Origin: Cellulophaga sp. BC115SP
Lineage (GTDB): Bacteria > Bacteroidota > Bacteroidia > Cytophagales > Spirosomataceae
Direction of reading: 5' to 3'
DNA length: 64,000 nucleotides
Assembly: GCF_009905545.1 (NCBI RefSeq)
Contig: NZ_JAAALB010000003.1
Location: 62,001 to 126,000, forward strand
The notes below the pieces were generated by a model. That model was not told the DNA's origin, ran no database searches, and saw nothing but the letters and a program-made list of their open reading frames with translations. The number at the start of each line of letters is the position of its first letter. Positions within the stretch are counted from its first letter, which is position 1. Below, piece by piece: positions 1-64,000 of this stretch. The translations under genes and the position numbers were made by a program.

Positions 1-1877
1 ACTCTATCGTAGTGGTCGAAAACATCGAACGCTTTATGCGAATGGGCATCAAACGCAAGCAGGCGGCTATCGATGCTACAAAACAAATCGGATTAGCAGT
101 AGTAGGATGTACTGTATTGTTGTGTTTTGCCTTTTTACCAATTGCCAACTTGCCAGAGGCAGCAGGTGAATTTATTCGAAGTTTACCAATGGCTGTAATG
201 TTTACGGTATTGGCTTCGATGATTGTGTCATTGACGATTGTACCATTTTTGTCATCAGTGTTATTGACCGAAAATCATAATCCAGAAGGGAATATGATTT
301 TGAGAGGAATGAAAAAAATCATTTCGGCTACTTATGGACGCTTGATGGATTGGTGTCTTAAACACCCCAAAACAACTTTGGCAGGAGCACTAGGAATATT
401 TGTAGGTGTAATGATGATGGCTAAATTATTCTTAGGTTTTTCTCTTTTCCCAACTTCCGAAAAACCGATGTTTTTAGTAAATATCGAAACGCCAGTTGGA
501 ACAAATATGGCTGCCACAACCAAAGTAGTGAAGTATGTGGAGGAAAAATTGAAGAAAGTACCTGAGATTAAAAACTTTGCTTCAAATGTTGGGCGTGTTA
601 ATCCTCGTATCTATTACAACACAGTAGAAAGAGGGCAGTCAGAGAACCGAGCACAAATATTTGTCTTGCTCGAGGATATGGAAACATCTGAGAAAAAGGC
701 TTTAATTGATGATTTGCGTGGCAATATGGGCGTGTATCCCAATGCCAAAATTGAGGTAAAAGATTTTGAACAAGGACCACCATTAGAAGCGCCAATTGCT
801 TATCGAATCTTTGGAGAAAATTTGGATACCTTAAGGAATGTAGCGTTCAGAATCGAGAAGATTTTAGCTAATCATCCTGGAGCTATCTATGTTAATAACC
901 CACTGAAAGTCCAACCAACGGATATTCGTGTGGTAGTCAATAAAGAAAAAGCTGGCTTGATGAGTGTGAGCTCAGCCGAAATCGACCGAGTGGTACGTTT
1001 AGGAATAGCAGGCTTAAATGTGGGTACCTACCGTGAAGATGGCGAAAAAGATGGTTATAACATCAACGTGTCGATTCCAAGAACGGGTGTACAACAAGAT
1101 TTAGACGTCTTTAATCGTTTGTATGTCAACAATGCTTTAGGGACGGCTATTCCGCTTAAGCAATTGGTAGATATTAAGTTAGAAACCTCTCAGAATCAGA
1201 TTTTGCACTTCGACAAAGAGCGATATGTGACAGTTTCGACCTTTTTAAAATCTGGCTATAATACAGCACAAGTAAACCAAGAATTAATAAAGCAATTAAA
1301 TGCTTTTAAGTTTCCAAAAGGATTTTCGTACAGAGTAGCAGGAGAGGCCGAAAATGCAGAAAAATCTTTCGGAGGAATAGGGGTGATAGTTTTGATAACT
1401 GTCTTCGGAATGATAGCTATCCTAATTTTGGAGTTCCGTAATTTCAAATCGACCCTGATTGTATTGTCAGTAATTCCATTGGGTATTGTTGGAGCTATCT
1501 TGATGCTATTACTTTGGGGCGAAACTTTATCATTTACGGCTGTTATTGGTTTTATTGCGCTGGTGGGAATTGAAGTCAAGAACTCTTTACTATTGGTAGA
1601 TTTTACCAACCAACTTCGAGAGGAAGGGTTTGGACTTGAGGAGGCAATTCGAGAAGCAGGCGAAGTGAGATTTGTTCCTATTGTGCTAACATCACTTACG
1701 GCAATAGGGGGCTTAGTACCACTAGTTATCGAATATTCAGAGCTGTACTCTCCATTAGCCTTGGTGCTTATAGGTGGAATTATCAGTTCAACATTACTTG
1801 CTCGTTTGGTTACACCTGTTATGTATAAGTTACTTCCACCAACGATTATTCCGGTCAAAGAAACGATACAAAACTAG
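1..1877 (+). CDS. RND efflux transporter permease, C-terminal part (partial at window start)
   Basis: Inner-membrane proton-driven efflux pump subunit of the RND superfamily. The reading frame is open from base 3, so the gene starts before the window; about 624 residues are seen, compared with roughly 1000-1050 for a full pump. What is visible: the end of the first transmembrane bundle (VVVENIERF, then helices around AVVGCTVLLCFAFLP), a large periplasmic loop of about 300 residues, then the second bundle with the typical G-I-E-V-K-N-S-L-L-L-V-D-F segment and a closing helix pair. Substrate cannot be told: no metal-specific motif was recognised and the membrane fusion and outer-membrane partners would lie upstream. 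No terminator hairpin is obvious after the stop. Confidence 0.9.
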   Translation, partial: SIVVVENIERFMRMGIKRKQAAIDATKQIGLAVVGCTVLLCFAFLPIANLPEAAGEFIRSLPMAVMFTVLASMIVSLTIVPFLSSVLLTENHNPEGNMILRGMKKIISATYGRLMDWCLKHPKTTLAGALGIFVGVMMMAKLFLGFSLFPTSEKPMFLVNIETPVGTNMAATTKVVKYVEEKLKKVPEIKNFASNVGRVNPRIYYNTVERGQSENRAQIFVLLEDMETSEKKALIDDLRGNMGVYPNAKIEVKDFEQGPPLEAPIAYRIFGENLDTLRNVAFRIEKILANHPGAIYVNNPLKVQPTDIRVVVNKEKAGLMSVSSAEIDRVVRLGIAGLNVGTYREDGEKDGYNINVSIPRTGVQQDLDVFNRLYVNNALGTAIPLKQLVDIKLETSQNQILHFDKERYVTVSTFLKSGYNTAQVNQELIKQLNAFKFPKGFSYRVAGEAENAEKSFGGIGVIVLITVFGMIAILILEFRNFKSTLIVLSVIPLGIVGAILMLLLWGETLSFTAVIGFIALVGIEVKNSLLLVDFTNQLREEGFGLEEAIREAGEVRFVPIVLTSLTAIGGLVPLVIEYSELYSPLALVLIGGIISSTLLARLVTPVMYKLLPPTIIPVKETIQN

Positions 1878-2101
1878 GTTTTAGAAGAGCAAATTACCTG
1901 AAAATAGTTTTTAATATTTTTTAATAAATCATGAGAGAAATCTTTAAATAGTTCAAGAATACTCTGTAAGCATAATATTTAAGAATTTTTATAGATTTTT
2001 CTCATTTTTTCTAAAAAAACTTAAAATTCGGGCACTATTATTCAAAAAAGCTCGTTAACCTAGCATAACAATCGTCAAAATATATATAAATCAAGAAACC
2101 G

Positions 2102-2350
2102 ATGAGATTCAGCACAGAAACATTGACAAAGTTCTTATCTCGGAATTTTTATATTAGCCCGAGGTTGATAGCTCCTCAAAAACGCTTTTATGCCGATTTG
2201 GGAATGAACTCATTAGAGTTCCTAGAAGTAGTAGCTTATTTAGAAAATACGTATGGTATTACATTACCAGATCAGGAGATAGATAGAGTACAGACTGTAG
2301 AAGAATTGGCTTCTTTGATGGAAGCTAATTTAGTAGCTGTACGTGCGTAA
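2102..2350 (+). CDS. acyl carrier protein-like protein
   Basis: Small protein (82 residues) of the acyl/peptidyl carrier fold, four helices, which would carry an acyl chain on a phosphopantetheine arm. The attachment motif is present as GMNSLEF (Ser about residue 38), so the usual D of D-S-L is N. The second half (YGITLPDQEID, then VQTVEELASLME) matches the acidic helix II/III pattern of ACPs. No fatty-acid or polyketide genes are next to it, so this is not the housekeeping acpP context; a specialised carrier is more likely. It is a single-gene unit: AT-rich leader before it and a strong terminator at 2375 after it. Confidence 0.75.
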   Translation: MRFSTETLTKFLSRNFYISPRLIAPQKRFYADLGMNSLEFLEVVAYLENTYGITLPDQEIDRVQTVEELASLMEANLVAVRA

Positions 2351-2374
2351 AGGCAACGATTTTTGGTATGTTAA

Positions 2375-2407
2375 AGGTTCAAACACATTAGTTTGAGCCT
2401 TTTTTTA
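2375..2407 (+). terminator. Rho-independent terminator of the ACP-like gene
   Basis: Arms of 10 bp, AGGTTCAAAC and GTTTGAGCCT (one G-U pair), with a 6-base loop and a run of T directly after. Confidence 0.85.
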
Positions 2408-2442
2408 TGCCTTTTTGAGTAAATATCCCTCGGCTTTTATCT

Positions 2443-2450
2443 TATCTTTG
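2443..2450 (+). promoter_or_regulatory. -7 promoter element of the Rid-family gene
   Basis: TATCTTTG matches the Bacteroidota TAnnTTTG element, 28 bases before the start codon of the Rid-family gene. A -33 TTTG lies about 25 bases upstream, slightly further than the usual 19-21. Confidence 0.6.
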
Positions 2451-2478
2451 TATCGTAACCAAAAAACAATTATTAAGT

Positions 2479-2862
2479 ATGTCTAGACAAAATATCTTAA
2501 CGGGCTCGCCGTGGGAAGACAAAATGGGCTATTGCCGTGCCGTAAGAATCGGAAACATTGTAGAAGTATCAGGAACTGTAGCTATTGTAGATGGTGAAAA
2601 AGTAAAAGCGGACGATGCTTATGCACAAACGTTGAATATCTTAGAACGTATCGCAAAAGTGTTAGAAGAGGCTGGTGTTTCAACAAAAGATGTAGTGAGA
2701 ACTCGTATTTTCACAACAGATATTACCAAATTTGATGATATTGCTCGTGCTCATGGCGCTTATTTCGGCGAAATCAAACCAACAACGGGTATCTATGAGA
2801 TTTCTAAATTAGTATCTCCAGATTATTTGGTTGAAATTGAATTTACAGCAATCGCTCAATAA
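2479..2862 (+). CDS. Rid (YjgF/YER057c/UK114) family protein
   Basis: A 127-residue single-domain member of the Rid superfamily, trimeric chorismate-mutase-like fold, cytosolic. The family signature is visible in VEVSGTVAIVDG and in the closing VEIEFTAIAQ. Canonical RidA enzymes, which hydrolyse reactive 2-aminoacrylate imines, carry a catalytic Arg in the P-x-R segment before the last strand; here the corresponding segment reads PTTGIYEIS, with no Arg, so imine deaminase activity should not be assumed. It likely belongs to another Rid subfamily. It has its own promoter and a terminator at 2921, so it is monocistronic. Confidence 0.85.
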   Translation: MSRQNILTGSPWEDKMGYCRAVRIGNIVEVSGTVAIVDGEKVKADDAYAQTLNILERIAKVLEEAGVSTKDVVRTRIFTTDITKFDDIARAHGAYFGEIKPTTGIYEISKLVSPDYLVEIEFTAIAQ

Positions 2863-2920
2863 AAATATTAGCGTAAGAAGAAAGAATCATAAAGTGTCCA
2901 ATATACGCTTAGAAGAGAAA

Positions 2921-2949
2921 GTCAGTGGATTTGTTCACTGGCTTTTTTT
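2921..2949 (+). terminator. terminator of the Rid-family gene
   Basis: GTCAGTGG / TCACTGGC arms (one G-U pair) with a short loop, followed by TTTTTTT. Confidence 0.75.
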
Positions 2950-2990
2950 GTTGGAATAGCTCCATGAGAAAGGCTAAAACCTTAAAAATC

Positions 2991-3099
2991 AAAAAGCCTT
3001 GCTAGAAATACTAACAAGGCTTTTTTGTGATTAATAATAGTAAAACGCCAGAGAAGGCAAAATAGTTTACAACTTGAAAAATAGTTAAATTATTTTTCG
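2991..3099 (+). repeat. direct repeat copy A (terminator hairpin plus AT-rich tail)
   Basis: About 109 bp that recur at 3603-3709. The copy opens with a bidirectional hairpin (AAGCCTTG ... CAAGGCTT plus T-run) and ends with a 25-base identical stretch starting TTGAAAAATAGTTAAAT. Together with the Rid-gene terminator it fills most of the 383-bp gap before the next gene; the rest (3100-3245) is AT-rich with nothing recognised. Confidence 0.8.
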
Positions 3100-3245
3100 T
3101 ATTTATTTTATTTTTTTCAAATTGGAAAAAAATAATAGCAAAATCAGCTCGCTAGGGGCTTTTTGAGATTGAGAAAATCAGGAAAAAGATACCTCACGCA
3201 TCTATTCCTAATAACAGATTATTAAGTAACTAATAACGTTTCCTC

Positions 3246-3566
3246 ATGAAACAACAAACCATCTACGAAGTAGCCGTCATCTCGATTGGCTCGCTCAATA
3301 CAGTTCGAACAAAAGAACCTGTATTAAATTATTTTTCGAACCTTCAAAAATGCCTTGATCATTTGTTAGGAGCTTTGGCTGTGCATGGTTGGGAAAGTAA
3401 AATGAATTACACTGCCGTGTATCGGAATCTAAAAGCAAAAGGGAAGTACGTTGCAGAATTTAGCTTTGCAGGAAATAAAATTTTTAAAATTGTAATCACA
3501 GCCCGAACAATCAATCCTTCGATAAGCACTTTGGGAATAGAGGATAAGCCTGATAGTAAGAAGTAG
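3246..3566 (+). CDS. small protein of unknown function
   Basis: A 106-residue protein I do not recognise. No signal peptide or membrane helix; the middle is mixed alpha/beta (LQKCLDHLLGALAVHGW then two basic strands) and the C-terminus is charged (KPDSKK). The start ATG at 3246 is the only one that gives the whole open frame. It sits between two diverged copies of a 109-bp sequence, and the downstream copy supplies its terminator (3609-3640). The duplicated flanks suggest that a unit of gene plus terminator was once duplicated in tandem and the first copy of the gene was lost. Real gene likely, but unproven. Confidence 0.55.
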   Translation: MKQQTIYEVAVISIGSLNTVRTKEPVLNYFSNLQKCLDHLLGALAVHGWESKMNYTAVYRNLKAKGKYVAEFSFAGNKIFKIVITARTINPSISTLGIEDKPDSKK

Positions 3567-3602
3567 AAAACAGTGCGGAAACACTCAAATGAATGTAAAA
3601 TA

Positions 3603-3709
3603 AAAAAGCCTTGCTATGTTGGTAGCAAGGCTTTTTTGTGGTTGATAGTAGATAAACGTCTATTAAGGTCAAATAGTTTGCGTATTGAAAAATAGTTAAA
3701 TTATTTTTC
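3603..3709 (+). repeat. direct repeat copy B, with terminator of the small unknown gene
   Basis: Second copy of the 2991-3099 sequence. The hairpin at its start (AAAAGCCTTGCTA / TAGCAAGGCTTTT, then T-run) is a good terminator for the gene ending at 3566. Arms differ from copy A in the loop only, while the 25-base tail is identical. Confidence 0.8.
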
Positions 3710-3760
3710 AAAAAATATAAAATTTATTTTCAGAGCGTAATTTTCTTAAAATTTAGCTAA

Positions 3761-3798
3761 AAAAACGCCCCTCTTAAATTGTTAAGAGGGGCGTTTTT
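3761..3798. terminator. bidirectional terminator between convergent genes
   Basis: Perfect 16-bp stem AAAAACGCCCCTCTTA / TAAGAGGGGCGTTTTT with a 5-base loop. A/T runs on both sides make it work in both directions, for the small unknown gene (+) and rfaE1 (-). Confidence 0.9.
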
Positions 3799-3799
3799 G

Positions 3800-3841
3800 C
3801 CTAATGCCTAGAGCTTATAGCCTAAAGCCTATTAATACTTA
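3800..3841 (-). repeat. stop-codon-associated repeat (R2 family), copy 1
   Basis: Read on the minus strand it begins with the stop codon of rfaE1 as TAAGTATTAAT and continues through AGGCTTTAGGCTATAAGC to CTAGGCATTAGGC. The same start and similar tail follow the stop codons at 47984 and 50951. Confidence 0.7.
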
Positions 3842-4819
3842 ATTATAGTTTTGTTGGGCTTCTGCCAACAGTCTTTCTTTGTTGATTGGGACAACGCCAA
3901 CAGATTCACATACAAGTCCACCTCCTAAATTTGATAGACCTGCTACCAATTCTGGAGACAAATTGAGTGCTACACAGCAAGCTGCAATTGAAATTACGGT
4001 ATCACCTGCACCCGAAACGTCTGCAATTTGTCGAATATGGGCAGGGATATGTTTTTCTTCGTCTTTGAAATTGATAAATACGCCTTGTTCTGAAAGTGTA
4101 ACAAAGGCTCCTTTCACTTCAAGGGTTTCGATAAGCATATTGACCGCCATTGCCAGTTCTGCTGGGTCTTTTGAGTCAAATTGAATATTGAGACCTTCTT
4201 TGAGTTCTTTCAAGTTTGGCTTGAATAAGGTAGCATTTTGGTAGTTTAGAAAGTTACGTTTCTTGGGGTCTACCACAGTTGGAATATGGTGTTCTTGGGC
4301 AAAATCAATTACTTCGACAATGAGTTCTTTTGATAAAACGCCTTTGTCATAATCTTCAAAAATAATCACTTGCGCATCTAATGCCAAAGCTTTGATTTTG
4401 TCTAAGAGCAAATTACGTTCATTTTCAGAAATCAATTTATCAGTTTCGGTATCTACACGAACAATCTGCTGTGTGCCTGCGATAATTCGTTCTTTTACCG
4501 TAGTAATGCGCTCTTCAGACTGTAGAATACCTTCGGTAGATAACTCTTTTTCTGCCAATAAATCCAATAGGGCATTGCCATAGGAATCTTTTCCGATGAC
4601 CGAACAAATAATAGCTTTAGCGCCAAGTGCCTGAACGTTCATCACTACATTGCCAGCACCACCCAAACGCATTTCTCTTTGTTTTACATTTACTACTGGT
4701 ACTGGAGCTTCAGGAGAGATACGTTCTACTTTACCCCAGGTATAAGCATCAATCATCAAATCGCCTATGATAAGAACTTTTAGTTGATTGAAACCTTCAA
4801 AAATTTGCTCAATTGTCAT
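3839..4819 (-). CDS. rfaE1: D-glycero-beta-D-manno-heptose-7-phosphate kinase (PfkB family)
   Basis: Phosphorylates heptose-7-phosphate at C1 in ADP-heptose synthesis for the LPS inner core; cytosolic. The 326-residue protein is the kinase half only; the nucleotidyltransferase half found in E. coli HldE is absent, as is usual in Bacteroidota, where it is a separate gene. Visible family features: VLIIGDLMIDAYTWGKVERISPEAPVPV at the N-terminus (split here over two PfkB strands), RLGGAGNVVMN around residue 52-62, the substrate region VVDPKKRNF, and the ATP/anion-hole motif SGAGDT near residue 270. The stop codon lies inside an R2 repeat. A 17-bp imperfect hairpin separates it from moaA, upstream on the same strand. 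Confidence 0.9.
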   Translation of the reverse strand: MTIEQIFEGFNQLKVLIIGDLMIDAYTWGKVERISPEAPVPVVNVKQREMRLGGAGNVVMNVQALGAKAIICSVIGKDSYGNALLDLLAEKELSTEGILQSEERITTVKERIIAGTQQIVRVDTETDKLISENERNLLLDKIKALALDAQVIIFEDYDKGVLSKELIVEVIDFAQEHHIPTVVDPKKRNFLNYQNATLFKPNLKELKEGLNIQFDSKDPAELAMAVNMLIETLEVKGAFVTLSEQGVFINFKDEEKHIPAHIRQIADVSGAGDTVISIAACCVALNLSPELVAGLSNLGGGLVCESVGVVPINKERLLAEAQQNYN

Positions 4820-4836
4820 CGTCTATATAAAATATG

Positions 4837-4880
4837 TCCCCTGTCAGCCCAGTCCAAAATATTATTGGGTTGACAGGGGA
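4837..4880 (-). terminator. stem-loop after moaA
   Basis: Arms TCCCCTGTCAGCCCAGT and ATTGGGTTGACAGGGGA pair over 17 bp with G-U wobbles, loop of 10. It stands between the moaA stop and the rfaE1 start. The T-run on the minus strand is broken (ATATTTTAT), so terminator strength is uncertain. Confidence 0.55.
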
Positions 4881-4913
4881 TTAAATGAATTGCAAAATTA
4901 AGATTTTTATGGA

Positions 4914-5939
4914 TTATCCTCCAATGGTTGTCATGGATTCAGTAACAAGCTTTGTTCTGCGACTCTCGGCTTCGAAGCCGTCTTTGGCTCTTTGTTGAAA
5001 AGTATTGATAAAAATGCCTTTCAGTTCTTCGTTGCTAATTCCCGAACGAATCAAATCTCGAATACTTAGTACGCCTTCATCATACAAGCAGGTTTTTAAT
5101 TCGCCTTGTGCAGTCATTCTGATACGATTGCAAGTTCCACAGAAGGTTCTTGAAAACGCTGCAATAACGCCAATATTGCCCTTGAAACCTGGGACATGGT
5201 AGTTATACGAAGTAGAATGTGGAGCATCTTTGATTTTACTTAAACTCGGATATGCTGCACGTATGGTATCCAAAATTCGATTGATATTCCAATGAAGCAC
5301 AGGATAATGCGAGCCTTCGCCATTAAAAGGCATTTCCTCTATAAAGCGAACTGCCACAGGGTAGTGCTCGGTTAGGGCGACTAAAGGTAAAATATCATCT
5401 GTATTTTTTCCATCCATTACTACAGCATTGATTTTGACTTCAAAACCTCCGTCTAATAAGTCAAAAAGCGTTTGATATACCTTCGAAAATTCATCACGAC
5501 GGGTAATTTCAAAAAAACGTTGCGAATCCAAAGTATCCAAACTCAAATTGACAGAACGAATCCCAATTTCTTTCATCTGTTTGAGATACTGTCCCGTCAA
5601 AATGCCATTGGTTGTAATATTCAGCTCATCGATTCCTTGAATGTCGGCGAGGCGATACAAAAAATCGATAAGGTTGTTACGTACAAAGGGTTCTCCACCT
5701 GTAATACGTACTTTGTGTACTCCCAATTCGGCTAATACGCTAACTATACGAAGCATTTCTTCGTAACTAAGCAATTTGGATTTATGAAGATACTTGATGC
5801 CTTCTTCGGGCATGCAATAAAAGCAACGCAAATTGCATCGGTCAGTGACAGCCAGCCTCAAATAAGTAATCGGTCGACCGTGATTGTCATAAATCACTGG
5901 ACGATTATCGGGAGTTGTTATGGATGGATTAGTTGTCAC
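4914..5939 (-). CDS. moaA: GTP 3',8-cyclase MoaA (molybdenum cofactor synthesis)
   Basis: Radical SAM enzyme for the first step of molybdopterin synthesis, converting GTP to 3',8-cyclo-GTP with MoaC as follow-on enzyme. The SAM cluster motif C-x3-C-x2-C is at residues 35, 39 and 42 (DRCNLRCFYC). The second cluster, which binds GTP, is FCGTCNRIR followed by CLYDEG near residue 270-285. The protein (341 residues) ends in Gly-Gly, as MoaA proteins do and as required for activity in known cases. It is divergent from moaD at 6137; other moa/moe genes are not in this window. Its product is needed by the nitrate reductase at 17846. Confidence 0.95.
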   Translation of the reverse strand: MTTNPSITTPDNRPVIYDNHGRPITYLRLAVTDRCNLRCFYCMPEEGIKYLHKSKLLSYEEMLRIVSVLAELGVHKVRITGGEPFVRNNLIDFLYRLADIQGIDELNITTNGILTGQYLKQMKEIGIRSVNLSLDTLDSQRFFEITRRDEFSKVYQTLFDLLDGGFEVKINAVVMDGKNTDDILPLVALTEHYPVAVRFIEEMPFNGEGSHYPVLHWNINRILDTIRAAYPSLSKIKDAPHSTSYNYHVPGFKGNIGVIAAFSRTFCGTCNRIRMTAQGELKTCLYDEGVLSIRDLIRSGISNEELKGIFINTFQQRAKDGFEAESRRTKLVTESMTTIGG

Positions 5940-6136
5940 AGATACGAATGATATAGTAGTATTTTGGGTAAATCTCCATTTGAAGTCCTCAAATTATAGA
6001 TTTACTTCGTTATATTAGCAATCAAAATATAGGAAAAATTGTTCAAAAACTAACGCCTATATTTATCGCTAATGGTATATCGGCAAGCAATAAAAACAAA
6101 TATACTATTGAATCCTAGAATCAAAAATTTAACCTA

Positions 6137-6379
6137 ATGAAATATACAATTGCTTTGTTTGGAATCACCAAAGAAATTGTTGGCAATAGCTCGACGACTT
6201 TGGAGGTATCAGATACCCTCACAACCGATGGTTTATTGACTTTGCTAAGAGCAGAATATCCTCAGTTGGCAGCTATTCGCTCGCTATTGCTGGCAGTAAA
6301 CAACGAATATGCCGAACAGGATTTAGTATTATCAGAAAGAGACGAAATTGCGCTAATTCCACCCGTGAGTGGAGGGTAG
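6137..6379 (+). CDS. moaD: molybdopterin synthase small subunit MoaD
   Basis: Ubiquitin-like sulfur carrier of 80 residues that donates sulfur to cyclic pyranopterin monophosphate in complex with MoaE. Family features: beta-grasp pattern, ISLIPPVSGG-type C-terminus here as IALIPPVSGG, ending in the essential Gly-Gly that is adenylated and thiocarboxylated. It is divergent from moaA with a 197-bp AT-rich gap that must contain both promoters. moaE is not seen. No terminator hairpin; an R3 palindromic repeat follows at 6423. Confidence 0.92.
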   Translation: MKYTIALFGITKEIVGNSSTTLEVSDTLTTDGLLTLLRAEYPQLAAIRSLLLAVNNEYAEQDLVLSERDEIALIPPVSGG

Positions 6380-6422
6380 TTTATGCACTAAAATCAGTAG
6401 AGCATGAGCAAATGCCTCGATG

Positions 6423-6491
6423 GCAGATTTGAGATTTTTGATTTCGGATTTATCAGAAATGTTCAGCATTATTTTCCGAAATCAAAATTCT
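6423..6491. repeat. R3 intergenic palindromic repeat, copy 1
   Basis: TTTTGATTTCGGA and TCCGAAATCAAAA form a 13-bp inverted repeat. The 26-base sequence starting GCAGATTTGAGATTTT is identical to 39955-39980. Other copies are at 26793, 38310 and 39955. Confidence 0.8.
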
Positions 6492-6546
6492 AACTTTATA
6501 TGCGACTATCGAAGGCTTAGTCCATGGCTGGATGATTACCTTTTAT

Positions 6547-7335
6547 TTATTCCTCAAACTGGTTAGAAAACTTGTTAGCTTCTGCTTTTTGAGAATCAAA
6601 TCTATACAAATACGGCGCCTTATGGGCACCACCTCCCCATTTTTTATCTAGTCTTTCTAGTATTCCCAAACTCAACATTTTACGTTGGAAGTTAGCTCTC
6701 AGTAATTTTTTATTCAAAATCGTTTCATAAAGGCTTTGTAATTCACCCATAGTAAAAGTTTCGGGCATCAGGTTGAATACTGCCAATTTGTGATCCAGTA
6801 GCAATCGAAGTGAATCGAGTGCTTTGGTAAGAATCTCACGATGGTCGAAAGCGATTGTTTCTGGTAAGTCATAAATGTCAAACCAGCCACTTTCTTCATG
6901 ATTTAAATATGAGTGTGGTTGAATCTTAGTGAAATCTACAAGAGCATAATAACCTACCGTAATGTGTCGATTAAACAAAAAGTGGTCACTAGGTAAATCA
7001 ATGCCATTTTTTTGCATAATCCACCTATGTTCCTCTGGATTAACACGTTTGGGGTCGCCAAAAATATAAAATTGCTCTAAATAGGTATCTTCAATGCCCG
7101 TACGGTGATCTAAAATACGATTAGCAGCTTCATCTAAGCTTTCTTCTTTATAGATAAATCCTCCAGGAAGAGAATATATTTGAGTATTGCCAAATTTGAT
7201 TAGTAAAACCTTCAATTGATTTTCATGAAAACCAAATATTACACAGTCAATCGAGATGCCTGGTAAGAAATCTTGCTTTTGGTTGACGAGGTCTTTATAT
7301 TCTGTTGTATGTTCCATAAAATAAATTTTGTTCAA
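6547..7335 (-). CDS. Nudix-domain transcriptional regulator (NrtR/AraR-like)
   Basis: Protein of 262 residues with an N-terminal Nudix fold and a C-terminal winged helix (from about residue 170, FTMGELQSLYETILNKKLLRANFQRKML split as recognition region), the architecture of NrtR and Bacteroidota AraR regulators. The Nudix box begins well (GGFIYKEE) but the catalytic R-E-x-x-E-E part reads R-I-L-D-H-R, so metal-dependent hydrolysis is probably lost and the domain should sense a nucleotide or sugar effector. Start could be ATG at 7335 or the in-frame ATG at 7317. A perfect palindrome at 7376-7396 lies 41 bases upstream and suggests autoregulation. No metabolic operon is adjacent, so the effector is unknown. 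Confidence 0.85.
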   Translation of the reverse strand: MNKIYFMEHTTEYKDLVNQKQDFLPGISIDCVIFGFHENQLKVLLIKFGNTQIYSLPGGFIYKEESLDEAANRILDHRTGIEDTYLEQFYIFGDPKRVNPEEHRWIMQKNGIDLPSDHFLFNRHITVGYYALVDFTKIQPHSYLNHEESGWFDIYDLPETIAFDHREILTKALDSLRLLLDHKLAVFNLMPETFTMGELQSLYETILNKKLLRANFQRKMLSLGILERLDKKWGGGAHKAPYLYRFDSQKAEANKFSNQFEE

Positions 7336-7375
7336 ATTTAAAAAAGAATTGTAATATTAAAACAAAACAATTAAT

Positions 7376-7396
7376 ATTGTATCGTTGTGATACAAT
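7376..7396. promoter_or_regulatory. perfect palindrome, candidate operator of the Nudix regulator
   Basis: ATTGTATC-GTTGT-GATACAAT: 8-bp perfect arms, 5-base spacer, 21 bp in total, the size known for NrtR operators. It lies 41 bases before the regulator gene and lacks a T-run, so it is a DNA site rather than a terminator. Confidence 0.65.
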
Positions 7397-7690
7397 AAAT
7401 CATGTGTCATCTAACCATTTCAGCTAGGCGAATAACTGACGAGTTTGCATTCTCATTTGAAGAAAGCTTTACAATTCTGTCTATTTCGAATGGATTTTAA
7501 ATTGTGGTGTAAAAGGATGAAAGTTAAACACAATGTTTCAATGTTGAGCTTTAAACAAAAGCCGATTGAACTGTAATGAAAAGATAGTTTTTGGTAAATA
7601 ATCGGATTAAAAATTACTGAAAAAAGCCAAATACACAAAATCTTTAGTTAAAAGCTTGTCACATTATCTATCCAATTTATATTAATACAT
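7397..7690. other. gap without recognised gene
   Basis: Low-GC sequence between the palindrome and an orphan terminator. No convincing protein: the one 61-codon minus-strand frame (7453-7638) has no family features. A plus-strand transcript ending at 7728 is possible. Confidence 0.4.
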
Positions 7691-7728
7691 ACCCCACTAG
7701 TAGCTGTTGAGACGTGGTGGGGTTTTTT
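7691..7728 (+). terminator. orphan plus-strand terminator
   Basis: ACCCCAC ... GTGGGGT hairpin followed by TTTTT. No plus-strand gene precedes it within 1.3 kb, since moaD is the last one. Confidence 0.6.
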
Positions 7729-7782
7729 CCGAAAACAAACTCAGTACAACTTAAAATAGACACAGGGTATTTACTCTATCAT

Positions 7783-7829
7783 AAAAGAAAACGGCTCGTA
7801 GCAAATACTGCTACGAGCCGTTTTCTTTT
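7783..7829. terminator. terminator of nrdB (works in both directions)
   Basis: Perfect 20-bp stem, arms 7783-7802 and 7810-7829 around a 7-base loop, core CGGCTCGTAGC, with A- and T-rich ends. It lies 19 bases beyond the nrdB stop. Confidence 0.9.
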
Positions 7830-7847
7830 AATATTATTACTTATTGT

Positions 7848-8831
7848 CTAGAAATCTTCATCAAGAGAGAAAGACATCGTTTCTTTCTCTGACATTACAC
7901 CCGCTTTTTGATATTCAGCTACACGTTTTTCGAAGAAGTTTGTTTTGCCTTGTAACGAAATCATTTCCATGAAATCGAATGGGTTTGTTGCGTTGTAAAC
8001 TTTTGGACAACCCAAAGCAACTAGCAAACGGTCAGCTACAAACTCGATATACTGGCACATTAAGTTGGCATTCATACCAATTAATGATACAGGAAGAGAA
8101 TCTGTTACAAATTCTTTTTCGATTGTTACTGCATCTGTAATGATGGCAGTCACTCTTGATTGTGGTAACTGATTCTTGATATGGTCTGCGTAAAGCAAAC
8201 ACGCAAAATCACAGTGTAAACCTTCGTCGCGAGAAATAAGCTCGTTAGAGAATGAGAGGCCTGGCATCAAACCACGTTTTTTCAGCCAGAAGATAGAACA
8301 GAAACTACCTGAGAAGAAAATACCCTCTACTGCTGCAAAAGCAATCAAACGTTCTACAAAATTTTCACTGCCAATCCAACGCAAAGCCCATTCTGCTTTT
8401 TTCTGAACGCAATCGATGGTTTCGATGGCACGAAGCATACGGTCTTTTTCAGTAGGATTTTTAATATAAGTATCAATCAACAAAGAGTACGTTTCTGAAT
8501 GGATATTTTCCATCATTACTTGGAAACCATAGAAACATTTAGCCTCAGCATATTGAACCTCCGAAAGGAAGTTAACAGCGAGGTTTTCGTTTACGATACC
8601 ATCCGATGCCGCAAAGAAGGCCAATACATGCGAAATGAAGTGCTTTTCATCGGCTGTAAGCTTGTTTTCCCAGTCGTTTAAGTCTTGAGAAAGATCAATT
8701 TCTTCAGCTGTCCAGAAAGAAGCTTCCGCTTTTTTATAAAATTGCCAAATGTCATTGTGTTTAATGGGAAATAACACAAAACGGTTTGGGTCTTCTTGAA
8801 GTAAGGGTTCAATAATTGCTGCCTGTGACAT
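7848..8831 (-). CDS. nrdB: class I ribonucleotide reductase, beta (small) subunit
   Basis: Carries the di-iron tyrosyl radical that starts ribonucleotide reduction in the NrdA subunit. Length 327 residues is normal. Visible metal-ligand segments: E in [10 protein letters not shown], then E-x2-H in ENIHSE, and later E in AAVEGIF and E-x2-H in DEGLHCDF. The radical Tyr is in CFYGFQ, and the run CFYGFQ...[13 protein letters not shown] is strikingly like eukaryotic R2 proteins, unlike the E. coli type. The C-terminus ends in acidic and hydrophobic residues (FSLDEDF), the peptide that docks to the large subunit. nrdA is not in the window, so the subunits are not co-transcribed here. Confidence 0.95.
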
Positions 8832-9212
8832 GGTCGTATGGTATAAGTTGCTAGTTATCTAAAAATAAAGGGATTATTCAAATTTGGGCCTAAGGCATAA
8901 TTTTAAAGCGCGCTTGCCTAGGATAAATTTAAACGTTTTTGGCTTAGGAATCATTAAAGTTGACAAAAATAAACTTTGCTATTTTTCTACCTATCTCTTT
9001 AGTCTCGGTAGTGAAAATATATTCCTTTGAGACTACAATTTGTTAGCTAAAATTGTTTCTTGTTCTTCCAAAATTCTTTCCAAAGATAGGGATAGTTTGG
9101 CAGAAAATGCAGTTGTTTTTTATCATGTTTTTTTGAAATTAAACATTCGTTTGGTTGTAACTATTTGATTTTTAAATATTTGAAACGAAAGTTTTAGCGA
9201 TATTTTTTTTGA
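8832..9212. other. gap holding the nrdB upstream region
   Basis: AT-rich 381 bp between nrdB and the MFS gene. It must hold the nrdB promoter, but I see no clear TAnnTTTG, no palindrome with long arms, and no coding frame. Confidence 0.4.
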
Positions 9213-10457
9213 CTATTCTGATTGAACGGATACTTGGTGAGTAGCATCAATTTTTAGCCAAAGTATAGATCCAAGTATCAATAAACCACCAATCATAAGT
9301 ACAGGAAAGTAGTACCCGAAAGTCGTTGCCAGATACCCAAAAGATACAGTATTGATATAGGCTCCAATCAAACCTGCTGAGTTCATAGCCCCCGAAACGG
9401 TCCCGCTTTGTTTGCCTCCTATATCCATGGCTACTGCCCATGCTACTGGTGCGTTGACGTCCATGGTGGCAAGCCCTAACGACAAAAGTACAACGGCCAA
9501 AGTATCATTTTGACTGAGTGATGCCGTAATGAGACAGATACCTGAAAGACCAAGCCCAATCATTGGGACAATGCGACGACCCCATTTTTTGCCATATTTT
9601 TTGACAGTGTAATCACTCAAAATTCCCCCTAAAAAACATCCGACAGCTCCCAAAATAAAAGGAGCAGAAGCCATAAATTTCATGTTTTCTTCCGAGATTC
9701 CACGGCCTTGTTGGAGATATTTAGGCATCCAACTTTGGAAAAAATAAGCGCCCGCAGCATAACAGTAATACATCAAAAAGAGGATCCAAAGGTTAGGATG
9801 GTTAAGTATTTTCCATACCGATTGTTTTGGAGAGTGGTCGCTTAGTTGTCTATTTTCTAAGATAAAATTCAATTCTTCCTTCGAAATATCCTTAGCTTCG
9901 GAAGGCTCTTCTTTGTACCAGAAAATCCAAAAAATTACCCAAAGTAAACCAACTCCTCCGAGGATATAGAAGGACATTTGCCAGCCATACTTTTGTTGAA
10001 TAGGAATGACTAAAATAGGAGTCAGACCTGCACCAATTCTTGACGCTGCCCAAATAAGTGCTTGCCCTTTTCCTCTTTCGAAGGCTGGTAACCACTTGCT
10101 CAAGGCTATTGAAATATTGGGATATGCTCCAGCTTCGCCAATACCAAATAAGAATCGTACTGCAAGAAGCATGACAAAACCTGTCGAAAAGCCTGTGAGT
10201 ACTGTAAAAAATGACCACCACAATACTACTCGAATAAGAAGGCGTTTGGCACCGAGTCGGTCACCCAATAATCCTGTGGGAATTTCAAAAAGTCCATAGG
10301 CAAGGGTAAACATCCCCAATACCCAGCCCCATTGGACAGGACTTAGCCCCAAATCTTTTGAAATACGTTCGCCTGCTGTAGAGATAGCAATGCGGTCGAG
10401 AAAGGTAACAGTGGAAAGAATTGATAGTACGAGTAATACTTGATAACGTTTTTTCAT
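9213..10457 (-). CDS. MFS transporter, anion:cation symporter (ACS) type
   Basis: Inner-membrane carrier of 414 residues with twelve predicted helices and the MFS loop motif after helix 2 (GLLGDRLGAKRLL). The opening (LSILSTVTFLDRIAIS), the helix 4-5 segment RFLFGIGEAGAYPNIS and the partner motif W-L-P-x-x-E-R-G-K-G-Q-A are typical of the ACS family, which takes up hexuronates, glucarate, phosphate esters or other organic anions by proton or sodium symport. Substrate cannot be told. It stands alone on the minus strand with a 394-bp gap upstream, so there is no catabolic operon to help. Unrelated by sequence to the NarK transporter at 26866. Confidence 0.88.
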   Translation of the reverse strand: MKKRYQVLLVLSILSTVTFLDRIAISTAGERISKDLGLSPVQWGWVLGMFTLAYGLFEIPTGLLGDRLGAKRLLIRVVLWWSFFTVLTGFSTGFVMLLAVRFLFGIGEAGAYPNISIALSKWLPAFERGKGQALIWAASRIGAGLTPILVIPIQQKYGWQMSFYILGGVGLLWVIFWIFWYKEEPSEAKDISKEELNFILENRQLSDHSPKQSVWKILNHPNLWILFLMYYCYAAGAYFFQSWMPKYLQQGRGISEENMKFMASAPFILGAVGCFLGGILSDYTVKKYGKKWGRRIVPMIGLGLSGICLITASLSQNDTLAVVLLSLGLATMDVNAPVAWAVAMDIGGKQSGTVSGAMNSAGLIGAYINTVSFGYLATTFGYYFPVLMIGGLLILGSILWLKIDATHQVSVQSE

Positions 10458-10851
10458 CTATATGTTTAAAGTTTATTCCATAATTAATAGAAATGCAATT
10501 TACCGAAATCTCCCCCAAATGAGAACCGAAAAACCAGATAAGTAAGTGAATATGTACACAAAGAGATAGCGTAATAAAAAAGAATATCGTTATTCTCAAT
10601 GAACTATTCTCGATGCTAAGATGTAAAAGGTAAGGTAGAAAAGAGAAGAAATCTACCCTAACAATTTGATTTTTTGTAGTTTGCCAAAAAAGTTATTAAT
10701 ACAACATGCCACTTGCTAGATTTAGCGCTGGTCTATAGGCGAATTCATTTGGTTTTTCTTCTATTTGGTAATATTATGAGTAATTTTGCCTTTTATATTG
10801 CTGAGTATATAATTTTCTGTTTTTTTCTTAATTTTTTGTCCACGTCAGAGC
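10458..10851. other. intergenic region between divergent MFS and S41 genes
   Basis: AT-rich 394 bp that should hold two divergent promoters. No hairpin or palindrome with long arms was seen. A 77-codon plus-strand frame starting at 10713 overlaps the S41 gene in another frame and looks spurious. Confidence 0.4.
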
Positions 10852-12360
10852 ATGAGGTTGTTATGTGTTGTTATACTGTCTGTTACGTTATTCTGTTGGT
10901 CACAGGATGTAAAAGGACAAGGTGCTGCTTCGCCGATCAGCTATGAGCGAAAGTTCTCGAAGGTAGAGTTGAGAGCAGATTTTAGATATTTGAGAAGTAT
11001 TTTAGAACAAGAGCATCCAGGTGTTAATTGGTACACTTCAAAAGAATCTATGAACATAGCTTTTGAAGATGCCTATAAAAAGATAGCTGATGAAATGACC
11101 GAAAAGGACTTTGGGCTATTGCTCAAGCCTTTGGTCGCTAAAATTCGTTGTGGACATACAGACTTGCGTTTTTCGCCCGAAACTCGCAAATGGGAGCGTG
11201 CCAAAAATCGTAGTTTCGTGCTTCCGCTTGGCTTTTTTATCCAAGGCGACCGTCTTTTTATTGCTCGGAATGAAAGCAATGATGCCTCGCTAGTACTTGG
11301 TTCGGAGGTGTTGGAAATAGAAGGAAATACTGCTGGTAAAATTCTTCGAACATTAAGAAAATACCTACCTGCTGATGGCTACGGCGAAGCTTTTAAGGAT
11401 GCTACACTAGAGGCTGGTTTTTTTGACGAATACTATTTGAGTGTTTTTGGAGGAAAAGAAAAATATCAATTTTCCATCAAAAATGCACAAGGAGAAGTGA
11501 AATCGCAGATACTAGAATTTAAACCAAGAGTTCCTACTGGCAATAGACCGCCTCGGTTATCTAAGGAGGACGAAACACAGCGTCGTTTGACTCGTTTGCG
11601 TGGCTTAAGTTTCCCGAAAGAAGTTGCATCAACGGCTCTGTTACGTATTTCTAGTTTTTCCTATGATGACTATGAGTCGTTTTTGATGACTCACGAAAGG
11701 TTTTTCCAAGAAATAGAACAAAATCACGCCGCGAACCTTATCATTGATTTACGCCAAAATTCAGGAGGAAATCATGAAATTGCCCTTGACCTGATGAAGT
11801 ATTTGATGGATAGTACTTTTGTGCTAACCTCACATGCGGAGGCGCCCGTGATGATTCCATCTTTTATACTTAATAATGATGTAGAAGAACAAGATGCTAG
11901 TCGTGCTTTTTCGGAAAGAATCGTTAAAAAGTGTGGTGAAGGGACTTACTGCTTGAATGTCCCGTCGGTTGGAAAACATAAGCCTTACGAACAATACCGT
12001 TTTAAAGGCAGCTTATACATTTTGATTGGTGAACAAACTTTTTCGGCAGCATCGAGCTTTGTGGCAAGTTTGAAAGAACAGCGTAAATCAACATTAGTGG
12101 GTCGTGAGACGGGTGGGGGCGAAGCTGGTTGCAATGGAGGTGTCATTTCTACGGTTGTTTTACCTGCTACGAAACTGCGTTTGCAGTTTCCACATTTTAG
12201 AATTACAACAGCGGTTAAAGCTCCCAATATTGGTCGTGGAGTAATACCCAATGTCAATGTTGAATACACTATCCAAGAAAGACTTAATAAGGCTGATTTG
12301 GAACTAGAAAAAACCTACGAACTCATTCGAAGTGCCGAGATCAGCAAATTGGGGCATTGA
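10852..12360 (+). CDS. S41 family peptidase (C-terminal processing protease fold), secreted
   Basis: Protein of 502 residues with a signal peptide (LLCVVILSVTLFCWS, cleavage likely near QG). The C-terminal half is the tail-specific protease core: LIIDLRQNSGGN around residue 300, then the nucleophile region GEQTFSAASSFVASL with Ser as candidate nucleophile and GRETGGGEAG closing the site. The N-terminal half is a helical region followed by a short PDZ-like stretch (GSEVLEIEGNTAGKIL). Bacteroidota have many such exported S41 proteins with unknown substrates. An alternative is a non-proteolytic member. It is followed by an R1 repeat that supplies a terminator hairpin. Confidence 0.85.
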   Translation: MRLLCVVILSVTLFCWSQDVKGQGAASPISYERKFSKVELRADFRYLRSILEQEHPGVNWYTSKESMNIAFEDAYKKIADEMTEKDFGLLLKPLVAKIRCGHTDLRFSPETRKWERAKNRSFVLPLGFFIQGDRLFIARNESNDASLVLGSEVLEIEGNTAGKILRTLRKYLPADGYGEAFKDATLEAGFFDEYYLSVFGGKEKYQFSIKNAQGEVKSQILEFKPRVPTGNRPPRLSKEDETQRRLTRLRGLSFPKEVASTALLRISSFSYDDYESFLMTHERFFQEIEQNHAANLIIDLRQNSGGNHEIALDLMKYLMDSTFVLTSHAEAPVMIPSFILNNDVEEQDASRAFSERIVKKCGEGTYCLNVPSVGKHKPYEQYRFKGSLYILIGEQTFSAASSFVASLKEQRKSTLVGRETGGGEAGCNGGVISTVVLPATKLRLQFPHFRITTAVKAPNIGRGVIPNVNVEYTIQERLNKADLELEKTYELIRSAEISKLGH

Positions 12361-12415
12361 TTGTTTGATTTGAAAATGAGAGAATAGGGGATTATATTAA
12401 AATTGTATTCTATCC

Positions 12416-12563
12416 GTAGTGACAAAATGCTTTGCGTCTTAAGCCGAGCCAAATGTAGCATAGGAATATCAAAAAAGGCGTTCGAAATTAATTTTCCGAA
12501 CGCCTTTTTTGATACTAAATTTCAGAATGACACTTCTTTAGACGCAAAGCATTGCGTCTCTAC
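12416..12563. repeat. R1 MITE-like element, full-length copy
   Basis: 148 bp. Ends are 24-bp inverted repeats with 21 matches (left GTAGTGACAAAATGCTTTGC..., right ...GCATTGCGTCTCTAC). The centre is a 14-bp perfect terminator-like stem AAAAAAGGCGTTCG / CGAACGCCTTTTTT at 12471-12510, which probably ends the S41 transcript. Partial copies are at 54522 and 57948. Confidence 0.85.
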
Positions 12564-12660
12564 GGGTAAAATTCAATCACCTCATTACATCTCTTTTTAT
12601 TTTTTTGAAAAAAAGAGTAAATTCCTGTAACCTTTCTAAACCAACTTGCATCCTATTGTC

Positions 12661-13233
12661 GTGAAAACGTTGGAAACAGACATATCTATTATTGAAAGAA
12701 TCTTGGCAGGCGATAAAGCTGGGTATCGGGATTTGGCAAATCGTCATAAGGATTATGCCTTTACGGTAGCCTACAAAATCGTGGGTACACGCGAAGATGC
12801 TGAAGAGGTGGCTCAGGATGCCTTTATTCAGGCATTTCAGGCATTGCCACAGTTCAATAAGGAATCTAAGTTTACGACATGGTTTTATAGAATTGTGTTT
12901 AATACAGCTTTGATGTTTAAACGCAAAAATCGCATACAAACCGACGACATTGAGGCTTCTCAATCGGCACAAGCAGCTTCGGCGGATACTTCAGATGGAA
13001 TGAAAAGTGCTGAACAGAAGAGATATATTCAAATGGCACTCAATCATCTTTCGCCTGACGACGTAACGATGATTACCTTGTTTTATCTAAAAGAACAGAG
13101 TTTAGAAGAAATTGCCCAAATCGTTGGGATTAGTGCTGATACGGCAAAAGTTAAACTTTGTCGTGCCCGAAAGCGTTTGGCTGAAGAGATGAAACGACTA
13201 TTGGGCAATGAGTTACATAGTTTGGTATATTAA
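12661..13233 (+). CDS. ECF-type RNA polymerase sigma factor
   Basis: Sigma-70 family, group 4 (extracytoplasmic function). Region 2 is seen as YRDLANRHKDYAFTVAYKIVG and DAEEVAQDAFIQAF with the FTTWFYRIVFNTA core; a loosely conserved linker (QSAQAASADTSDG) follows, then region 4 with DVTMITLFYLKEQSLEEIAQ and the helix-turn-helix GISADTAKVKLCRARKRL. The frame is open from 12646 (TTG), but GTG at 12661, giving 190 residues, is the better start because V-K-T-L-E-T-D-I-S matches where such factors begin. The next gene probably encodes its anti-sigma partner. Confidence 0.88.
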   Translation: MKTLETDISIIERILAGDKAGYRDLANRHKDYAFTVAYKIVGTREDAEEVAQDAFIQAFQALPQFNKESKFTTWFYRIVFNTALMFKRKNRIQTDDIEASQSAQAASADTSDGMKSAEQKRYIQMALNHLSPDDVTMITLFYLKEQSLEEIAQIVGISADTAKVKLCRARKRLAEEMKRLLGNELHSLVY

Positions 13234-13411
13234 CTTGGCTTTGGGCTTTGAGCAATCGGCTAGGAGCTTAATGATAAAATAGGTAGAAAATACTTTGTTG
13301 AGAGCTAACCTAAAGTTAATAATATGACTAGGTTTTGACTAACAATTCCACTTAGTGGGTGAATTTATTCACCTGAGACGAAAAAGTTTAAACAGCTTCA
13401 ATTTTAATACA

Positions 13412-13885
13412 ATGAATATCACAGACGAAGAAATATTTGACATCCTCGATGGTATCGCCTCTGAGGAGCTTTTGCAAAGGCATGAGCGTCTGTTGCAAGA
13501 GGACGAAGAATACCAATTGCTATTTAAAGAATATGCTGCTACACATGCCCTGTTGGAAGATTTGCCGATGGAGAAAACAGCAGTAAACTTTACGGATAAA
13601 TTAATAGATCAATGGGAGCTTGCTCAAGAGCCTGAAGTAGTACTAAAACCTAAAAGCCATTTGCATCTATACTTCTTGGCAGTGATGTGTGCTTTGATTG
13701 TACTGGTGGTTGCTTTGAGTTCGGGAATGCCTTCGGTGCAGTCGGTAAAAGTACCTTTAGATTTTAGTGTACTTACTAATATGATACATCAAAAAGAGCT
13801 TATCAACTTTATGTTAATGGCTAATGCTTTGCTTGCGGTATTTATTCTCGACAAAAAAGTGTTTAAACCTTATTTTAGAATGTAA
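13412..13885 (+). CDS. probable anti-sigma factor, membrane protein
   Basis: Protein of 157 residues counted from ATG 13412; the frame is open from 13355 but that extension has no good start. The N-terminal cytoplasmic part (ITDEEIFDILDGIASEELLQRHERLL) resembles the sigma-binding helix bundle of Bacteroidota anti-sigma factors, without a zinc H-x3-C-x2-C motif. Two membrane helices follow: YFLAVMCALIVLVVALS at about residue 90 and FMLMANALLAVFIL near the C-terminus, the latter with only a short tail. Function is inferred from position directly behind the sigma gene and from topology. An IS element is inserted 36 bases after its stop. Confidence 0.6.
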   Translation: MNITDEEIFDILDGIASEELLQRHERLLQEDEEYQLLFKEYAATHALLEDLPMEKTAVNFTDKLIDQWELAQEPEVVLKPKSHLHLYFLAVMCALIVLVVALSSGMPSVQSVKVPLDFSVLTNMIHQKELINFMLMANALLAVFILDKKVFKPYFRM

Positions 13886-13909
13886 GGTAAGTATTAGTGT
13901 TGAATTGTG

Positions 13910-13920
13910 AATTGTGAGTT
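13910..13920 (+). repeat. target-site duplication, left copy
   Basis: AATTGTGAGTT, repeated exactly at 15241-15251 on the other side of the IS element. Confidence 0.9.
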
Positions 13921-15240
13921 AGTGCTGTACGAAGGATTGAAAAAGTAACCATTGTCTTTCGCAATTTGTAAAAAGTGTGTTTCTTTGAGGTACTGGATTT
14001 TAAGCATTACTCAATGGACAAACATCTCATTCATCGGCAACAAGTACCTGTTTCTGAGTTGTTAGACTTGATAGGTCAAGACTATTTGTCATCCTTAGCC
14101 CAAGAATTAGAATCTGACAAATGGGTGATAAAACTAAAGACTAAAACTATTTTTAATTTACTCATTTATAGCTTATTAGAAAGTAATCGAGTTGGTCTTC
14201 GAGGTATGGAAGCCAACTATTCTTCTGCTATTTTTCAAGCCATAGAGCATTTAGCAGTAGGAGATACTACCGCTCATAGCAGTATTAGAGATAGACTAAC
14301 ACAAATAGACTCATCCTACTTTGAGAGGGTCTATAACCGAGTTTATCAGATGGTGAGTAGCCATTATGACCAATCTGCCTTGTCAAAATACAATATCAAG
14401 CGATACGACTCGACGATGATTCATATTTTTGGTCATCTAATGAGTGGCATGAAGGTTGGCAATAGTAGCAACAATAAGTATCAAGTCAAACTAACGACAG
14501 AACTAGAGAATGATTTTTGCATTCGTATGAAGTTTTTTTCAGACCAAAATCATTTGTCAGAAGAAACATCACTCAAAGAAGTTATTCAAGAATCTCAACA
14601 CGGTAAAAAAGATTTGATTGTCTTTGATAGAGGACTTAAATCTCGTGACACATTCAAGGAGTTTTCGGATAAAGAAACTCAATTCGTCACTCGCTTAAAT
14701 GCCAATACTCGTTATCAAACTTTAAGACAGCATCAACCTTTACCCACAATTGAACACGATGAAATAAGCATTCTCAAAGATGAAATTGTTTACTTGTATG
14801 GAACTGGTAATAACCTTGTTAAACAAGAGTTTAGACTCATCGAAGTAGTAACGAAAGATGATAAAAGTAACCTTTTGTTTTTAACAAATGTCGTTGATAT
14901 TTCTGCTTACTTAGTGGCTTATATTTATCGCCAAAGATGGCAAATAGAAGTATTCTTTCGCTTTATGAAACAAGAAATGAATCTAACTCATTTTGTTAGT
15001 TATAATGAGAATGCTATAAAAGTGGTACTCTATGCAACACTAATTGCCGCAATGCTTGTGCTGGTTTACAAGAAATTGAATAGTATCAACTCTTATAAAA
15101 AAGCTAAAATCCAGTTTTTCAAAGAACTTCAAGCTAACGTTATTTTGGAAGTAATTGAACTTCCTGATGGGCTTGATAAACTAAAAAAGTACTTAGCTTT
15201 TCAGGCTCGAAGGAATTAAAAAAAACCTTCGTACACTACT
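13921..15240 (+). mobile_element. complete IS4-family insertion sequence
   Basis: 1320 bp bounded by 15-bp inverted repeats (AGTGCTGTACGAAGG at the left, reverse complement AGTAGTGTACGAAGG at the right; 13 of 15 match) and flanked by an exact 11-bp direct repeat AATTGTGAGTT. The intact duplication and intact transposase frame point to a recent insertion. The target lies in R5-type sequence (GTGAATTGTGAGTT) behind the anti-sigma gene, so no gene is broken. Confidence 0.93.
14014..15219 (+). CDS. IS4-family transposase
   Basis: DDE transposase of about 401 residues from ATG 14014 (the frame extends to GTG 13975, but ATG is the likelier start). The first Asp is in KRYDSTMIHIFG, the second in LIVFDRGLKSRD, and the Glu lies in the IS4 hallmark Y-x2-R-x3-E-x6-K, seen as YRQRWQIEVFFRFMK. 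The N-terminal 100 residues form the helical domain expected for the family (MEANYSSAIFQAIEHL). The gene is intact, so the element may be active. Codon use resembles neighbours, so there is no sign of very distant origin. Confidence 0.93.
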   Translation: MDKHLIHRQQVPVSELLDLIGQDYLSSLAQELESDKWVIKLKTKTIFNLLIYSLLESNRVGLRGMEANYSSAIFQAIEHLAVGDTTAHSSIRDRLTQIDSSYFERVYNRVYQMVSSHYDQSALSKYNIKRYDSTMIHIFGHLMSGMKVGNSSNNKYQVKLTTELENDFCIRMKFFSDQNHLSEETSLKEVIQESQHGKKDLIVFDRGLKSRDTFKEFSDKETQFVTRLNANTRYQTLRQHQPLPTIEHDEISILKDEIVYLYGTGNNLVKQEFRLIEVVTKDDKSNLLFLTNVVDISAYLVAYIYRQRWQIEVFFRFMKQEMNLTHFVSYNENAIKVVLYATLIAAMLVLVYKKLNSINSYKKAKIQFFKELQANVILEVIELPDGLDKLKKYLAFQARRN

Positions 15241-15251
15241 AATTGTGAGTT
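15241..15251 (+). repeat. target-site duplication, right copy
   Basis: AATTGTGAGTT, identical to 13910-13920. Confidence 0.9.
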
Positions 15252-15442
15252 GCGAATGTAAATTTTTAATATCAATACTTTGTTCTCCTTAGCCTAATGC
15301 CTACGATTTATTGTATAAAGCGTAATAATTCAATCTTATTTTGCATCATTACCTAAGTATTGAACTAGGAACTTCAATTTTGTCTAGTAAGCAAAGGCAA
15401 CCTATTTTAGGCAAGGACAATTCACAACTCACAATTCACAAC

Positions 15443-16897
15443 TCATAACTGATAAGTTGTTTCTACAGTTTTTACTTCAAAATTTTCCTTTTCTGAATCA
15501 CAAACAGGGCAGCAGTAATTATCTGGCAATTCTTCAAACTTCGTTCCTGCCTTGATTCCTTGCTGACTATCGCCCAATTTTTCGTCATAAATGGTCATAC
15601 ATACTTTGCATTGATGCACCTGATGCGTACTTGTGGAGTTCGCTTGAGGTTGTGCAGGCTTTTCTGTGTTCGAAGCGGTACTTCTATGATAGTAACGTTT
15701 GGTAAGTCGTTGAAGAATTTCAGCAATATGTGTTTTATGAAGTCCTTTTTCAAATAAAACCAATTGACGGGTATTTGGATTGAAGTCTACCGTATGATAC
15801 ACATCATATACTTGTGTTAACCCTGCCAGTATTTTTCGTTTTTTGATTACTACCGAACCAAATACTTCTGACTTTGAGCGAGTCTGAATGGCAAAACACA
15901 AACCAAATGTACGAATATCCTCTTGGTCGAATTCACGGATAATCGTGTTTTTGAGTGACAATCCTTCTCGACAATGATCTTCTACTTGCCAATTCAGCTC
16001 ATTGGCTGCATGACGCACGTTGATACCATATTTTCCTAAGAGTTTGTCCCACGATGCTCTATCTTGGTTTTCTATACCTTTAATAATAAGCGATTTCCAA
16101 GGAGTTGTACAAATTTGTCCCACTTTGGTATCTAAACAAATTTTACAAACATCTAATAAAAAAGCCACCTCAAAAGTCTCATGACGACGATAGATACCTA
16201 ACCAAGTTTTGTTGCCATAACGATTGAAACCTTCGTAATAAGGCAGCATAAATTGCGGTAGCACTAAATCTTCCTGTACGAGCTGTGAAATGATTTCGCC
16301 TTGGGCAATCATTTTCTCATAAATTTCCTCTTCTGATAAATCAGCTCCTGATAGTAGAATACCCTCTAATCGTTTTGAAACTTTAGAGATTTCGAGTGTA
16401 TAAATCAATAAGGGAAACCTAAAAATGGTATTGGATTGCTTTTGACGAATATATAAATACCAAAAATTCGGAATCGATGAGGCAATAAAGTTTAAGTTTC
16501 CCGTAAAAAAGGGCGTGAATGACTGTTGATAGTCTGATATATTGATTTTGAGTTGAGGTTGAAAATTAAAACCATCTAGTACGTCACGATAAATACCTTC
16601 CGATAGCCATTGTCCTGTTTGGAAGACCTCTTGGGCACAATAAGACGAAATAATATTGGGGTATTGATGGGTATCAATTTCAAAATCAATTTGCATTGCT
16701 TCGAGGCTTTCACGTAGGCTAGGTAAGCCCGAACCACGCTGAGTATCAGCCTTTACCCACATCAATAATTGCTGACGAGCACCGATACTTACTTCTTTAA
16801 CACCTGCTTTTTGTGCCATCAAAAGAATTCCTTCGAGCATCCCTGGTGAAGCAATGCCACCAGTCAGATTTATTTTAACTAAAGAGTAGTCTCGCAT
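15443..16897 (-). CDS. nitrite/sulfite reductase-like protein with C-terminal rubredoxin domain
   Basis: Protein of 484 residues. Residues 1 to about 400 look like the ferredoxin-like half-domains of siroheme nitrite/sulfite reductases: an early GARQQLLMWV segment and a later ICTTPWKSLIIKG segment correspond to the conserved Arg/Thr-Pro-Trp substrate regions. The cluster-ligating C-x5-C...C-x3-C pattern seen in NirB is missing, so siroheme catalysis is doubtful. After a low-complexity linker (QPQANSTSTHQ) comes a rubredoxin, with CKVC and CCPVC as the four iron ligands. Its place in the nitrate island suggests an electron carrier or scaffold for nitrate or nitrite reduction. The stop codon overlaps an R5-type repeat. 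Confidence 0.75.
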   Translation of the reverse strand: MRDYSLVKINLTGGIASPGMLEGILLMAQKAGVKEVSIGARQQLLMWVKADTQRGSGLPSLRESLEAMQIDFEIDTHQYPNIISSYCAQEVFQTGQWLSEGIYRDVLDGFNFQPQLKINISDYQQSFTPFFTGNLNFIASSIPNFWYLYIRQKQSNTIFRFPLLIYTLEISKVSKRLEGILLSGADLSEEEIYEKMIAQGEIISQLVQEDLVLPQFMLPYYEGFNRYGNKTWLGIYRRHETFEVAFLLDVCKICLDTKVGQICTTPWKSLIIKGIENQDRASWDKLLGKYGINVRHAANELNWQVEDHCREGLSLKNTIIREFDQEDIRTFGLCFAIQTRSKSEVFGSVVIKKRKILAGLTQVYDVYHTVDFNPNTRQLVLFEKGLHKTHIAEILQRLTKRYYHRSTASNTEKPAQPQANSTSTHQVHQCKVCMTIYDEKLGDSQQGIKAGTKFEELPDNYCCPVCDSEKENFEVKTVETTYQL

Positions 16898-17238
16898 GAT
16901 TTTAGTAATTTATACTTAACAATTTGATAATCAATCCTATATCACTTTTCCAATATAAAGTATGATTGCAAATCTGGAAATGTGATTTTTCCTAGAAATA
17001 TAATTTTATTTAGAAGAACTTTCTTGATTTTGTTCAAATTTTTTACCCTAATCCATTGCTATTCGAAAATAAGATTATAACTTTAAATCGTCAAACAAAT
17101 GACACAAGTACAGTTTCTTAGTTTTAGACAGTCCAAAACAGGATAGCATTTAAGAAATTTTCTCAAAAATGAACCTTTTTTAGTAGATATGACTTTTCTA
17201 AGAAATTTGATGTTTCACTCTCATAAATAATGAATACC
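16898..17238. other. divergent promoter region, no gene
   Basis: AT-rich 340 bp between the rubredoxin-fused gene (-) and the secreted protein gene (+). I see no clear consensus promoter or long palindrome. Confidence 0.4.
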
Positions 17239-17640
17239 ATGAAAAACAACAATGTAATCAAAGCTATGTTCGTAGCAGCTGCTATGACTTGTTTGTCAAA
17301 CGTAAGTGCAATCGCTAACTCAAATGATGAAGAAGCATTTGTAAAGTCTAAAATCGCTCCAGTTACTAACAGCCTTAGCTTCAACGTTTGGGTAGAAAAA
17401 CCAAACAACAAAAAAGTTACTGTAGTAGTAGTAGATAAAGACAACAACGAAGTACACCGTGAGTACGTTGACGCTAAATCAGGTAAATTTGCAAAAACTT
17501 TTGATTTCTCTAACTTGAGCGATGGTAAATACACTATCCAAGTTCTTAGCTCAAACATCGACGTTATCGACGCTAAAACTTTCGAAATCAAAACTAACTT
17601 TGTTACTACTCGTGATTTAGTAGTGGCTCGTCAGAAATAA
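17239..17640 (+). CDS. small secreted protein of unknown function
   Basis: About 133 residues from ATG 17239 (an in-frame ATG at 17230 is three codons earlier). Signal peptide: KNNNVIKAMFVAAAMTCLSNVSA, split as basic start and hydrophobic core, with cleavage near SAIANS. The mature part reads as a single beta-sandwich domain (SLSFNVWVEKPNNKKVTVVVV, then YVDAKSGKFAKTFDFSNL and a DGKYTIQVLSS strand), similar in style to Bacteroidota DUF3244-like or Ig-like exported proteins. Codon choice (AAC, GTA/GTT, GCT, CGT) is like rpsA and tpiA, which suggests high expression. It sits inside the nitrate island; a role there is unproven. A long hairpin follows at 17695. Confidence 0.7.
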   Translation: MKNNNVIKAMFVAAAMTCLSNVSAIANSNDEEAFVKSKIAPVTNSLSFNVWVEKPNNKKVTVVVVDKDNNEVHREYVDAKSGKFAKTFDFSNLSDGKYTIQVLSSNIDVIDAKTFEIKTNFVTTRDLVVARQK

Positions 17641-17694
17641 TTAATGACGACCTATGACGATGACATGTTTTAACCTCAGAAATATAGGTTCTTT

Positions 17695-17749
17695 GGAATT
17701 GAATTACTGGAATTTAGAAGCTCGTTTCTAATTCCAGTAATTCAATTCC
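17695..17749 (+). terminator. long stem-loop after the secreted protein gene
   Basis: Arms of 25 and 24 bases (17695-17719, 17726-17749) pair with a single bulged T; core GAATTACTGGAATT. No T-run follows, so it may stabilise the mRNA 3' end rather than terminate by itself. Confidence 0.6.
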
Positions 17750-17845
17750 GGAGCCTAAAAGGTTAAAAATCATCTTTTCCAGTACACTTCAGAAAAACCT
17801 TCCTTTCTCGTTTTTCCTTTTCTATTCCAACCTTCTTTCTGGTAA

Positions 17846-20800
17846 CTATTTCTCTGCTAAAGCATCTTCTTTTTTGCTTAGCGATTCTAATATTGCTTTT
17901 ACTTCTGGTCTGCAACTTCCACAGCCTGTTCCAGCGCCTGTTTGCGAACACAATTGTGTAAAATCTTTACAACCTCCAGCAATTGCATTTTTGAGGTTGC
18001 CTTCTCCCACATTATTACATGAGCATACCAATTTTCCTATTACAGGATCTGCTTTTTTGCCCGAACGCAACAATTCCATTCGTTTGTCTGAAAGCTCAAT
18101 TTTATTCCCAATCAAATCTTTAAACTCCAAAAATTCTGATTTATCACCAATCAAAATAGCACCTACTAATTTGTCACGGTGAACAATACATTTTTTGTAA
18201 TAGCGTTTGGCTTTATCGATAAAGATAATTTCTTCATACTCAGGATTATTCGTAGGAGCATCAATCGTGCCCAATGAACATAATTGTACTCCTTGGATTT
18301 TCATGATATTCATCGAAAGCGAACCTTGGTAATAACTTGCCCAGTCACCAGCAATATATTTGGCAATAATTTCGGCTTGGTGTTCGGCAGCAGCCGTGAT
18401 ACCCCACATTTCGCCACGCCATTGTGCCATTTCGCCCGCAGCAAAAATAGAAGGATCAGACGTTTGTAAATAATCATTGACAACTACTCCACGTTTTACG
18501 TCCAATCCTGCGGCTTTGGCAATTTCGGTGTTAGGCGTAGTCCCAATTGCAAATACAGCAACTTGCGCATCTATTCGTCGTCCTGATTTAAGACGAACGC
18601 CTTCTAATCGGTCTGTTCCATAAATAGACGAAACCTCATCATTATAAAATACTTCAATGCCCAAATCTACGATTTCATGATGGAGCATTTCTGAGCCAAG
18701 CTTGTCGAGCTGGCGGTCCATAAAACGACCACTTCGCTGAATTACAGTAACTTCGATATTCATTTCTCGAAGAGAAGCCGCTAATTCCAAGCCCAACAAA
18801 CCGCCTCCTACAATCACAGCATGAGGATTAGGTTGTTGTAAAAAAGGCATTAAACTATCGGCATCGATACGAGAACGCATATTGAAAATACCAGGAATCT
18901 TAGGAACGCTCGGAGGCATAAAGGCTCTTGATCCCATACCCAACATTAATCTATCGTAGGTGTGTTCTTGACCCAAAGAATCAGTTAAAACTTTGTTGGC
19001 ACGGTCAATATGCACAATTTCTACGCCTTTATGTACGAGGATATTTGCCTCCGCAAATTGGTCTTCACGAAGCTTAACCAACTGTTCCCAATTTTGTGCT
19101 CCTGAGATATAGTCAGGAAGCATTACTCTATTATAAAAGGGATAGATTTCTTTTGAAAAAACATGAATCTCATCTTGTTGATTGAGTTCACGATAGGCTT
19201 TGATAAAGCCTAAGCCAGCAGAACCTGCACCAATAAGTACAATTTTTTCAACAGGTTTTTGATAAGGTAAAACCTGTACCGCAGAATACTTAAAATCTGG
19301 CTCTTTTGAGCGTGGATCAACCAAGGTATTGGTTAGGTTGTTGGTACGACCAAAAGTTTTTTCTTGGATTTTTCCAAAGTGCATCGGCATAAAACATACA
19401 CCTTGTTTGATGTCAGTCGTAATTTTTGCCTTAATGCGAGCCTCGCCACGGATGGTTTTTACCTCTACAATTTGATTTTCGGTGATACCTCTCTCGGCAG
19501 CATCCTTTGGATGTATTTCGATAAAAGGTTGTGAAATATGTTGATTTAGTTTATTCACCTTACCCGTTTTGGTCATGGTATGCCATTGGTCACGAATACG
19601 ACCCGTGGTAAGGATTAGGGGAAATTCTTTACTCAAAGCCTCAGACTGATTTTGGTCTGGTACAGCATGAATTTTGGCACGACGATTAGCGGTATAAAAT
19701 TGGTTATCCGTAAAAAGTCGTTTGGTGCCGACATACTCAGGGTCTTGAATAGCCTTTTCTTGTGGATATGGCCATTGTACAGAGCGTTTTTGTTGTAAAA
19801 CTTCATAGCTCAAACCCGAAATGTCAATGTTAGTTCCGACTGTCGAACGGCAATGTTCGGCATAAACTTCGGCTGTATTTTGATAATCAAAAGCCTTTTC
19901 GAAGCCCATTTTCTGAGCAAACTCTACAATGATTTGTGTATCGTCTTTGGCTTCGCCAGGAGCGTTAATTAATTTGGGTAAAAAGGTAATACGGCGTTCG
20001 GAGTTGGTGAAAACGGAGTTTTTTTCCGCCCATGATGCCGCAGGTAATACGACATCGGCATATTTGACAGTATCCGAACGGTTCGAAATATCTTGTACTA
20101 CGACATATTTAGCGTTTTGTAAACCTTTTTCAACGGCGTTGATATTGGGTAAGCTCACCATCGGGTTGGTACAAACAATCCAGATAGCTTTCATGCGACC
20201 ATCCGCCAAGGCTTCGAACATTTCGGTAGCGGTAAAACCTGGCTTATCAGAGATTTTGGTTCCACCCCAAAAAGCTTGAACTTCTTCTCTGTGGGCTGGA
20301 TTAAGCAAATCTCTATGAGCTGGTAACATATTAGCCAAACCACCTACCTCACGTCCGCCCATGGCATTGGGCTGTCCTGTAAGCGAAAAAGGGCCATTTC
20401 CCTCTTTCCCGATTTTACCAGTAATCAAATGCAAATCAATGAGAGATAGGTTTTTGTTTACGCCAATAACCGACTGATTAAGTCCCATTGTCCACATCGA
20501 CATAAAACCTTTGGCGTCATGAATATAGCGAGCGGCTAAATAAATTTCTTCAGAAGAGATACCGCAAATTTCGGCAGCCTCTGTTATACTTCTCTGCATA
20601 ACTTGGTCTTTGTAAGCTTCAAAGCCATCTGCATGAGATACAATAAAATCGGTATCAATCCAGTCGTTTTCAATCAAAGCCCTTCCGATGGCATTGGTAA
20701 GAGTCACATCGGAGCCTGGGGTAATTTGTAAATGTAAATCAGCTTGTGAGGCTGTTTGAGTACGACGTGGGTCTACTACAATAATTTTGACATCAGGATT

Positions 20801-21397
20801 GGCTTGCTTGTGTGCTTCGACTCTTCGCCAGATAATAGGGTGCGCCCAAGCTGGGTTGGCGCCTGTTACTAAAAAAGTATCAGCTAGTTCTATGTCATCA
20901 TAACAAACAGGCACTGAGTCTTCGCCGAGGGTAAGTTTGTAGCCTACTACAGCCGACGACATACACAAGCGGGAGTTGGTATCGATATTATTAGAACCAA
21001 TAAAACCTTTGATGAGCTTATTGATTACATAGTATTCTTCAGTAGAGCATTGTCCTGAAACGTAGAATCCGACAGCATCGGGACCGTATTTTTTGATAAT
21101 AGCTTTAAAAACAGCCGCTGTGCGGTCAAGTGCTTGGTCCCACGATACACGCTGTAGAGGCATATCACGGTTGTAGCGCATGGTCGGATACAACAAACGG
21201 TCGGAAGTATCCATCACTGTGTAGTGAAGATTCATACCTTTTGAACAGAGCATACCTTTGCTTGAAGGATGTGACTTGTCTCCTTCAAGGGTCAACTTTC
21301 CTTTACCGTGGTCGGTTAGCACTACACCGCAGCCCACGCCACAATAAGAGCAGGTTGACTTTACTTGTTTCTTGTTGGACAGAATACTCATATACAA
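17846..21397 (-). CDS. nasA: assimilatory nitrate reductase fused to FAD/NAD(P)H reductase and BFD domain
   Basis: Reduces nitrate to nitrite in the cytosol. Three modules in 1183 residues: (1) about 1-710, molybdopterin oxidoreductase, with [4Fe-4S] ligands C16, C19, C23 and C51 and the molybdenum ligand C145 in SRLCMSS; (2) about 725-1110, a pyridine-nucleotide-disulfide oxidoreductase module (IGAGSAGLGF, second nucleotide site VGGGLLGLELA, AIGTTPNTE), homologous to the N-terminus of NirB; (3) about 1120-1183, a BFD-like [2Fe-2S] domain (VCSCNNVGEGNL, CSQTGAGTGCGSC). The fusion would let one polypeptide take electrons straight from NAD(P)H. The start may be ATG 21397 or 21391. It is transcribed towards the rubredoxin-fused gene. 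Needs MoCo from moaA/moaD. Confidence 0.93.
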   Translation of the reverse strand: MYMSILSNKKQVKSTCSYCGVGCGVVLTDHGKGKLTLEGDKSHPSSKGMLCSKGMNLHYTVMDTSDRLLYPTMRYNRDMPLQRVSWDQALDRTAAVFKAIIKKYGPDAVGFYVSGQCSTEEYYVINKLIKGFIGSNNIDTNSRLCMSSAVVGYKLTLGEDSVPVCYDDIELADTFLVTGANPAWAHPIIWRRVEAHKQANPDVKIIVVDPRRTQTASQADLHLQITPGSDVTLTNAIGRALIENDWIDTDFIVSHADGFEAYKDQVMQRSITEAAEICGISSEEIYLAARYIHDAKGFMSMWTMGLNQSVIGVNKNLSLIDLHLITGKIGKEGNGPFSLTGQPNAMGGREVGGLANMLPAHRDLLNPAHREEVQAFWGGTKISDKPGFTATEMFEALADGRMKAIWIVCTNPMVSLPNINAVEKGLQNAKYVVVQDISNRSDTVKYADVVLPAASWAEKNSVFTNSERRITFLPKLINAPGEAKDDTQIIVEFAQKMGFEKAFDYQNTAEVYAEHCRSTVGTNIDISGLSYEVLQQKRSVQWPYPQEKAIQDPEYVGTKRLFTDNQFYTANRRAKIHAVPDQNQSEALSKEFPLILTTGRIRDQWHTMTKTGKVNKLNQHISQPFIEIHPKDAAERGITENQIVEVKTIRGEARIKAKITTDIKQGVCFMPMHFGKIQEKTFGRTNNLTNTLVDPRSKEPDFKYSAVQVLPYQKPVEKIVLIGAGSAGLGFIKAYRELNQQDEIHVFSKEIYPFYNRVMLPDYISGAQNWEQLVKLREDQFAEANILVHKGVEIVHIDRANKVLTDSLGQEHTYDRLMLGMGSRAFMPPSVPKIPGIFNMRSRIDADSLMPFLQQPNPHAVIVGGGLLGLELAASLREMNIEVTVIQRSGRFMDRQLDKLGSEMLHHEIVDLGIEVFYNDEVSSIYGTDRLEGVRLKSGRRIDAQVAVFAIGTTPNTEIAKAAGLDVKRGVVVNDYLQTSDPSIFAAGEMAQWRGEMWGITAAAEHQAEIIAKYIAGDWASYYQGSLSMNIMKIQGVQLCSLGTIDAPTNNPEYEEIIFIDKAKRYYKKCIVHRDKLVGAILIGDKSEFLEFKDLIGNKIELSDKRMELLRSGKKADPVIGKLVCSCNNVGEGNLKNAIAGGCKDFTQLCSQTGAGTGCGSCRPEVKAILESLSKKEDALAEK

Positions 21398-21498
21398 AGT
21401 GTTTTATTTTGTTTCAAAAGTGTTTCATCCCGAATTTTCCGCAAATATGGCATGGTTTATGATAAATGCTAAGAAGATTATTCCTTCAATAATCGCCC

Positions 21499-21506
21499 TA
21501 CTTTTG
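21499..21506 (+). promoter_or_regulatory. -7 element of candidate small RNA
   Basis: TACTTTTG, an exact TAnnTTTG match, on the plus strand where no plus-strand protein gene follows. The -33 element is not clear. Confidence 0.5.
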
Positions 21507-21512
21507 CATAAA

Positions 21513-21704
21513 TTGATATGAGAATTGCGGAATTCATAAATTCTTGAAACCCTAATTCGGTATGATCATCGGCCGCTACTGATGTCATTGGTTTTTGACA
21601 CCGCTATGTTGGAAACTATCAGCTCGATTAGACCAGTTTGAGACTTTTCATATCAATGAAAAGTAAGAGTCTTGCCCGAAATCACTGATTTCGGGCTTTT
21701 TTAT
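21513..21704 (+). ncRNA. candidate structured small RNA in the nitrate island
   Basis: About 190 nt between a TAnnTTTG element and a strong intrinsic terminator, on the strand opposite to both flanking genes. The 5' end ATTGATATGA (21512-21521) is perfectly complementary to TCATATCAAT (21648-21657), closing the molecule; inside are ATGATCATC / GATGTCAT and TGTCA / TGACA pairings. There is no protein frame. I could not match it to 6S RNA, SRP RNA or tmRNA by eye. It fills the 312-bp gap between the nitrate reductase and nrtD. Confidence 0.5.
21675..21704 (+). terminator. plus-strand terminator of the candidate small RNA
   Basis: GCCCGAAATC / GATTTCGGGC perfect 10-bp stem, 3-base loop, then TTTTTT. 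The T-run is on the plus strand only, so it does not serve the minus-strand nrt genes. Confidence 0.8.
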
Positions 21705-21709
21705 ACCTA

Positions 21710-22576
21710 TTAGTCTTCAATAGAAAACTTATCAAACAACAATCCTAATAGCTCATCATGAATTCGGATGTATTCGGGATCGTGAGCAATTGCTTTTTTA
21801 TTACGGGGTCTTTCTAGGTTTACATCTACAATCTTTTTGATAGTAGCTGCTGGGCCATTATTCATTACCACTACTTTATCTGATAAGAAAATCGCCTCCT
21901 CTATGTCGTGGGTTACCATCACGATAGTTTTGTTACGATTATCTAGGTTCCACAATTTCAATAGCTCGATGTGCATCGAACCTTTGGTTAGAGCATCCAA
22001 TGCCCCAAATGGCTCGTCCAATAACAAAATGCTTGGGTTGATGGCAAATGCACGAGCAATGGCTACTCGTTGTTTCATCCCACCTGACAACTGACTTGGC
22101 AATTTGTCTTTGTGTGAGGTAAGATTTACCATTTCGATATAATGGTTGACAATAGCATGTTTTTCGTCAGTAGATTTATTCTTAAACACCGAATCTACAG
22201 CGACAAATATGTTTTTGTACACCGACATCCATGGCAACAACGAGTAGTTTTGAAATACGATACCACGATCAGGACCTGGTCCTTTTACCACTTTATCATT
22301 GGCGATTACTTCGCCTGAAGTAGGCAATACCATACCTGAAATAGTATTCATCAAAGTTGATTTTCCACAACCAGAGTGACCGATTAGGGAAATAATTTCG
22401 CCTCTTTTGATGTCGAGAGATATATCCTTTACGGCTGTAAACTTTCCTTTGGGTGTTGAGAAAGATACCTCAACGTTGTTGATACTGATAGCCGTTTCAC
22501 GACTATTAATTTTATGAAAATCATTGGCCGAATCGACCAAATTGAGTGATTTATTGCTAGTATTCATTTGTGGCAA
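21710..22576 (-). CDS. nrtD: nitrate ABC transporter, ATP-binding protein
   Basis: Energy-coupling ATPase of the nitrate/sulfonate/taurine importer class; works with the permease and binding protein directly upstream. Walker A is GHSGCGKST (about residue 58), the ABC signature LSGGMKQRVAIARA, Walker B ILLLDEPFGALD, and the switch His in VMVTHDIEEA. At 288 residues it is a single ATPase domain with a short N-terminal extension (about 25 residues), so it is NrtD-like rather than the NrtC type, which has an extra substrate-binding domain. The gap to nrtB is 12 bp, so the genes form one operon in the order nrtA-nrtB-nrtD. Confidence 0.88.
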   Translation of the reverse strand: MPQMNTSNKSLNLVDSANDFHKINSRETAISINNVEVSFSTPKGKFTAVKDISLDIKRGEIISLIGHSGCGKSTLMNTISGMVLPTSGEVIANDKVVKGPGPDRGIVFQNYSLLPWMSVYKNIFVAVDSVFKNKSTDEKHAIVNHYIEMVNLTSHKDKLPSQLSGGMKQRVAIARAFAINPSILLLDEPFGALDALTKGSMHIELLKLWNLDNRNKTIVMVTHDIEEAIFLSDKVVVMNNGPAATIKKIVDVNLERPRNKKAIAHDPEYIRIHDELLGLLFDKFSIED

Positions 22577-22588
22577 AGGGTTTATGTT

Positions 22589-23377
22589 TTACTTTTGGTT
22601 GTAAGAAAAAGCATTTTGTAAGGCATTGAAGCCTTTATCCAACAAAAGTCCTACGGTACCGATAATCAAAATCGCTACGAGGATACGCTCCAATGAAAGG
22701 GCATTCCAACTATCCCAAACAAAGAACCCAATACCAACTCCACCAGAAAGCATTTCGCCTGCTACGATTACCATCCACGCTACGCCAATCGAAAGACGCA
22801 AGCCTGTAATGATATGTGGAATAGAATAAGGCAACATGATTTTAGTAATGTATTTCCAAGTAGAAAAACCAAAAGCTTTACCTACATTTTTATGGTCATC
22901 AGGAATACTCGCTACACCAAAAGCTGTGTTGATCAGCGTTGGCCATAATGAAGTAATCATGATGATAAAAATGGTAGCTCCTTCTGCCGCTTTGAAAGCC
23001 AACAAGCCCAATGGAAACCAAGCCAAAGGCGACACAGGGCGTAAAATCTGAACAATAGGGTTGAGGAGTTTCATCCCAGTTTTAGAAGACCCCATCAACA
23101 AGCCAAGAGGAATAGCTACGATACTTCCAGCTCCAAAACCACTAAAAACACGGATTAATGAACTTACCAATTGGTTGCCGATACCTTTATCGTTGGGACC
23201 ACGGTCATAAAATGGTTCACTCATGAGTTCCATAAATACTTGCCACGTGGCTACAGGTCCAGGAATTTCGTTTTTAGTTAAAATTGTTACCAACTGCCAC
23301 AAGCCTATCAGCACCAACATACTTCCGATAAAGTAAAGCGCATTACTAATCGAATTTTTGAGAGAAAATGAATTCAT
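22589..23377 (-). CDS. nrtB: nitrate ABC transporter, permease
   Basis: Inner-membrane channel subunit of 262 residues with about six helices, beginning LYFIGSMLVLIGLWQLVTIL. The coupling-loop EAA-type region is seen in KAFGFSTWKYITKIMLPYSIPHIITGLRLSIGVAW (described by its ends: KAFGF ... SIGVAW), which docks on NrtD. The sequence ESL of partner genes and the segment PVSPLAWFPLGLLAF are typical of the NrtB/SsuC/TauC family; nitrate is preferred over sulfonate or taurine because of the surrounding nitrate genes. It is separated from nrtA by 55 bp that contain a perfect 11-bp hairpin. Confidence 0.88.
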   Translation of the reverse strand: MNSFSLKNSISNALYFIGSMLVLIGLWQLVTILTKNEIPGPVATWQVFMELMSEPFYDRGPNDKGIGNQLVSSLIRVFSGFGAGSIVAIPLGLLMGSSKTGMKLLNPIVQILRPVSPLAWFPLGLLAFKAAEGATIFIIMITSLWPTLINTAFGVASIPDDHKNVGKAFGFSTWKYITKIMLPYSIPHIITGLRLSIGVAWMVIVAGEMLSGGVGIGFFVWDSWNALSLERILVAILIIGTVGLLLDKGFNALQNAFSYNQK

Positions 23378-23393
23378 GATATGGTATGTTTGG

Positions 23394-23422
23394 GTACTTC
23401 CTTGCTTGTCACAAGGAAGTAC
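23394..23422 (-). other. intercistronic hairpin between nrtA and nrtB
   Basis: GTACTTCCTTG / CAAGGAAGTAC, perfect 11 bp with a 7-base loop and no T-run. Position between a binding-protein gene and its permease gene suggests a 3' stabiliser that raises nrtA mRNA relative to nrtBD. Confidence 0.75.
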
Positions 23423-23432
23423 TGTGGAAATC

Positions 23433-24644
23433 TTATTTACGAGTTGCCTTCAAATAATCGTCGATATTGGCTGGATCGAAGTTTACATCATACGTAGTTT
23501 TGAAAGGCTTCATGTCTGGTTGCATAGGTACTGCCATTTCTTTTGCTACTTCTTGATACAAATCATCCAAAATCAACTTTTCAACAATCGCTTTATAATT
23601 TGGTTCAGCTTTTAGATAACCAAAACGGACATACTGTGCCAAAAACCACATTGCGTGAGATTTGCGAGGCATATTCACGACACCATTGTTATAAAAAGTC
23701 ATGTAGTCGTCCTTGTATTTTTGAACACCCAAGTCGCAACCCAAATCGTTTGAACCTAACAAGCGAGCTTCAATTACGGGCAATGCAGCATTTACATAAT
23801 AGGGCTTAGTTAGCCATGAAGCTGCTTTTTTACGATTACCCATATTGTCTAACCAGCGACAAGCTTCAATGATAGCTTTCATCACTTTTTTCAAATCTTC
23901 TTTATCTTCTGCAGCAAATTTGCTGTTGACTACCAAAGCTTTTTCTGGGTGATGTTTCCAAATGTCTTGTGATGCAATATGTGTAAATCCTACGTTTTGA
24001 GTAACGGCAACGCCATTCCAAGGTTCACCTACACAATAGCCTTCCATATTGTCTACACGCATATTAGCTACCATTTGTGGCGGTGGAATGGTGATGATTC
24101 CTACCGATTTTTGATTGACACCTGCTGCTGCTAACCAGTTGCGTAACCATATATCATGGGTTCCTCCTGGGAAAGTCATGGCGAAGGTAACTTCCTTGCG
24201 AGCTTGTACGTTTTTGACAGCGGCAGCAGCTTTGTTTACTTCCTTGAAACCAACCATGCCACAGAAGTCCTTCGAAAGGGTAATTCCTTGTCCATTGTTG
24301 CTGATTACCATAGCGACTTTCATTTCGGAGCCAGCTTTACCACCAATTCCTGTATATACTGACAAGGGCATCGAGAAAAGACAGTGCGCTCCATCCAATT
24401 CACCATTCAAGATTTTATCACGAACATTGGCCCATGAAGCTTCTTTCGAAAGCTCAACATCGACACCATATTTTGCGAATAATCCCAACTCTTTAGCGGC
24501 TACTAGCGGAGCACAGTCTGTCAGTGGAATAAACCCTAATCTTATTTTCTTCCCAGAAGGTGTCGGATTGGCCGACAATTGTAGTGTTGTAGCTACTAAA
24601 CATACCAACACTAATACTTGCTTTAACAGAGTTTTTGCGTTCAT
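23433..24644 (-). CDS. nrtA: nitrate ABC transporter, periplasmic substrate-binding protein (NrtA/CmpA family)
   Basis: Binds nitrate (possibly nitrite) in the periplasm for NrtBD. ATG 24644 is chosen as start because it opens a clean signal peptide (AKTLLKQVLVLVCLVATTLQL, then SANPTPSG); the frame itself is open to 24689. About 403 residues. Family segments: IRLGFIPLTDCAPLVAAKELG at the N-terminal lobe (opening LGFIPLTDCAPL), the HCLFSMPLSVYTGIGG region, FPGGTHDIWLRNWLAAAG, and DNMEGYCVGEPWNG, the last being the conserved anion-site stretch of NrtA/CmpA. A UGGGGG-loop hairpin stands 28 bases before the start codon. Confidence 0.88.
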   Translation of the reverse strand: MNAKTLLKQVLVLVCLVATTLQLSANPTPSGKKIRLGFIPLTDCAPLVAAKELGLFAKYGVDVELSKEASWANVRDKILNGELDGAHCLFSMPLSVYTGIGGKAGSEMKVAMVISNNGQGITLSKDFCGMVGFKEVNKAAAAVKNVQARKEVTFAMTFPGGTHDIWLRNWLAAAGVNQKSVGIITIPPPQMVANMRVDNMEGYCVGEPWNGVAVTQNVGFTHIASQDIWKHHPEKALVVNSKFAAEDKEDLKKVMKAIIEACRWLDNMGNRKKAASWLTKPYYVNAALPVIEARLLGSNDLGCDLGVQKYKDDYMTFYNNGVVNMPRKSHAMWFLAQYVRFGYLKAEPNYKAIVEKLILDDLYQEVAKEMAVPMQPDMKPFKTTYDVNFDPANIDDYLKATRK

Positions 24645-24671
24645 AACGATTATGAAATGGTTTAAAACTAT

Positions 24672-24699
24672 CCTTAGACCGCCCCCCATCAGTCTAAGG
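24672..24699 (-). promoter_or_regulatory. UGGGGG-loop hairpin in the nrtA leader
   Basis: Minus strand: CCTTAGAC / GTCTAAGG 8-bp stem, extended by U-G and G-C pairs, with loop AUGGGGGG, that is the hexaloop UGGGGG closed by an A-G step. It ends 27 bases before the start codon. Confidence 0.65.
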
Positions 24700-25143
24700 A
24701 AGTTGTATAATGAAAAATTAGTAAGTCAGTTAAAAGGCACAAAGTGAATAGGCACATAGGTACAAAGTGTACGGGTACAAAATCACAAAGTGGTTACATA
24801 TTATGAGTGAAACTATGGAATTAAGTCTAAATGATATGGAGTTTAGAGTGTTGATAACTTGATGTTTACATTGAAGCTGTCTAAACTTTTGTAAAAACAC
24901 ATTTTATTGATTAATTCTTCGTCTTACTTTTTGTCTTGATACAAAAAGTAACCGCAGCGGCGGCCGCAAAAAAATCAAGAATTATAATCGGAGTGGCGTA
25001 CCACCTCGCTTCGCTCAAACACTATAAATTCATTGCTTACGCGAGCAAGTTTACGAAAGTTTAAACAGCTTCATTGACAACTCACCATTCACCACTCACA
25101 ATTCAAAATTCACCACTCACAATTCAAAATTCACCACTCAAAA
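24700..25143. other. nrtA upstream region with palindrome and tandem repeat
   Basis: 444 bp without a gene. Contents: TTACTTTTTGT / ACAAAAAGTAA, a perfect 11-bp inverted repeat at 24924-24951; directly behind it a short GC-rich stretch (CGCAGCGGCGGCCGC) unlike the AT-rich surroundings; and the 21-bp tandem repeat at 25091-25140. I recall the palindrome type as common between Bacteroidota genes, but could not check. Confidence 0.55.
25091..25140 (+). repeat. 21-bp tandem repeat (R5 type) behind the porin gene
   Basis: ACCACTCACAATTCAAAATTC repeated 2.4 times, ending four bases before the porin stop codon on the other strand. Related CACAATTCACAACTCA sequence lies at 15418-15445, on the stop codon of the rubredoxin-fused gene. 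Confidence 0.8.
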
Positions 25144-26676
25144 CTATCTTAACGCTACTGGTTTTGAGTAAAAGAAATCTGGACGAATGTTAATCATTGC
25201 ATAAAACCATGTGCCTGTTTTGTCGTAAGTTGCTGTTGCACTTTGTGCTTTGGCAATTGGCATACTGTCGGTCGCATTCATGATTGAATAGCCCAATTCG
25301 ATATTGGTAAACTTGTTCATGTTGTAATTCAACGTAAAGTCTAACTCAGTACCTAATTGGTTGTTAATTGTGTTTTTGATACCATCAGAACCTGTTTTTA
25401 CCATAGCTTTGTTTAAGGCAAATGAGTGATAATCCAAGCCAACTGTCAACACATTGGTCGTATATTTTACCTTGAAATAAGCATTGTTCAAGCCTCCTGC
25501 TGGTGCACCTGTACCTACATAAAAGTAATCCATATAGCCCCAGTGACGGTGTGGTGTTCCATAAAGTGGGTCAAAGCGATTGTCTTTGCCACTAGGATTT
25601 ACAGCGTCATTTCCTGAAAGAACATCATATCCTGGCGTAAAAGCCCATTTACCTTTTTGGTAAGTTGCCGAAAGCGTGTAGTGATAAGCATCCATGTCTA
25701 CCCCGTCACGATTTTTGCCTGTTTGTGCATAATATGCTCCTTGAAAAGCAATTTTACCAAATCCTGAAGCATTGCCCAACGTGTGATTAACCATCAAACC
25801 ATAAGTTACACGACTATTAACCCCTTTTTGTCCTCTAAAATCTTTTCCATACAAATACCCTGTCGTACTGTTTCCAACCAAGGTATCCATCTTATATTTC
25901 CCAAAATCATCGTTGAAAAATAGACCTGAAAATTTGGTCTGATTAAACTTACGTGATATATATACGCTTTTGAATGATTTGTAATCTTGCGTCGCACCAT
26001 TGGTACTTGGATTACTCGTAAATACTGCTCCGTTTGGAATCGTTCCTGCGGGTACTGCTACCAAAGCGCCTTTCGAATTGGGCATATACTGTGGTGTGTT
26101 GGCAGGCGTATAAATGGTTCCAGTTGTATTAAAAGCATCAGTATTTTGGTTGAAAGCATAACCTACATCAAACTGCCAACCTGAGTGCATTCCTTTGAGT
26201 AATACCATGTCGTGACGACGACTTTGTTGCAACCAATCCAAATTTCCTATTAATCTTACATCGTCATAACTTAATTCTTGGCGACCAATTTTGATTGAAA
26301 GTTGATCAACTGCTTTGAATTTAATCGTAGTGTCAGCTTTGTTGGCTAAGGTTACCTCAGCCCATCCTTCATGTAACATCAGGCGACTGCCATCGTTGTT
26401 TGAGATACTCGAAGCATCTTGTCCCCATACGCGAATGTCCTGAACGGTAGCTCCAAATGTTACTCGATCCCATTTGTATCCAAAAATCAAGCGAGTACGT
26501 TGAGAAGTAAATGCCGCGGCATCTGAACCTGTCGGTACTAAATTACCTAGTCCATTACGAACCTCAGTACGAGTTCTAACTTGACCTTGAAGAGTGAATT
26601 GTGCCTTCGACACAAAGTGAGTAGAAACCCCCACCAATAAGGCTAATGCAGCCTTGATTTTGTAAGTTTTTTTCAT
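25144..26676 (-). CDS. outer-membrane porin, alginate-export-like beta-barrel
   Basis: Protein of 510 residues with a signal peptide (KIKAALALLVGVSTHFVSKA, cleaved before QFTLQGQ). The mature part is rich in alternating strands: FTLQGQVRTRTEVRNG, RTRLIFGYKWDRVTFGATVQ, and IKIGRQELSYDDVRLIGNLDWLQQ (described by its core KIGRQELSYD), which is the signature stretch of the alginate-export family of porins. The C-terminus ends in aromatic strands (WFYAMINIRPDFFYSKP). Its place between narK and nrtA suggests passage of nitrate or nitrite through the outer membrane; alginate transport is unlikely here. A UGGGGG-loop hairpin lies 48 bases before the start. Confidence 0.82.
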   Translation of the reverse strand: MKKTYKIKAALALLVGVSTHFVSKAQFTLQGQVRTRTEVRNGLGNLVPTGSDAAAFTSQRTRLIFGYKWDRVTFGATVQDIRVWGQDASSISNNDGSRLMLHEGWAEVTLANKADTTIKFKAVDQLSIKIGRQELSYDDVRLIGNLDWLQQSRRHDMVLLKGMHSGWQFDVGYAFNQNTDAFNTTGTIYTPANTPQYMPNSKGALVAVPAGTIPNGAVFTSNPSTNGATQDYKSFKSVYISRKFNQTKFSGLFFNDDFGKYKMDTLVGNSTTGYLYGKDFRGQKGVNSRVTYGLMVNHTLGNASGFGKIAFQGAYYAQTGKNRDGVDMDAYHYTLSATYQKGKWAFTPGYDVLSGNDAVNPSGKDNRFDPLYGTPHRHWGYMDYFYVGTGAPAGGLNNAYFKVKYTTNVLTVGLDYHSFALNKAMVKTGSDGIKNTINNQLGTELDFTLNYNMNKFTNIELGYSIMNATDSMPIAKAQSATATYDKTGTWFYAMINIRPDFFYSKPVALR

Positions 26677-26723
26677 ACTTTTGTAGCTGATTGTAAGATT
26701 TTAACAGAGTTTTGCGATTTTCG

Positions 26724-26752
26724 CCCGAATTGAGACCCCCATCTCATTCGGG
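26724..26752 (-). promoter_or_regulatory. UGGGGG-loop hairpin in the porin leader
   Basis: Minus strand: CCCGAATGAGA / TCTCAATTCGGG pair over 11 bp with one bulged base; loop TGGGGG. On the plus strand the same hairpin is followed by TTTTTTT, but no plus-strand gene precedes it. Confidence 0.65.
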
Positions 26753-26792
26753 TTTTTTTGTTTGTTTTAAAAGAAAAATAGATGAGAATGGT

Positions 26793-26855
26793 AGATTTTT
26801 GATTTCCAATTTTAGGATTTACTGCTATAATTCCGAAATCAAAAATCCTAAATCT
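26793..26855. repeat. R3 intergenic palindromic repeat, copy 2
   Basis: GATTTTTGATTTC (26794-26806) and GAAATCAAAAATC (26835-26847), 13-bp perfect inverted repeat between narK and the porin gene. Confidence 0.8.
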
Positions 26856-26865
26856 GAAATATCAT

Positions 26866-28176
26866 TTAAGCCATTTCTGGTTCTAACTTTAATTTTTCTG
26901 AAGTTTGTGATTGTTTTTCGAAACGACTTATGGCTACCACTAAGCCAATAGCGCCTACCACTAAACCGATATAGAAGAAAGCTTGGTTATAAGTAATGTT
27001 TTCAGATTTGAATAAAAAGCCTGCTAGCACACCACCAAGGTTGCCACCAGCACCTACGATTCCTGAAACAGAGCCTACATTTTTTGAATCAATAAAAGGT
27101 ACGATTGCATAAGTGGCGCCGTTTGCCATTTTCAAGAAGAAAGCAAAACCTAACATCGCTACCACTGCCATAGCCAAAGAATTGGTTTGAGCGAAGAGAA
27201 TAATACCTATACCCTCAAAAGTCAACAATCCTGCTAATAACCATCCTTTACCACGCATTCCCATTTTAGCACCTACTTTGTCGGCTACGATGCCTCCGAT
27301 GGCTCTGGCAAACAAGTTCATGAATCCGAAGATACCTGCCAATAAGCCTGCTGTTGCTAAATCACATTTGAAGTATTCTGAAAAGTACAAAGCGGCTACA
27401 TTGTCGAACGTAATTTCGATACCAAAACAAGCTCCATAAGCTAAAAACAAAATCCATGTACGAAAATCAGAGGCTGCTGCCCAGAACGAACCTTTTGTTT
27501 GTTGTTGGCGAGTAATTTCTGAGAAGTTACCGGCTGGCGTATCTTTTGTATAACGGAAGTACACAAATGCCATTACCAATAAAATTACTCCAGGAATCAT
27601 CATGGCTAATCTCCATGCTTCAGGTTTGGTATAACCCGCTCCAACAAATGCTGCAAATACTAAAGGCATAACCATGTTAGTAATACCTCCTCCCAAGTTG
27701 CCCCAGCCTCCTGCTACAGCGTTGGCAGTTCCTTTAATTTTAGGAGCAAACATCATAGAAGTATGGTATTGTGTAATCACAAATGATGCGCCAATAACAC
27801 CGATAGCAAGACGAAACAATAAGAAGCTTTCGTAGCTATTCGCCAAACCAATACCAATTACAGGAATAGAGCCAAGGAGTAGCAAACCAGTGTACGTCAA
27901 ACGTGGACCTAACGTGTCGCATAAACGTCCGATAATTAATCGAGCAAAAATTGTTGCCGAAACCGAAGCAATCATTACATTTCCGATTTGAGCTTTGGTA
28001 AGTCCCAAATCATCTTTGACGATTTTCATCAATGGCGCGATGCCAAACCAACCAAAGAAGCAAAAGAAAAAAGTAATCCATGTAATATGAAAAGTCTTCA
28101 TTTGGATTCCTTTCCACGACAATACATTCAAGGACTCTAACGGAGCCCTGTTTGATACAGAGTTTTGCGATAACAT
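26866..28176 (-). CDS. narK: NarK-family nitrate/nitrite transporter (MFS)
   Basis: Inner-membrane nitrate uptake or nitrate/nitrite antiporter of 436 residues with twelve helices. The nitrate-signature motifs of the NNP family are seen as AGGWGNLGGGITNM in helix 5 and GAGGNLGGVLAGF in helix 11, and the conserved Arg of helix 2 lies in ARLIIGRLCD. The opening (APLESLNVLSWKGIQMKTFHIT, beginning after a short polar tail) is the usual start of Bacteroidota NarK, supporting ATG 28176. It precedes the porin on the same strand. Two tandem UGGGGG-loop hairpins occupy the leader, and a near-consensus -7 element (TTATACCTTGC) lies at about 28311-28320. Confidence 0.93.
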   Translation of the reverse strand: MLSQNSVSNRAPLESLNVLSWKGIQMKTFHITWITFFFCFFGWFGIAPLMKIVKDDLGLTKAQIGNVMIASVSATIFARLIIGRLCDTLGPRLTYTGLLLLGSIPVIGIGLANSYESFLLFRLAIGVIGASFVITQYHTSMMFAPKIKGTANAVAGGWGNLGGGITNMVMPLVFAAFVGAGYTKPEAWRLAMMIPGVILLVMAFVYFRYTKDTPAGNFSEITRQQQTKGSFWAAASDFRTWILFLAYGACFGIEITFDNVAALYFSEYFKCDLATAGLLAGIFGFMNLFARAIGGIVADKVGAKMGMRGKGWLLAGLLTFEGIGIILFAQTNSLAMAVVAMLGFAFFLKMANGATYAIVPFIDSKNVGSVSGIVGAGGNLGGVLAGFLFKSENITYNQAFFYIGLVVGAIGLVVAISRFEKQSQTSEKLKLEPEMA

Positions 28177-28198
28177 AATTTATTCCTGTTTTCAGTAA

Positions 28199-28220
28199 CA
28201 TGACTGCCCCCACAATCATA
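28199..28220 (-). promoter_or_regulatory. UGGGGG-loop hairpin 2 in the narK leader
   Basis: Minus strand: TATGATTG / CAGTCATG, 8 pairs including G-U wobbles, loop TGGGGG. It ends 22 bases before the start codon. Confidence 0.65.
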
Positions 28221-28235
28221 ATACAGATGGTTTTA

Positions 28236-28253
28236 CATTCGCCCCCACGAATG
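28236..28253 (-). promoter_or_regulatory. UGGGGG-loop hairpin 1 in the narK leader
   Basis: Minus strand: CATTCG / CGAATG, perfect 6 bp, loop TGGGGG. It is 15 bases upstream of hairpin 2, so the leader has two hexaloop hairpins in tandem. Confidence 0.7.
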
Positions 28254-28464
28254 ACCATTTTCAACTAACTGTTGAAGGGAAATAAAGAACTAAAGAGCCC
28301 AGAAAGCGGGCAAGGTATAAGATTTATTAATTTTGAGAGTGTTGATGAAAAATGAAGTAGTCTAATTTATCAAGGTAATTAGTGGAACGGTTTCGCAGAA
28401 TTATCGTTGAAACCTTTTTGTTTTATATAGTGCTTGATTACGTTCTAACTAAAATGAAATGTCC

Positions 28465-29232
28465 TTAACCACGCATCGTTCTAATTTCTTCTTTTAGGTA
28501 AGTTTCTATAAACTCTGGATGAAGACTTACCACTTCGCCAATGACAATCACTGCTGGATTGCTGAGTTTTTGTGTTTTTACTTTTGCTCCAATATCCTCA
28601 ATAGTTCCGACAAGATACTTGGCGTTGTCGCGTGTGCCATTTTGAACTATTGCTACTGGTGTATCTTGTTTTTGGTAGTCAGTAAAAATAGCACAAATCT
28701 GTTCTAATTTACTCATACCCATCAGCACTACCACCGTTGCGGTTGACTGTGCCGCTAGTTTAATATCATTTGAAAGTTCACCTGTTTTGGTCGTGCCAGT
28801 AATTACCCAAAAACTTTCAGCATATCCTCTCGTGGTAACTGGAATTCCTACCGAAGCTGGCGCCGCAATGGCAGAAGTAACACCCGAAATCACTTCACAA
28901 GGAATATTAAATGAACGAACATATTCTATTTCTTCGAAGCCTCTTCCAAAAACAAAAGGATCGCCACCTTTGAGCCTTACTACATGTCCATATTCAAGGG
29001 CCAATTGTACTATCTGATAATTGATTTGCTCTTGCGTATAAACATATTTACCTAAGCGTTTTCCCACATATACTTTTACGGCATCTGGCTTGGCATACGC
29101 CAAAAGTTCTTCATTAGCTAAGGCATCATAGAGAATAACATCTGCTGACTCTATTGCTTTGATGCCTTTTAGAGTAATTAACTCTATATCACCTGGGCCA
29201 GCTCCAATCAAACTTATTCTTGGAATATTCAT
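28465..29232 (-). CDS. cobA: uroporphyrinogen-III C-methyltransferase (siroheme synthesis)
   Basis: SAM-dependent enzyme that methylates uroporphyrinogen III twice to precorrin-2, the precursor of siroheme for NirB. Length 255 residues is the single-domain SUMT size; the CysG oxidase/chelatase domain is absent. Family motifs: ISLIGAGPGDIELIT at the start (VGAGPGD type), YDALANEELL, then RLKGGDPFVFGRG around residue 85, VISGVTSAIAAPASVGIPVTTRG and the late GEVVSLHPE. It is divergent from nirB, the enzyme that needs its product, with a 444-bp shared control region. It is 288 bp upstream of narK on the same strand, with leader hairpins in between, so it is probably a separate unit. Confidence 0.92.
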   Translation of the reverse strand: MNIPRISLIGAGPGDIELITLKGIKAIESADVILYDALANEELLAYAKPDAVKVYVGKRLGKYVYTQEQINYQIVQLALEYGHVVRLKGGDPFVFGRGFEEIEYVRSFNIPCEVISGVTSAIAAPASVGIPVTTRGYAESFWVITGTTKTGELSNDIKLAAQSTATVVVLMGMSKLEQICAIFTDYQKQDTPVAIVQNGTRDNAKYLVGTIEDIGAKVKTQKLSNPAVIVIGEVVSLHPEFIETYLKEEIRTMRG

Positions 29233-29359
29233 ATTCTATTCTTTTTTGATATTTTTGCTTATGATTGAAACTACTCAGTTGTGATTTCGATACAAAAATG
29301 GCATAAAAATGTTTAAATCCAAAATTTAAGTTAAAATTTTAGGTATTTTTTTGAAAAAA

Positions 29360-29392
29360 TTTGCAAAATCAATAAAAATAGGTTTAAATTTG
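29360..29392 (+). promoter_or_regulatory. promoter of nirBD
   Basis: TTTG (29360-29363), 21 bases, then TAAATTTG (29385-29392): a full match to the Bacteroidota -33/-7 pattern. Transcription would start near 29399, leaving a leader of about 280 nt. TTGAT-N6-ATCAA (29390-29405) overlaps the -7 element and start site. Confidence 0.65.
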
Positions 29393-29676
29393 ATACATAA
29401 ATCAAGGGGTTGTGGGAAAAAATGAATAAATTTGTTATAGAATTAATACAATTAGATTCAATTTTTCATTTAGTATTTATAGTGATAAATAACTAATTAC
29501 ACATTCTCTATTTACCACACAGTATCTGAGTATTTATTACTAGTTAGTTAAAAATACTTAGCTTTTTTAAAGACAAACTTCACAACGGCTTAAATAGAGT
29601 AAAGATACTCACACCTTAATAGGGTATCTATATGAATCAGTAATCAAGCATTTATCATCCTATAAATAACCATCAA
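29393..29676 (+). other. long nirB leader
   Basis: About 280 bases of AT-rich leader. It contains a 24-codon open frame (29422-29496, preceded by GGGGTTGTGGG) that could be a leader peptide or chance, and an inverted repeat AGATACTC / GGGTATCT at 29603-29629 close to the gene. Confidence 0.4.
29603..29629. promoter_or_regulatory. inverted repeat ahead of nirB
   Basis: AGATACTC and GGGTATCT, 8-bp arms with one mismatch and 11-base spacing, 48 bases before the start codon. The TAC...GTA half-sites faintly resemble NarL heptamers, but the spacing is not the known 7-2-7. Confidence 0.35.
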
Positions 29677-32187
29677 ATGAAAAAGAAAATTGTCGTAGTG
29701 GGGAACGGCATGGTGGGGTATAAGTTTTGTGAAAAGCTTATTGCAAAAGACGCCGCTCAGGAGTTTGATTTGGTTGTATTTGGCGAAGAAATTCGTCCAG
29801 CTTACGACCGTGTACATTTGTCTGCATACTTCGCTGGTAAAACAGTTGAAGACCTGACAATGGCTCCTGCAAGTTGGTATGCCGAAAATGGCATTACCCT
29901 TCACCTTTCTGACCCAATCGTGGACATCGATAGAGATGCCAAGACGGTTCGCTCGCACCATGGTTTGGTCGAGGCGTATGATTATTTAGTATTAGCTACG
30001 GGCTCAGCTGCCTTTGTGCCTCCGATTCCTGGCGTTGAAAAAGACGGAGTGTTTGTGTATCGTACGATTGAAGATTTGGATATGATGCAGAATCATGCCA
30101 AAAAAGCCAAAAAAGGTGCGGTGATCGGTGGAGGTTTGTTGGGTCTTGAAGCAGCAAAGGCATTGCTCGACCTAGGATTAGAAGAAACGCATGTAATCGA
30201 ATTTGCGCCAAGGCTAATGCCTCGCCAAGTAGATGATGCAGGCTCAAAAATGCTTCAGACTAAGTTAGAAGAATTAGGTTTGAAGATACATTTGAATAAG
30301 AATACCCAAGAAATTCGTGGCAATGGCGCTATCTCTTCGATGCTCTTTGCTGATGGAGTAGAGTTGGAAGTAGACATGTTAGTGATTTCGGCAGGTATCA
30401 AACCTCGCGACGAAGTAGCTCGCATTGCAGGATTAGAAGTAGGTGTGCGTGGAGGTGTGATTGTAAATGATTATTTGCAGACTTCAGACCCAAATATTTA
30501 TGCTATTGGCGAATGTGCTTTGGCTCATCACATGATATATGGCTTGGTTGCACCAGGTTATGAAATGGCAGATGTGGTAGTAAATCAATTGGTAAAGGAT
30601 AAAGATAAATCATTCAAGCCGTTTGATATGTCTACTAAACTCAAATTGATTGGGGTAGATGTGGCAAGTTTTGGGGATGCTTTTATTCAAGAACCTAATT
30701 GTCAGACTATCGTTTACGAAAATTCTGCGAAAGGTATTTATAAAAGAATCAATATCTCCAACGATGGCAAGTATTTGCTCGGAGGGATTTTGATTGGCGA
30801 TGCAGAGCAATATAATATGCTTTTGCAAAATGTCAAAAACCAAACAGTTCTTCCTCCTGACCCAGAGGATTTGATGCTCGGGGCTCGTGGAGGCAAGGAA
30901 GAATCAGGTGCTGGTGTAATGGCATTACCAGACGACGCTTCGATTTGTTCATGTGAAGCTATATCAAAAGGACAAATCTGTGGGGAAGTTTTGGCAGGAA
31001 ATAATACGCTTGACGCTATTAAAAAATGTACGAAAGCGGGTACTGGTTGTGGTGGTTGTGTACCGATGGTCAAAGACCTCATCAACGAAACCATGAAAAG
31101 CCAAGGGGTGTATATCCGCAATATTATCTGCGAACACTTTGAGTATACACGTCAAGAGCTTTTTGACCTTGTCAAAATCAAAGGATATAAAACCTATGAG
31201 GAGGCTTTGGATGGATTGGGTCACGGCGATGGTTGCGAAACTTGTAAGCCTGCTGTAGCTTCTATCTTGGCAAGTTTATGGAACGAGATGATTTTGGTAA
31301 AAGGCAATGACACCGTTCAAGATTCGAACGACCGTTATTTAGCTAATATCCAGAAAAATGGCACTTACTCGGTTGTCCCTCGTATCCCTGGCGGAGAAAT
31401 AACGCCAGATAAATTGATTGTAATTGGACAAGTTGCGTTGAAATACGGACTTTACACCAAAATCACAGGTGGTCAGCGTATCGACCTTTTTGGTGCTCAC
31501 GTATCAGACTTGCCTGCCATTTGGGAAGAATTGGTCAATGCTGGATTTGAGTCAGGACACGCTTATGGCAAGGCATTACGTACTGTAAAGTCATGTGTAG
31601 GCTCAACTTGGTGTCGTTTTGGTTTGCATGATTCTGTATCTTTTGCCATCGAAATCGAAGAGCGCTACCGTGGACTGAGAGCGCCTCATAAGTTCAAATC
31701 GGCAGTTTCGGGCTGTACGCGTGAGTGTGCCGAAGCGCAATCGAAAGACTTTGGAATTATCGCTACCGAGAAAGGTTGGAACTTATATGTATGTGGCAAT
31801 GGCGGCGTAAAGCCTCAACACGCTTTATTATTAGCCAGCGACATCGACTCAGAAACCTGTATTAAGTACATCGACCGTTTCTTGATGTTTTATATCAAAA
31901 CGGCAGAACCTTTGACTCGCACTGCCACATGGCTCAATAAACTCGATGGTGGAATAGATTATCTCAAAGCCGTTGTAATCGATGATGTATTAGGCTTAAA
32001 TAAGCAGTTTGAAGATGAAATGAATATGCTGGTAGAGGCATATCGTTGTGAATGGAAAGAGGTAGTAACAAACCCTGAGCTTCGCAAACGTTTTACACAC
32101 TTTGTCAATGCGCCACACATAAAAGACCCGAATGTCAAATTCGAGCCAATGCGTGACCAAATTAAAGCAGCAGAGTGGGTGAAATAA
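29677..32187 (+). CDS. nirB: NAD(P)H-nitrite reductase, large subunit
   Basis: Six-electron reduction of nitrite to ammonium in the cytosol with siroheme. Modules in 836 residues: FAD/NAD(P)H domain at 1-400 (VVGNGMVGYKF; second site IGGGLLGLEAAK), BFD-like [2Fe-2S] domain at about 415-480 (SICSCEAISKG, CTKAGTGCGGC), a second similar Cys pair (DGCETCKPAV), then the siroheme domain from about 560 with its cluster/siroheme ligands CVGSTWCRFG and SGCTRECAEA (four Cys). All ligands are present, so the enzyme should be active. It is first of the plus-strand operon nirB-nirD-narX-narL and divergent from cobA. Confidence 0.96.
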   Translation: MKKKIVVVGNGMVGYKFCEKLIAKDAAQEFDLVVFGEEIRPAYDRVHLSAYFAGKTVEDLTMAPASWYAENGITLHLSDPIVDIDRDAKTVRSHHGLVEAYDYLVLATGSAAFVPPIPGVEKDGVFVYRTIEDLDMMQNHAKKAKKGAVIGGGLLGLEAAKALLDLGLEETHVIEFAPRLMPRQVDDAGSKMLQTKLEELGLKIHLNKNTQEIRGNGAISSMLFADGVELEVDMLVISAGIKPRDEVARIAGLEVGVRGGVIVNDYLQTSDPNIYAIGECALAHHMIYGLVAPGYEMADVVVNQLVKDKDKSFKPFDMSTKLKLIGVDVASFGDAFIQEPNCQTIVYENSAKGIYKRINISNDGKYLLGGILIGDAEQYNMLLQNVKNQTVLPPDPEDLMLGARGGKEESGAGVMALPDDASICSCEAISKGQICGEVLAGNNTLDAIKKCTKAGTGCGGCVPMVKDLINETMKSQGVYIRNIICEHFEYTRQELFDLVKIKGYKTYEEALDGLGHGDGCETCKPAVASILASLWNEMILVKGNDTVQDSNDRYLANIQKNGTYSVVPRIPGGEITPDKLIVIGQVALKYGLYTKITGGQRIDLFGAHVSDLPAIWEELVNAGFESGHAYGKALRTVKSCVGSTWCRFGLHDSVSFAIEIEERYRGLRAPHKFKSAVSGCTRECAEAQSKDFGIIATEKGWNLYVCGNGGVKPQHALLLASDIDSETCIKYIDRFLMFYIKTAEPLTRTATWLNKLDGGIDYLKAVVIDDVLGLNKQFEDEMNMLVEAYRCEWKEVVTNPELRKRFTHFVNAPHIKDPNVKFEPMRDQIKAAEWVK

Positions 32188-32248
32188 TGATTCAACAGAT
32201 TGAAGGCAATAGATTGCTATTGCCCAAAGTCCTTAAAAAGCAAATACA

Positions 32249-32605
32249 ATGAGCAACATATTAGCAGAAGATACTCTTGTTTGGCATTTGGCATGTTCAG
32301 AAGCCGACATACCCGAAAATGGCGGAGCTTGTGCACTCATCAAGGGAGAACAAATCGCTATTTATAATTTTAAAAGAAGAGGTGAATGGTTTGCCACACA
32401 AAATCTTTGCCCACATCGCCAACAAATGGCTCTTTCGAGAGGCATGATTGGCTCGACGGGCGAAGAACAAGAACCTAAAGTGGCTTGCCCTTTTCATAAA
32501 AAGACTTTTTCCTTGAAAACAGGAGCTTGTCTTTCTGGCGACGATTATCAGATTCAAACCTATCCCGTGAAAGTAGAAAACGGAATGGTTTACGTAGGCT
32601 TGTAA
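32249..32605 (+). CDS. nirD: nitrite reductase, small Rieske-type subunit
   Basis: Small partner of NirB, 118 residues, a Rieske-fold [2Fe-2S] protein. Both metal-ligand pairs are visible: C-P-H in NLCPHRQQ and C-P-F-H in ACPFHKKTF. Many NirD proteins have lost these ligands; this one keeps them, so it can transfer electrons. It starts 61 bases after nirB and is clearly part of the same transcript. A 13-bp stem-loop lies between it and narX. Confidence 0.93.
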   Translation: MSNILAEDTLVWHLACSEADIPENGGACALIKGEQIAIYNFKRRGEWFATQNLCPHRQQMALSRGMIGSTGEEQEPKVACPFHKKTFSLKTGACLSGDDYQIQTYPVKVENGMVYVGL

Positions 32606-32617
32606 CGACCAAATACA

Positions 32618-32663
32618 GCTTTGGGCTTGTTTTTAGCTTCTTATTTTAGGACAAGTCCAAAGC
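32618..32663 (+). other. stem-loop between nirD and narX
   Basis: GCTTTGGGCTTGT / ACAAGTCCAAAGC, 13 bp with one G-U pair, 20-base loop, no T-run. It could partly terminate or stabilise the nirBD message ahead of the regulators. Confidence 0.6.
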
Positions 32664-32717
32664 AAAATATTATACTTTTAAGATTTTTTTGAAACAATTT
32701 GATAACCAGTAAATTAC

Positions 32718-34253
32718 TTGAAACGACTTAGCGATTTATTTCGAAAAATTGGTATATTTCAGGTTATGAGGCCTTTAGATACCCAAGTTTTTCAACGATT
32801 GACCCGCTTGTATGTGATTGCACTTACAACGGTTGCCGCTTTGTCTATGTCAGGACAATTGGTTATTCAATTGTTTCTACACCAATTACTAGACGATTCT
32901 CATGTTATTAATATCGCAGGTCGTCAAAGAATGCTCAGCCAACGATTATGTAAAACATCGATTTTGCTTTGTCGTCCTGATATTTTTCCTGCCGATGCCG
33001 AGCATTATTCGCAAGATATTAAAGATATTATTCGACTGTGGGAAGGCTGTCACAATGGGTTGAAAGGAGGAGAGTTAGATACGCCTGAGCAAACCTATAC
33101 GGTTCGCAACAGTCCTACTATTGATAGTTTATTTTTGGAGCTAAATCCGATTTTTACGGTTATGCTTACCAATGCCAAAACTATCAGTTACATTATTGAG
33201 AACCCTGTAAAAAACCAAGCAGATTCGCTTCATACTTCGCTTCAGCAAATTTTGAGTAATGAGCGTAATTTCTTGAAAATGATGGATAAAATCGTTTTCC
33301 AATACGATAAAGAAGCCAGTCAACGAGTAGATACCATTAAGCGTATCGAGTTGATTTTGTTTGTGTTATTATTTGTCGTTTTGGTACTCGAAGGACTCTT
33401 GATATTTAGACCAATAGCCAACTATATCAGAGTGGTTATAAAAAAACTGACTGATTCAGAAACAGAATTGCGTGACTCCAATGAGATGCTCGTAACTACC
33501 CAAGCGGCGCTAGTTCAGGCTACAGAGGAGAAATATAAATTACAATTAGCAGAAGAAAAAGTACGTTCAGCTTCTTTGATGGAGGGGCAGGAGCTAGAGC
33601 GCAAGCGTCTCGCTCGCGAGCTGCATGATGGTATTGGGCAAATGCTAACAGGCTTACGATTACTTGGAGAAAGAGTGCGCAGTACGCCATTTACCAACGA
33701 AAAACAAGAAAAGTCTTTTGAGGAGCTACAGAAATTGATTCAAGAGACTATTGAAGCTACTCGTACAGTTTCTTTCAACTTGGCACCATCGGTATTAAGT
33801 GATTATGGCTTGGGACCTGCCGTGAGAATTTTGGCGGAGCAAACTTCTAAAATGTCAGGAGTGGGAATAGATTTTCATGATAATATTCAAAAGCGACTTC
33901 CTGAAAATATTGAAACTACTCTATATCGTATTGCCCAAGAAGCTTTACACAATGCCGTAAAATACGCTGATGCTAGTGTGATAAGTATTCATTTGGAGGA
34001 AGCCAATCAACGTGTTTTAATGCATATTATCGACAACGGCAAAGGTTTTGAAGTTGGTCCAAGTAAAAAAGGCTTGGGAAGTAATGGCTTGAAAAATATG
34101 CAAACTCGTAGTAATTTATTGAACGGACAATTCAAAATACAGTCAGGAATTGGAAAAGGAACCGCTATTCAGGTGGTTATTCCTTTATCGAATAAAAAGA
34201 AGTCATCCACTATTTCAAAGAAAAAACCATTAACTCAACAGACAACGATATGA
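32718..34253 (+). CDS. narX: nitrate-sensing histidine kinase, NarX-like
   Basis: Membrane sensor kinase with up to 511 residues. Order: first membrane helix around 30-50 (LYVIALTTVAALSMSG), periplasmic PilJ/NarX-type domain with the P-box-like stretch VINIAGRQRMLSQRLCK, which is the nitrate-binding helix in NarX/NarQ, second helix around 208-230 (LILFVLLFVVLVLEGLLIF), a coiled-coil linker, HisKA_3 phosphoacceptor ERKRLARELHDGIGQ, and a HATPase with DNGKGFEVG and GLGSNGLKNM. Start is uncertain: TTG at 32718 or ATG at 32766. It overlaps the response regulator gene by four bases (ATGA), so the pair is translationally coupled. Nitrate as the signal follows from the domain and from position behind nirBD. 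Confidence 0.87.
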   Translation: MKRLSDLFRKIGIFQVMRPLDTQVFQRLTRLYVIALTTVAALSMSGQLVIQLFLHQLLDDSHVINIAGRQRMLSQRLCKTSILLCRPDIFPADAEHYSQDIKDIIRLWEGCHNGLKGGELDTPEQTYTVRNSPTIDSLFLELNPIFTVMLTNAKTISYIIENPVKNQADSLHTSLQQILSNERNFLKMMDKIVFQYDKEASQRVDTIKRIELILFVLLFVVLVLEGLLIFRPIANYIRVVIKKLTDSETELRDSNEMLVTTQAALVQATEEKYKLQLAEEKVRSASLMEGQELERKRLARELHDGIGQMLTGLRLLGERVRSTPFTNEKQEKSFEELQKLIQETIEATRTVSFNLAPSVLSDYGLGPAVRILAEQTSKMSGVGIDFHDNIQKRLPENIETTLYRIAQEALHNAVKYADASVISIHLEEANQRVLMHIIDNGKGFEVGPSKKGLGSNGLKNMQTRSNLLNGQFKIQSGIGKGTAIQVVIPLSNKKKSSTISKKKPLTQQTTI

Positions 34254-34897
34254 ATCCTATAAAAGTATTACTAGCCGACGACCACGATGTGGTGCGTAAA
34301 GGCATGAAAATGCTCCTTGAGGACGAAGAGGGTGTACTTGTAATTGGCGAAGCTGCCGACGGTGCCGAAGCTATCGAAAAAGTAAAAGCTTTGATGCCCG
34401 ATGTGGTTATCTTAGATCTTACTATGCCCAAAATGACAGGTATCGAAGCTGCCGCTGTAATTTCACAGGAATATCCATCGGTGAGAATCTTGATTTTCTC
34501 GATGCACAACAACCGTGAATACATCATCAATTCTGTAGAGAATGGTGCAAGTGGATATTTGCTAAAAGATACAGGCAAAGACGAGTTACTTCGTGCTTTG
34601 AGCGTTGTTTCGGAAGGTCGTAAGTATTTTCCACCTGAAATATCCGAAGTGATTATTGACGAATTACTTGCAAAAAATCTTTCGGGAGGCGCACCTGTGG
34701 AAAGTAAGCCTATTTTTCAGAAAATTACGCCTAAAGAGCGCCAAATTCTTGACCTTATTGTGCAAGGCTATAATAGCCGTGAAATTGCAGATAAGCTGTT
34801 TTTGAGTATTCGTACTGTAGACAATCACCGTGCGAATATGATGAAGAAAACTAAAGCGAAAAATACCGCTGATTTAGTAAAAATGGCAATACAGTAA
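34250..34897 (+). CDS. narL: NarL-type response regulator
   Basis: Cytosolic DNA-binding regulator of 215 residues. The receiver domain has the acidic pair at DD10-11, phosphoacceptor Asp56 (VVILDLTMPKMTG) and the conserved Lys in LLKDTGKDE. The C-terminal LuxR/NarL helix-turn-helix is seen as TPKERQILDLIVQGYNSREIA, described by its ends TPKERQ and YNSREIA, followed by LSIRTVDNHRANMMKK. It is paired with the NarX-like kinase and is expected to act on the nitrate genes here, but I could not find a convincing conserved site ahead of them. A perfect 13-bp hairpin follows at 34916. Confidence 0.92.
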   Translation: MNPIKVLLADDHDVVRKGMKMLLEDEEGVLVIGEAADGAEAIEKVKALMPDVVILDLTMPKMTGIEAAAVISQEYPSVRILIFSMHNNREYIINSVENGASGYLLKDTGKDELLRALSVVSEGRKYFPPEISEVIIDELLAKNLSGGAPVESKPIFQKITPKERQILDLIVQGYNSREIADKLFLSIRTVDNHRANMMKKTKAKNTADLVKMAIQ

Positions 34898-34915
34898 CTA
34901 TCGAGTGAGTTGAGA

Positions 34916-34955
34916 TTGAGTGAATGAGTGATTTTTATCTATCTCATTCACTCAA
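34916..34955 (+). terminator. stem-loop after narL (R4 repeat type)
   Basis: TTGAGTGAATGAG / CTCATTCACTCAA, perfect 13 bp, 14-base loop, no long T-run. The arm sequence recurs around 50721-50815, 57903 and 62459-62551. Confidence 0.6.
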
Positions 34956-35133
34956 ATATTAATGGGCAAAATCTTAACCTACAATAGGCTAAAATCTTCA
35001 ATATGATGCTTGGGAAGCTATAAAAAATATTTTACCGAGTACTCATAGCCGATAACCGAAAGCTCAATAATGCAGCATTAAGTTGAACGAGTTAATGAGA
35101 TAAAAAATTATACTCAGAACTCATCACTCATGC

Positions 35134-36465
35134 TTATATTGCCCGTTTTAATGTTAAAGTTGTTACAAACAAGCCATTACCTCTTTTGACCACAAAATTG
35201 AGAGGTTTTCCTTCGCCTTTCTGGAATAACTTGTACAGCTCACTTATGGATATGTCGCGCGAAGATTTGTCATTCACAAACAATAATTTGTCCCCTTCTT
35301 GTAAACCTGCACTTTCAGCAGGAGAATTAGCCTCGATTCTTTCAATCAAGTACTCGTTATAGTTCTGACCTTTGGCTGCCAATTCCATTCCTGTCATATT
35401 ATGTTCAAAAGGCTCTTTAAGATTTTTGTTTGAGGCTTTCAAAACAATATATTGATCTCTGTAGTTGAAAGTAACTCTGAATCTTCTCAAAAACTCACAA
35501 CCAATATTTCCTTGACGAGGATTTGCCAAGACATTAGGAATTACTTTGTAAGAGTTACTATCAGGAAAGGACGCAACCAAGTTTTGTAAGGTATATTTCC
35601 CAATCTTTAACTTTTGAATACGACCTAATTTGCCATTAATAATGCCGCTCAATCCTCTACCCAACTGAGCGCTAATGAGCTTTTGTGGAAGCTTGATTTT
35701 AGAGTTAGCTGTTGCATCCAACGAAAGGGCATGACCTGCTCCTGTATCTAACACTACTTTGATAGGAACGCTAGTAACACTATCTACAAGCTCAAGTGTA
35801 TTGAGATAAGGTTTTTTGTCTTCAATCGAAATCGGAATTTTTTCTCCTTTTGAAGGTTTGTATTTATAGTTATCAGGATTTTGAAAGGTTATTTCCCTCA
35901 TATTAAAATCAATAGTTACTGCAAACCTGTCAAATAGTTCATAGCCAATAATTCCATGTATGGGACGTCCAACAAATTCACTTAATTTGAGGATGTCTTC
36001 TTTCAGAATAACCAAATTTTGGTGGTATCCTGTCACTTCCCCCATTTGAATGGTATTATTAAGTACGATATTAGCCTCCAATTTTTCACCTTCGCCAGCT
36101 CCTGCAATCTTAACTTTTCGAATAGGAATCAGATTTTGTTTTTGGAGACAAGTAGGGTCTGTAATCAGGATTGTACTTACACCAGTGTCGAGGATAAAGT
36201 GTAAGGTATCTGAATTATTGATTTTTAATGGGATGATGATTAAATTTGCCTGAAGCTCAAAAGGAATTTTAGTAATTTTCCTATTTTTAATAAATTGAAA
36301 CCCAAATTTTTCCTCCACAACCTTTTCCTTGGTTCGAGTGGGAGAAAGTGACTTAGGAAAGCCAAGCGACGTCACGAAAGCATGATGGATGAATGCGAAT
36401 TGCTGCTCATGAGAAATAAAAACAATGAACAGCGCAAGAACAATTTTTAATAAAGAGGTTCTCAT
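35134..36465 (-). CDS. retropepsin-like aspartyl protease with PDZ domain, exported
   Basis: Protein of 443 residues. An N-terminal hydrophobic stretch (LLKIVLALFIVFISH) acts as signal or anchor. Two aspartyl protease half-domains follow, each with a D-T-G: HFILDTGVST near residue 92 and KVVLDTGAGHA near 225. From about 365 comes a PDZ domain (LIERIEANSPAESAGLQEGDKLLFV, seen as NSPAESAGLQEGD). This architecture is common in Bacteroidota and is thought to be periplasmic, but substrates are not known. It is a single gene on the minus strand, tail to tail with narL. Confidence 0.85.
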   Translation of the reverse strand: MRTSLLKIVLALFIVFISHEQQFAFIHHAFVTSLGFPKSLSPTRTKEKVVEEKFGFQFIKNRKITKIPFELQANLIIIPLKINNSDTLHFILDTGVSTILITDPTCLQKQNLIPIRKVKIAGAGEGEKLEANIVLNNTIQMGEVTGYHQNLVILKEDILKLSEFVGRPIHGIIGYELFDRFAVTIDFNMREITFQNPDNYKYKPSKGEKIPISIEDKKPYLNTLELVDSVTSVPIKVVLDTGAGHALSLDATANSKIKLPQKLISAQLGRGLSGIINGKLGRIQKLKIGKYTLQNLVASFPDSNSYKVIPNVLANPRQGNIGCEFLRRFRVTFNYRDQYIVLKASNKNLKEPFEHNMTGMELAAKGQNYNEYLIERIEANSPAESAGLQEGDKLLFVNDKSSRDISISELYKLFQKGEGKPLNFVVKRGNGLFVTTLTLKRAI

Positions 36466-36740
36466 ATTCTTGTCTGTTTAGTATCTATCTAATTTATAGT
36501 ATTTTAGGATATAAAACAAATGTTTTTCTTAGATTGTTTAAATTTATCATTGGAAAGATACAAAAGCTAAAAAGAGCCCTTAGAATTAATTATATTTAAG
36601 AAAATTAGCAATGATAAAGCAGTAAAACCGCCAGATTTCTGCAAGAATTTTATAGATGATATCAACGATTAATCGCTAGTTTTATAGAACTGATTACCGA
36701 GTATTCATCAATACCCACATTCCCATAAAAACCAACGCCC

Positions 36741-37202
36741 ATGTCCAAAGTAGTTATTAAACCAATACTCTATGCTGCACTAGCAGGAGGACTTTTGTCT
36801 TCTTGTGTTAGCCAGCAAAAATACCAAGCGCTCATACAAGACAAAGACCGTCTTGACGTAAGTGTCGAACGAGCACACAAAGAAATTAAGGAACTGAAGG
36901 AAACCAAGCTCAACTTAGAAGATCAAATCAAATACAAAAACGTGGAGATTGCTAAGTTAGAGAATCAGGTAAGTATCATCAAAAAGCAAGCAGATGCAAT
37001 GGGGCAAAAGTTTGATGAGCTGGAGGACCAAATGAAAAAAATGAGTGCCGACCTAGAAAGCAAAAAATATGAAAGTGCTTTACTTGTGGCAAGTTATGAG
37101 CGTAAAATTGCAGAATTACAATTGCTTGGCTCAAAGTTTAAAGCCAAAAAGAAAGCTAAAGTCACCAAAAAGACCGATAAAATACTAGCCGTCAAAAACT
37201 AG
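36741..37202 (+). CDS. coiled-coil lipoprotein
   Basis: Protein of 153 residues with a lipoprotein signal (LYAALAGGLLSSC, lipobox L-S-S-C, Cys22). Residues 30-125 are one long heptad coiled coil (LDVSVERAHKEIKELKE through FDELEDQMKKM), and the C-terminus is strongly basic (KAKKKAKVTKK), suggesting contact with peptidoglycan, DNA-free periplasmic polymer or LPS. It resembles the N-terminal part of OmpA-linked lipoproteins without the OmpA domain. Monocistronic, with a terminator at 37223. Confidence 0.75.
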   Translation: MSKVVIKPILYAALAGGLLSSCVSQQKYQALIQDKDRLDVSVERAHKEIKELKETKLNLEDQIKYKNVEIAKLENQVSIIKKQADAMGQKFDELEDQMKKMSADLESKKYESALLVASYERKIAELQLLGSKFKAKKKAKVTKKTDKILAVKN

Positions 37203-37222
37203 GCTGTATAAAGATCAATGGG

Positions 37223-37251
37223 AGCCTCGCAATATTTGTGAGGCTTTTTTT
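37223..37251 (+). terminator. terminator of the lipoprotein gene
   Basis: AGCCTCGC / GTGAGGCT hairpin (one G-U) with a 7-base loop and T-run. Confidence 0.85.
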
Positions 37252-37367
37252 ATGAAAGCTAAAAGGTTGATTTTTAGGAAAAGAGTTCTGCCATTTGCGA
37301 GAGGATACTCAATTATGCTTCGCCGAAACAAATCCCTAAATTTTTAGTGCAAAGCATATTTTATCTA

Positions 37368-37375
37368 TAAATTTG
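37368..37375 (+). promoter_or_regulatory. -7 promoter element of tpiA
   Basis: TAAATTTG, exact TAnnTTTG match, giving a leader of about 77 nt. Confidence 0.6.
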
Positions 37376-37458
37376 TAGGGTAATTAAGTTTCAACCAAAA
37401 AACAGTGGTTCAATAGATTCAGCGCAAGCTGTTTCTCTCCCCGACTTTACTTAAAAAA

Positions 37459-38220
37459 ATGAGAAAGAAAATCGTTGCTGGTAACTGGAAAATGAACAAA
37501 ACAGCTGAAGAAGCATTAATCTTAGCTTCTGAAGTGGCAAACATGGTGAAAGATGAAGTATCTACAGACGTTACTGTAGTTATTGCTTCTCCGTCTTTGT
37601 ACTTGAGTACTTTGACAAAATATGCTGAGCCAGTAGTAAATTTGGGTATTTCGGCTCAAAACTGCCACCAAAAAGCCTCTGGTGCTTATACAGGTGAAAT
37701 CTCAGCTCCAATGTTGAAATCAATCGGTGTAGAATATGTAATCTTAGGTCACTCTGAGCGTCGTCAGTACTTTGGTGAAACTAATGAGCAATTGGCTGAA
37801 AAAGTAAATATCTCTCTTGAAAATGGTTTGACTCCAATCTTCTGTTGTGGAGAATCTCTAGATCAGCGCAATGCTCCAGGATACTTGGAGTTTGTAGCTT
37901 CACAATTGACTGATAGCCTTTTCCACTTGTCAGTAGAAGATTTCGGTAAAGTAGTAATTGCTTACGAACCAATCTGGGCAATCGGTACAGGTGTAACAGC
38001 ATCTTCTGATCAGGCACAAGAAATGCACGCATTCTTGCGCGCTCATGTTGCTACAAAATACGGACAAGAAGTAGCAGATAATACTTCTATCCTATACGGT
38101 GGTAGCTGTAACGAGAAAAACGCTCCTGAGTTGTTTTCTCGTGAAGATATCGACGGTGGTCTAATCGGTGGTGCATCATTGAAATCTCGTGAATTTGTGA
38201 ATATCGCAAAATCATTCTAG
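37459..38220 (+). CDS. tpiA: triosephosphate isomerase
   Basis: Interconverts dihydroxyacetone phosphate and glyceraldehyde-3-phosphate in glycolysis; cytosolic dimer, 253 residues, normal length. Catalytic residues: Lys in AGNWKMNK, His in ILGHSERRQYF, Glu in the signature AYEPIWAIGTG; phosphate loop YGGSCNEKN and GGLIGGASL. Codon use is strongly biased as for a highly expressed gene. It has its own promoter and is monocistronic here. Confidence 0.97.
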   Translation: MRKKIVAGNWKMNKTAEEALILASEVANMVKDEVSTDVTVVIASPSLYLSTLTKYAEPVVNLGISAQNCHQKASGAYTGEISAPMLKSIGVEYVILGHSERRQYFGETNEQLAEKVNISLENGLTPIFCCGESLDQRNAPGYLEFVASQLTDSLFHLSVEDFGKVVIAYEPIWAIGTGVTASSDQAQEMHAFLRAHVATKYGQEVADNTSILYGGSCNEKNAPELFSREDIDGGLIGGASLKSREFVNIAKSF

Positions 38221-38286
38221 TTGATATAGGTTATAAGTTATTTGTTAGTCGTTATTAGAGACGAACCCAAGTACAAGCGATAAATT

Positions 38287-38410
38287 AGTAGTGTACGAAG
38301 GATTTCCAACAATTTCAGATTTCTGATTTCGGAAATAGAGTAAAATACCTTTATTTTTTACAAAAAAAGAAGTTTATACTTCCGAAATCCAACATCCGAT
38401 ATTCGAAATA
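38287..38410. repeat. IS-end-like sequence followed by R3 repeat, copy 3
   Basis: AGTAGTGTACGAAGG (38287-38301) is identical to the outer right end of the IS4 element (15226-15240, other strand). The following R3 palindrome has GATTTCGGAA and TTCCGAAATC arms. No matching right IS end was found. Confidence 0.7.
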
Positions 38411-38462
38411 GAGAGGAGTGAGAGCTCGATAGCAATAACTAACATGACGAAATAGATTAAAG

Positions 38463-38511
38463 AGCGCCGTAGGTGCGATAGAAGCCCGTTTTCTGTCACA
38501 TTTACGGCGCT
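38463..38511. repeat. hairpin with GC-rich 9-bp arms
   Basis: AGCGCCGTA / TACGGCGCT perfect arms enclosing 31 bases that contain a smaller AGAA/TTCT pairing, with TTTGG after. It may terminate tpiA or be a REP-like element. Confidence 0.55.
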
Positions 38512-38671
38512 TTTGGTATTTATGGGCTTACCGTAAATAGTAGTTTTTCAGTGCTTTATCCATGACATTATACAAGTTCTATACCTCATTCTCTAAAAGT
38601 TTTGAGCTAGAAAAATAACAAGCTAAAAAAAATCATACTCTTTAAGAACTTTTCTGAAAAACAGCACGTTA

Positions 38672-38679
38672 TACCTTTC
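38672..38679 (+). promoter_or_regulatory. probable -7 element of cdd
   Basis: TACCTTTC, one base from TAnnTTTG, in TTATACCTTTC, 26 bases before the start codon. Confidence 0.4.
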
Positions 38680-38704
38680 CCTATTTCTAAAATCATCATA
38701 AACT

Positions 38705-39181
38705 ATGCAGAAATTAAATGTAACTATTTCATTAGAATCTTATGACTCAGAAACTGAATTGAGTGCAAAAGAACAGTTGTTGTTGATGGAAGCTCGTAAG
38801 GCTACTTATAAGTCTTATGCGCCTTATTCACAGTTTCATGTGGGTGCTGCTATATTACTAGAAGACGATACTATTATCACTGCCAATAACCAAGAAAATG
38901 CAGCCTTTCCATCAGGCTCTTGTGCTGAGCAATCAGCGATATTTTGGGTAGGAGCTAATCATCCAGACAAAAAAATCAAATCTATTGCGGTTATCGCTCG
39001 CCCTGGGAAGGGTGATGAGTTTAGAGGCGTTCCTCCTTGCGGTGCTTGTCGCCAAGCAATGCTTGAATACGAAGTGCGTCAAAAACAGCCAATTCGCTTA
39101 TTGATGCTTGGAGCAAACAACCAAGTATTAGCAACGGAATCAATAGGAGACTTACTTCCTTTGAAGTTTGAAGAATTTTAA
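38705..39181 (+). CDS. cdd: cytidine deaminase
   Basis: Zinc enzyme of pyrimidine salvage that converts cytidine and deoxycytidine to uridine and deoxyuridine. 158 residues, the small tetrameric form. Motifs: YSQFHVGAAIL for substrate contact, SCAEQSAI with the first zinc ligand Cys and catalytic Glu, and PPCGACRQAMLEY with the other two zinc Cys. The next gene starts 38 bases later on the same strand, so the two probably share a transcript. Confidence 0.95.
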   Translation: MQKLNVTISLESYDSETELSAKEQLLLMEARKATYKSYAPYSQFHVGAAILLEDDTIITANNQENAAFPSGSCAEQSAIFWVGANHPDKKIKSIAVIARPGKGDEFRGVPPCGACRQAMLEYEVRQKQPIRLLMLGANNQVLATESIGDLLPLKFEEF

Positions 39182-39218
39182 TCAGATTTCGAGTAAATTT
39201 TATTCGAAACCAATCCTT

Positions 39219-39893
39219 ATGAATTCATTTTTTAAACAGAATACCTTTTCGTTGGTCTATGCCTTTTTTTTAGGGGTAATGCCCTTAGTCGTTAGTTCTT
39301 CGATTACGGTATGGGTGATGTTTCATGAAGCAAATATCCATCAGTTCGATTTGTCTACATGGACGATGGTATATGCCGCTGCAAGTTTGACAATGGCCTT
39401 TGCACTTACGCCAACTACCTTTATAGCGCTATTGAGTGGTTATTTTTTGGGTTGGCAAGCGTTAATTCCTGTTTGTATCAGCTATTGGCTAGCTTCTTGG
39501 ATTGGATATATAATGGCCGCTAAAATAGATGGTGGACGATTATTGAGTGCTTTGGAGGAAAGAGAAGGGGTAAAGGAACTTCTTCAAAATCTTCAGAAGC
39601 AAGAGTTCAAAATCATTTTGTTGGCGCGACTTTCACCTGTATTGCCTTTTGCGGTGAGTAACTTATTGTTTTCATGTTCGGGAGCCAAGCTAAAAAACTT
39701 CCTTACTGCAGGTTTTATTGGGATGTTGCCCCGCACGCTTTTGTCTATATGGGTAGGAACCCAAGCCAAAGAAATTAAGGCATTAGTGGAACATCCAAGT
39801 GAAGGAGCTGTAGCGCAAGTGGCTATTATACTGATGATTGGAATTTCGTTGTATGGATTATTTAGAGTCGTAAGAAAAGCAATAGGAGAGTAG
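39219..39893 (+). CDS. VTT-domain (TVP38/DedA-like) membrane protein
   Basis: Inner-membrane protein of 224 residues from ATG 39219 (the frame is open to 39168, but that would overlap cdd). About five helices: FSLVYAFFLGVMPLVVSSS, WTMVYAAASLTMAFALTP, the re-entrant G-containing segment FIALLSGYFLGWQALIP, and RTLLSIWVGTQ plus the last helix. The motif LLARLSPVLPFAVSNLLF matches the VTT/SNARE-associated family, members of which act as lipid scramblases or in membrane homeostasis. No specific substrate can be given. Confidence 0.82.
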   Translation: MNSFFKQNTFSLVYAFFLGVMPLVVSSSITVWVMFHEANIHQFDLSTWTMVYAAASLTMAFALTPTTFIALLSGYFLGWQALIPVCISYWLASWIGYIMAAKIDGGRLLSALEEREGVKELLQNLQKQEFKIILLARLSPVLPFAVSNLLFSCSGAKLKNFLTAGFIGMLPRTLLSIWVGTQAKEIKALVEHPSEGAVAQVAIILMIGISLYGLFRVVRKAIGE

Positions 39894-39926
39894 GTTTATT
39901 TTAGAAGAGAAAATATACTTGAGATT

Positions 39927-40055
39927 AGGACTTTACGAAGGATACTAAGCTATTGCAGATTTGAGATTTTTGATTTCGGAAAGATAATTAAAAAAATAGG
40001 TTATACTTCCGAAATCTAACATCCGATATCCGATTATAATACTTCGTACACAACT
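39927..40055. mobile_element. MITE-like element with IS4-type ends and R3 core, copy 4
   Basis: 129 bp. Left end AGGACTTTACGAAGG and right end (reverse complement) AGTTGTGTACGAAGT resemble the 15-bp ends of the IS4 element. The core is the R3 palindrome (GATTTCGGAA ... TTCCGAAATC); 26 bases at 39955-39980 are identical to 6423-6448. There is no coding capacity, and no clear target duplication. Confidence 0.7.
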
Positions 40056-40130
40056 AACTTTAAATTGTCCTTTGTTGACGATAGACTCTATATGTCTTAA
40101 TATTAGGGTAAATATTTTTTTCTCATTCAT

Positions 40131-40162
40131 TTTCAGAATATTAGAAAAATTTTATACCTTTG
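40131..40162 (+). promoter_or_regulatory. promoter of rpsA
   Basis: TTTC (40131-40134), 20 bases, TACCTTTG (40155-40162). The 5' leader starts CACCCCCAATCAATTGGG, with a CCCAAT/ATTGGG inverted repeat that could serve control of S1. Confidence 0.75.
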
Positions 40163-40245
40163 CACCCCCAATCAATTGGGATTAACTAACTATAATTCAA
40201 TGTGTTTTGCCCGCCACATTGATGTATCAGGGCTTTTATTTAAAC

Positions 40246-42051
40246 ATGGCTAATCAATTAGCAGATTTCGACTGGGATTTAGTCGGCACTAAAGGTATCG
40301 GTGGTGGTTACTCTACCGAAGAGAGAGCAAGATTAGAAGCTCTTATTGAAGGTACATTGAACCTTGTAACTGAGAAAGAAGTAGTAAAAGGTACTGTAGT
40401 AGGTATCACAGACCGTGAAGTGATTTTGAACATCGGTTTCAAATCAGACGGTATGGTTCCAACTTCAGAATTCAGAGATATGCCTGAATTGAAAGTTGGA
40501 GATGTAGTAGATGTTTACGTTGAGAACCAAGAAGACAAAGCAGGTCAATTGATTCTTTCTCGTAAATTGGCTAAAGTAATGACTGCATGGAAAAACATCG
40601 AAGAAGCTCTTGAGCAAGATATCGTTATCGATGGTTTCGTTAAGCGTCGTACTAAAGGTGGTCTTATCGTTGATATCTTCGGTGTTGAGGCGTTCTTGCC
40701 AGGTTCACAAATCGATGTGAAACCAATCCGTGACTTTGATATCTTCGTTGGTAAGAAAATGGAAGTTAAGGTTGTTAAAATCAACCATGCTAACGATAAC
40801 GTTGTTGTTTCTCACAAAGTTCTTATCGAGAAAGACCTTGAAGAACAACGTCAATTGATCTTGAACAACCTTGAAAAAGGACAAGTTCTTGAAGGTGTTA
40901 TCAAGAACATGACTAACTTCGGTGTGTTCATCGACTTAGGTGGTGTTGACGGTTTGTTGCACATCACAGATATTTCTTGGGGTCGTATCAACCATCCACA
41001 AGAGTTGCTTAAATTGGATCAGAAAATCCAAGTGGTTGTTTTGGACTTCGACGAGAACAAGAAACGTATCTCTTTGGGTATGAAACAATTGCAAGCTCAC
41101 CCTTGGGATGCTTTGGCAGCTACAGTAGAAATCGGTTCTAAAGTAAAAGGTAAAGTTGTAAACGTTGCTGATTACGGTGCTTTCTTAGAAGTATTGCCAG
41201 GTGTTGAAGGTTTGATCCACGTTTCAGAAATGTCTTGGTCGCAACACTTGCGTAACCCACAAGACTTCTTGAAAGTAGGTGACGAAATCGAAGCAGTTGT
41301 ATTGACTTTGGATCGCTCTGAGCGTAAAATGTCATTGGGTATCAAACAATTGACTGAAGATCCTTGGACTAAACAAGATTTGTTGAGCAAATACGCAGTA
41401 GGTACTAAGCACACTGGTACTGTACGTAACTTGACAAACTTCGGTTTGTTCCTTGAATTGGAAGAGGGTATCGATGGTTTGGTTCACGTATCTGACTTGT
41501 CTTGGACTAAGAAAATCAAACACCCTTCTGAGTTCATCAAAGTTGGTGAGAAATTAGACGTTGTGGTATTGGAGCTTGACGCGGACAACCGTCGTTTGGC
41601 TTTAGGTCACAAACAATTGGAAGAAAACCCTTGGGATACTTTTGAATCAATCTTCACTGTAGGTTCTGTTCACAAAGCAACTATCGTTGCGAAAAATGAC
41701 AAAGGAGCTACTTTGGAATTGCCTTACGGTATCGAAGGTTCTGTACAGTTGAAACAATTGGTGAAAGAAGATGGTTCTGTTGCTGAAGCTGGTGAACAAC
41801 TTGACTTCAAAGTAATCGAATTCAACAAAGAAGATCGTAAAATCGCTCTTTCTCACACAAGAATTTTCAACGACGCTAAAGAAGAGGCTGTTCAAGAAGA
41901 GAAGAAAAGAACTGTTAAAGATGTAGAAAAAGTTACTAGCTCTGTTGAGAAATCAACTTTGGGTGACTTAGATGCTTTGACAGCTTTGAAAGCTCAAATG
42001 GAAGACTCAGCTCGTGAAGAAGCTAAGAAAAAATTGGAGAAGAAGAAATAA
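40246..42051 (+). CDS. rpsA: 30S ribosomal protein S1
   Basis: RNA-binding ribosomal protein that recruits mRNA, especially important where Shine-Dalgarno sites are rare. About 601 residues from ATG 40246; the frame is open from 40207 but MANQLADFDWDLVG is the natural start. Six S1 (OB-fold) repeats can be followed through recurring segments such as GVFIDLGGVDGLLHITDISW, GAFLEVLPGVEGLIHVSEMSW and LFLELEEGIDGLVHVSDLSW, seen at roughly 90-residue spacing, with HPWDAL / DPWT / NPWDTF after the repeats. The C-terminus is charged (EEAKKKLEKKK). Codon use is strongly biased. It has a good promoter and terminator, so it is monocistronic. Confidence 0.96.
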   Translation: MANQLADFDWDLVGTKGIGGGYSTEERARLEALIEGTLNLVTEKEVVKGTVVGITDREVILNIGFKSDGMVPTSEFRDMPELKVGDVVDVYVENQEDKAGQLILSRKLAKVMTAWKNIEEALEQDIVIDGFVKRRTKGGLIVDIFGVEAFLPGSQIDVKPIRDFDIFVGKKMEVKVVKINHANDNVVVSHKVLIEKDLEEQRQLILNNLEKGQVLEGVIKNMTNFGVFIDLGGVDGLLHITDISWGRINHPQELLKLDQKIQVVVLDFDENKKRISLGMKQLQAHPWDALAATVEIGSKVKGKVVNVADYGAFLEVLPGVEGLIHVSEMSWSQHLRNPQDFLKVGDEIEAVVLTLDRSERKMSLGIKQLTEDPWTKQDLLSKYAVGTKHTGTVRNLTNFGLFLELEEGIDGLVHVSDLSWTKKIKHPSEFIKVGEKLDVVVLELDADNRRLALGHKQLEENPWDTFESIFTVGSVHKATIVAKNDKGATLELPYGIEGSVQLKQLVKEDGSVAEAGEQLDFKVIEFNKEDRKIALSHTRIFNDAKEEAVQEEKKRTVKDVEKVTSSVEKSTLGDLDALTALKAQMEDSAREEAKKKLEKKK

Positions 42052-42072
42052 TCATTTCTGATTAAGTATATT

Positions 42073-42111
42073 AAAAGGCTCTGCTGACGTATGTTGGCAG
42101 AGCCTTTTTTA
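42073..42111 (+). terminator. terminator of rpsA
   Basis: AAAAGGCTCTGC / GCAGAGCCTTTT 12-bp stem extended by four further pairs, loop of 4, T-run. Confidence 0.9.
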
Positions 42112-42217
42112 TTGGGCTATGGGGTATTGGCTTTCTGTTACTTGAGATACTATTAAGTAAAACTCCGCACTCCTAACTCTGCATTCCTCACTTTCTCAAC
42201 TCCCAACTCAACACTCA

Positions 42218-45200
42218 CTAATGTCCTAGTGTAATACTCATCAAACCAATTACTACGTCGTTTGTAAGGGTTTTGAGTGTAATACTTTTGAGTGTTTTCT
42301 TTGGATTAAGAGACATATCTAATACTGTTGCAGCACCACCTTCTATCTTTTTGCCATTCCAGAACGCCTTGGATTCTTGTCCATTTACCACCTTTCCTGT
42401 CGCAAGATGTACTCTAATTGGACGAGACTGCTTTAGTTTGAACGCAAAGTCATCTGTGAAATAATCTTGATCGATAGGCCACCACGTTTCAGGATTTCGC
42501 AATGCTAATAGTTCTTCTGTGCCATCAGTATATTTAACTGTGATGATACCATTATCTAGCTGACTTTGCATAGGGTTAGTCGAGCCAGCCATCAAAAACC
42601 ACGCGTGCGAGGCATTTCCTGATAATGGAATCACTTTTTCGTTAGGGTAATTATCCCATTGTGAGGTAAAAACAATATTGTTGACTTTTGGATTAGAAGG
42701 TGTCTTGAAACGAATCCCCTGAGACAACTCGAATTGGTCATTAGTTTGTGCTAATTTTCTCAAACCTTCATCTTTTACTTCAAAGCTTTCATGTGGATGT
42801 GGCCAATCTCCAATACCTTGCCAAGGCAATTGCAAAGTCGTAGCCAGTGGACGCGGTGAGAGGTATTGGTTTTGAAAAATTTGAGTGACTTTATCATTAA
42901 AAAAGGCAGTAAGATCAACGGTTTCCTGACGAAGCTGTAGTTTACCTTGCCAATTGACTAGCGTAGTTTCTATGGTTTGATTTTTCCCAAAAACGATACG
43001 CACTTTGTTGGTTCCGCATAGTAAATCGTTTTCAGAAATAGTAATGGTATCAGAGAACTTACCTGCTTCTATGCTCAAATTGGTTCTGAAATGATTGATG
43101 AATACCTGAGCCAATAGAGAATTTGACGTATTGTTTTGAAGACAAAACTTAGTAATATTTTCTTCTTTTTCATGACTACTTATTAACTCAATAGCAGGTC
43201 TTACCTTAAAACATATAGGCATCCACCAAGATAAACTGCCTTGTTGGAGTTGTGCAAAAACGGTGTAATTACCCTCTAGGGCTTGTATTTGGGCAGAAAA
43301 CTGATTGTTTACCACTTGAATATTTCTCAATACTTTTTGAGCGTCAAAAATCTCTAAAACTTTAGCACCTACAAAGCTTTGCTTTATGAATTCCTGATTC
43401 GTATAGGTTTTTTCAGTTTTGGGTAAAATTGGCTTTTCCCCTTTCCACTGAATAACAATTTCATATTGTGGTAAATAAGGAAGTGCTATTTCAACGACAG
43501 GCTTTCCTACAGATTGGTCAAGATTTTTCCACCCAACTTTTTTCCCATTTACAACGATTTGAGCTACTTGTCCTTGAGCCAATACCTGAAATTTGAAATC
43601 TAAAGCTGTAGGCAGAGTAGGAATGATTACATAGGTATCTGTTTTTAGTTTTCTCTTAAAATCAAAGCTAATATCAGGTGTTTTAAAAGAAGCATAATCC
43701 CAAGTTGCAGGTAATCCTGGGCGAATCAATAAGGTATTGTTTAGCGCATCAGGAACGATACCAAATAGACCTTCGACCAAGGCGCGTGAGAACATACCAA
43801 TGGGGTCTGCAAAATCTCGATAAGCCTCGCCACGGGCAGCATCAAAGTACGAAATCTGAACAATATTGCCAGGACTTCCACCCAAATACATCGACTGTAA
43901 TATTTCGCTTTTAAATAGTTTGAAGGCTTCGTCTGTACGACCAGCTTGCCAGTTTGCCAAAATAATATGCATCGATTCTGCTAAAGCGACATTATTGAGC
44001 GACCACATATATGGCATCCAGTTGGTGGTAGAAAGTGTGTAGTAACCTTTGTCTTCCAGCCCCTTCGCTCTAATCGGAATATGTGGAATTTCATTGTCTA
44101 CATACCTGAGCATTTGATAAGCTTGAAACTTATCTGGCACTTCCGAATCGATGCTATGATAAATCGTCCAAATACCCGCTGAAGGATGCAGTAGCTTATT
44201 TCCTAATGCATCTTTAAACTCGGCAAAAGTTCCTTTTTGTGGCATCCATAAAATTTGATTCATGGCTTTCAAAACCTTTTCAGCTTTTTCCAGATAAGGA
44301 TTCGGATTGTCGCCCATCAATTTGGCTATTTGTGCGGCTTTTTTAAAACCCAAATAATTATAAGCTGAAGTGTGAGTGACATCACCACCGCTATATTGAA
44401 GTGCATCACTTGCCCAAATGGCAGCATAGGCATCAAATAGGTTGTTTTTATCTATGTCAAAATTTCTTACTTCCCAGTCCAAATGCCTTTTGATGACCGA
44501 CCATGTTTGGCGCATGAAAGTAGTATCTTTTGTCCAAGCAAAATGGCGTAGTAACTGGTCGATATACACCAAATTCATATCGTAATGGTGTGGACGTAGG
44601 TTAGTGCCATTCGGGTCTCGATTAATATAACCATTGCTAAACATCCCTATACCCGATTTTTCGGTGCTTCGAGCAAAGTGCATGGCGCTATCGGGTTTGA
44701 TAGGACTTGCAAGTGGCGTGGTAAATTGTGATAAAGCATAAGCTTCAAAATGTGTTTTGGCTCTATTGTGCCAACCCAGCACATCGGCAGTATAAGGCCC
44801 ACGCCAACCAGGCAAACGCATCCGCCAGCCAATTGAGCCATGCATATAGGTAGGTGAGTCCCAGATAGCGTCAGAGGCAATGGCTAAAGTGCCTCCAATC
44901 GTATTGATAAATGGATCGGGAGTATTGATTTGGATACGATTAGCTAAGGTTTCATGAGTATTTTCTGCTTCTTGAAAAATACGTGGTAACTCATCATATT
45001 CAATATTGGCTTTGGTTGTAGGATTATAAATTGTAAAGAAATATTCGGATGGGTTTGTTATGACGAGCTTTCCACAAATGACAGGAGCTTTTTCTGTTTG
45101 TGATTGATATAAAGATAGGGGAGAAGCCAACGCTTGTGCATCTACCACCTTAAGTTCTGATTCGGTCGGGAAAGTGCCTTGGAGAGTCTGTTCTTTGCTT

Positions 45201-45925
45201 GGTTTGGCAGGCACCTTGGCATCTTCCACAAAATATCGTCCATCACCTGTAGCGGGCAAGCCTGTACCATATTTGAGGATGAATTTTCCTTTTTCTGGAA
45301 TTACATACTGGTTGTCTTTGCAATTGGCTGCCTGTAGATAAAAATTAGATTCTGGGTCGGGTCCCATATCCCCATCTCTGGAAAACTTTTTACCTGTTGC
45401 TCCTCCAAATGCCCAATATAACTCGGTAGATTGAGGAGTATTTTTAAACTGGGTTTTCAGAACAAACCCTTCTGCATCGGACAAGGCTAAAATCTCAATT
45501 TCGAGAACACCATTTCCCAATATTGCATCTTTGATGGTATAGAGCCTTGCGCCAGCTCGATAGCGTGCAATAATGCTATCGGCTTGGATTAACCATTTGC
45601 TTTGTTGGTTGACAGAAATCCCCAATTTAAAGTTGCCCCCCATGCCTGGCATATACAAGGCAAATTCAGGACGGTCACCTGTTTCGATACGAAAGGCGGT
45701 GTTTGTACCATAAAGCGCTCGTGTGAATAGCCGCTTGCCATTGGTAATCACAAAGTCTTTGCCCTCGGGACGATAGCGTAATTCTAGTTCTTGATTATGC
45801 CATGTTTTAGGAGAAAGTTTTACAGGATATAGTTCTTGGGAAAAGGTGTTCTGTGTAAAAGAAAATAGACATATATACCCTACACAGAAAAGTTTTAAGA
45901 ATAGATTTAGTTTTTTCGCTTTCAT
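42218..45925 (-). CDS. large secreted DUF4450-like protein, probable glycoside hydrolase
   Basis: Protein of 1235 residues with a signal peptide (LFLKLFCVGYICLFSF, cleaved near FSQE). The N-terminal region (about 30-330; SPKTWHNQELELRYRPEG, ALYMPGMGGNFKLG, YWAFGGATGKKFSRDGDM) fits the Bacteroidota DUF4450 family. The middle (about 350-760) looks like an alpha/alpha six-hairpin barrel as in rhamnosidases and related enzymes: GSIGWRMRLPGWRGPYTADVLGWH described by GWRGPYTADV, DMNLVYIDQLLRHFAW, and ASDALQYSGGDVTHTSAYN. Beta-sandwich regions follow to the end. Possible acid/base residues cannot be named safely. Alone on the minus strand with DUF2490 behind it upstream; no SusC/SusD pair is near. 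Confidence 0.72.
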   Translation of the reverse strand: MKAKKLNLFLKLFCVGYICLFSFTQNTFSQELYPVKLSPKTWHNQELELRYRPEGKDFVITNGKRLFTRALYGTNTAFRIETGDRPEFALYMPGMGGNFKLGISVNQQSKWLIQADSIIARYRAGARLYTIKDAILGNGVLEIEILALSDAEGFVLKTQFKNTPQSTELYWAFGGATGKKFSRDGDMGPDPESNFYLQAANCKDNQYVIPEKGKFILKYGTGLPATGDGRYFVEDAKVPAKPSKEQTLQGTFPTESELKVVDAQALASPLSLYQSQTEKAPVICGKLVITNPSEYFFTIYNPTTKANIEYDELPRIFQEAENTHETLANRIQINTPDPFINTIGGTLAIASDAIWDSPTYMHGSIGWRMRLPGWRGPYTADVLGWHNRAKTHFEAYALSQFTTPLASPIKPDSAMHFARSTEKSGIGMFSNGYINRDPNGTNLRPHHYDMNLVYIDQLLRHFAWTKDTTFMRQTWSVIKRHLDWEVRNFDIDKNNLFDAYAAIWASDALQYSGGDVTHTSAYNYLGFKKAAQIAKLMGDNPNPYLEKAEKVLKAMNQILWMPQKGTFAEFKDALGNKLLHPSAGIWTIYHSIDSEVPDKFQAYQMLRYVDNEIPHIPIRAKGLEDKGYYTLSTTNWMPYMWSLNNVALAESMHIILANWQAGRTDEAFKLFKSEILQSMYLGGSPGNIVQISYFDAARGEAYRDFADPIGMFSRALVEGLFGIVPDALNNTLLIRPGLPATWDYASFKTPDISFDFKRKLKTDTYVIIPTLPTALDFKFQVLAQGQVAQIVVNGKKVGWKNLDQSVGKPVVEIALPYLPQYEIVIQWKGEKPILPKTEKTYTNQEFIKQSFVGAKVLEIFDAQKVLRNIQVVNNQFSAQIQALEGNYTVFAQLQQGSLSWWMPICFKVRPAIELISSHEKEENITKFCLQNNTSNSLLAQVFINHFRTNLSIEAGKFSDTITISENDLLCGTNKVRIVFGKNQTIETTLVNWQGKLQLRQETVDLTAFFNDKVTQIFQNQYLSPRPLATTLQLPWQGIGDWPHPHESFEVKDEGLRKLAQTNDQFELSQGIRFKTPSNPKVNNIVFTSQWDNYPNEKVIPLSGNASHAWFLMAGSTNPMQSQLDNGIITVKYTDGTEELLALRNPETWWPIDQDYFTDDFAFKLKQSRPIRVHLATGKVVNGQESKAFWNGKKIEGGAATVLDMSLNPKKTLKSITLKTLTNDVVIGLMSITLGH

Positions 45926-46005
45926 GAAAATAGCATTTTATTGAAAATACAAATAAAAGAAGCTAATATCATAAAAGCGTCATGCTTATCCGAAGACAGA
46001 ATACT

Positions 46006-46728
46006 TTATAAGCGTACAATAAAATGCGCTTGAAGACTATGTTCTTCATCAAATTCGATGAGTGAACTACGTTGTCGATGATTCCACATATAGCCTGTTT
46101 CGACCGTAAAATGAGGAGAAAAGTTATGAGAATATCCTAGATAGACCTGATTTTGACTGAATGAATTGGCTGGAATGTTGGGATATGCATTCTGTAATAA
46201 CTCTTCACTTATAAAAACATTGTTTTTCGAATTGAGAATATAGCGCAATTGTCCTCTTAATCTAGCACGCCCTTGTGACTCATTCCAAGCATCACCATCA
46301 TTTTTGAATAGTCGATATTCGTAACCACCTCGTAGTCGAACCATCCACTTTGGACTGAGTGAGTGTAACCATTCAGCCATCAAAAAAGGGCGAAACTCCC
46401 AACGGTCTTTTTTGCTAAAATCGGATGTTTTGGCGTAAAGTTGATAAGAATGAAAAAAAGAAGGGAATAGCGACACCACAAGGTTTTGCCCTCGGTGTAC
46501 CAATCCAAGTCGGTAAGCTTCCATCAATGGGAGTGCTGTTGGATTAATAGAACTCTCACGATAGTCATTTTGACGTCTATACTGATACTCAAGATTAACC
46601 TCGAAGTTCTTATAGATTTTCTTCTGGAGCGCAAAGCGAGTCCAGATTGCATAGTGGTTATAATTTTGGGCTTGGGCACAACAAGATGCACATACCCAAA
46701 GGGTACTTATGATAATTTTAAATCTCAT
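46006..46728 (-). CDS. DUF2490 outer-membrane beta-barrel protein
   Basis: Protein of 240 residues with signal peptide (IIISTLWVCASCCAQA, cleaved before QNYNHYAIW). The mature part is a repeated aromatic strand pattern (NFEVNLEYQYRRQNDYR, KWMVRLRGGYEYRLF, HFTVETGYMWNHRQ) and ends SLQAHFIVRL, as expected for a small outer-membrane barrel. DUF2490 proteins have no known function. It starts 80 bp upstream of the DUF4450-like gene on the same strand and could be co-transcribed with it. Confidence 0.8.
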   Translation of the reverse strand: MRFKIIISTLWVCASCCAQAQNYNHYAIWTRFALQKKIYKNFEVNLEYQYRRQNDYRESSINPTALPLMEAYRLGLVHRGQNLVVSLFPSFFHSYQLYAKTSDFSKKDRWEFRPFLMAEWLHSLSPKWMVRLRGGYEYRLFKNDGDAWNESQGRARLRGQLRYILNSKNNVFISEELLQNAYPNIPANSFSQNQVYLGYSHNFSPHFTVETGYMWNHRQRSSLIEFDEEHSLQAHFIVRL

Positions 46729-46822
46729 TTAATCAATCTTGGAAAGAAATACTATGTGCACTAGGAGTCTACTATTTTAGTAGAGAAATCCTAGTGCAAA
46801 AGTAATTGATTATGAGAGTTTA

Positions 46823-47206
46823 TTAGTCTTTTTTAGGATTTTTATACTTTATTCCAGAGAAAAGATATAAAAATAATACTCTAGAAATACGGAAGTTGAA
46901 AGGAACAAATATCAAGGAAATTAAGACAATGGGAATGATATATCCAAGTGGTTCAGGATCACCAAAGAAGTTATAAATCACAAAGCCTCCCACAAGCATA
47001 ATCCCAACAGTAAATGCATAACTCACATACATAGCACCATAGAAGAACCCTGGTTCACGCTCATAACGAAGTCCGCATTCAGAACAATGGTCATGCATTT
47101 TATCAAATTTGAATATGTTCCACCATGGGTGTGTAAATAATTTACCTTTATGGCATTGTGGACATTTGGCTTTGACCATTGCCCCTACTTTGCTATCGTT
47201 GTTCAT
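46823..47206 (-). CDS. DUF983 family membrane protein
   Basis: Protein of 127 residues. The N-terminus has two C-x2-C pairs, KCPQCHKGKLF and HCSECGLRYE, a zinc-ribbon-like unit that is the mark of DUF983, followed by two to three membrane helices (YAFTVGIMLVGGFVIYNFF and YIIPIVLISLIFVPFNF). Function is unknown; in proteobacteria some members lie near cytochrome oxidase genes, which is not the case here. Confidence 0.85.
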   Translation of the reverse strand: MNNDSKVGAMVKAKCPQCHKGKLFTHPWWNIFKFDKMHDHCSECGLRYEREPGFFYGAMYVSYAFTVGIMLVGGFVIYNFFGDPEPLGYIIPIVLISLIFVPFNFRISRVLFLYLFSGIKYKNPKKD

Positions 47207-47348
47207 AGAGTTATTTAGATAATTCGTTAATATTAAAGATAAGTAAATTTTGTCCGTAATAGATAGGCATTAGGCTTTATGCCATAAGTTAAAAGTTGTG
47301 CTTGAATGTATTTTACCTAATGCCTACGACTTATGTATCGTAAGAAAA

Positions 47349-47648
47349 TTAAGAAAATTGCTTTACCGTGTATTCCAACTGATGCACAGGAACTACACCC
47401 GACTGTCGCCAAACTTGCTGTCCATTTTTGTATAGAATCAAGGTAGGAACGCCACTAATTCTAAGCTCTTGTGCTAGTGCCTGAGCTTTATCTACGTCTA
47501 TTTTAATAATTTTTATCTCATCGCCTAATCGCTTTTTGAGGTCTTCTAAAATGGGTGCCATTGTCTTACATGGACCACACCATGTGGCAAAAAAATCAAC
47601 CAAAACAGGCTTGTCTGAGTTGATAATACTTTCAAATGAACTGTTCAT
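47349..47648 (-). CDS. trxA: thioredoxin
   Basis: Protein of 99 residues, a complete thioredoxin fold with the redox motif WCGPC (in [14 protein letters not shown]), the cis-Pro segment [12 protein letters not shown] and no signal peptide, hence cytosolic disulfide reductase. Other housekeeping thioredoxins may exist elsewhere, so the symbol is by family. It stands alone with repeat-rich sequence upstream. Confidence 0.88.
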
Positions 47649-47983
47649 GGAATGAATTAGCTATAGGCTTTATGCTGTATGCATTAAGCATGGCAGTTTT
47701 AGCCGTTATGATAGTATAAATGTTATGCTTTATGCCGTATGCAGTAGACAAAAAGTATATTGATAATTTTGTTAGAAACACTTTTATACTTTTAGCCTAC
47801 GGCATATAGTTTTATGTCTACTCACTAGTTCAAGACTAAGTCTCAAGCTAGATAATAAAACAATCTTATTTTACCCGCATTAGGCTCTAGATTTTATGCT
47901 GTAGGCTAAAAGTTGAAAAGAATTTTTCATGAAATAATTTAAGCTTTTTTGCCTATAGCTTACAGCCTAATGCAAATTAATAC
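47649..47983. other. repeat-rich gap
   Basis: 335 bp without a gene, built from many variants of the motif TATGCTGTATGC / TAGGCTTTATGCC and their complements (R2-like), ending in the R2 copy at 47898-47986. Confidence 0.6.
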
Positions 47984-47986
47984 TTA
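47898..47986 (-). repeat. stop-codon-associated repeat (R2 family), copy 2
   Basis: Minus strand: stop codon of the methyltransferase gene as TAAGTATTAAT, then GCATTAGGCTGTAAGC, AAAAAAGCTT, AATTATTTCATGA and CTTTTAGCCTACAGC. The outer GGCTGTA/TACAGCC segments are inverted repeats. Confidence 0.75.
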
Positions 47987-48565
47987 CAAGTCCTTTTTTA
48001 CCCATTTTACAAATAACTCATTGCCTTGGCGTGGGCGGATTGAATTACGGCATGGTTCCAAAATAGCATCAGTAAAATAAGGACTAAATAGTTGTAAATA
48101 CTCCTCTGTTGTTCCGCCAAAAGGAGGTCCTGCTTTATCAAATTCTGTGGCAAATAATAATCCTACCAATTTACCTTGTGGCACTAAGAGTTCAGCCATT
48201 TTTTGCACATATTGCTCTCGCATACTTGGTGGTAAAGCGCAAAAAAAAGTTTGCTCCAAAATTAGGTCATAGTTATCGACATGCTCAAAAAAATCTTCAC
48301 AAAGAATCCTAACCGATGGGTAACTCTGTAGTCTATCTTGGAGCTTTTCCACTGCTAAAGGAGCTATATCTAAAACTGTCAGATTAGTAAAGCCCAATTC
48401 CGCCATCAGTAATGCTTCATACCCATTTCCACAGCCAGGAAGAAGAATTTTTAGGTCTTTATTGCCAAGCTGCTTTATATAATCTTCAAGAGGAGGAGAG
48501 GCTTTTCCCAAATCCCATCCTGTTTGTCCTGCTGCATAGCGCTCGTTCCAATAGTCTTTATTCAT
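47984..48565 (-). CDS. SAM-dependent methyltransferase, TPMT-like
   Basis: Protein of 193 residues with a class I Rossmann methyltransferase fold. SAM motif I is KILLPGCGNGYEA, motif II LTVLDIAPLAV, and the opening YWNERYAAGQTGWDLGKASPPL is typical of the thiopurine S-methyltransferase/thiol methyltransferase family, whose Bacteroidota members may detoxify selenium, tellurium or thiols. Substrate is not known. The stop codon falls in an R2 repeat. The ArsR gene is upstream on the same strand, 136 bp away with a terminator between. Confidence 0.8.
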   Translation of the reverse strand: MNKDYWNERYAAGQTGWDLGKASPPLEDYIKQLGNKDLKILLPGCGNGYEALLMAELGFTNLTVLDIAPLAVEKLQDRLQSYPSVRILCEDFFEHVDNYDLILEQTFFCALPPSMREQYVQKMAELLVPQGKLVGLLFATEFDKAGPPFGGTTEEYLQLFSPYFTDAILEPCRNSIRPRQGNELFVKWVKKDL

Positions 48566-48623
48566 CTTTTTACTAATTTATAACTAAATGATTATATGAA
48601 TGTTTTTTCATGTATTTTTTGTT

Positions 48624-48668
48624 AAAAAAAGCCAGAAAATAGATAAGCAAAATCTTATGTTTTCTGGC
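48624..48668 (-). terminator. terminator of the ArsR gene
   Basis: Minus strand: GCCAGAAAA / TTTTCTGGC with an inner ATAAG/CTTAT pairing, followed by CTTTTTTT. Confidence 0.85.
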
Positions 48669-48701
48669 GAAATCTGTTCTTAGGTTGATGATTTTCTAGT
48701 C

Positions 48702-49010
48702 CTAAAAATTACAATTACAATTTTCAATACATTCAATTAATTTGGTTACATCACGTTCTTTTAAAGAATAAAATACATTGAGTCCATCCTTTTCTGAGCG
48801 TAAAATTCCTTTTAATTTCATATTGATAAGATGATGTGAAAGTAGCGACTGTTCACATTCCAGAATCGTACATATTTCATTTACTGAAAGTCGCTCTTGC
48901 ATCGATAACAAATCTACGATGGCTAACCTCGTAGGATGCGCTACCGTTTTGAGAATAAAAGCGGCTTTTTCGAGTTTTTCTTTGTTGATTTTGTAGGCTA
49001 CAGCTGCCAT
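48702..49010 (-). CDS. ArsR/SmtB family transcriptional regulator
   Basis: Winged-helix repressor of 102 residues. HTH region: LKTVAHPTRLAIVDLLS, SVNEICTILECEQSLLSHHL (recognition helix SLLSHHL), then wing GILRSEKDGLNVFYSL. Candidate effector ligands are the Cys pair in ICTILEC on helix 3 and the C-terminal CNCNF, which would fit a metal or sulfur sensor; the exact ArsR motif C-V-C is not present. An imperfect palindrome of SmtB type lies upstream at 49095. No metal pump is adjacent, so the target may be itself or the methyltransferase downstream. Confidence 0.87.
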   Translation of the reverse strand: MAAVAYKINKEKLEKAAFILKTVAHPTRLAIVDLLSMQERLSVNEICTILECEQSLLSHHLINMKLKGILRSEKDGLNVFYSLKERDVTKLIECIENCNCNF

Positions 49011-49094
49011 AGCAAAAATATTTTAATATTTTAAAGGGATGATTCTCTTATTCTGGATTCGACGGATTGTCTATAAATCAGAACTTTACTATAC

Positions 49095-49120
49095 AAATAT
49101 ATGATTGTTTATTCATATTT
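49095..49120. promoter_or_regulatory. candidate ArsR operator
   Basis: Minus strand AAATATGA-ATAAACAA-TCATATAT: 8-bp arms with one mismatch, in the style of ArsR/SmtB sites (ATATGAATA type), 85 bases before the ArsR start. Confidence 0.45.
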
Positions 49121-49316
49121 AAAAGTAAAAAAATAGTTTATCTAGTGTATTTGTAGACCTTTGTTGGTTTTATGAAATGCTCTTTGCTTAAACTGCCCCG
49201 CTATTCTAAAATATAAGCATCTGTATTGATGATGATTTTATAAAAAATCTCTAATTTCGTCGTCCCAAACACCATGATTATGGTGGAGGCGGATACGAAC
49301 TTCTTCAACAACAACT

Positions 49317-50690
49317 ATGATAAAAAATCCTATTACTACCTCCATTTTTGATTTATTCAAAATTGGACCAGGACCATCGAGTTCACATACCATTGGACCG
49401 ATGAAAGCTTCGTACGATTTTTTAAAGGAACTTAATGCGCTTTCTCCCAACCAAATCGACGCTTCTTTACAAATCCAAATTCATTTATACGGTTCATTGA
49501 GCGCTACAGGCAAAGGACACGGCACCGACCGAGCGGTTATTGCTGGGCTTTTGGGCTGGACTCCTGAAACCTGTGATCCTGTTTTGTTTTCAGCTCTTCT
49601 CAAAGACACAACAGAGCAGTATCCCGTAAAAGTTCATGAAATAGAGATTCCTATTTCGGCTGAGAGTATTGTATTTAAAAAAGGAAAATATGACTCTCCT
49701 TACGCCAACACTATGGTACTAAAACTGCTTCGTGCTGAGCAAGTTGTACTTCAGCATGAATACTATTCTGTAGGAGGTGGGTTTATTTATCGTAAGGGTC
49801 AAAAAGTAACAACGAGTACGCTTACACCTGCGTATCCATACACCAATATGAAAGAGTTGAAAGCGCAGTTACAAAGTAATGGCTTGACACTTTCAGAATT
49901 AATGTATGCCAATGAAATAGCTTTGACGGGAGCAAGTCGTAAAGAAATAGACAAAAAAATAGATGCCATTTTGGACTTTATGCACAAAGCGGTAAAGCGT
50001 GGTTTGAAAGACAAACGAGTATTGCCTGGCACCATCAAGCTTCGTAGAAAAGCACCGTTACTTTACGAAAAGGCCAAAAAACTTGCTTTGACGAGTGATA
50101 GTTTTCTTATCTTTTTGAACGCTTATTGTTTGGCAGCATCAGAAGAAAATGCTGTTGGGAATATCGTAGTTACTGCCCCAACGTCAGGCGCATCTGGTGT
50201 TATTCCAGGTATTACGTATTTGTTGAAAAATCACTTTCATTATTCTCCCAACGAGATGCGTGAGGGAATGTTGGCGGCTGCGGCTGTTGGTTTTTTGGTA
50301 AAACATAATGCAAGTATTTCGGGTGCCGAGATGGGTTGTATGGGCGAAATTGGCTCGGCTTCGGCTATGGCAGCAGCTATGCTGACGTATTGTGCCACCA
50401 AAAGTATTCACGCTATGGAATCGGCAGCCGAAATTGCTATCGAACACCATTTAGGGATGACTTGCGACCCAATTGGAGGCTATGTCCAAATTCCATGTAT
50501 CGAGCGCAATGCCATGGGAGCTGTAAAAGCGTATAATGCGTTTTTGTTGGCAACAGCAGGGGATAGTTCTTTACAAAAAATCTCGCTCGATAGTGTGATT
50601 AAAGTAATGAAGGCAACAGGTAAAGATATGTCCAAAAAATATAAAGAAACCTCCGAAGCAGGCTTGGCATTGAGTGCCACAGAATGCTAA
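49317..50690 (+). CDS. sdaA: L-serine ammonia-lyase, iron-sulfur dependent
   Basis: Converts L-serine to pyruvate and ammonia with a [4Fe-4S] cluster; cytosolic. Single-chain type, 457 residues: beta domain at 1-160 (FDLFKIGPGPSSSHTIGPM at the start) and alpha domain from about 190 with TAPTSGASGVIPG, ISGAEMGCMGEIGSASAMAAAM (cluster Cys in GCMGE) and MTCDPIGGYVQIPCIERN (cluster Cys in TCDP and PCIE). All expected Cys are present. Monocistronic; repeats follow the stop. Confidence 0.95.
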   Translation: MIKNPITTSIFDLFKIGPGPSSSHTIGPMKASYDFLKELNALSPNQIDASLQIQIHLYGSLSATGKGHGTDRAVIAGLLGWTPETCDPVLFSALLKDTTEQYPVKVHEIEIPISAESIVFKKGKYDSPYANTMVLKLLRAEQVVLQHEYYSVGGGFIYRKGQKVTTSTLTPAYPYTNMKELKAQLQSNGLTLSELMYANEIALTGASRKEIDKKIDAILDFMHKAVKRGLKDKRVLPGTIKLRRKAPLLYEKAKKLALTSDSFLIFLNAYCLAASEENAVGNIVVTAPTSGASGVIPGITYLLKNHFHYSPNEMREGMLAAAAVGFLVKHNASISGAEMGCMGEIGSASAMAAAMLTYCATKSIHAMESAAEIAIEHHLGMTCDPIGGYVQIPCIERNAMGAVKAYNAFLLATAGDSSLQKISLDSVIKVMKATGKDMSKKYKETSEAGLALSATEC

Positions 50691-50720
50691 TGGACTTACA
50701 GGAGTCATTTAAAATAGAGT

Positions 50721-50815
50721 GATTTGTGATTGAGCGAGTGAGTGATTATTGGTAGATACGCAATGCTTCGCGTCTTTTAGCTAGTGTACAAATTTTTTAA
50801 ATAATCACTCATACA
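50721..50815. repeat. R4 repeat with a degenerate R1 half
   Basis: GATTGAGCGAGTGAGTGATTATT at the left and AATAATCACTCATACACTCAAT at the right are inverted; between them lies TAGATACGCAATGCTTCGCGTCT, a degenerate R1 end. Confidence 0.65.
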
Positions 50816-50844
50816 CTCAATTGCCATTTGGCTTTCAGCTATGA

Positions 50845-50953
50845 GCCGTAGGCTAAAAGTTGAAAAAAAAATCTCATGAAATAATTGGAGCTTTTTTGCC
50901 TAATGCCTACAGCCTAAAGCGCATTAATGCATTTTATTTTGCATTAATACTTA
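50845..50953 (-). repeat. stop-codon-associated repeat (R2 family), copy 3
   Basis: Minus strand: stop codon of the PAS kinase gene as TAAGTATTAAT, then GCGCTTTAGGCTGTAGGC, ATTAGGCAAAAAAGC, AATTATTTCATGAG and CTTTTAGCCTACGGC, closely matching copy 2. Confidence 0.75.
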
Positions 50954-52114
50954 ACTATTAAATCTTACAGTAAAACAAGTTCCTTTGCCAATTTGGCTAT
51001 GGCAGCTTACGGTTCCGCTCAGTTGTTCGGTTAATTCTTTTACAATAGAAAGCCCCAACCCCGTCGAAGACTCATTGGAGGTAGGTTTGGCACTTAATTT
51101 TTGAAAACGACCAAACAATAAATTCATTTCTTCTGGCAAAATCCCTTGCCCTTGGTCTTGCACCGAAATTTCGAAATAGCTACTTGTACACTCCAATTTT
51201 ACAGATACGGAAGAATCGGCATACGAAAACTTAATGGCATTTGAAACCAAGTTATCAATGATTTCAGTGAGATATTCTTGGTCTGTTTTTGCCATAAACA
51301 ATGGTGCTTGGCTCTCAAAATGCAAGCTTATGCCTTTGCGATTGGCAATTTCTTCAAAGCGATTAAGCGAGGTAGTCAATAGCTGAACAATATTGTGATA
51401 GTCGATTTCGGGCGTAATAGATTCTCTTTCAAGGCGATTAACACTCAACATATTCTTGATAAGCGACGCCATTCTTTCTGAAGTACTCACCAATTCATCA
51501 ATCCAACGTTTTTGACTGTCAGTTAGATTTTGAGCGGTTTTTCTAAACTTTCCCGCAATGAGCTTAATATTAGTAATGGGATTTTGTAAGTCGTGAGAGG
51601 CAATTCCGATGAAGCGATTTTTTTCTTGATTAATATGAAAAAGCTGTTCGTTGAGATGATTCAGTTCTTGATTTTTTTCCATCAACTCCTTCTCTAAAGC
51701 TTTTTTGTGAGTAATATCCACGATCACCGAATTACTAGCGATAAAGTTGCCGTCTTTGTCATAAATCGCATTGGCGTTGAGGAGCACTTGAACGTGATTT
51801 CCTGTTTTGGAAACTAACTCTAGTTCAAGGTTTCGGGTAGTACCTGTTTGCTTGAATTGGCGATAAAACTCCTCTGCACTTTCGGTTAGAAGGGTGATTT
51901 GTAAATCAAAAAAACGTTTTTTCCCGATGAGCTCTTCACGGGTATATCCGAGCATTTTGAGTTCGGTATCATTGACTTTTAAGAAGTAGCCATCGGCGTC
52001 CAATGAATGATAGGCATTGGGCGCATTGTTATAGAATTCTTCAATAAAAGAAATGTAGTCAGAGGAATGTTCAGCGGAGAATTTTTCTCCGAAAAACCCA
52101 ATTAACTCTTTCAA
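50951..52114 (-). CDS. PAS-domain sensor histidine kinase
   Basis: Cytosolic kinase of 387 residues without membrane helices. PAS domain at about 20-140 (NAPNAYHSLDADGYFLKVND, GYTREELIGK, VIVDITHKKALEKEL), coiled coil, HisKA with phosphoacceptor His in FIGIASHDLQNPITNIK, and a complete HATPase: N box LVSNAIKFSY, G1 VQDQGQGI, F box FGRFQK, G2 STGLGLSIVKEL. Its signal is unknown. No response regulator is adjacent on the same strand, but the divergent pair at 52499/53390 is next door and the two kinases could share the REC-Crp partner. Confidence 0.9.
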   Translation of the reverse strand: MKELIGFFGEKFSAEHSSDYISFIEEFYNNAPNAYHSLDADGYFLKVNDTELKMLGYTREELIGKKRFFDLQITLLTESAEEFYRQFKQTGTTRNLELELVSKTGNHVQVLLNANAIYDKDGNFIASNSVIVDITHKKALEKELMEKNQELNHLNEQLFHINQEKNRFIGIASHDLQNPITNIKLIAGKFRKTAQNLTDSQKRWIDELVSTSERMASLIKNMLSVNRLERESITPEIDYHNIVQLLTTSLNRFEEIANRKGISLHFESQAPLFMAKTDQEYLTEIIDNLVSNAIKFSYADSSVSVKLECTSSYFEISVQDQGQGILPEEMNLLFGRFQKLSAKPTSNESSTGLGLSIVKELTEQLSGTVSCHSQIGKGTCFTVRFNS

Positions 52115-52148
52115 AATACAAGCGGGATTGAATTGGATTATTTTTGAC

Positions 52149-52156
52149 CAAATTTA
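52149..52156 (-). promoter_or_regulatory. -7 promoter element of the PAS kinase gene
   Basis: Minus strand TAAATTTG, exact TAnnTTTG match, 35 bases before the start codon. Confidence 0.55.
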
Positions 52157-52163
52157 ACACAAA

Positions 52164-52198
52164 AAAGCAGTCCTGAACATCAAGACTGCTTTCTTTTT
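52164..52198. terminator. bidirectional terminator-like hairpin between divergent genes
   Basis: AAAGCAGTC / GACTGCTTT, 11-base loop, with A/T runs on both sides. Neither flanking gene reads into it, so its client transcript is unclear. Confidence 0.6.
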
Positions 52199-52268
52199 TA
52201 ACCTCTAAACCTACAAGTATGAAGTAAATCTACCACTTGATGACACAAAGTTCGTATTTCGGCACTTC

Positions 52269-52296
52269 TTAAACCTTGACCAGATTCAAGGTTTAA
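52269..52296. promoter_or_regulatory. FNR/Crp-like palindrome
   Basis: TTAAACCTTGA-CCAGAT-TCAAGGTTTAA: perfect 11-bp arms. The core TTGA-N6-TCAA is the FNR/Crp-family half-site arrangement. It lies 203 bases before the truncated kinase gene whose downstream partner is a REC-Crp regulator. Confidence 0.55.
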
Positions 52297-52498
52297 TTAT
52301 GATAGTCGTCAGTATTTATCAAGATTGAGAATCTGAATTTTGTAGAAATCTCTTTGTATATTAGTCAAATTGTGTTGTGGTATCGGGTGTTATTTTGGGA
52401 GAATTTGTGTGTTTGATAAACATCCGAGCATAGATATTAGTGCTCATAAAAGTAAACCAAAACGATTCACATATAAATTAATATCCAGTCCTAAATTC

Positions 52499-53305
52499 AT
52501 GCTTAACCCCACACTAAAAGATGCTATACTCGATGCTTTGCTCACACACTTAAATGTTTTTGTGAGTATCTATAACTATGAAACCAATGAGGTAGTTCTA
52601 GTAAATGACTCTGGTTTAGAGTTATTTAAGGTTCGAGACGAGAAAGAGTTTGCTGAGAAATACGGAGTTGAAGTGCGAGAAATGCCCATTACAAGCGAGC
52701 AAAATGCCAAACTTAGGAAAAGCCTAGACGAAAGTGGTAAATGGTCGGAAGAAGTACAATGTAAAGTGCATGATGGTACTACTTTTTGGGCTATTATCAA
52801 TATTGATGCATTTCAATGTGATTCTCAAACGTATTTAATTACCCGTATTATTAATTTGGAGAAACTTTTACAATTTGAAAAAGAAAACGGTATCAAGGGT
52901 CGTGAATATTTTAAAAATCAAATCGACCAAATGATTTCGTATCGCACTTCAGCGTTGCTCGAGACGCTTACAAAATTAGAGCATTCGCAACATGAATTAT
53001 CGGAAGCATTGCACCGCGAGCATCGACTTAATGGACTGAAATCGCAGTTTATCACTTATGCTTCTCACGAGTTTAGAACACCACTGGGGATTATATCGTC
53101 TTCGGCGAATCTTCTAAGTAAATACAACAAAATCGGGAACGTACAGAAGCAAGAAGAACATATCCAAACGATTTTGGAAAATGTAAAAACGCTCACAGCA
53201 CTTTTAGAAGAATCATTGAGTATGGGAAGATTGGATGATAACGCCATCGAACGGCCTTTAAATTTTTATCTTTCCAAAGTGATGCAACAAATGAACGATA
53301 GCTAG
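52499..53305 (+). CDS. PAS/HisKA sensor protein lacking a HATPase domain
   Basis: About 268 residues from ATG 52499; upstream codons back to 52370 (TTG) are open but have no family features. Residues 1-120 form a PAS-like sensor (LNVFVSIYNYETNEVVLVND, WAIINIDAFQC), then a coiled coil (TSALLETLTKLEHSQHELSEAL) and the HisKA dimer domain with H in FITYASHEFRTPLG. The protein ends about 55 residues later and only 84 bases separate it from the next gene, so no ATPase domain can follow. It could be phosphorylated by another kinase or act as a phosphatase or relay; a deletion remnant is the alternative. It is co-oriented with the REC-Crp gene. Confidence 0.8.
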   Translation: MLNPTLKDAILDALLTHLNVFVSIYNYETNEVVLVNDSGLELFKVRDEKEFAEKYGVEVREMPITSEQNAKLRKSLDESGKWSEEVQCKVHDGTTFWAIINIDAFQCDSQTYLITRIINLEKLLQFEKENGIKGREYFKNQIDQMISYRTSALLETLTKLEHSQHELSEALHREHRLNGLKSQFITYASHEFRTPLGIISSSANLLSKYNKIGNVQKQEEHIQTILENVKTLTALLEESLSMGRLDDNAIERPLNFYLSKVMQQMNDS

Positions 53306-53389
53306 GATAATTGATCATGAGCTGATGATGTCTTTTCGGTAAAGTGTTAATGCTTTTACCCCAATAAATACAAAACAATCACCAAGAAT

Positions 53390-54463
53390 ATGCAAAAAAT
53401 ATTGCTCATAGAAGACGATGACCAGTTGCGGAGAAATACCGCCGAAATACTCGAGTTGTCCAACTATGAGGTGTACACCGCCGAAAATGGAAAAATTGGA
53501 GTTGAAAAAGCCCTGCAATGTCAACCCGATTTAGTGATTTGTGATTTGATGATGCCTGTGTTGGACGGCTATGGTGTACTAAAGGTTTTACAAAAAAATC
53601 CTGTTTTGAATACAATTCCTGTAATTTTATTAACCGCCAAATCAGAAAGAGGGGATTTTAGAAAAGGCATGGAACTTGGCGCAGATGATTACCTGACCAA
53701 GCCTTTTGATGAAGTAGAACTGATTTCAGCAATTGAAACTCGCTTGAGTAAAGTCGAGCACCAACAGCATAGTGTCACTCCTCAAACTAATGTGGTAGAA
53801 GAAGCGCATGTGAGTGCTAATTTTAACTATGCGTACCTGACTGAAGGATTACAGCAACTCTTAGAAGATAAACGTCCACATCATTACAAAAAGAAATCGG
53901 TGATATATGCCGAAGGCGATGACGCCACCCGTTTGTATTATGTACAGTCAGGAAAAGTAAAGGTGATTTTGCAAAATAATGAAGGCAAAGAATTGGTGAC
54001 AGGTTTGTATAAAGTAGGTGATTTTGTCGGAATACAAGCACTCTTGAGCGGTAGCGCTTATGTAGAAACTGCTGTTGCATTAGAAGAAACAGAATTGCTG
54101 TATGTTCCAAAGGATTTGTTTTTACAGGCGATTCACCAAAATCGTGCTATGGCAAATGGATTGATTCAATGGATGGCGCAAGAAATTATCCAACAAGAAA
54201 AGTATCTGTTGGGATTGGCTTATAATTCTTTGAGAAAACGTGTGGCAGAGTCTTTGGTGTTTTATGCCAAACATATTCATCCTGATCAAACCGTTGACAT
54301 TATTGTTCAGCCCTCAAGAGAAGATTTGGCGTCGATAGCAGGTACGGCTACAGAGTCGCTAATCAGAACGCTTTCTGATTTTAAACAAGAAGGATTAATA
54401 GAAATAACGTCAGGAAAAGTAATTATCCTAGATTTATTGAAAATACAACACTTGAAATATTAA
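53390..54463 (+). CDS. response regulator with cyclic-nucleotide-binding and Crp-type HTH domains
   Basis: Protein of 357 residues. Receiver domain at 1-122 with acidic EDDD (8-11), phosphoacceptor Asp52 in VICDLMMPVLDG, and Lys in YLTKPFDEVE. A cNMP-binding beta-barrel follows at about 160-270 (VIYAEGDDATRLYYVQSGKVKV split at GDDATRLYYV, VGDFVGIQALL); the cAMP phosphate-binding R/E signature is not evident, so ligand binding is doubtful. The Crp HTH is at 300-350 (PSREDLASIAGTATESLIRTLSDF). No cluster-binding Cys set, so not an FNR. It likely forms a signalling pair with the preceding PAS/HisKA protein, and might bind the palindrome at 52269. Confidence 0.9.
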   Translation: MQKILLIEDDDQLRRNTAEILELSNYEVYTAENGKIGVEKALQCQPDLVICDLMMPVLDGYGVLKVLQKNPVLNTIPVILLTAKSERGDFRKGMELGADDYLTKPFDEVELISAIETRLSKVEHQQHSVTPQTNVVEEAHVSANFNYAYLTEGLQQLLEDKRPHHYKKKSVIYAEGDDATRLYYVQSGKVKVILQNNEGKELVTGLYKVGDFVGIQALLSGSAYVETAVALEETELLYVPKDLFLQAIHQNRAMANGLIQWMAQEIIQQEKYLLGLAYNSLRKRVAESLVFYAKHIHPDQTVDIIVQPSREDLASIAGTATESLIRTLSDFKQEGLIEITSGKVIILDLLKIQHLKY

Positions 54464-54521
54464 AGAAGTTTTAGACTATGAGCTGTAGGCATTAGGAAAG
54501 ATGTTTCTGTTGATAAAAAAC

Positions 54522-54612
54522 AAAAATGCGGTCGAAATTATTTTTTCGACCGCATTTTTTGATAGTATATTTCAAAATGACACCTCTTTAGACGCAAGCA
54601 TTGCGTCTCTAC
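54522..54612. repeat. R1 MITE-like element, right-half copy, with bidirectional terminator
   Basis: 16-bp perfect stem AAAAATGCGGTCGAAA / TTTCGACCGCATTTTT (54522-54559) between convergent genes, then linker and right end AGACGCAAGCATTGCGTCTC. The left end is missing or degenerate. Confidence 0.8.
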
Positions 54613-54659
54613 GACAGAGGCATTTAATAAAATCACACAATCACCATTCACTCAATATC

Positions 54660-55355
54660 CTAGTGAACATCCGAGCCACCTGTTACGCTCTTTTTCACAA
54701 CTCTGGCATTGCCCGAAATATAAACATCTGAACCACCTGTAGCAGAAATGCTGATTTCTTTTTCAGCCCAAACATACGCATCCGAACCACCTGTTGCGGA
54801 TACACTACAAAAACTTGAACGTAGTTTGTTGGCCTTTAAGTCACTACCTCCAGTTGAGCTTGCTTTCAAAACGGTTGTATTACCAATGAGCGTAACATCC
54901 GATCCTCCTGTTGTGCTACAGTCAATTTCGTCGGCGTCTATTTCTAGTTTAACATCAGAACCACCCGTTGCACGAATCGTAAGTTTAATCAATTCGAGTT
55001 TCTTTTCAGAATATACATCCGAACCGCCTGTTGCCGAAATAGAATTGAGGTCTTTCACCGTCACGTAGGCTTTTACGGGTTTATTGTTCCATTTGAACCA
55101 GCCCCATTTTGAGTTTTCGATATATATGCGGATTACGCCGCCATTATTATCTACTTTAATATCATCTTGACGATCTTCAGCGGCACTAATACTAACAGAT
55201 TCGCTAGAGCCTTGCGTGAGGTACAAATCGATTCCGCCCGAAATTTGAATACCTTTAAATGAACCCACATTACGTTTTTGTGTTACTACCTGCGCTTGAA
55301 TAACAGTAACGCACGAAATCAATACAATAGAAGCGAGGAAAAGAATCTTTTTCAT
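54660..55355 (-). CDS. DUF2807 (head GIN domain) secreted beta-solenoid protein
   Basis: Protein of 231 residues with signal peptide (ILFLASIVLISCVTVIQA, cleaved before QVVTQK). The start GSFKGIQISGGIDLYLTQG is the DUF2807 opening. The rest is a regular solenoid with seven copies of a T-G-G-S-D motif (SATGGSDVYS, RATGGSDVKL, STTGGSDVTL, SSTGGSDLKA, SATGGSDAYV, SATGGSDVYI, SVTGGSDVH) at about 15-20 residue spacing, the Asp probably lining one face. Found widely in Bacteroidota as a putative auto-transporter-like adhesin; function is unproven. Ends convergent with the REC-Crp gene. Confidence 0.87.
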   Translation of the reverse strand: MKKILFLASIVLISCVTVIQAQVVTQKRNVGSFKGIQISGGIDLYLTQGSSESVSISAAEDRQDDIKVDNNGGVIRIYIENSKWGWFKWNNKPVKAYVTVKDLNSISATGGSDVYSEKKLELIKLTIRATGGSDVKLEIDADEIDCSTTGGSDVTLIGNTTVLKASSTGGSDLKANKLRSSFCSVSATGGSDAYVWAEKEISISATGGSDVYISGNARVVKKSVTGGSDVH

Positions 55356-55450
55356 AGTAAAACCTTTATTTGATGACAGTATATTTTATGTCTATTAGAT
55401 GCAAGGCTTAAACTAAAGGTTGCATCTACAAAAGATTATTCTCTAAGAAT

Positions 55451-56650
55451 TTAAGAAGGAAAAGAAATTTTTCCCATGGTTACCGAAGGAATTCCTCTAC
55501 GAGTACCAAAATCAGACTCGCCACCCGCTACGGTTTCGTTTGCTAAAATGGCAAACAATACGGCTTCTTTCGCATCGCCATTGATACCCAGTTCATTGGT
55601 TTTGGCAAATTTGGCGGGAATAAGTTCTTGAAGCCATTCCATTAGCAAAGGATTGTGCATCCCTCCACCCGAAGTGTACACCGTAAAATCAGAAAGATTG
55701 GATAAATTGAGCGAATGCACAGCTTCGGCAATCGTCTCAGCGCTAAAGCGTGTGAGTGTTGCCAATAAATCATGACTCGGAATATGTAGCGTGTCACTGA
55801 TTTCTTGAGCACGATATACATAAGCTTTGCTAAATAATTCGGGTCCTGTAGTTTTTGGAAAAGGCTTTTTGAAAAACTCATCTTGCTTCAACGCCTCCAA
55901 TAAGGCTTGATTGACAATCCCTTGTTTTGCCAAAAGGGCATCTTTGTCGTAAGCCATATCAGGATAGAAGGTTCTGGTAAAAGCATCGAGCAAGGTATTG
56001 CCTGTGCCTGTATCGGTCACAAAAACCTCTTCAGGGTTCATATTGGCAGGTAAATAGGTGAAATTGGCAATGCCACCCATATTGAGCATAATACGATTTT
56101 CGCCTTTTTTACCAAAAATAAAATAGTCTCCATATACTGCTAATGGTGCGCCTTCGCCACCTGCGGCTACGTGCTTTTGTCTAAAGTCAGCAATCGTAAT
56201 AATGCCAGTATTGACTGCTATATGGTCGCCATCTCCAATTTGAAGCGTTGCATTGGGGAATTTTTCGATACCATGCAAAATTTTTGGTGCGTGCATCACC
56301 GTTTGTCCATGTGAGGCAATAAGGTCTACGTCTTTGGGCGAAATGTTCCATTTTTGAAGGCATTCCAAAATCATATTGGCATGCAATACCCCAATCCATT
56401 CGTTAAGCATAGCCAAATGAGGAAAGTTGATGGTTTCTTTGGCAAAAACTTGTCGAATTTCTTCTTTAATATCTTCGGTGTAAGGAATGGTGTCAAAATC
56501 TAACAATTTGACTTCTGTACTTTCGCCCGCACCCGAAATCTCGCAAAGAGCCACATCGAGTCCATCCATCGACGTTCCCGACATCAAACCAATAATTTTA
56601 CGAGAAGGTTTTTGGGCAATTTGATAAAGAGATTGAAGGTTTTTGTTCAT
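55451..56650 (-). CDS. anmK: anhydro-N-acetylmuramic acid kinase
   Basis: Phosphorylates and opens 1,6-anhydro-MurNAc in peptidoglycan recycling, giving MurNAc-6-phosphate. 399 residues, slightly longer than the E. coli enzyme. ATP-binding and substrate segments: KIIGLMSGTSMDGLDVA at the start (motif GLMSGTSMDG), ASHGQTVMHAP, MLNMGGIANFTYLP, VTDTGTGNTLLDAF with the catalytic Asp, and YTSGGGMHNPLLM. A -7 promoter element (TAAATTTG on the minus strand) lies about 30 bases upstream. MurQ-type etherase is not in the window. Confidence 0.94.
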   Translation of the reverse strand: MNKNLQSLYQIAQKPSRKIIGLMSGTSMDGLDVALCEISGAGESTEVKLLDFDTIPYTEDIKEEIRQVFAKETINFPHLAMLNEWIGVLHANMILECLQKWNISPKDVDLIASHGQTVMHAPKILHGIEKFPNATLQIGDGDHIAVNTGIITIADFRQKHVAAGGEGAPLAVYGDYFIFGKKGENRIMLNMGGIANFTYLPANMNPEEVFVTDTGTGNTLLDAFTRTFYPDMAYDKDALLAKQGIVNQALLEALKQDEFFKKPFPKTTGPELFSKAYVYRAQEISDTLHIPSHDLLATLTRFSAETIAEAVHSLNLSNLSDFTVYTSGGGMHNPLLMEWLQELIPAKFAKTNELGINGDAKEAVLFAILANETVAGGESDFGTRRGIPSVTMGKISFPS

Positions 56651-56675
56651 GAGGTCGATTTTTGTTGATGATTTT

Positions 56676-56683
56676 CAAATTTA
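56676..56683 (-). promoter_or_regulatory. -7 promoter element of anmK
   Basis: Minus strand TAAATTTG, exact TAnnTTTG match, 26 bases before the start codon. Confidence 0.55.
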
Positions 56684-56752
56684 CGAAGTTGGAATGTATT
56701 TAGTGTATCAACGTGAGGTTTTGTTTTTTACCTAAAAACTGTTTTAAATAAT

Positions 56753-56785
56753 AAATCCTTTATCTGTGTAACAAATAAAGGATTT
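56753..56785 (-). terminator. stem-loop after the DUF1080 gene
   Basis: AAATCCTTTAT / ATAAAGGATTT, perfect 11 bp, 11-base loop, weak T-rich tail on the minus strand. Confidence 0.6.
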
Positions 56786-56819
56786 ACCAAAAATGCTATC
56801 AAGAATACTATTCAAGTAA

Positions 56820-57770
56820 TTACTTCGCTGCTGCAATGGTGATGTTTCTAAACTCAATTGGGCCGTGATCACCTTGGAACATAATTGGTCCTGCTTCTGC
56901 CTCATTGCTATCAATAGCGCCACCTGTAATGCCTGGTATCTCAGCTTTATAGATGGTTGTTTTGCCATTTAGCATTACTGTCACAACTCTTCCAACTAAG
57001 GTAATATCATAACTTTGCCATTCTCCTGCTTTTTTAGCAGGCATTTCTAAAGGCTTCACAAAACCATAAATTCCTCCCAGTTCAATAGCAGATGGTTCAA
57101 TGCCGAAGCCGTCTGTAATCTGTACTTCATAACGTCCACGTAGATATACACCGCTATTGCTACCCTCTGGCACACGGAATTCAACGTGTAATTTGAAATC
57201 GCCAAAGGTTTTTGTCGTTCTGATATTGGCACCTGATTTTGGACTTTTCAAAACACCATTCTCAACAATCCATTGATTTTCGCCTGCGGCAGGACGGTCT
57301 TCTCTTCCAATAATTTCCCATCCTTCTAAGTTTTTACCATTGAAAATAGGCATTGGTTTTGCGAAAATAGGTTCATTAGACTTGATCAATTTTGGAGCTT
57401 TTACACCCACCCAATTCACCACTTCGCCATTAGGCTGATTCATCGTTCCTTCTAATTTTCCATCTTTCAATTCAGCCTCTACCACAAGGTCTTTATCTTC
57501 TCTGTCCCACTGTGGCGGTATAGAAAATGACATTTTATTATCCTTAAAATAGACTCTAGAGATGGGTCTGGCACTACCACCACTACCCACAAAACGCCCA
57601 TTGAGGTATTTTACCCCAGAATGGTTAATTTCTAACCAAGACGGGAATTTTTTATTTCCTTTCGTAATGGTAATATCCCAACGCCCTTCTATACTCTGAG
57701 CTGTAATAGCCAATGTTGAGCATAAAATACACAGAATTATCAAATGTAATTTTGTAATGAGTTTTTGCAT
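56820..57770 (-). CDS. DUF1080 (3-keto-disaccharide hydrolase-like) secreted protein
   Basis: Protein of 316 residues with a signal peptide (KLHLIILCILCSTLAITA, cleaved before QSIEGRW). Residues 24-125 form a small beta domain (GRWDITITKGNKKFPSWLEI, beginning GRWDITI); from about 145 the concanavalin-like DUF1080 domain: PIFNGKNLEGWEIIG, FGDFKLHVEFRVPEGSNSGVYLRGRYE (core SNSGVYLRGRYE) and GPIMFQGDHGPIEFRNI near the end. Members cleave 3-keto-glycosides in some Bacteroidota or bind glycans; substrate here is unknown. Monocistronic. Confidence 0.87.
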   Translation of the reverse strand: MQKLITKLHLIILCILCSTLAITAQSIEGRWDITITKGNKKFPSWLEINHSGVKYLNGRFVGSGGSARPISRVYFKDNKMSFSIPPQWDREDKDLVVEAELKDGKLEGTMNQPNGEVVNWVGVKAPKLIKSNEPIFAKPMPIFNGKNLEGWEIIGREDRPAAGENQWIVENGVLKSPKSGANIRTTKTFGDFKLHVEFRVPEGSNSGVYLRGRYEVQITDGFGIEPSAIELGGIYGFVKPLEMPAKKAGEWQSYDITLVGRVVTVMLNGKTTIYKAEIPGITGGAIDSNEAEAGPIMFQGDHGPIEFRNITIAAAK

Positions 57771-57947
57771 GATAGTATTGTTTTTGGTTAAATGGTTTTC
57801 ACAACGAAGCTAAAATTAATTAAAATTTTGTAAGATAAACCATTGAATAAAAATGGAAGGCATATAGATAATGATAGGAGTCATTATCTATTGGGTGAAT
57901 TGGTGATTGAGCCAATGAGTGATTATGGTAAAATTTGTATGCTAGCA

Positions 57948-58039
57948 GTAGAGACGTAATACTTTACGTCTTGAGCCAAGTTAGCCATAGGATGCTGATA
58001 GCAAAAAAGCGGTCGAAAATTGTTTTTCGACCGCTTTTT
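57948..58039. repeat. R1 MITE-like element, left-half copy, with terminator
   Basis: Left end GTAGAGACGTAATACTTTAC..., linker TTGAGCCAAGTTAGCCATAG (as in 12416 copy) and a 16-bp perfect stem AAAAAGCGGTCGAAAA / TTTTCGACCGCTTTTT at 58004-58039 that can end the WG-repeat gene transcript on the minus strand. Right end missing. Confidence 0.8.
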
Positions 58040-58077
58040 AATGAATTTCATAAAATCCTCCTAGTCTCAATATTTCA

Positions 58078-58112
58078 CTCTTCGAGATGTTCCGAAGGAC
58101 AATCTCGAAGAG
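58078..58112. repeat. R6 palindromic repeat, copy 1
   Basis: CTCTTCGAGAT / ATCTCGAAGAG, perfect 11 bp, loop GTTCCGAAGGACA. A second copy is at 59383. Confidence 0.8.
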
Positions 58113-58147
58113 CGTGGTGCGAGCTACTGAGGGAGTGCTAATTTTAA

Positions 58148-59314
58148 TTATTTAAGAATGACTAATCTCTCTACCTCATATTCGTTAATAAAGTCGAAAG
58201 GAACCAATATATTATTACTTGAATCAACAGCACCCCATTTTTTATTTTGCTCAAAAATATAGTACTCTTTACCATTTTTATCAAATCTAATCCCATAATA
58301 CCTATCATAAACCAATGGTACTATAACATTTCCTTTGATATCAAGTAATCCCCATTTCCAAGTTGGTTCAGATTCTGCAAAAGATAAAACAATGTCTTCC
58401 TTCGATTGTGAAGTTTTTTCAGATTTATTTAAATGGTTTCCCGTGAAGCTCAGTCCTTGATATTTAATGGGAATCAAAAGCTCATTTTTAGAAGTAACAA
58501 CACCATATTTCCCATTTCTCTTAACTATTACAGGGTTTTTTACTACATCTGTTTCTTTACTATCAATCATCTCAGCACTTTCATATTCCATCGGTATTAC
58601 AATTTGCCCTTTTTTATTAACAAAACCAACCTTTGGTTCACTTGTAAATATTTTGGAAAAATTATTATTACCCCAAATAAATTCACTTATTCCTTCAATT
58701 TCAGGAACAGGTAACGGTACGAAAGATTTTAGATATAGAGATTTCTTTTTTTGTTCTTTTGAAAGCACTATAAATGAAGGGCTCTCATATCCTGCATATG
58801 TTTCAAGAACGTCATCTAATTGTCCTGGGTCTAAACTTTGAACATCATAGCCTTTAAGGAAATAACTAACTAATTCTTCGTTAAATTTTTCATTTTCTTT
58901 TGATTGTTCTGAAAAAGGGGGAAGTTCTGAAAACTCTAAATTTTCATCAATACTTTGATCAGAATTTTTTAGATGATTTATGAAAATCCTAACAATATTA
59001 TTAGCATCATCTGGTCCTAACGGCCTATTCTTTTTCAAAGAAACAGACAAAGGACTTTTTTCATTTGATAGCCATTTTTTCCATATAAAACTTGATAAAG
59101 CATCGAAATAACGGCTCTCAATGAGAGAATTATCATTTTTAAGGTATTTATATTTTTCAGTAACGTCTGGATGAAGTTTATCTTCAAAATAAGTAATACA
59201 ATCTGAAATACTCGTAGGCTGATAAGTTTCATCTTTTGAAATTTGTCCAAAAGATAAAATAATAGAGGCAGAAAAGATTGATACAATACTAATGATTCTT
59301 CTTATTGATTTCAT
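58148..59314 (-). CDS. WG-repeat protein, secreted
   Basis: Protein of 388 residues with signal peptide (IISIVSIFSASIILSFG, cleaved before QISKDE). The first half is helical and polar, unrecognised. From about residue 220 come four WG-type repeats: GFVNKKGQIVIPMEYESA, KYGVVTSKNELLIPIKYQG, WGLLDIKGNVIVPLVYDRY and KWGAVDSSNNILVPFDF. WG repeats are thought to form beta-propeller-like or solenoid binding surfaces; no activity is known. The gene is visibly more AT-rich than its neighbours and is bracketed by two R6 palindromes, so it may have been acquired. Confidence 0.85.
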   Translation of the reverse strand: MKSIRRIISIVSIFSASIILSFGQISKDETYQPTSISDCITYFEDKLHPDVTEKYKYLKNDNSLIESRYFDALSSFIWKKWLSNEKSPLSVSLKKNRPLGPDDANNIVRIFINHLKNSDQSIDENLEFSELPPFSEQSKENEKFNEELVSYFLKGYDVQSLDPGQLDDVLETYAGYESPSFIVLSKEQKKKSLYLKSFVPLPVPEIEGISEFIWGNNNFSKIFTSEPKVGFVNKKGQIVIPMEYESAEMIDSKETDVVKNPVIVKRNGKYGVVTSKNELLIPIKYQGLSFTGNHLNKSEKTSQSKEDIVLSFAESEPTWKWGLLDIKGNVIVPLVYDRYYGIRFDKNGKEYYIFEQNKKWGAVDSSNNILVPFDFINEYEVERLVILK

Positions 59315-59382
59315 GGTTTTTAATATTTTTTGTTAAATCTCTATTTCTACTTGATTTACATTTACCCTTAAACTTTCTATTG

Positions 59383-59415
59383 CTCTTCGAGACGTTTCGC
59401 AGGACAATCTCGAAG
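59383..59415. repeat. R6 palindromic repeat, copy 2
   Basis: CTTCGAGA / TCTCGAAG with loop CGTTTCGCAGGACAA, matching 58078-58112 at 25 of about 31 positions by eye. Confidence 0.75.
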
Positions 59416-59448
59416 TTTAGATAAAAAGGATTTCCAATCCGCTAAAAC

Positions 59449-62283
59449 CTACCCCTTCAATTCCTCTTTCAAGAAATGTGCCGTAAAACTACCTTTTACC
59501 TTGGCTACTTGTTCTGGCGTACCTTCAGCGATGATTTGTCCACCATTGCGACCACCATCTGGTCCCAAGTCAATCACATGATCGGATACTTTAATGACAT
59601 CCAGATTGTGCTCGATAATCAAAACGGTATTTCCTTTATCGACAAGTTTTTGTAAAACTTCCATCAAGGCTTTAATATCTTGAAAATGAAGACCAGTCGT
59701 GGGTTCGTCGAGGATATAAATGGTTTTTCCTGTATCTCTTTTCGAAAGTTCCTCTGCTAGTTTTACTCGTTGGGCTTCGCCACCCGAAAGGGTCGTAGCT
59801 TGCTGCCCTAAAGTCAAATAGCCCAAGCCAACCTCATGTAAGGTTTGAACTTTACGCTGAATTTTAGGTTGATTTTCAAAAAAGCTCACCGCCTGTTCTA
59901 CCGTCATATCCAGTACATCTGCAATGGATTTTCCTTTAAATCGAACTTCTAATGTTTCTCGGTTAAAGCGTTTGCCTTTACAAGTTTCGCAAGCGATATG
60001 TACATCGGGTAGGAACTCCATTTCGATTTTTTTCATCCCTGCACCTTCACAATCCTCGCAACGACCGCCTTTTACGTTAAAACTAAAACGTCCCGCTTTG
60101 TAACCACGAATTTTAGATTCTGGCAACTCACAAAAAAGCGAACGAATATCCGAAAACATTCCCGTGTAAGTGGCAGGGTTGGAGCGTGGCGTACGACCAA
60201 TCGGTGACTGATCTACTTCAATTACTTTATCCAAAAACTCCAAACCTTCTACAGCCTTAAATGGCATAGGTTCACGTTTGCTATTGAAGAAATGGCGATT
60301 GAGAATTGGGAAAAGTGTTTCGTGAATCAAGGTGGATTTGCCTGAACCACTCACACCAGAAATCGCAATCATTTTGCCCAAAGGAAGCTTTAGCGTAACA
60401 TTTTTGAGGTTATTGCCATTAGCACCTTTGATCACTAAAGTATTACCATTGCCTTTACGACGTTGTTTGGGAACTTCAATAGTGGTCTCGCCACTCAAAA
60501 ATTTAGCAGTAGTCGAATTATTTTTCAAAAACTCCTCTGGTGTTCCCTGACCCACAATCGAGCCACCATGACGACCAGCACCAGGACCAATATCCACGAT
60601 ATAATCCGATTCGAGCATCATATCTTTGTCGTGTTCTACAACCAAAATAGAGTTGCCCAAATCACGCAAATCTTTGAGTGCTTGAATCAATTTTACGTTG
60701 TCACGTTGGTGCAAGCCAATACTTGGCTCGTCCATGATATACAAGACATTGGTCAGTTGTGTGCCAATTTGGGTTGCCAAACGAATACGTTGTGCCTCGC
60801 CACCCGAAAGCGTTCTGAGTGGGCGATTGAGCGTAAGATATTCCAAGCCAATACCCGTCAAGAAACCAATACGTTTGCGGATTTCTTTGAGTACCTCACG
60901 ACCGATTACATTTTGGCGTTCAGACATGCGCTCTTCGAGTCCTTCAAACCATTTGGCTAAGTCCGAGACATCTAATTGGGCTAATTCCGCAATATTTTTG
61001 TTATCTATTTTGAAGAAAAGTGCTTCTTTTTTCAGACGTGCCCCATTGCAATCTGGGCAGGTGCGAATCATCATAAAATCCTTGAGCCACTCTTGAATTT
61101 TATCAGAGCCACTTTCTTGTTGTCTTTTCAAGAAATTGATAATTCCCTCATATTTGGTATTCCATTCGGTACCCTCATATTTTTTGGAAGGAACTGGAAC
61201 AGGCTCGTCAGAACCATACAACATGATTTCGACAGCTTCTTTAGGAAATTTATCGAGCGGAGTAGTCAAACTCACTTTAAAAGGCTTGAGTAAAACCTCT
61301 AATTGTTTGAAAATCCACATTTCACGGTATTCACCGATAGGAGCAATGGCTCCACGACTAATACTGAGGCTTTTGTCAGGAAGGATAGCTTCTTCGGTAA
61401 TTTCCTCAACCACTCCCAAACCTTGACAACAAGGACACCAGCCATAAGGAGAGTTAAATGAAAAGGTATTAGGCGCAGGCTCGTCGTAAGAAATCCCAGT
61501 TTTAGGATCCATCAAGAATTTTGAAAAATTACGGACTTCACCTTTTTCATCACGAATCATCATCAAACCTTTTCCTTGGGTCAAGGCTGTTTGAACAGAC
61601 TGCGATAAGCGGAAGCGGTCTTCAGTTTTTACCACAATACGGTCAATGACAATCTCTATATCGTGGATTTTGAAACGGTCGAGCTGCATTTTGGGCTGAA
61701 TGTCCATCACCACGCCATCGACACGTACTTTGGTATAACCCAATTTGGCAATCTGCACAAAAAGCTCACGATAATGTCCTTTACGACCTTTGACAATCGG
61801 AGCCAAAATGATTAGTTTCTGATTGTCATAATCATTGAGAATTACATCAATAATTTGATCTACAGACTGTTTAATCATTTTTTCGCCCGACAAATAACTA
61901 AATGCTTCTCCTGCACGAGCATAGAACAAACGCATAAAGTCATAGATTTCGGTAACAGTACCTACGGTCGAGCGAGGGTTTTTGGAAGTGGTCTTTTGCT
62001 CAATCGAAATTACAGGCGAAAGCCCATTAATTTTATCCACATTGGGGCGCTCCATTCCACCGATAAAGCTTCGGGCATAGGCCGAAAAGCTTTCCATATA
62101 ACGACGCTGTCCTTCAGCATAAATGGTATCAAATGCTAATGAAGATTTCCCCGAACCACTAATGCCAGTAATAACGACAAGTTTGTTGCGAGGAATAGTG
62201 AGGTCAATATTCTTTAGGTTATGTTCTCTTGCTCCGAGCACTTCGATATGCTCATAGCCTGTGTTGTCTGTGAGGTTGGACAT
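59449..62283 (-). CDS. uvrA: UvrABC excinuclease subunit A
   Basis: Damage-recognition ATPase of nucleotide excision repair, about 944 residues from ATG 62283 (SNLTDNTGYEHIEVLGAREHNLKN start, core VLGAREHNLKN); the frame is open to 62331 but this start is the usual one. Two ABC ATPase modules: Walker A GISGSGKSSLAFDT and GVSGSGKSTLIHET; signatures LSGGEAQRIRLA and LSGGEAQRVKLA; Walker B YIMDEPSIGLH and YILDEPTTGLH. Zinc-binding Cys pairs in CPCCQGLG and CEDCEGAG / CETCKGKRF, plus CPDCNGARL. All motifs intact. Confidence 0.97.
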   Translation of the reverse strand: MSNLTDNTGYEHIEVLGAREHNLKNIDLTIPRNKLVVITGISGSGKSSLAFDTIYAEGQRRYMESFSAYARSFIGGMERPNVDKINGLSPVISIEQKTTSKNPRSTVGTVTEIYDFMRLFYARAGEAFSYLSGEKMIKQSVDQIIDVILNDYDNQKLIILAPIVKGRKGHYRELFVQIAKLGYTKVRVDGVVMDIQPKMQLDRFKIHDIEIVIDRIVVKTEDRFRLSQSVQTALTQGKGLMMIRDEKGEVRNFSKFLMDPKTGISYDEPAPNTFSFNSPYGWCPCCQGLGVVEEITEEAILPDKSLSISRGAIAPIGEYREMWIFKQLEVLLKPFKVSLTTPLDKFPKEAVEIMLYGSDEPVPVPSKKYEGTEWNTKYEGIINFLKRQQESGSDKIQEWLKDFMMIRTCPDCNGARLKKEALFFKIDNKNIAELAQLDVSDLAKWFEGLEERMSERQNVIGREVLKEIRKRIGFLTGIGLEYLTLNRPLRTLSGGEAQRIRLATQIGTQLTNVLYIMDEPSIGLHQRDNVKLIQALKDLRDLGNSILVVEHDKDMMLESDYIVDIGPGAGRHGGSIVGQGTPEEFLKNNSTTAKFLSGETTIEVPKQRRKGNGNTLVIKGANGNNLKNVTLKLPLGKMIAISGVSGSGKSTLIHETLFPILNRHFFNSKREPMPFKAVEGLEFLDKVIEVDQSPIGRTPRSNPATYTGMFSDIRSLFCELPESKIRGYKAGRFSFNVKGGRCEDCEGAGMKKIEMEFLPDVHIACETCKGKRFNRETLEVRFKGKSIADVLDMTVEQAVSFFENQPKIQRKVQTLHEVGLGYLTLGQQATTLSGGEAQRVKLAEELSKRDTGKTIYILDEPTTGLHFQDIKALMEVLQKLVDKGNTVLIIEHNLDVIKVSDHVIDLGPDGGRNGGQIIAEGTPEQVAKVKGSFTAHFLKEELKG

Positions 62284-62485
62284 GAAATAAGGAATATAAT
62301 TGAATGCAAAGGCAAAGGGGTAATTCACCAAGCCGTTAATTGGATAACATTAAATGCCTTAGTAAAGTTACCAAAATTTGTGAAGGTTTTAGAAGAAAGC
62401 TTTTAATAGTGGGGAAGGGGCAAAGGCACAGAGGCACAAAGTGGGGGAAAGGGTTAAGTGAAATTGAGTGAGTTTAAGAAAAATT

Positions 62486-62525
62486 CATTCTGTAGAGATG
62501 TAAAACCATACATCTCTACAGAATG
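62486..62525. repeat. palindrome related to R1/R4
   Basis: CATTCTGTAGAGATGT / ACATCTCTACAGAATG, perfect 16 bp with an 8-base loop, flanked by TTGAGTGAG and AATAATCACTCAAT (R4 ends). It sits just behind the phosphoribosyltransferase gene and may end its transcript. Confidence 0.75.
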
Positions 62526-62555
62526 GTTGAGTATTTCAATAATCACTCAATATCT

Positions 62556-63062
62556 CTAGCTTAAATAAACGCCAACTTCATCAGGGTTATCTAGGATAAC
62601 TTTTACGTGCTCGTTAATCGTTGTAGATAATTCGTATCCGATATAATTTGCGGCAATTGGGAAACGATGGTAGCCACGATCTACGATAACGGCTGTTTGA
62701 AGACGCTTTACATGCAAACGCAAAAATGGCGATAAGCCATAAGCAAAAGTACGACCAGTATTCAATACATCGTCTACTACGATAATGGCTTTTTGCTCAA
62801 GTAGGCTATCATCGCAATCAAAAGTGATACTTGGATTAGGCACTTCCTTGTCCATGTCAATAAGTACTGCAATAGCCTTGATAGAGGAAATATTCCCAAT
62901 CATTTCGGCAAGTAATTTGGCAAATGAATACCCTTGACCCTTGATACCAGCAATGATAATTTCTGATTCTTCGAAATTGTTTTCGTATATCTCAAACGCA
63001 ATACGTTTAATTTTTTGGAGTACCTGCGTTTGGTTTAGTATTTGATTATCTGTTAGTTCCAT
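62556..63062 (-). CDS. PyrR-like phosphoribosyltransferase
   Basis: Protein of 168 residues with type I phosphoribosyltransferase fold. The PRPP loop is IIVVDDVLNTGRTFAYG; the first strand region IAFEIYENNFEESEIIIAGIKGQG places the substrate Lys/Gly loop in IKGQGYSFA, and the C-terminal VIVDRGYHRFPIAANYIG with VDRG-x-H is the PyrR-type ending. It may salvage uracil or regulate pyrimidine genes, or act on other bases; no pyr genes are adjacent. Short leader with a TATCTTCG element on the minus strand just upstream. Confidence 0.8.
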   Translation of the reverse strand: MELTDNQILNQTQVLQKIKRIAFEIYENNFEESEIIIAGIKGQGYSFAKLLAEMIGNISSIKAIAVLIDMDKEVPNPSITFDCDDSLLEQKAIIVVDDVLNTGRTFAYGLSPFLRLHVKRLQTAVIVDRGYHRFPIAANYIGYELSTTINEHVKVILDNPDEVGVYLS

Positions 63063-63276
63063 GCTGCGAAGATATTAAAACTTTATTGACCTCTATAGCT
63101 CTTTCTTAGCAATTATAGAGACGACTCTAATTGCAAGTCGCAATATTAAGACTTGAAAGATAAATTTTTAGATAATTGGATAAATAATATTCAAAAAAAA
63201 ATGCTTTCAAGAGGGCTGGCACAATTTGTGCAGATTCACTTTCATATAACTTCATCCAGTTATATTGACACACAAC

Positions 63277-63681
63277 ATGAAAATACTACTTTCATTTATT
63301 CTTACTTTAATATTTTGGACTTCGTGGGGCGGTGCAGACCCACAAAGTTTTGCGGTTGGAAAATTACTTACGTCACTCAAACAAGGTCAAGCAAGTGAGC
63401 TAGCTTCGATGTTTGACGAGAATGTGGATTTATTAATTGATGCTGAACAAATTGATTTTAGTGAGATTTCACAAACGCACGCCGAAATCATCCTAAAGTC
63501 GTTCTTTAAACGTTGGCCACCTCAAGATTTTCAGTTAGTTCATCAAGGTGCCAATTCTTTGTCTCAGTATTACAGAGGTCTGTATAAGACAAATCGGGGG
63601 AATTATGCGGTGTATATCCTGCTCAAGAGAAATCAGGATAAGTTTTTAGTCGAAAGTATTCAGTTTAGAAAAGAAAAGTAA
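63277..63681 (+). CDS. DUF4783 family exported protein
   Basis: Protein of about 134 residues from ATG 63277 (KILLSFILTLIFWTSWGGA signal peptide); four earlier codons back to TTG 63265 are open but unlikely. The mature part follows the NTF2-like pattern of DUF4783: LTSLKQGQASELASMFDENVDLLID (core ASELASMFDENV), FFKRWPPQDFQLVHQG and NYAVYILLKRNQDKFLVESIQFRKE. Function unknown; the family is common in Bacteroidota. A terminator follows at 63771. Confidence 0.85.
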   Translation: MKILLSFILTLIFWTSWGGADPQSFAVGKLLTSLKQGQASELASMFDENVDLLIDAEQIDFSEISQTHAEIILKSFFKRWPPQDFQLVHQGANSLSQYYRGLYKTNRGNYAVYILLKRNQDKFLVESIQFRKEK

Positions 63682-63770
63682 TGGTTTGGAATGTGTTGGA
63701 GATGTAGAGGTTAGCGCAAATAACTTGGTGTAATTCCTCTCATAATTTAGATTTGTTAAGAAATATTGAC

Positions 63771-63808
63771 AGCGTAGCAAGTGAAAATACTTAGCTACGC
63801 TTATTTTT
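63771..63808 (+). terminator. terminator of the DUF4783 gene
   Basis: AGCGTAGC-AAGT / ACTT-AGCTACGCT, 12 bp with one bulge, then TATTTTTT. Confidence 0.85.
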
Positions 63809-63810
63809 TG

Positions 63811-63818
63811 TACATTTG
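63811..63818 (+). promoter_or_regulatory. -7 promoter element of the last gene
   Basis: TACATTTG, exact TAnnTTTG match, directly behind the terminator and 55 bases before the start codon. Confidence 0.65.
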
Positions 63819-63872
63819 CAGTCTGTTTGCGAACAATAGCATAATTTACAATAAAGCATAAAGAACAACGAC

Positions 63873-64000
63873 ATGGCAAAAGGATATGCACAGGGTCAGC
63901 AAAGACGAATGGTGCAAATGCCAGTAAATCCACTGGCTATCAAAACAAAAAAGTATGCGCTTGATAAAAACAAGTTTATTACTCTCAATATGAGCCAAAT
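63873..64000 (+). CDS. start of an unknown gene (partial at window end)
   Basis: Open frame from ATG 63873 to the window end, 42 residues seen: begins AKGYAQGQQRRMVQMPVNPL, then a basic stretch (KTKKYALDKNKF). Not recognised. A promoter element at 63811 and the preceding terminator support it as a real new transcription unit. Length and family cannot be judged from the part seen. Confidence 0.6.
   Translation, partial: MAKGYAQGQQRRMVQMPVNPLAIKTKKYALDKNKFITLNMSQ

Follow-up and report, generated by a model that had tools for sequence, protein, structure and literature searches.

The C-rich loops of Staphylococcus aureus RNAIII and of related RNAs make contact with G-rich message loops and block translation; RNAIII is about 500 nt long and binds Shine-Dalgarno regions. 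Hexaloop hairpins in nitrate-assimilation leaders are recognised in another manner by NasR, an ANTAR-type antiterminator, whose loop rule requires A at position 1 and G at position 4. To our knowledge, little seems to be known about base-pairing small RNAs (sRNAs) of Bacteroidota outside a few genera. Three reports describe further systems with bearing on the present one. The terminator loop of RepG from Helicobacter pylori is sufficient for repression, its target being a length-variable homopolymeric G-repeat in tlpB (PMC8295292). NarS of E. coli and Salmonella, an Hfq-binding RNA that represses nirC, arises by processing of the narK 3' UTR (PMC8139620), and SnoA of Bacteroides thetaiotaomicron promotes the expression of hcp and nrfA (PMC13370916).

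Here we describe what looks, from its sequence, like a small, previously unnamed RNA that is encoded on the opposite strand of a nitrate-uptake cluster and docks on hairpins of the uptake messages; the window (the whole stretch of DNA analysed) comprises 64,000 nt. The locus resembles RNAIII in that a C-rich hairpin loop meets a G-rich message loop, and differs from it in length and in the Shine-Dalgarno regions that RNAIII binds; it resembles the NasR system in its hexaloop hairpins in a nitrate-assimilation leader, the loop rule, the protein partner and the antitermination being different. As with RepG, a C-rich terminator loop is complementary to a G-rich stretch of the target leader (PMC8295292, in part); however, this stretch is a fixed hairpin loop and not a length-variable repeat (UGGGGG, recurring at corresponding positions of many genomes, for the loci termed class A below), a second seed lies at the start codon, the RNA is encoded beside its targets, and both genes and phylum differ. 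With NarS it has in common that an sRNA belongs to a nitrate/nitrite transport locus, NarS acting on nitrite transport (PMC8139620, in part), whereas an antisense promoter of its own is predicted here and the six genomes tested gave no Hfq match. SnoA, too, is a Bacteroidota RNA; it is encoded antisense to a nitrogen-oxide gene, across the -7 region, and has a second target besides, with a seed proposed. It promotes expression, however, and terminator-loop kissing is not among the features described in the part of the report available (PMC13370916). None of the 4227 models of Rfam 15 matched the window or eight related loci at gathering scores, nor positions 24500-28500 at E<=5.

A first-pass annotation of this DNA had reported four hairpins with an identical UGGGGG loop on differing stems, and each of the four TGGGGG sites is found where it was placed, on the minus strand. 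Two precede narK, an MFS transporter gene and predicted target (26866..28176, minus strand): hairpin 1 at 28236..28253 (loop 28242-28247) and hairpin 2 at 28199..28220 (loop 28207-28212). Another (24671..24700, minus strand) precedes nrtA, a predicted target coding for the NMT1-like binding protein of an ABC transporter (23433..24644, minus strand, start codon read from the sequence), and the last one lies before a porin-like gene of the Alginate_exp family (25144..26676, minus strand), whose leader is antisense to the predicted sRNA. The reported distance of 22-47 bases to the start codon holds for three of them (22, 47 and 26 nt), the outer narK hairpin lying at 59 nt; gene starts were mechanical open-reading-frame starts, those of nrtA in the window, L031 and L032 being shifted by hand. 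The nrtA hairpin is imperfect beside its loop in this genome (CCTTAGACTG-AUGGGGGG-CGGTCTAAGG), so that only three of the four pass a test for at least 4 bp; its counterpart in the relative G066 is a perfect 12-bp hexaloop hairpin. The hairpins are beyond chance: three TGGGGG hexaloops closed by at least 5 bp occur in the window against 0.11 expected, a number that 200 dinucleotide shuffles never reached. Of the hexamers occurring at least eight times in the window, TGGGGG is the one with the largest share of closed sites (3/11), the hexamer itself showing no enrichment there (11 sites versus 13.1 expected).

Among relatives, a TGGGGG hairpin stands before narK in 13 of the 14 narK-bearing genomes read (g1, g36, g28, g5 and g9; G096 lacks it) and ahead of nrtA in 11 of the 13 nrtA-bearing ones (g1, g36, g5, g9 and g10; absent in G005 and G009), UGGGGG being itself the search pattern with which class-A target hairpins were gathered; for the shortened locus L009, the listed upstream segment is not its leader. 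Alignment A1, with 22 sites from several genes and genomes preselected for at least 4 bp, has 81.8% of its stem cells pairing (47.8% when shuffled) and a covariation score of 0.93 (0.26 when shuffled, equalled in 0/500 shuffles), with double-change pairs (8/8) in no excess over shuffles (7.6). The earlier argument that a constant loop on varying but pairing stems points to RNA was right. Across nine genomes, the matches of the hairpin model at E<0.02 all fall inside the nitrate cluster. When 150 genomes of the family were scanned with the hairpin model, 83 had some match at E<=0.5, mostly away from narK, and these distant matches are probably due to chance. Twenty off-cluster places were fetched, yielding 12 hairpins of at least 5 bp, mostly within or antisense to open frames; with five loci inspected, off-cluster matches were set aside as chance and not taken as further regulon members.

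The four hairpins do not look to be of one kind. The porin hairpin, first taken as a sibling of the others, is the antisense image of a predicted intrinsic terminator on the plus strand (26723..26759; loop CCCCCA at 26736-26741, U-tract at 26753-26759), to whose loop the UGGGGG loops of narK and nrtA, the apparent targets, are complementary. At least 6 T in 8 positions follow the stem on the opposite strand in 11/11 porin hairpins (L036 and L041, with imperfect porin stems under the cut of at least 4 bp, are outside this set), in 2/12 and 0/5 of the first and second narK hairpins, and in 1/11 nrtA hairpins. A simple terminator scan did not return 26723..26759, its stem having an internal mismatch. 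The terminator would end an sRNA gene of about 72 nt (26688..26759, plus strand), antisense to the porin leader and beginning with a 5' hairpin (26689..26719) that carries the seed (26700..26718), of which 26704-26718 complements narK and 26700-26713 complements nrtA. The sRNA could be aligned in 13 genomes (alignment A2, with 13 of 14 class-A RNAs, L040 being left out as a near-repeat of L039), and model R3 built on them gave one match per genome, at E 2.3e-15 in its own.

Across the Flectobacillus/Arcicella family, such an RNA gene occurs in at least three sequence classes (A, B and C), assigned by eye, with L123, L150, L168 and L169 belonging to none of the three and standing outside the duplex test. 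Within 8-22 nt of the loop, at least 6 T in 8 positions were found for 49/49 predicted RNAs, that of L041 having a broken stem and its T-run farther off; at a threshold of at least 5, the T-run was found in 11/13 RNAs of class A, 28/29 of class B and 6/6 of class C, under a rule that for some rows scored a TTT lying within the stem. T-runs and folds together give the GC-rich 3' hairpin and U-tract of a terminator-ended base-pairing sRNA, the broken stem of L041 apart.

A predicted promoter lies immediately upstream, its -7 element TACTTTTG (26676..26683, plus strand) overlapping the porin start codon. The published position of this element, from -12 to -5 (PMC9723704, in part), places +1 at 26688. 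A -33 element TTG (26654..26656, plus strand) lies 19 nt before the -7 box, a spacing kept in all five g1 genomes and in 0/6 g36/g28 genomes; this TTG is weak on its own, as the window contains 10 TTG-N18-21-TANNTTTG sites. All class-A loci shown but g5 (L113), as well as six class-C loci, have the box TANNTTTG in this position; by itself, the box turns up in the window at 0.75 per kb and strand. CAAANNTA is present at 14/68 porin starts and at 9/421 other starts; since the class-A -7 box overlaps the porin start codon, the start-codon context could explain part of the conservation of the box. In class B, TTG stands 18-21 nt before TTTCTTTG in 27/27 loci, themselves picked by that -7 pattern.

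The predicted RNA is perfectly complementary to 15 nt over narK codons 2-7 (28157..28171, minus strand) and to 14 nt over nrtA codons 4-8 (24622..24635, minus strand). Among 42 gene starts of the window, the longest complementary runs belong to the porin in cis (19 nt), narK (15) and nrtA (14), followed by 9 nt for the next gene, the hand-set nrtA start of the window being off by 1 and 3 nt in the complement-run and duplex tests. With each genome's own RNA, runs measure 15-18 nt at narK in five g1 genomes and 11-15 nt at nrtA in 11/12, another genome's RNA giving a longer exact run at nrtA in 5/12. In g36, g28 and g9 genomes, where runs at narK measure 6-8 nt, the seed is absent and the loop contact alone is left; narK of G096 has neither seed nor hairpin. 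Predicted duplexes reached z<-3 against shuffles in class A for nrtA in 11/12 and narK in 5/13 cases, for nirB in 25/29 cases of class B and 2/4 of class C (six loci, two of them without nirB), and in 0 cases for the remaining cluster genes. Own RNAs paired better than swapped ones in permutations, with relatedness not removed, at p values of 0.0004 for nrtA, 0/5000 for narK and class-B nirB, and 0.086 for class-C nirB. Complementarity to the translation starts of the targets is hence conserved and beyond chance.

As the whole RNA lies antisense to the porin leader, and TCGCAAAACTCTGT is common to narK and porin, the RNA could also act on the porin in cis only, the look-alike leaders of narK and nrtA descending from a duplicated porin leader. 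We regard this as very improbable, as stems differ among the hairpins of one genome with loop and seed kept, narK and nrtA carry the match within their coding sequence and the porin outside it, own RNAs fit on average better than swapped ones, and nirB is matched in class B.

The gene lies beside and opposite to narK in 41/41 and 14/14 strong model matches, with one match per genome. In most of the other genera read, nirB is predicted as the target, and RNA and target show matching changes specific to lineages; the element reaches beyond nitrate transport, nirB being the predicted target in class B. Matching changes were seen in L165, L167, L128, L158, L132 and nrtA of g9. Class-B loci were gathered by the pattern TTTT[CT]TTTGA, with L122 and L158 added by hand and L131 dropped, and alignment A3 holds 28/29 of their RNAs (L158, with an insertion, was cut by hand). 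In class B, the RNA gene stands at a good distance upstream of the porin, and its match is the divergent nirB, whose leaders contain GGGG in 21/29 cases (cobA 0/29, nirD 3/27, narX 4/27), the G-rich hairpin pairing below the shuffled mean in five of 24 class-B nirB leaders. In the porin leaders of the six class-C loci, the locus's own loop recurs eight times besides the terminator, each time with at least 5/8 flanking pairs, and reads UGGCAG in L129. Several leaders of g32 and g12 have no such RNA gene before the porin. An impression that the element is confined to Flectobacillus and Arcicella, drawn from near-narK model matches, was corrected by reading leaders; the class-B model, which does not detect class A, found nothing strong outside the family in 291 genomes of the order, one genome of another family giving E 0.008.

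A second element missed in the first-pass annotation, AAACTCTGTTA or close variants, sits downstream of the hairpins. The leaders of porin, narK and nrtA share one order of hairpin and motif, as they would if a protein bound a sense-strand element (G-loop hairpin plus AAACUCUGUUA) and the antisense terminator and promoter were coincidental. A shared element and its complement yield the same letters, and the G-U asymmetry between pairing and a shared sense element, 11 to 6 (alignments scoring at least 9 only), clearly favours neither. Moreover, a sense-strand frame of five codons across the proposed class-B promoter is preserved in 27/27 loci, TGA replacing TAA in one of them, and this speaks for some function of the sense strand in that class; a leader peptide is conceivable for the class-B leader. 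Such a protein nevertheless appears unlikely to us: the T-run is mostly at the porin hairpin, and there on the opposite strand only, the -7 box is at the right distance, no ANTAR domain was found, and the class-B gene, well away from the porin, matches nirB. Loop switches common to the hairpins of one genome are likewise easy to accommodate by base pairing and hard for a protein. Of the two binders originally envisaged, a C-rich RNA is now predicted in the same cluster, and the NasR/ANTAR parallel has gone unsupported. Tandem hexaloops ahead of a nitrate gene, of the kind known from Klebsiella nasF, would suit an ANTAR-type antiterminator such as NasR, yet loop position 1 is U in classes A and C and position 4 is G or, in class C, C; the genome gave no ANTAR match at E<=10, in a search where control genomes gave none over the family cut-off, and we give this reading hardly any credence. 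Antitermination of the boxA/boxB kind was also considered for AACTCTGTTA, which we take to resemble boxA, and rejected because a 15-mer around it shows no genome-wide enrichment (at up to 2 mismatches on both strands it fell below a reversed-pattern control in 9/9 genomes) and complementarity explains it better.

The predicted terminator and -7 box, the complementarity, its conservation and the lineage-specific matching at several sites can be read from the letters themselves, and we consider it likely that a base-pairing sRNA represses nitrate assimilation at translation start through kissing loops and a start-codon seed. An RNA of ~70 nt, encoded in the nitrate cluster on the strand opposite to the porin-narK-nrt genes, would fold into two hairpins, the 5' one bearing the antisense seed and the terminator one a C-rich loop of six bases. 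As the UGGGGG hairpins of narK and nrtA offer the complementary loop, RNA and message would first kiss loop to loop; the seed would then pair over narK codons 2-7 or nrtA codons 4-8, blocking translation start. The porin message would be covered in cis by the same RNA, whose gene is antisense to its leader, and in class B the corresponding RNA gene would match nirB instead. Loop and seed contacts share one antiparallel order, an arrangement that would favour holding the message at two sites without Hfq, for which 0/6 genomes gave a match (a control search was above cut-off in 5/14 named genomes). That the sRNA is made, that the loops kiss and that the outcome is repression we infer; more speculatively, head-on transcription from the porin may keep the sRNA low during nitrate induction of the cluster.

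Beyond this locus, we lean toward a family-wide, Hfq-independent sRNA system of nitrate assimilation, in which terminator and message loops would co-evolve as a changeable code with at least four loop types, and the main target would have switched, within this one family, between uptake of nitrate (narK/nrtA) and reduction of nitrite (nirB). Sequence alone would suffice to read one RNA, its two types of contact and three or more sequence classes, and hairpins that seem siblings can be one RNA gene plus its targets. In several lineages, loops and seeds change in concert, which offers directly testable compensatory pairs, and the system may be a natural case of an sRNA changing its target within one pathway, suggesting post-transcriptional control of nitrate assimilation in this group.

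The nitrate cluster comprises narK, a porin-like gene, nrtABC, a molybdopterin (nitrate) reductase, cobA, nirBD and a NarX/NarL-like pair, the names being assigned in this analysis from Pfam hits. The four UGGGGG-loop hairpins described in the first-pass annotation, two ahead of narK (narK1 and narK2) and one each ahead of the porin gene and nrtA, all have their TGGGGG sites on the minus strand as placed, but the nrtA hairpin is imperfect beside the loop here; in a relative (G066) it is perfect, with 12 bp. The hexamer TGGGGG is not enriched in the window (11 observed vs 13.1 expected); TGGGGG loops with a closing stem of at least 5 bp number 3, against 0.11 in shuffles, a count of 3 being reached in 0/200 of them. 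A mechanically called nrtA ORF begins at an in-frame ATG beside the hairpin loop (24689), and the start is likely the ATG at 24644.

Conservation of the loop in orthologous narK leaders was borne out: narK is present in 104 of the 150 family genomes searched, and 13 of the 14 narK-bearing genomes read, from the window's genus (g1), Arcicella (g36) and three further genera (g28, g5, g9), carry a TGGGGG hairpin there, as do 11 of the 13 nrtA-bearing genomes read ahead of nrtA (g1, g36, g5, g9, g10). Among 22 hairpins, chosen beforehand for at least 4 bp, the share of paired stem cells is 81.8%, compared with 47.8% after shuffling. In a scan of 9 genomes with a hairpin model, every match at E<0.02 falls inside the nitrate cluster. 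Some match at E<=0.5 occurs in 83/150 genomes, mostly outside the cluster; the off-cluster matches that were inspected appear to be chance. Ten records with the composite motif belong to Flectobacillus, Arcicella and other Cytophagales, and no Rfam family was matched at gathering scores by the window or 8 related loci.

Other hairpins were seen alongside these. Directly before narK hairpin 1 lies an additional conserved one (28260-28279, minus strand), also present in loci L031, L035, L036, L039, L112, L113 and L034, laid out as CCC, a stem TTCAAC/GTTGAA, then AAAA and a GTC-like stretch; the stem differs in L112 (TTTGG/CCAAA) and in L034, and no match of this hairpin to the small RNA described below was seen. 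In genus g27, one porin leader (L123) holds three TGGGGG hairpins, at -225, -110 and -68, the longest preceding A-run being at the -68 hairpin (terminator type), and two loci (L185, L187) carry a similar TGGGGG-loop hairpin outside the nitrate cluster, directly before a gene starting MKIKVCGMRDVEN or a near variant, which we take to be probably trpF.

Read on the opposite strand, the porin hairpin is a predicted intrinsic terminator, CCCGAATTGAGA-CCCCCA-TCTCATTCGGG-TTTTTTT, which a simple terminator scan missed because its stem has a mismatch. The opposite-strand T-run accompanies 11/11 porin hairpins examined, 2/12 narK1, 0/5 narK2 and 1/11 nrtA hairpins, a one-sidedness that favours an RNA over the alternative, which we consider unlikely, of a protein binding a sense-strand element shared by the leaders. 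The RNA reading is likewise favoured by a putative Bacteroidota -7 box, TACTTTTG, located at the porin start codon upstream of the predicted transcript, with TTG 19 nt ahead of it (a spacing found in 5/5 g1 genomes and 0/6 g36/g28 genomes). In Flavobacterium psychrophilum, PMC9723704 locates TAnnTTTG at -12 to -5, a placement that puts the predicted +1 at 26688. The resulting RNA of about 72 nt (26688-26759, plus strand), antisense to the porin leader, folds as two hairpins, of which the 5' one holds the complement of a second element and the terminator presents a loop complementary to UGGGGG; the two contacts run antiparallel, as one RNA reaching both requires. This second element, AAACTCTGTTA or a near variant, occurs downstream of the hairpins, within the leader in porin and in the first codons of narK (g1 only) and nrtA; being untranslated in the former and coding in the latter two, its sequence points to a site of nucleic-acid contact.

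Among 42 window gene starts, the longest complements to the small RNA are those of porin (19 nt, in cis), narK (15) and nrtA (14), the next being 9. Each against its own genome's RNA, nrtA offers 11-15 complementary nt in 11/12 genomes, and narK 15-18 nt in five g1 genomes and 6-8 nt in g36, g28 and g9, where at best the loop contact is left; the 10 nt of g5 narK lie upstream of its likely start. The g9 nrtA fits its own RNA over 15 nt and RNAs of other genomes over at most 12, and in 5/12 genomes nrtA has a longer exact run with some other genome's RNA than with its own. Complementarity to the small RNA amounts to likeness to the porin leader, so the letters by themselves would also fit a protein that binds a shared sense element; a count of G-U compatible differences, 11 to 6, does not separate the two readings.

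The small-RNA gene falls into sequence classes, assigned by eye, the window belonging to class A. In class B (29 loci in other genera) the predicted gene sits in the cobA-porin gap, a position away from the porin start that again favours an RNA, with TTG about 20 nt ahead of TTTCTTTG in 27/27 loci, picked by that -7 pattern, and a terminator loop CCCCCA with few variants. A 5-codon sense frame across the proposed promoter is kept in the same 27/27, so that the sense strand may act there too; it reads MKKTR, MKKSD, MKKTS and so on (e.g., L118, L125, L128), stops at codon 6 in 27/27 loci (TGA for TAA once), and may be what is left of the porin start, encode a leader peptide or result from promoter spacing. 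In some class-B leaders (e.g., L118, L126, L156), the small-RNA promoter region contains (AA)GAAAATGAA, whose reverse complement, TTCATTTTC(TT), stands directly ahead of the porin start; these stretches could pair with each other or represent one promoter element present twice.

From sequence, nirB is the clear predicted target in class B. Complements of at least 8 nt to the own RNA occur between -40 and +30 in 23/25 nirB leaders (none in L149 and L154), usually ACAGGGTT near -37 and AACACAAAC within the first codons, and the duplex reaches z < -3 in 25/29 loci and ranks top of the cluster genes in 27/29, the other cluster genes never falling below -3. GGGG at -110 to -45 is found in 21/29 nirB leaders, against cobA 0/29, nirD 3/27, narX 4/27 and porin 3/29; hairpins around a GGG-containing loop average 8.3 pairs vs 5.4 with shuffled flanks in 24 nirB leaders, five of which pair less than the shuffled mean. 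RNA and nirB show lineage-matched changes in L165 (ACAAACCCGTTT/AAACGGGTTTGT), L167 (ACAAACCTGTT/AACAGGTTTGT) and L128 (GACAACCCG/CGGGTTGTC), and in L158 match at 16/17 positions with one G-U.

Class C comprises 6 loci, 4 of which allow nirB to be tested. There, nirB complements the loop region of the small-RNA 5' hairpin, with z < -3 in 2/4 and a matching change in L132. The six class-C porin leaders carry their own loop (UGGCGG; UGGCAG in L129) 8 times outside the terminator, each with at least 5/8 flanking pairs, in a search made for that loop and with 4.2% of background positions reaching 6/8; a broader hairpin scan of these leaders listed none with a different loop. Two g22 loci have UUGGAG both at the terminator and outside it (stem of 4 bp in L169). 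Such joint switching of loops favours the RNA over a protein-bound element.

Comparing own with swapped RNAs gave p 0.0004 for class-A nrtA, 0/5000 for narK and for class-B nirB, and 0.086 for class-C nirB, values that ignore kinship between genomes and hence overstate independence. Models of the RNA gene find one match per genome, in 15/150 genomes for class A (E<=1.1e-10) and 41/150 for class B (E<=1e-10); all 41 class-B matches and the 14 class-A matches in narK-bearing genomes are oriented opposite to narK and no more than 6 kb away from it. When 291 genomes from across the order were searched, the class-B model gave no strong match beyond the family.

The predicted small RNA most likely represses its targets; its expression, the kissing of the loops and the repressive outcome are all inferred. 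Its seeds would pair over codons 2-8 of the target messages, and pairing over early codons commonly blocks the initiating ribosome; the loop-loop contact would supply GC-rich pairing between small RNA and message. A search of 6 genomes gave no Hfq, which may be the reason for two contacts. Literature searches limited to open-licence papers listed no description of a small RNA from Flectobacillus, Arcicella or Spirosoma, nor of one with a like design acting on nitrate assimilation. RepG (PMC8295292) already exemplifies base-pairing RNAs whose terminator loop is functional; what is new in the predicted system is that the target is a hairpin loop, that a seed at the start codon is added, where the RNA gene lies in the genome, and that the target changes within one family.
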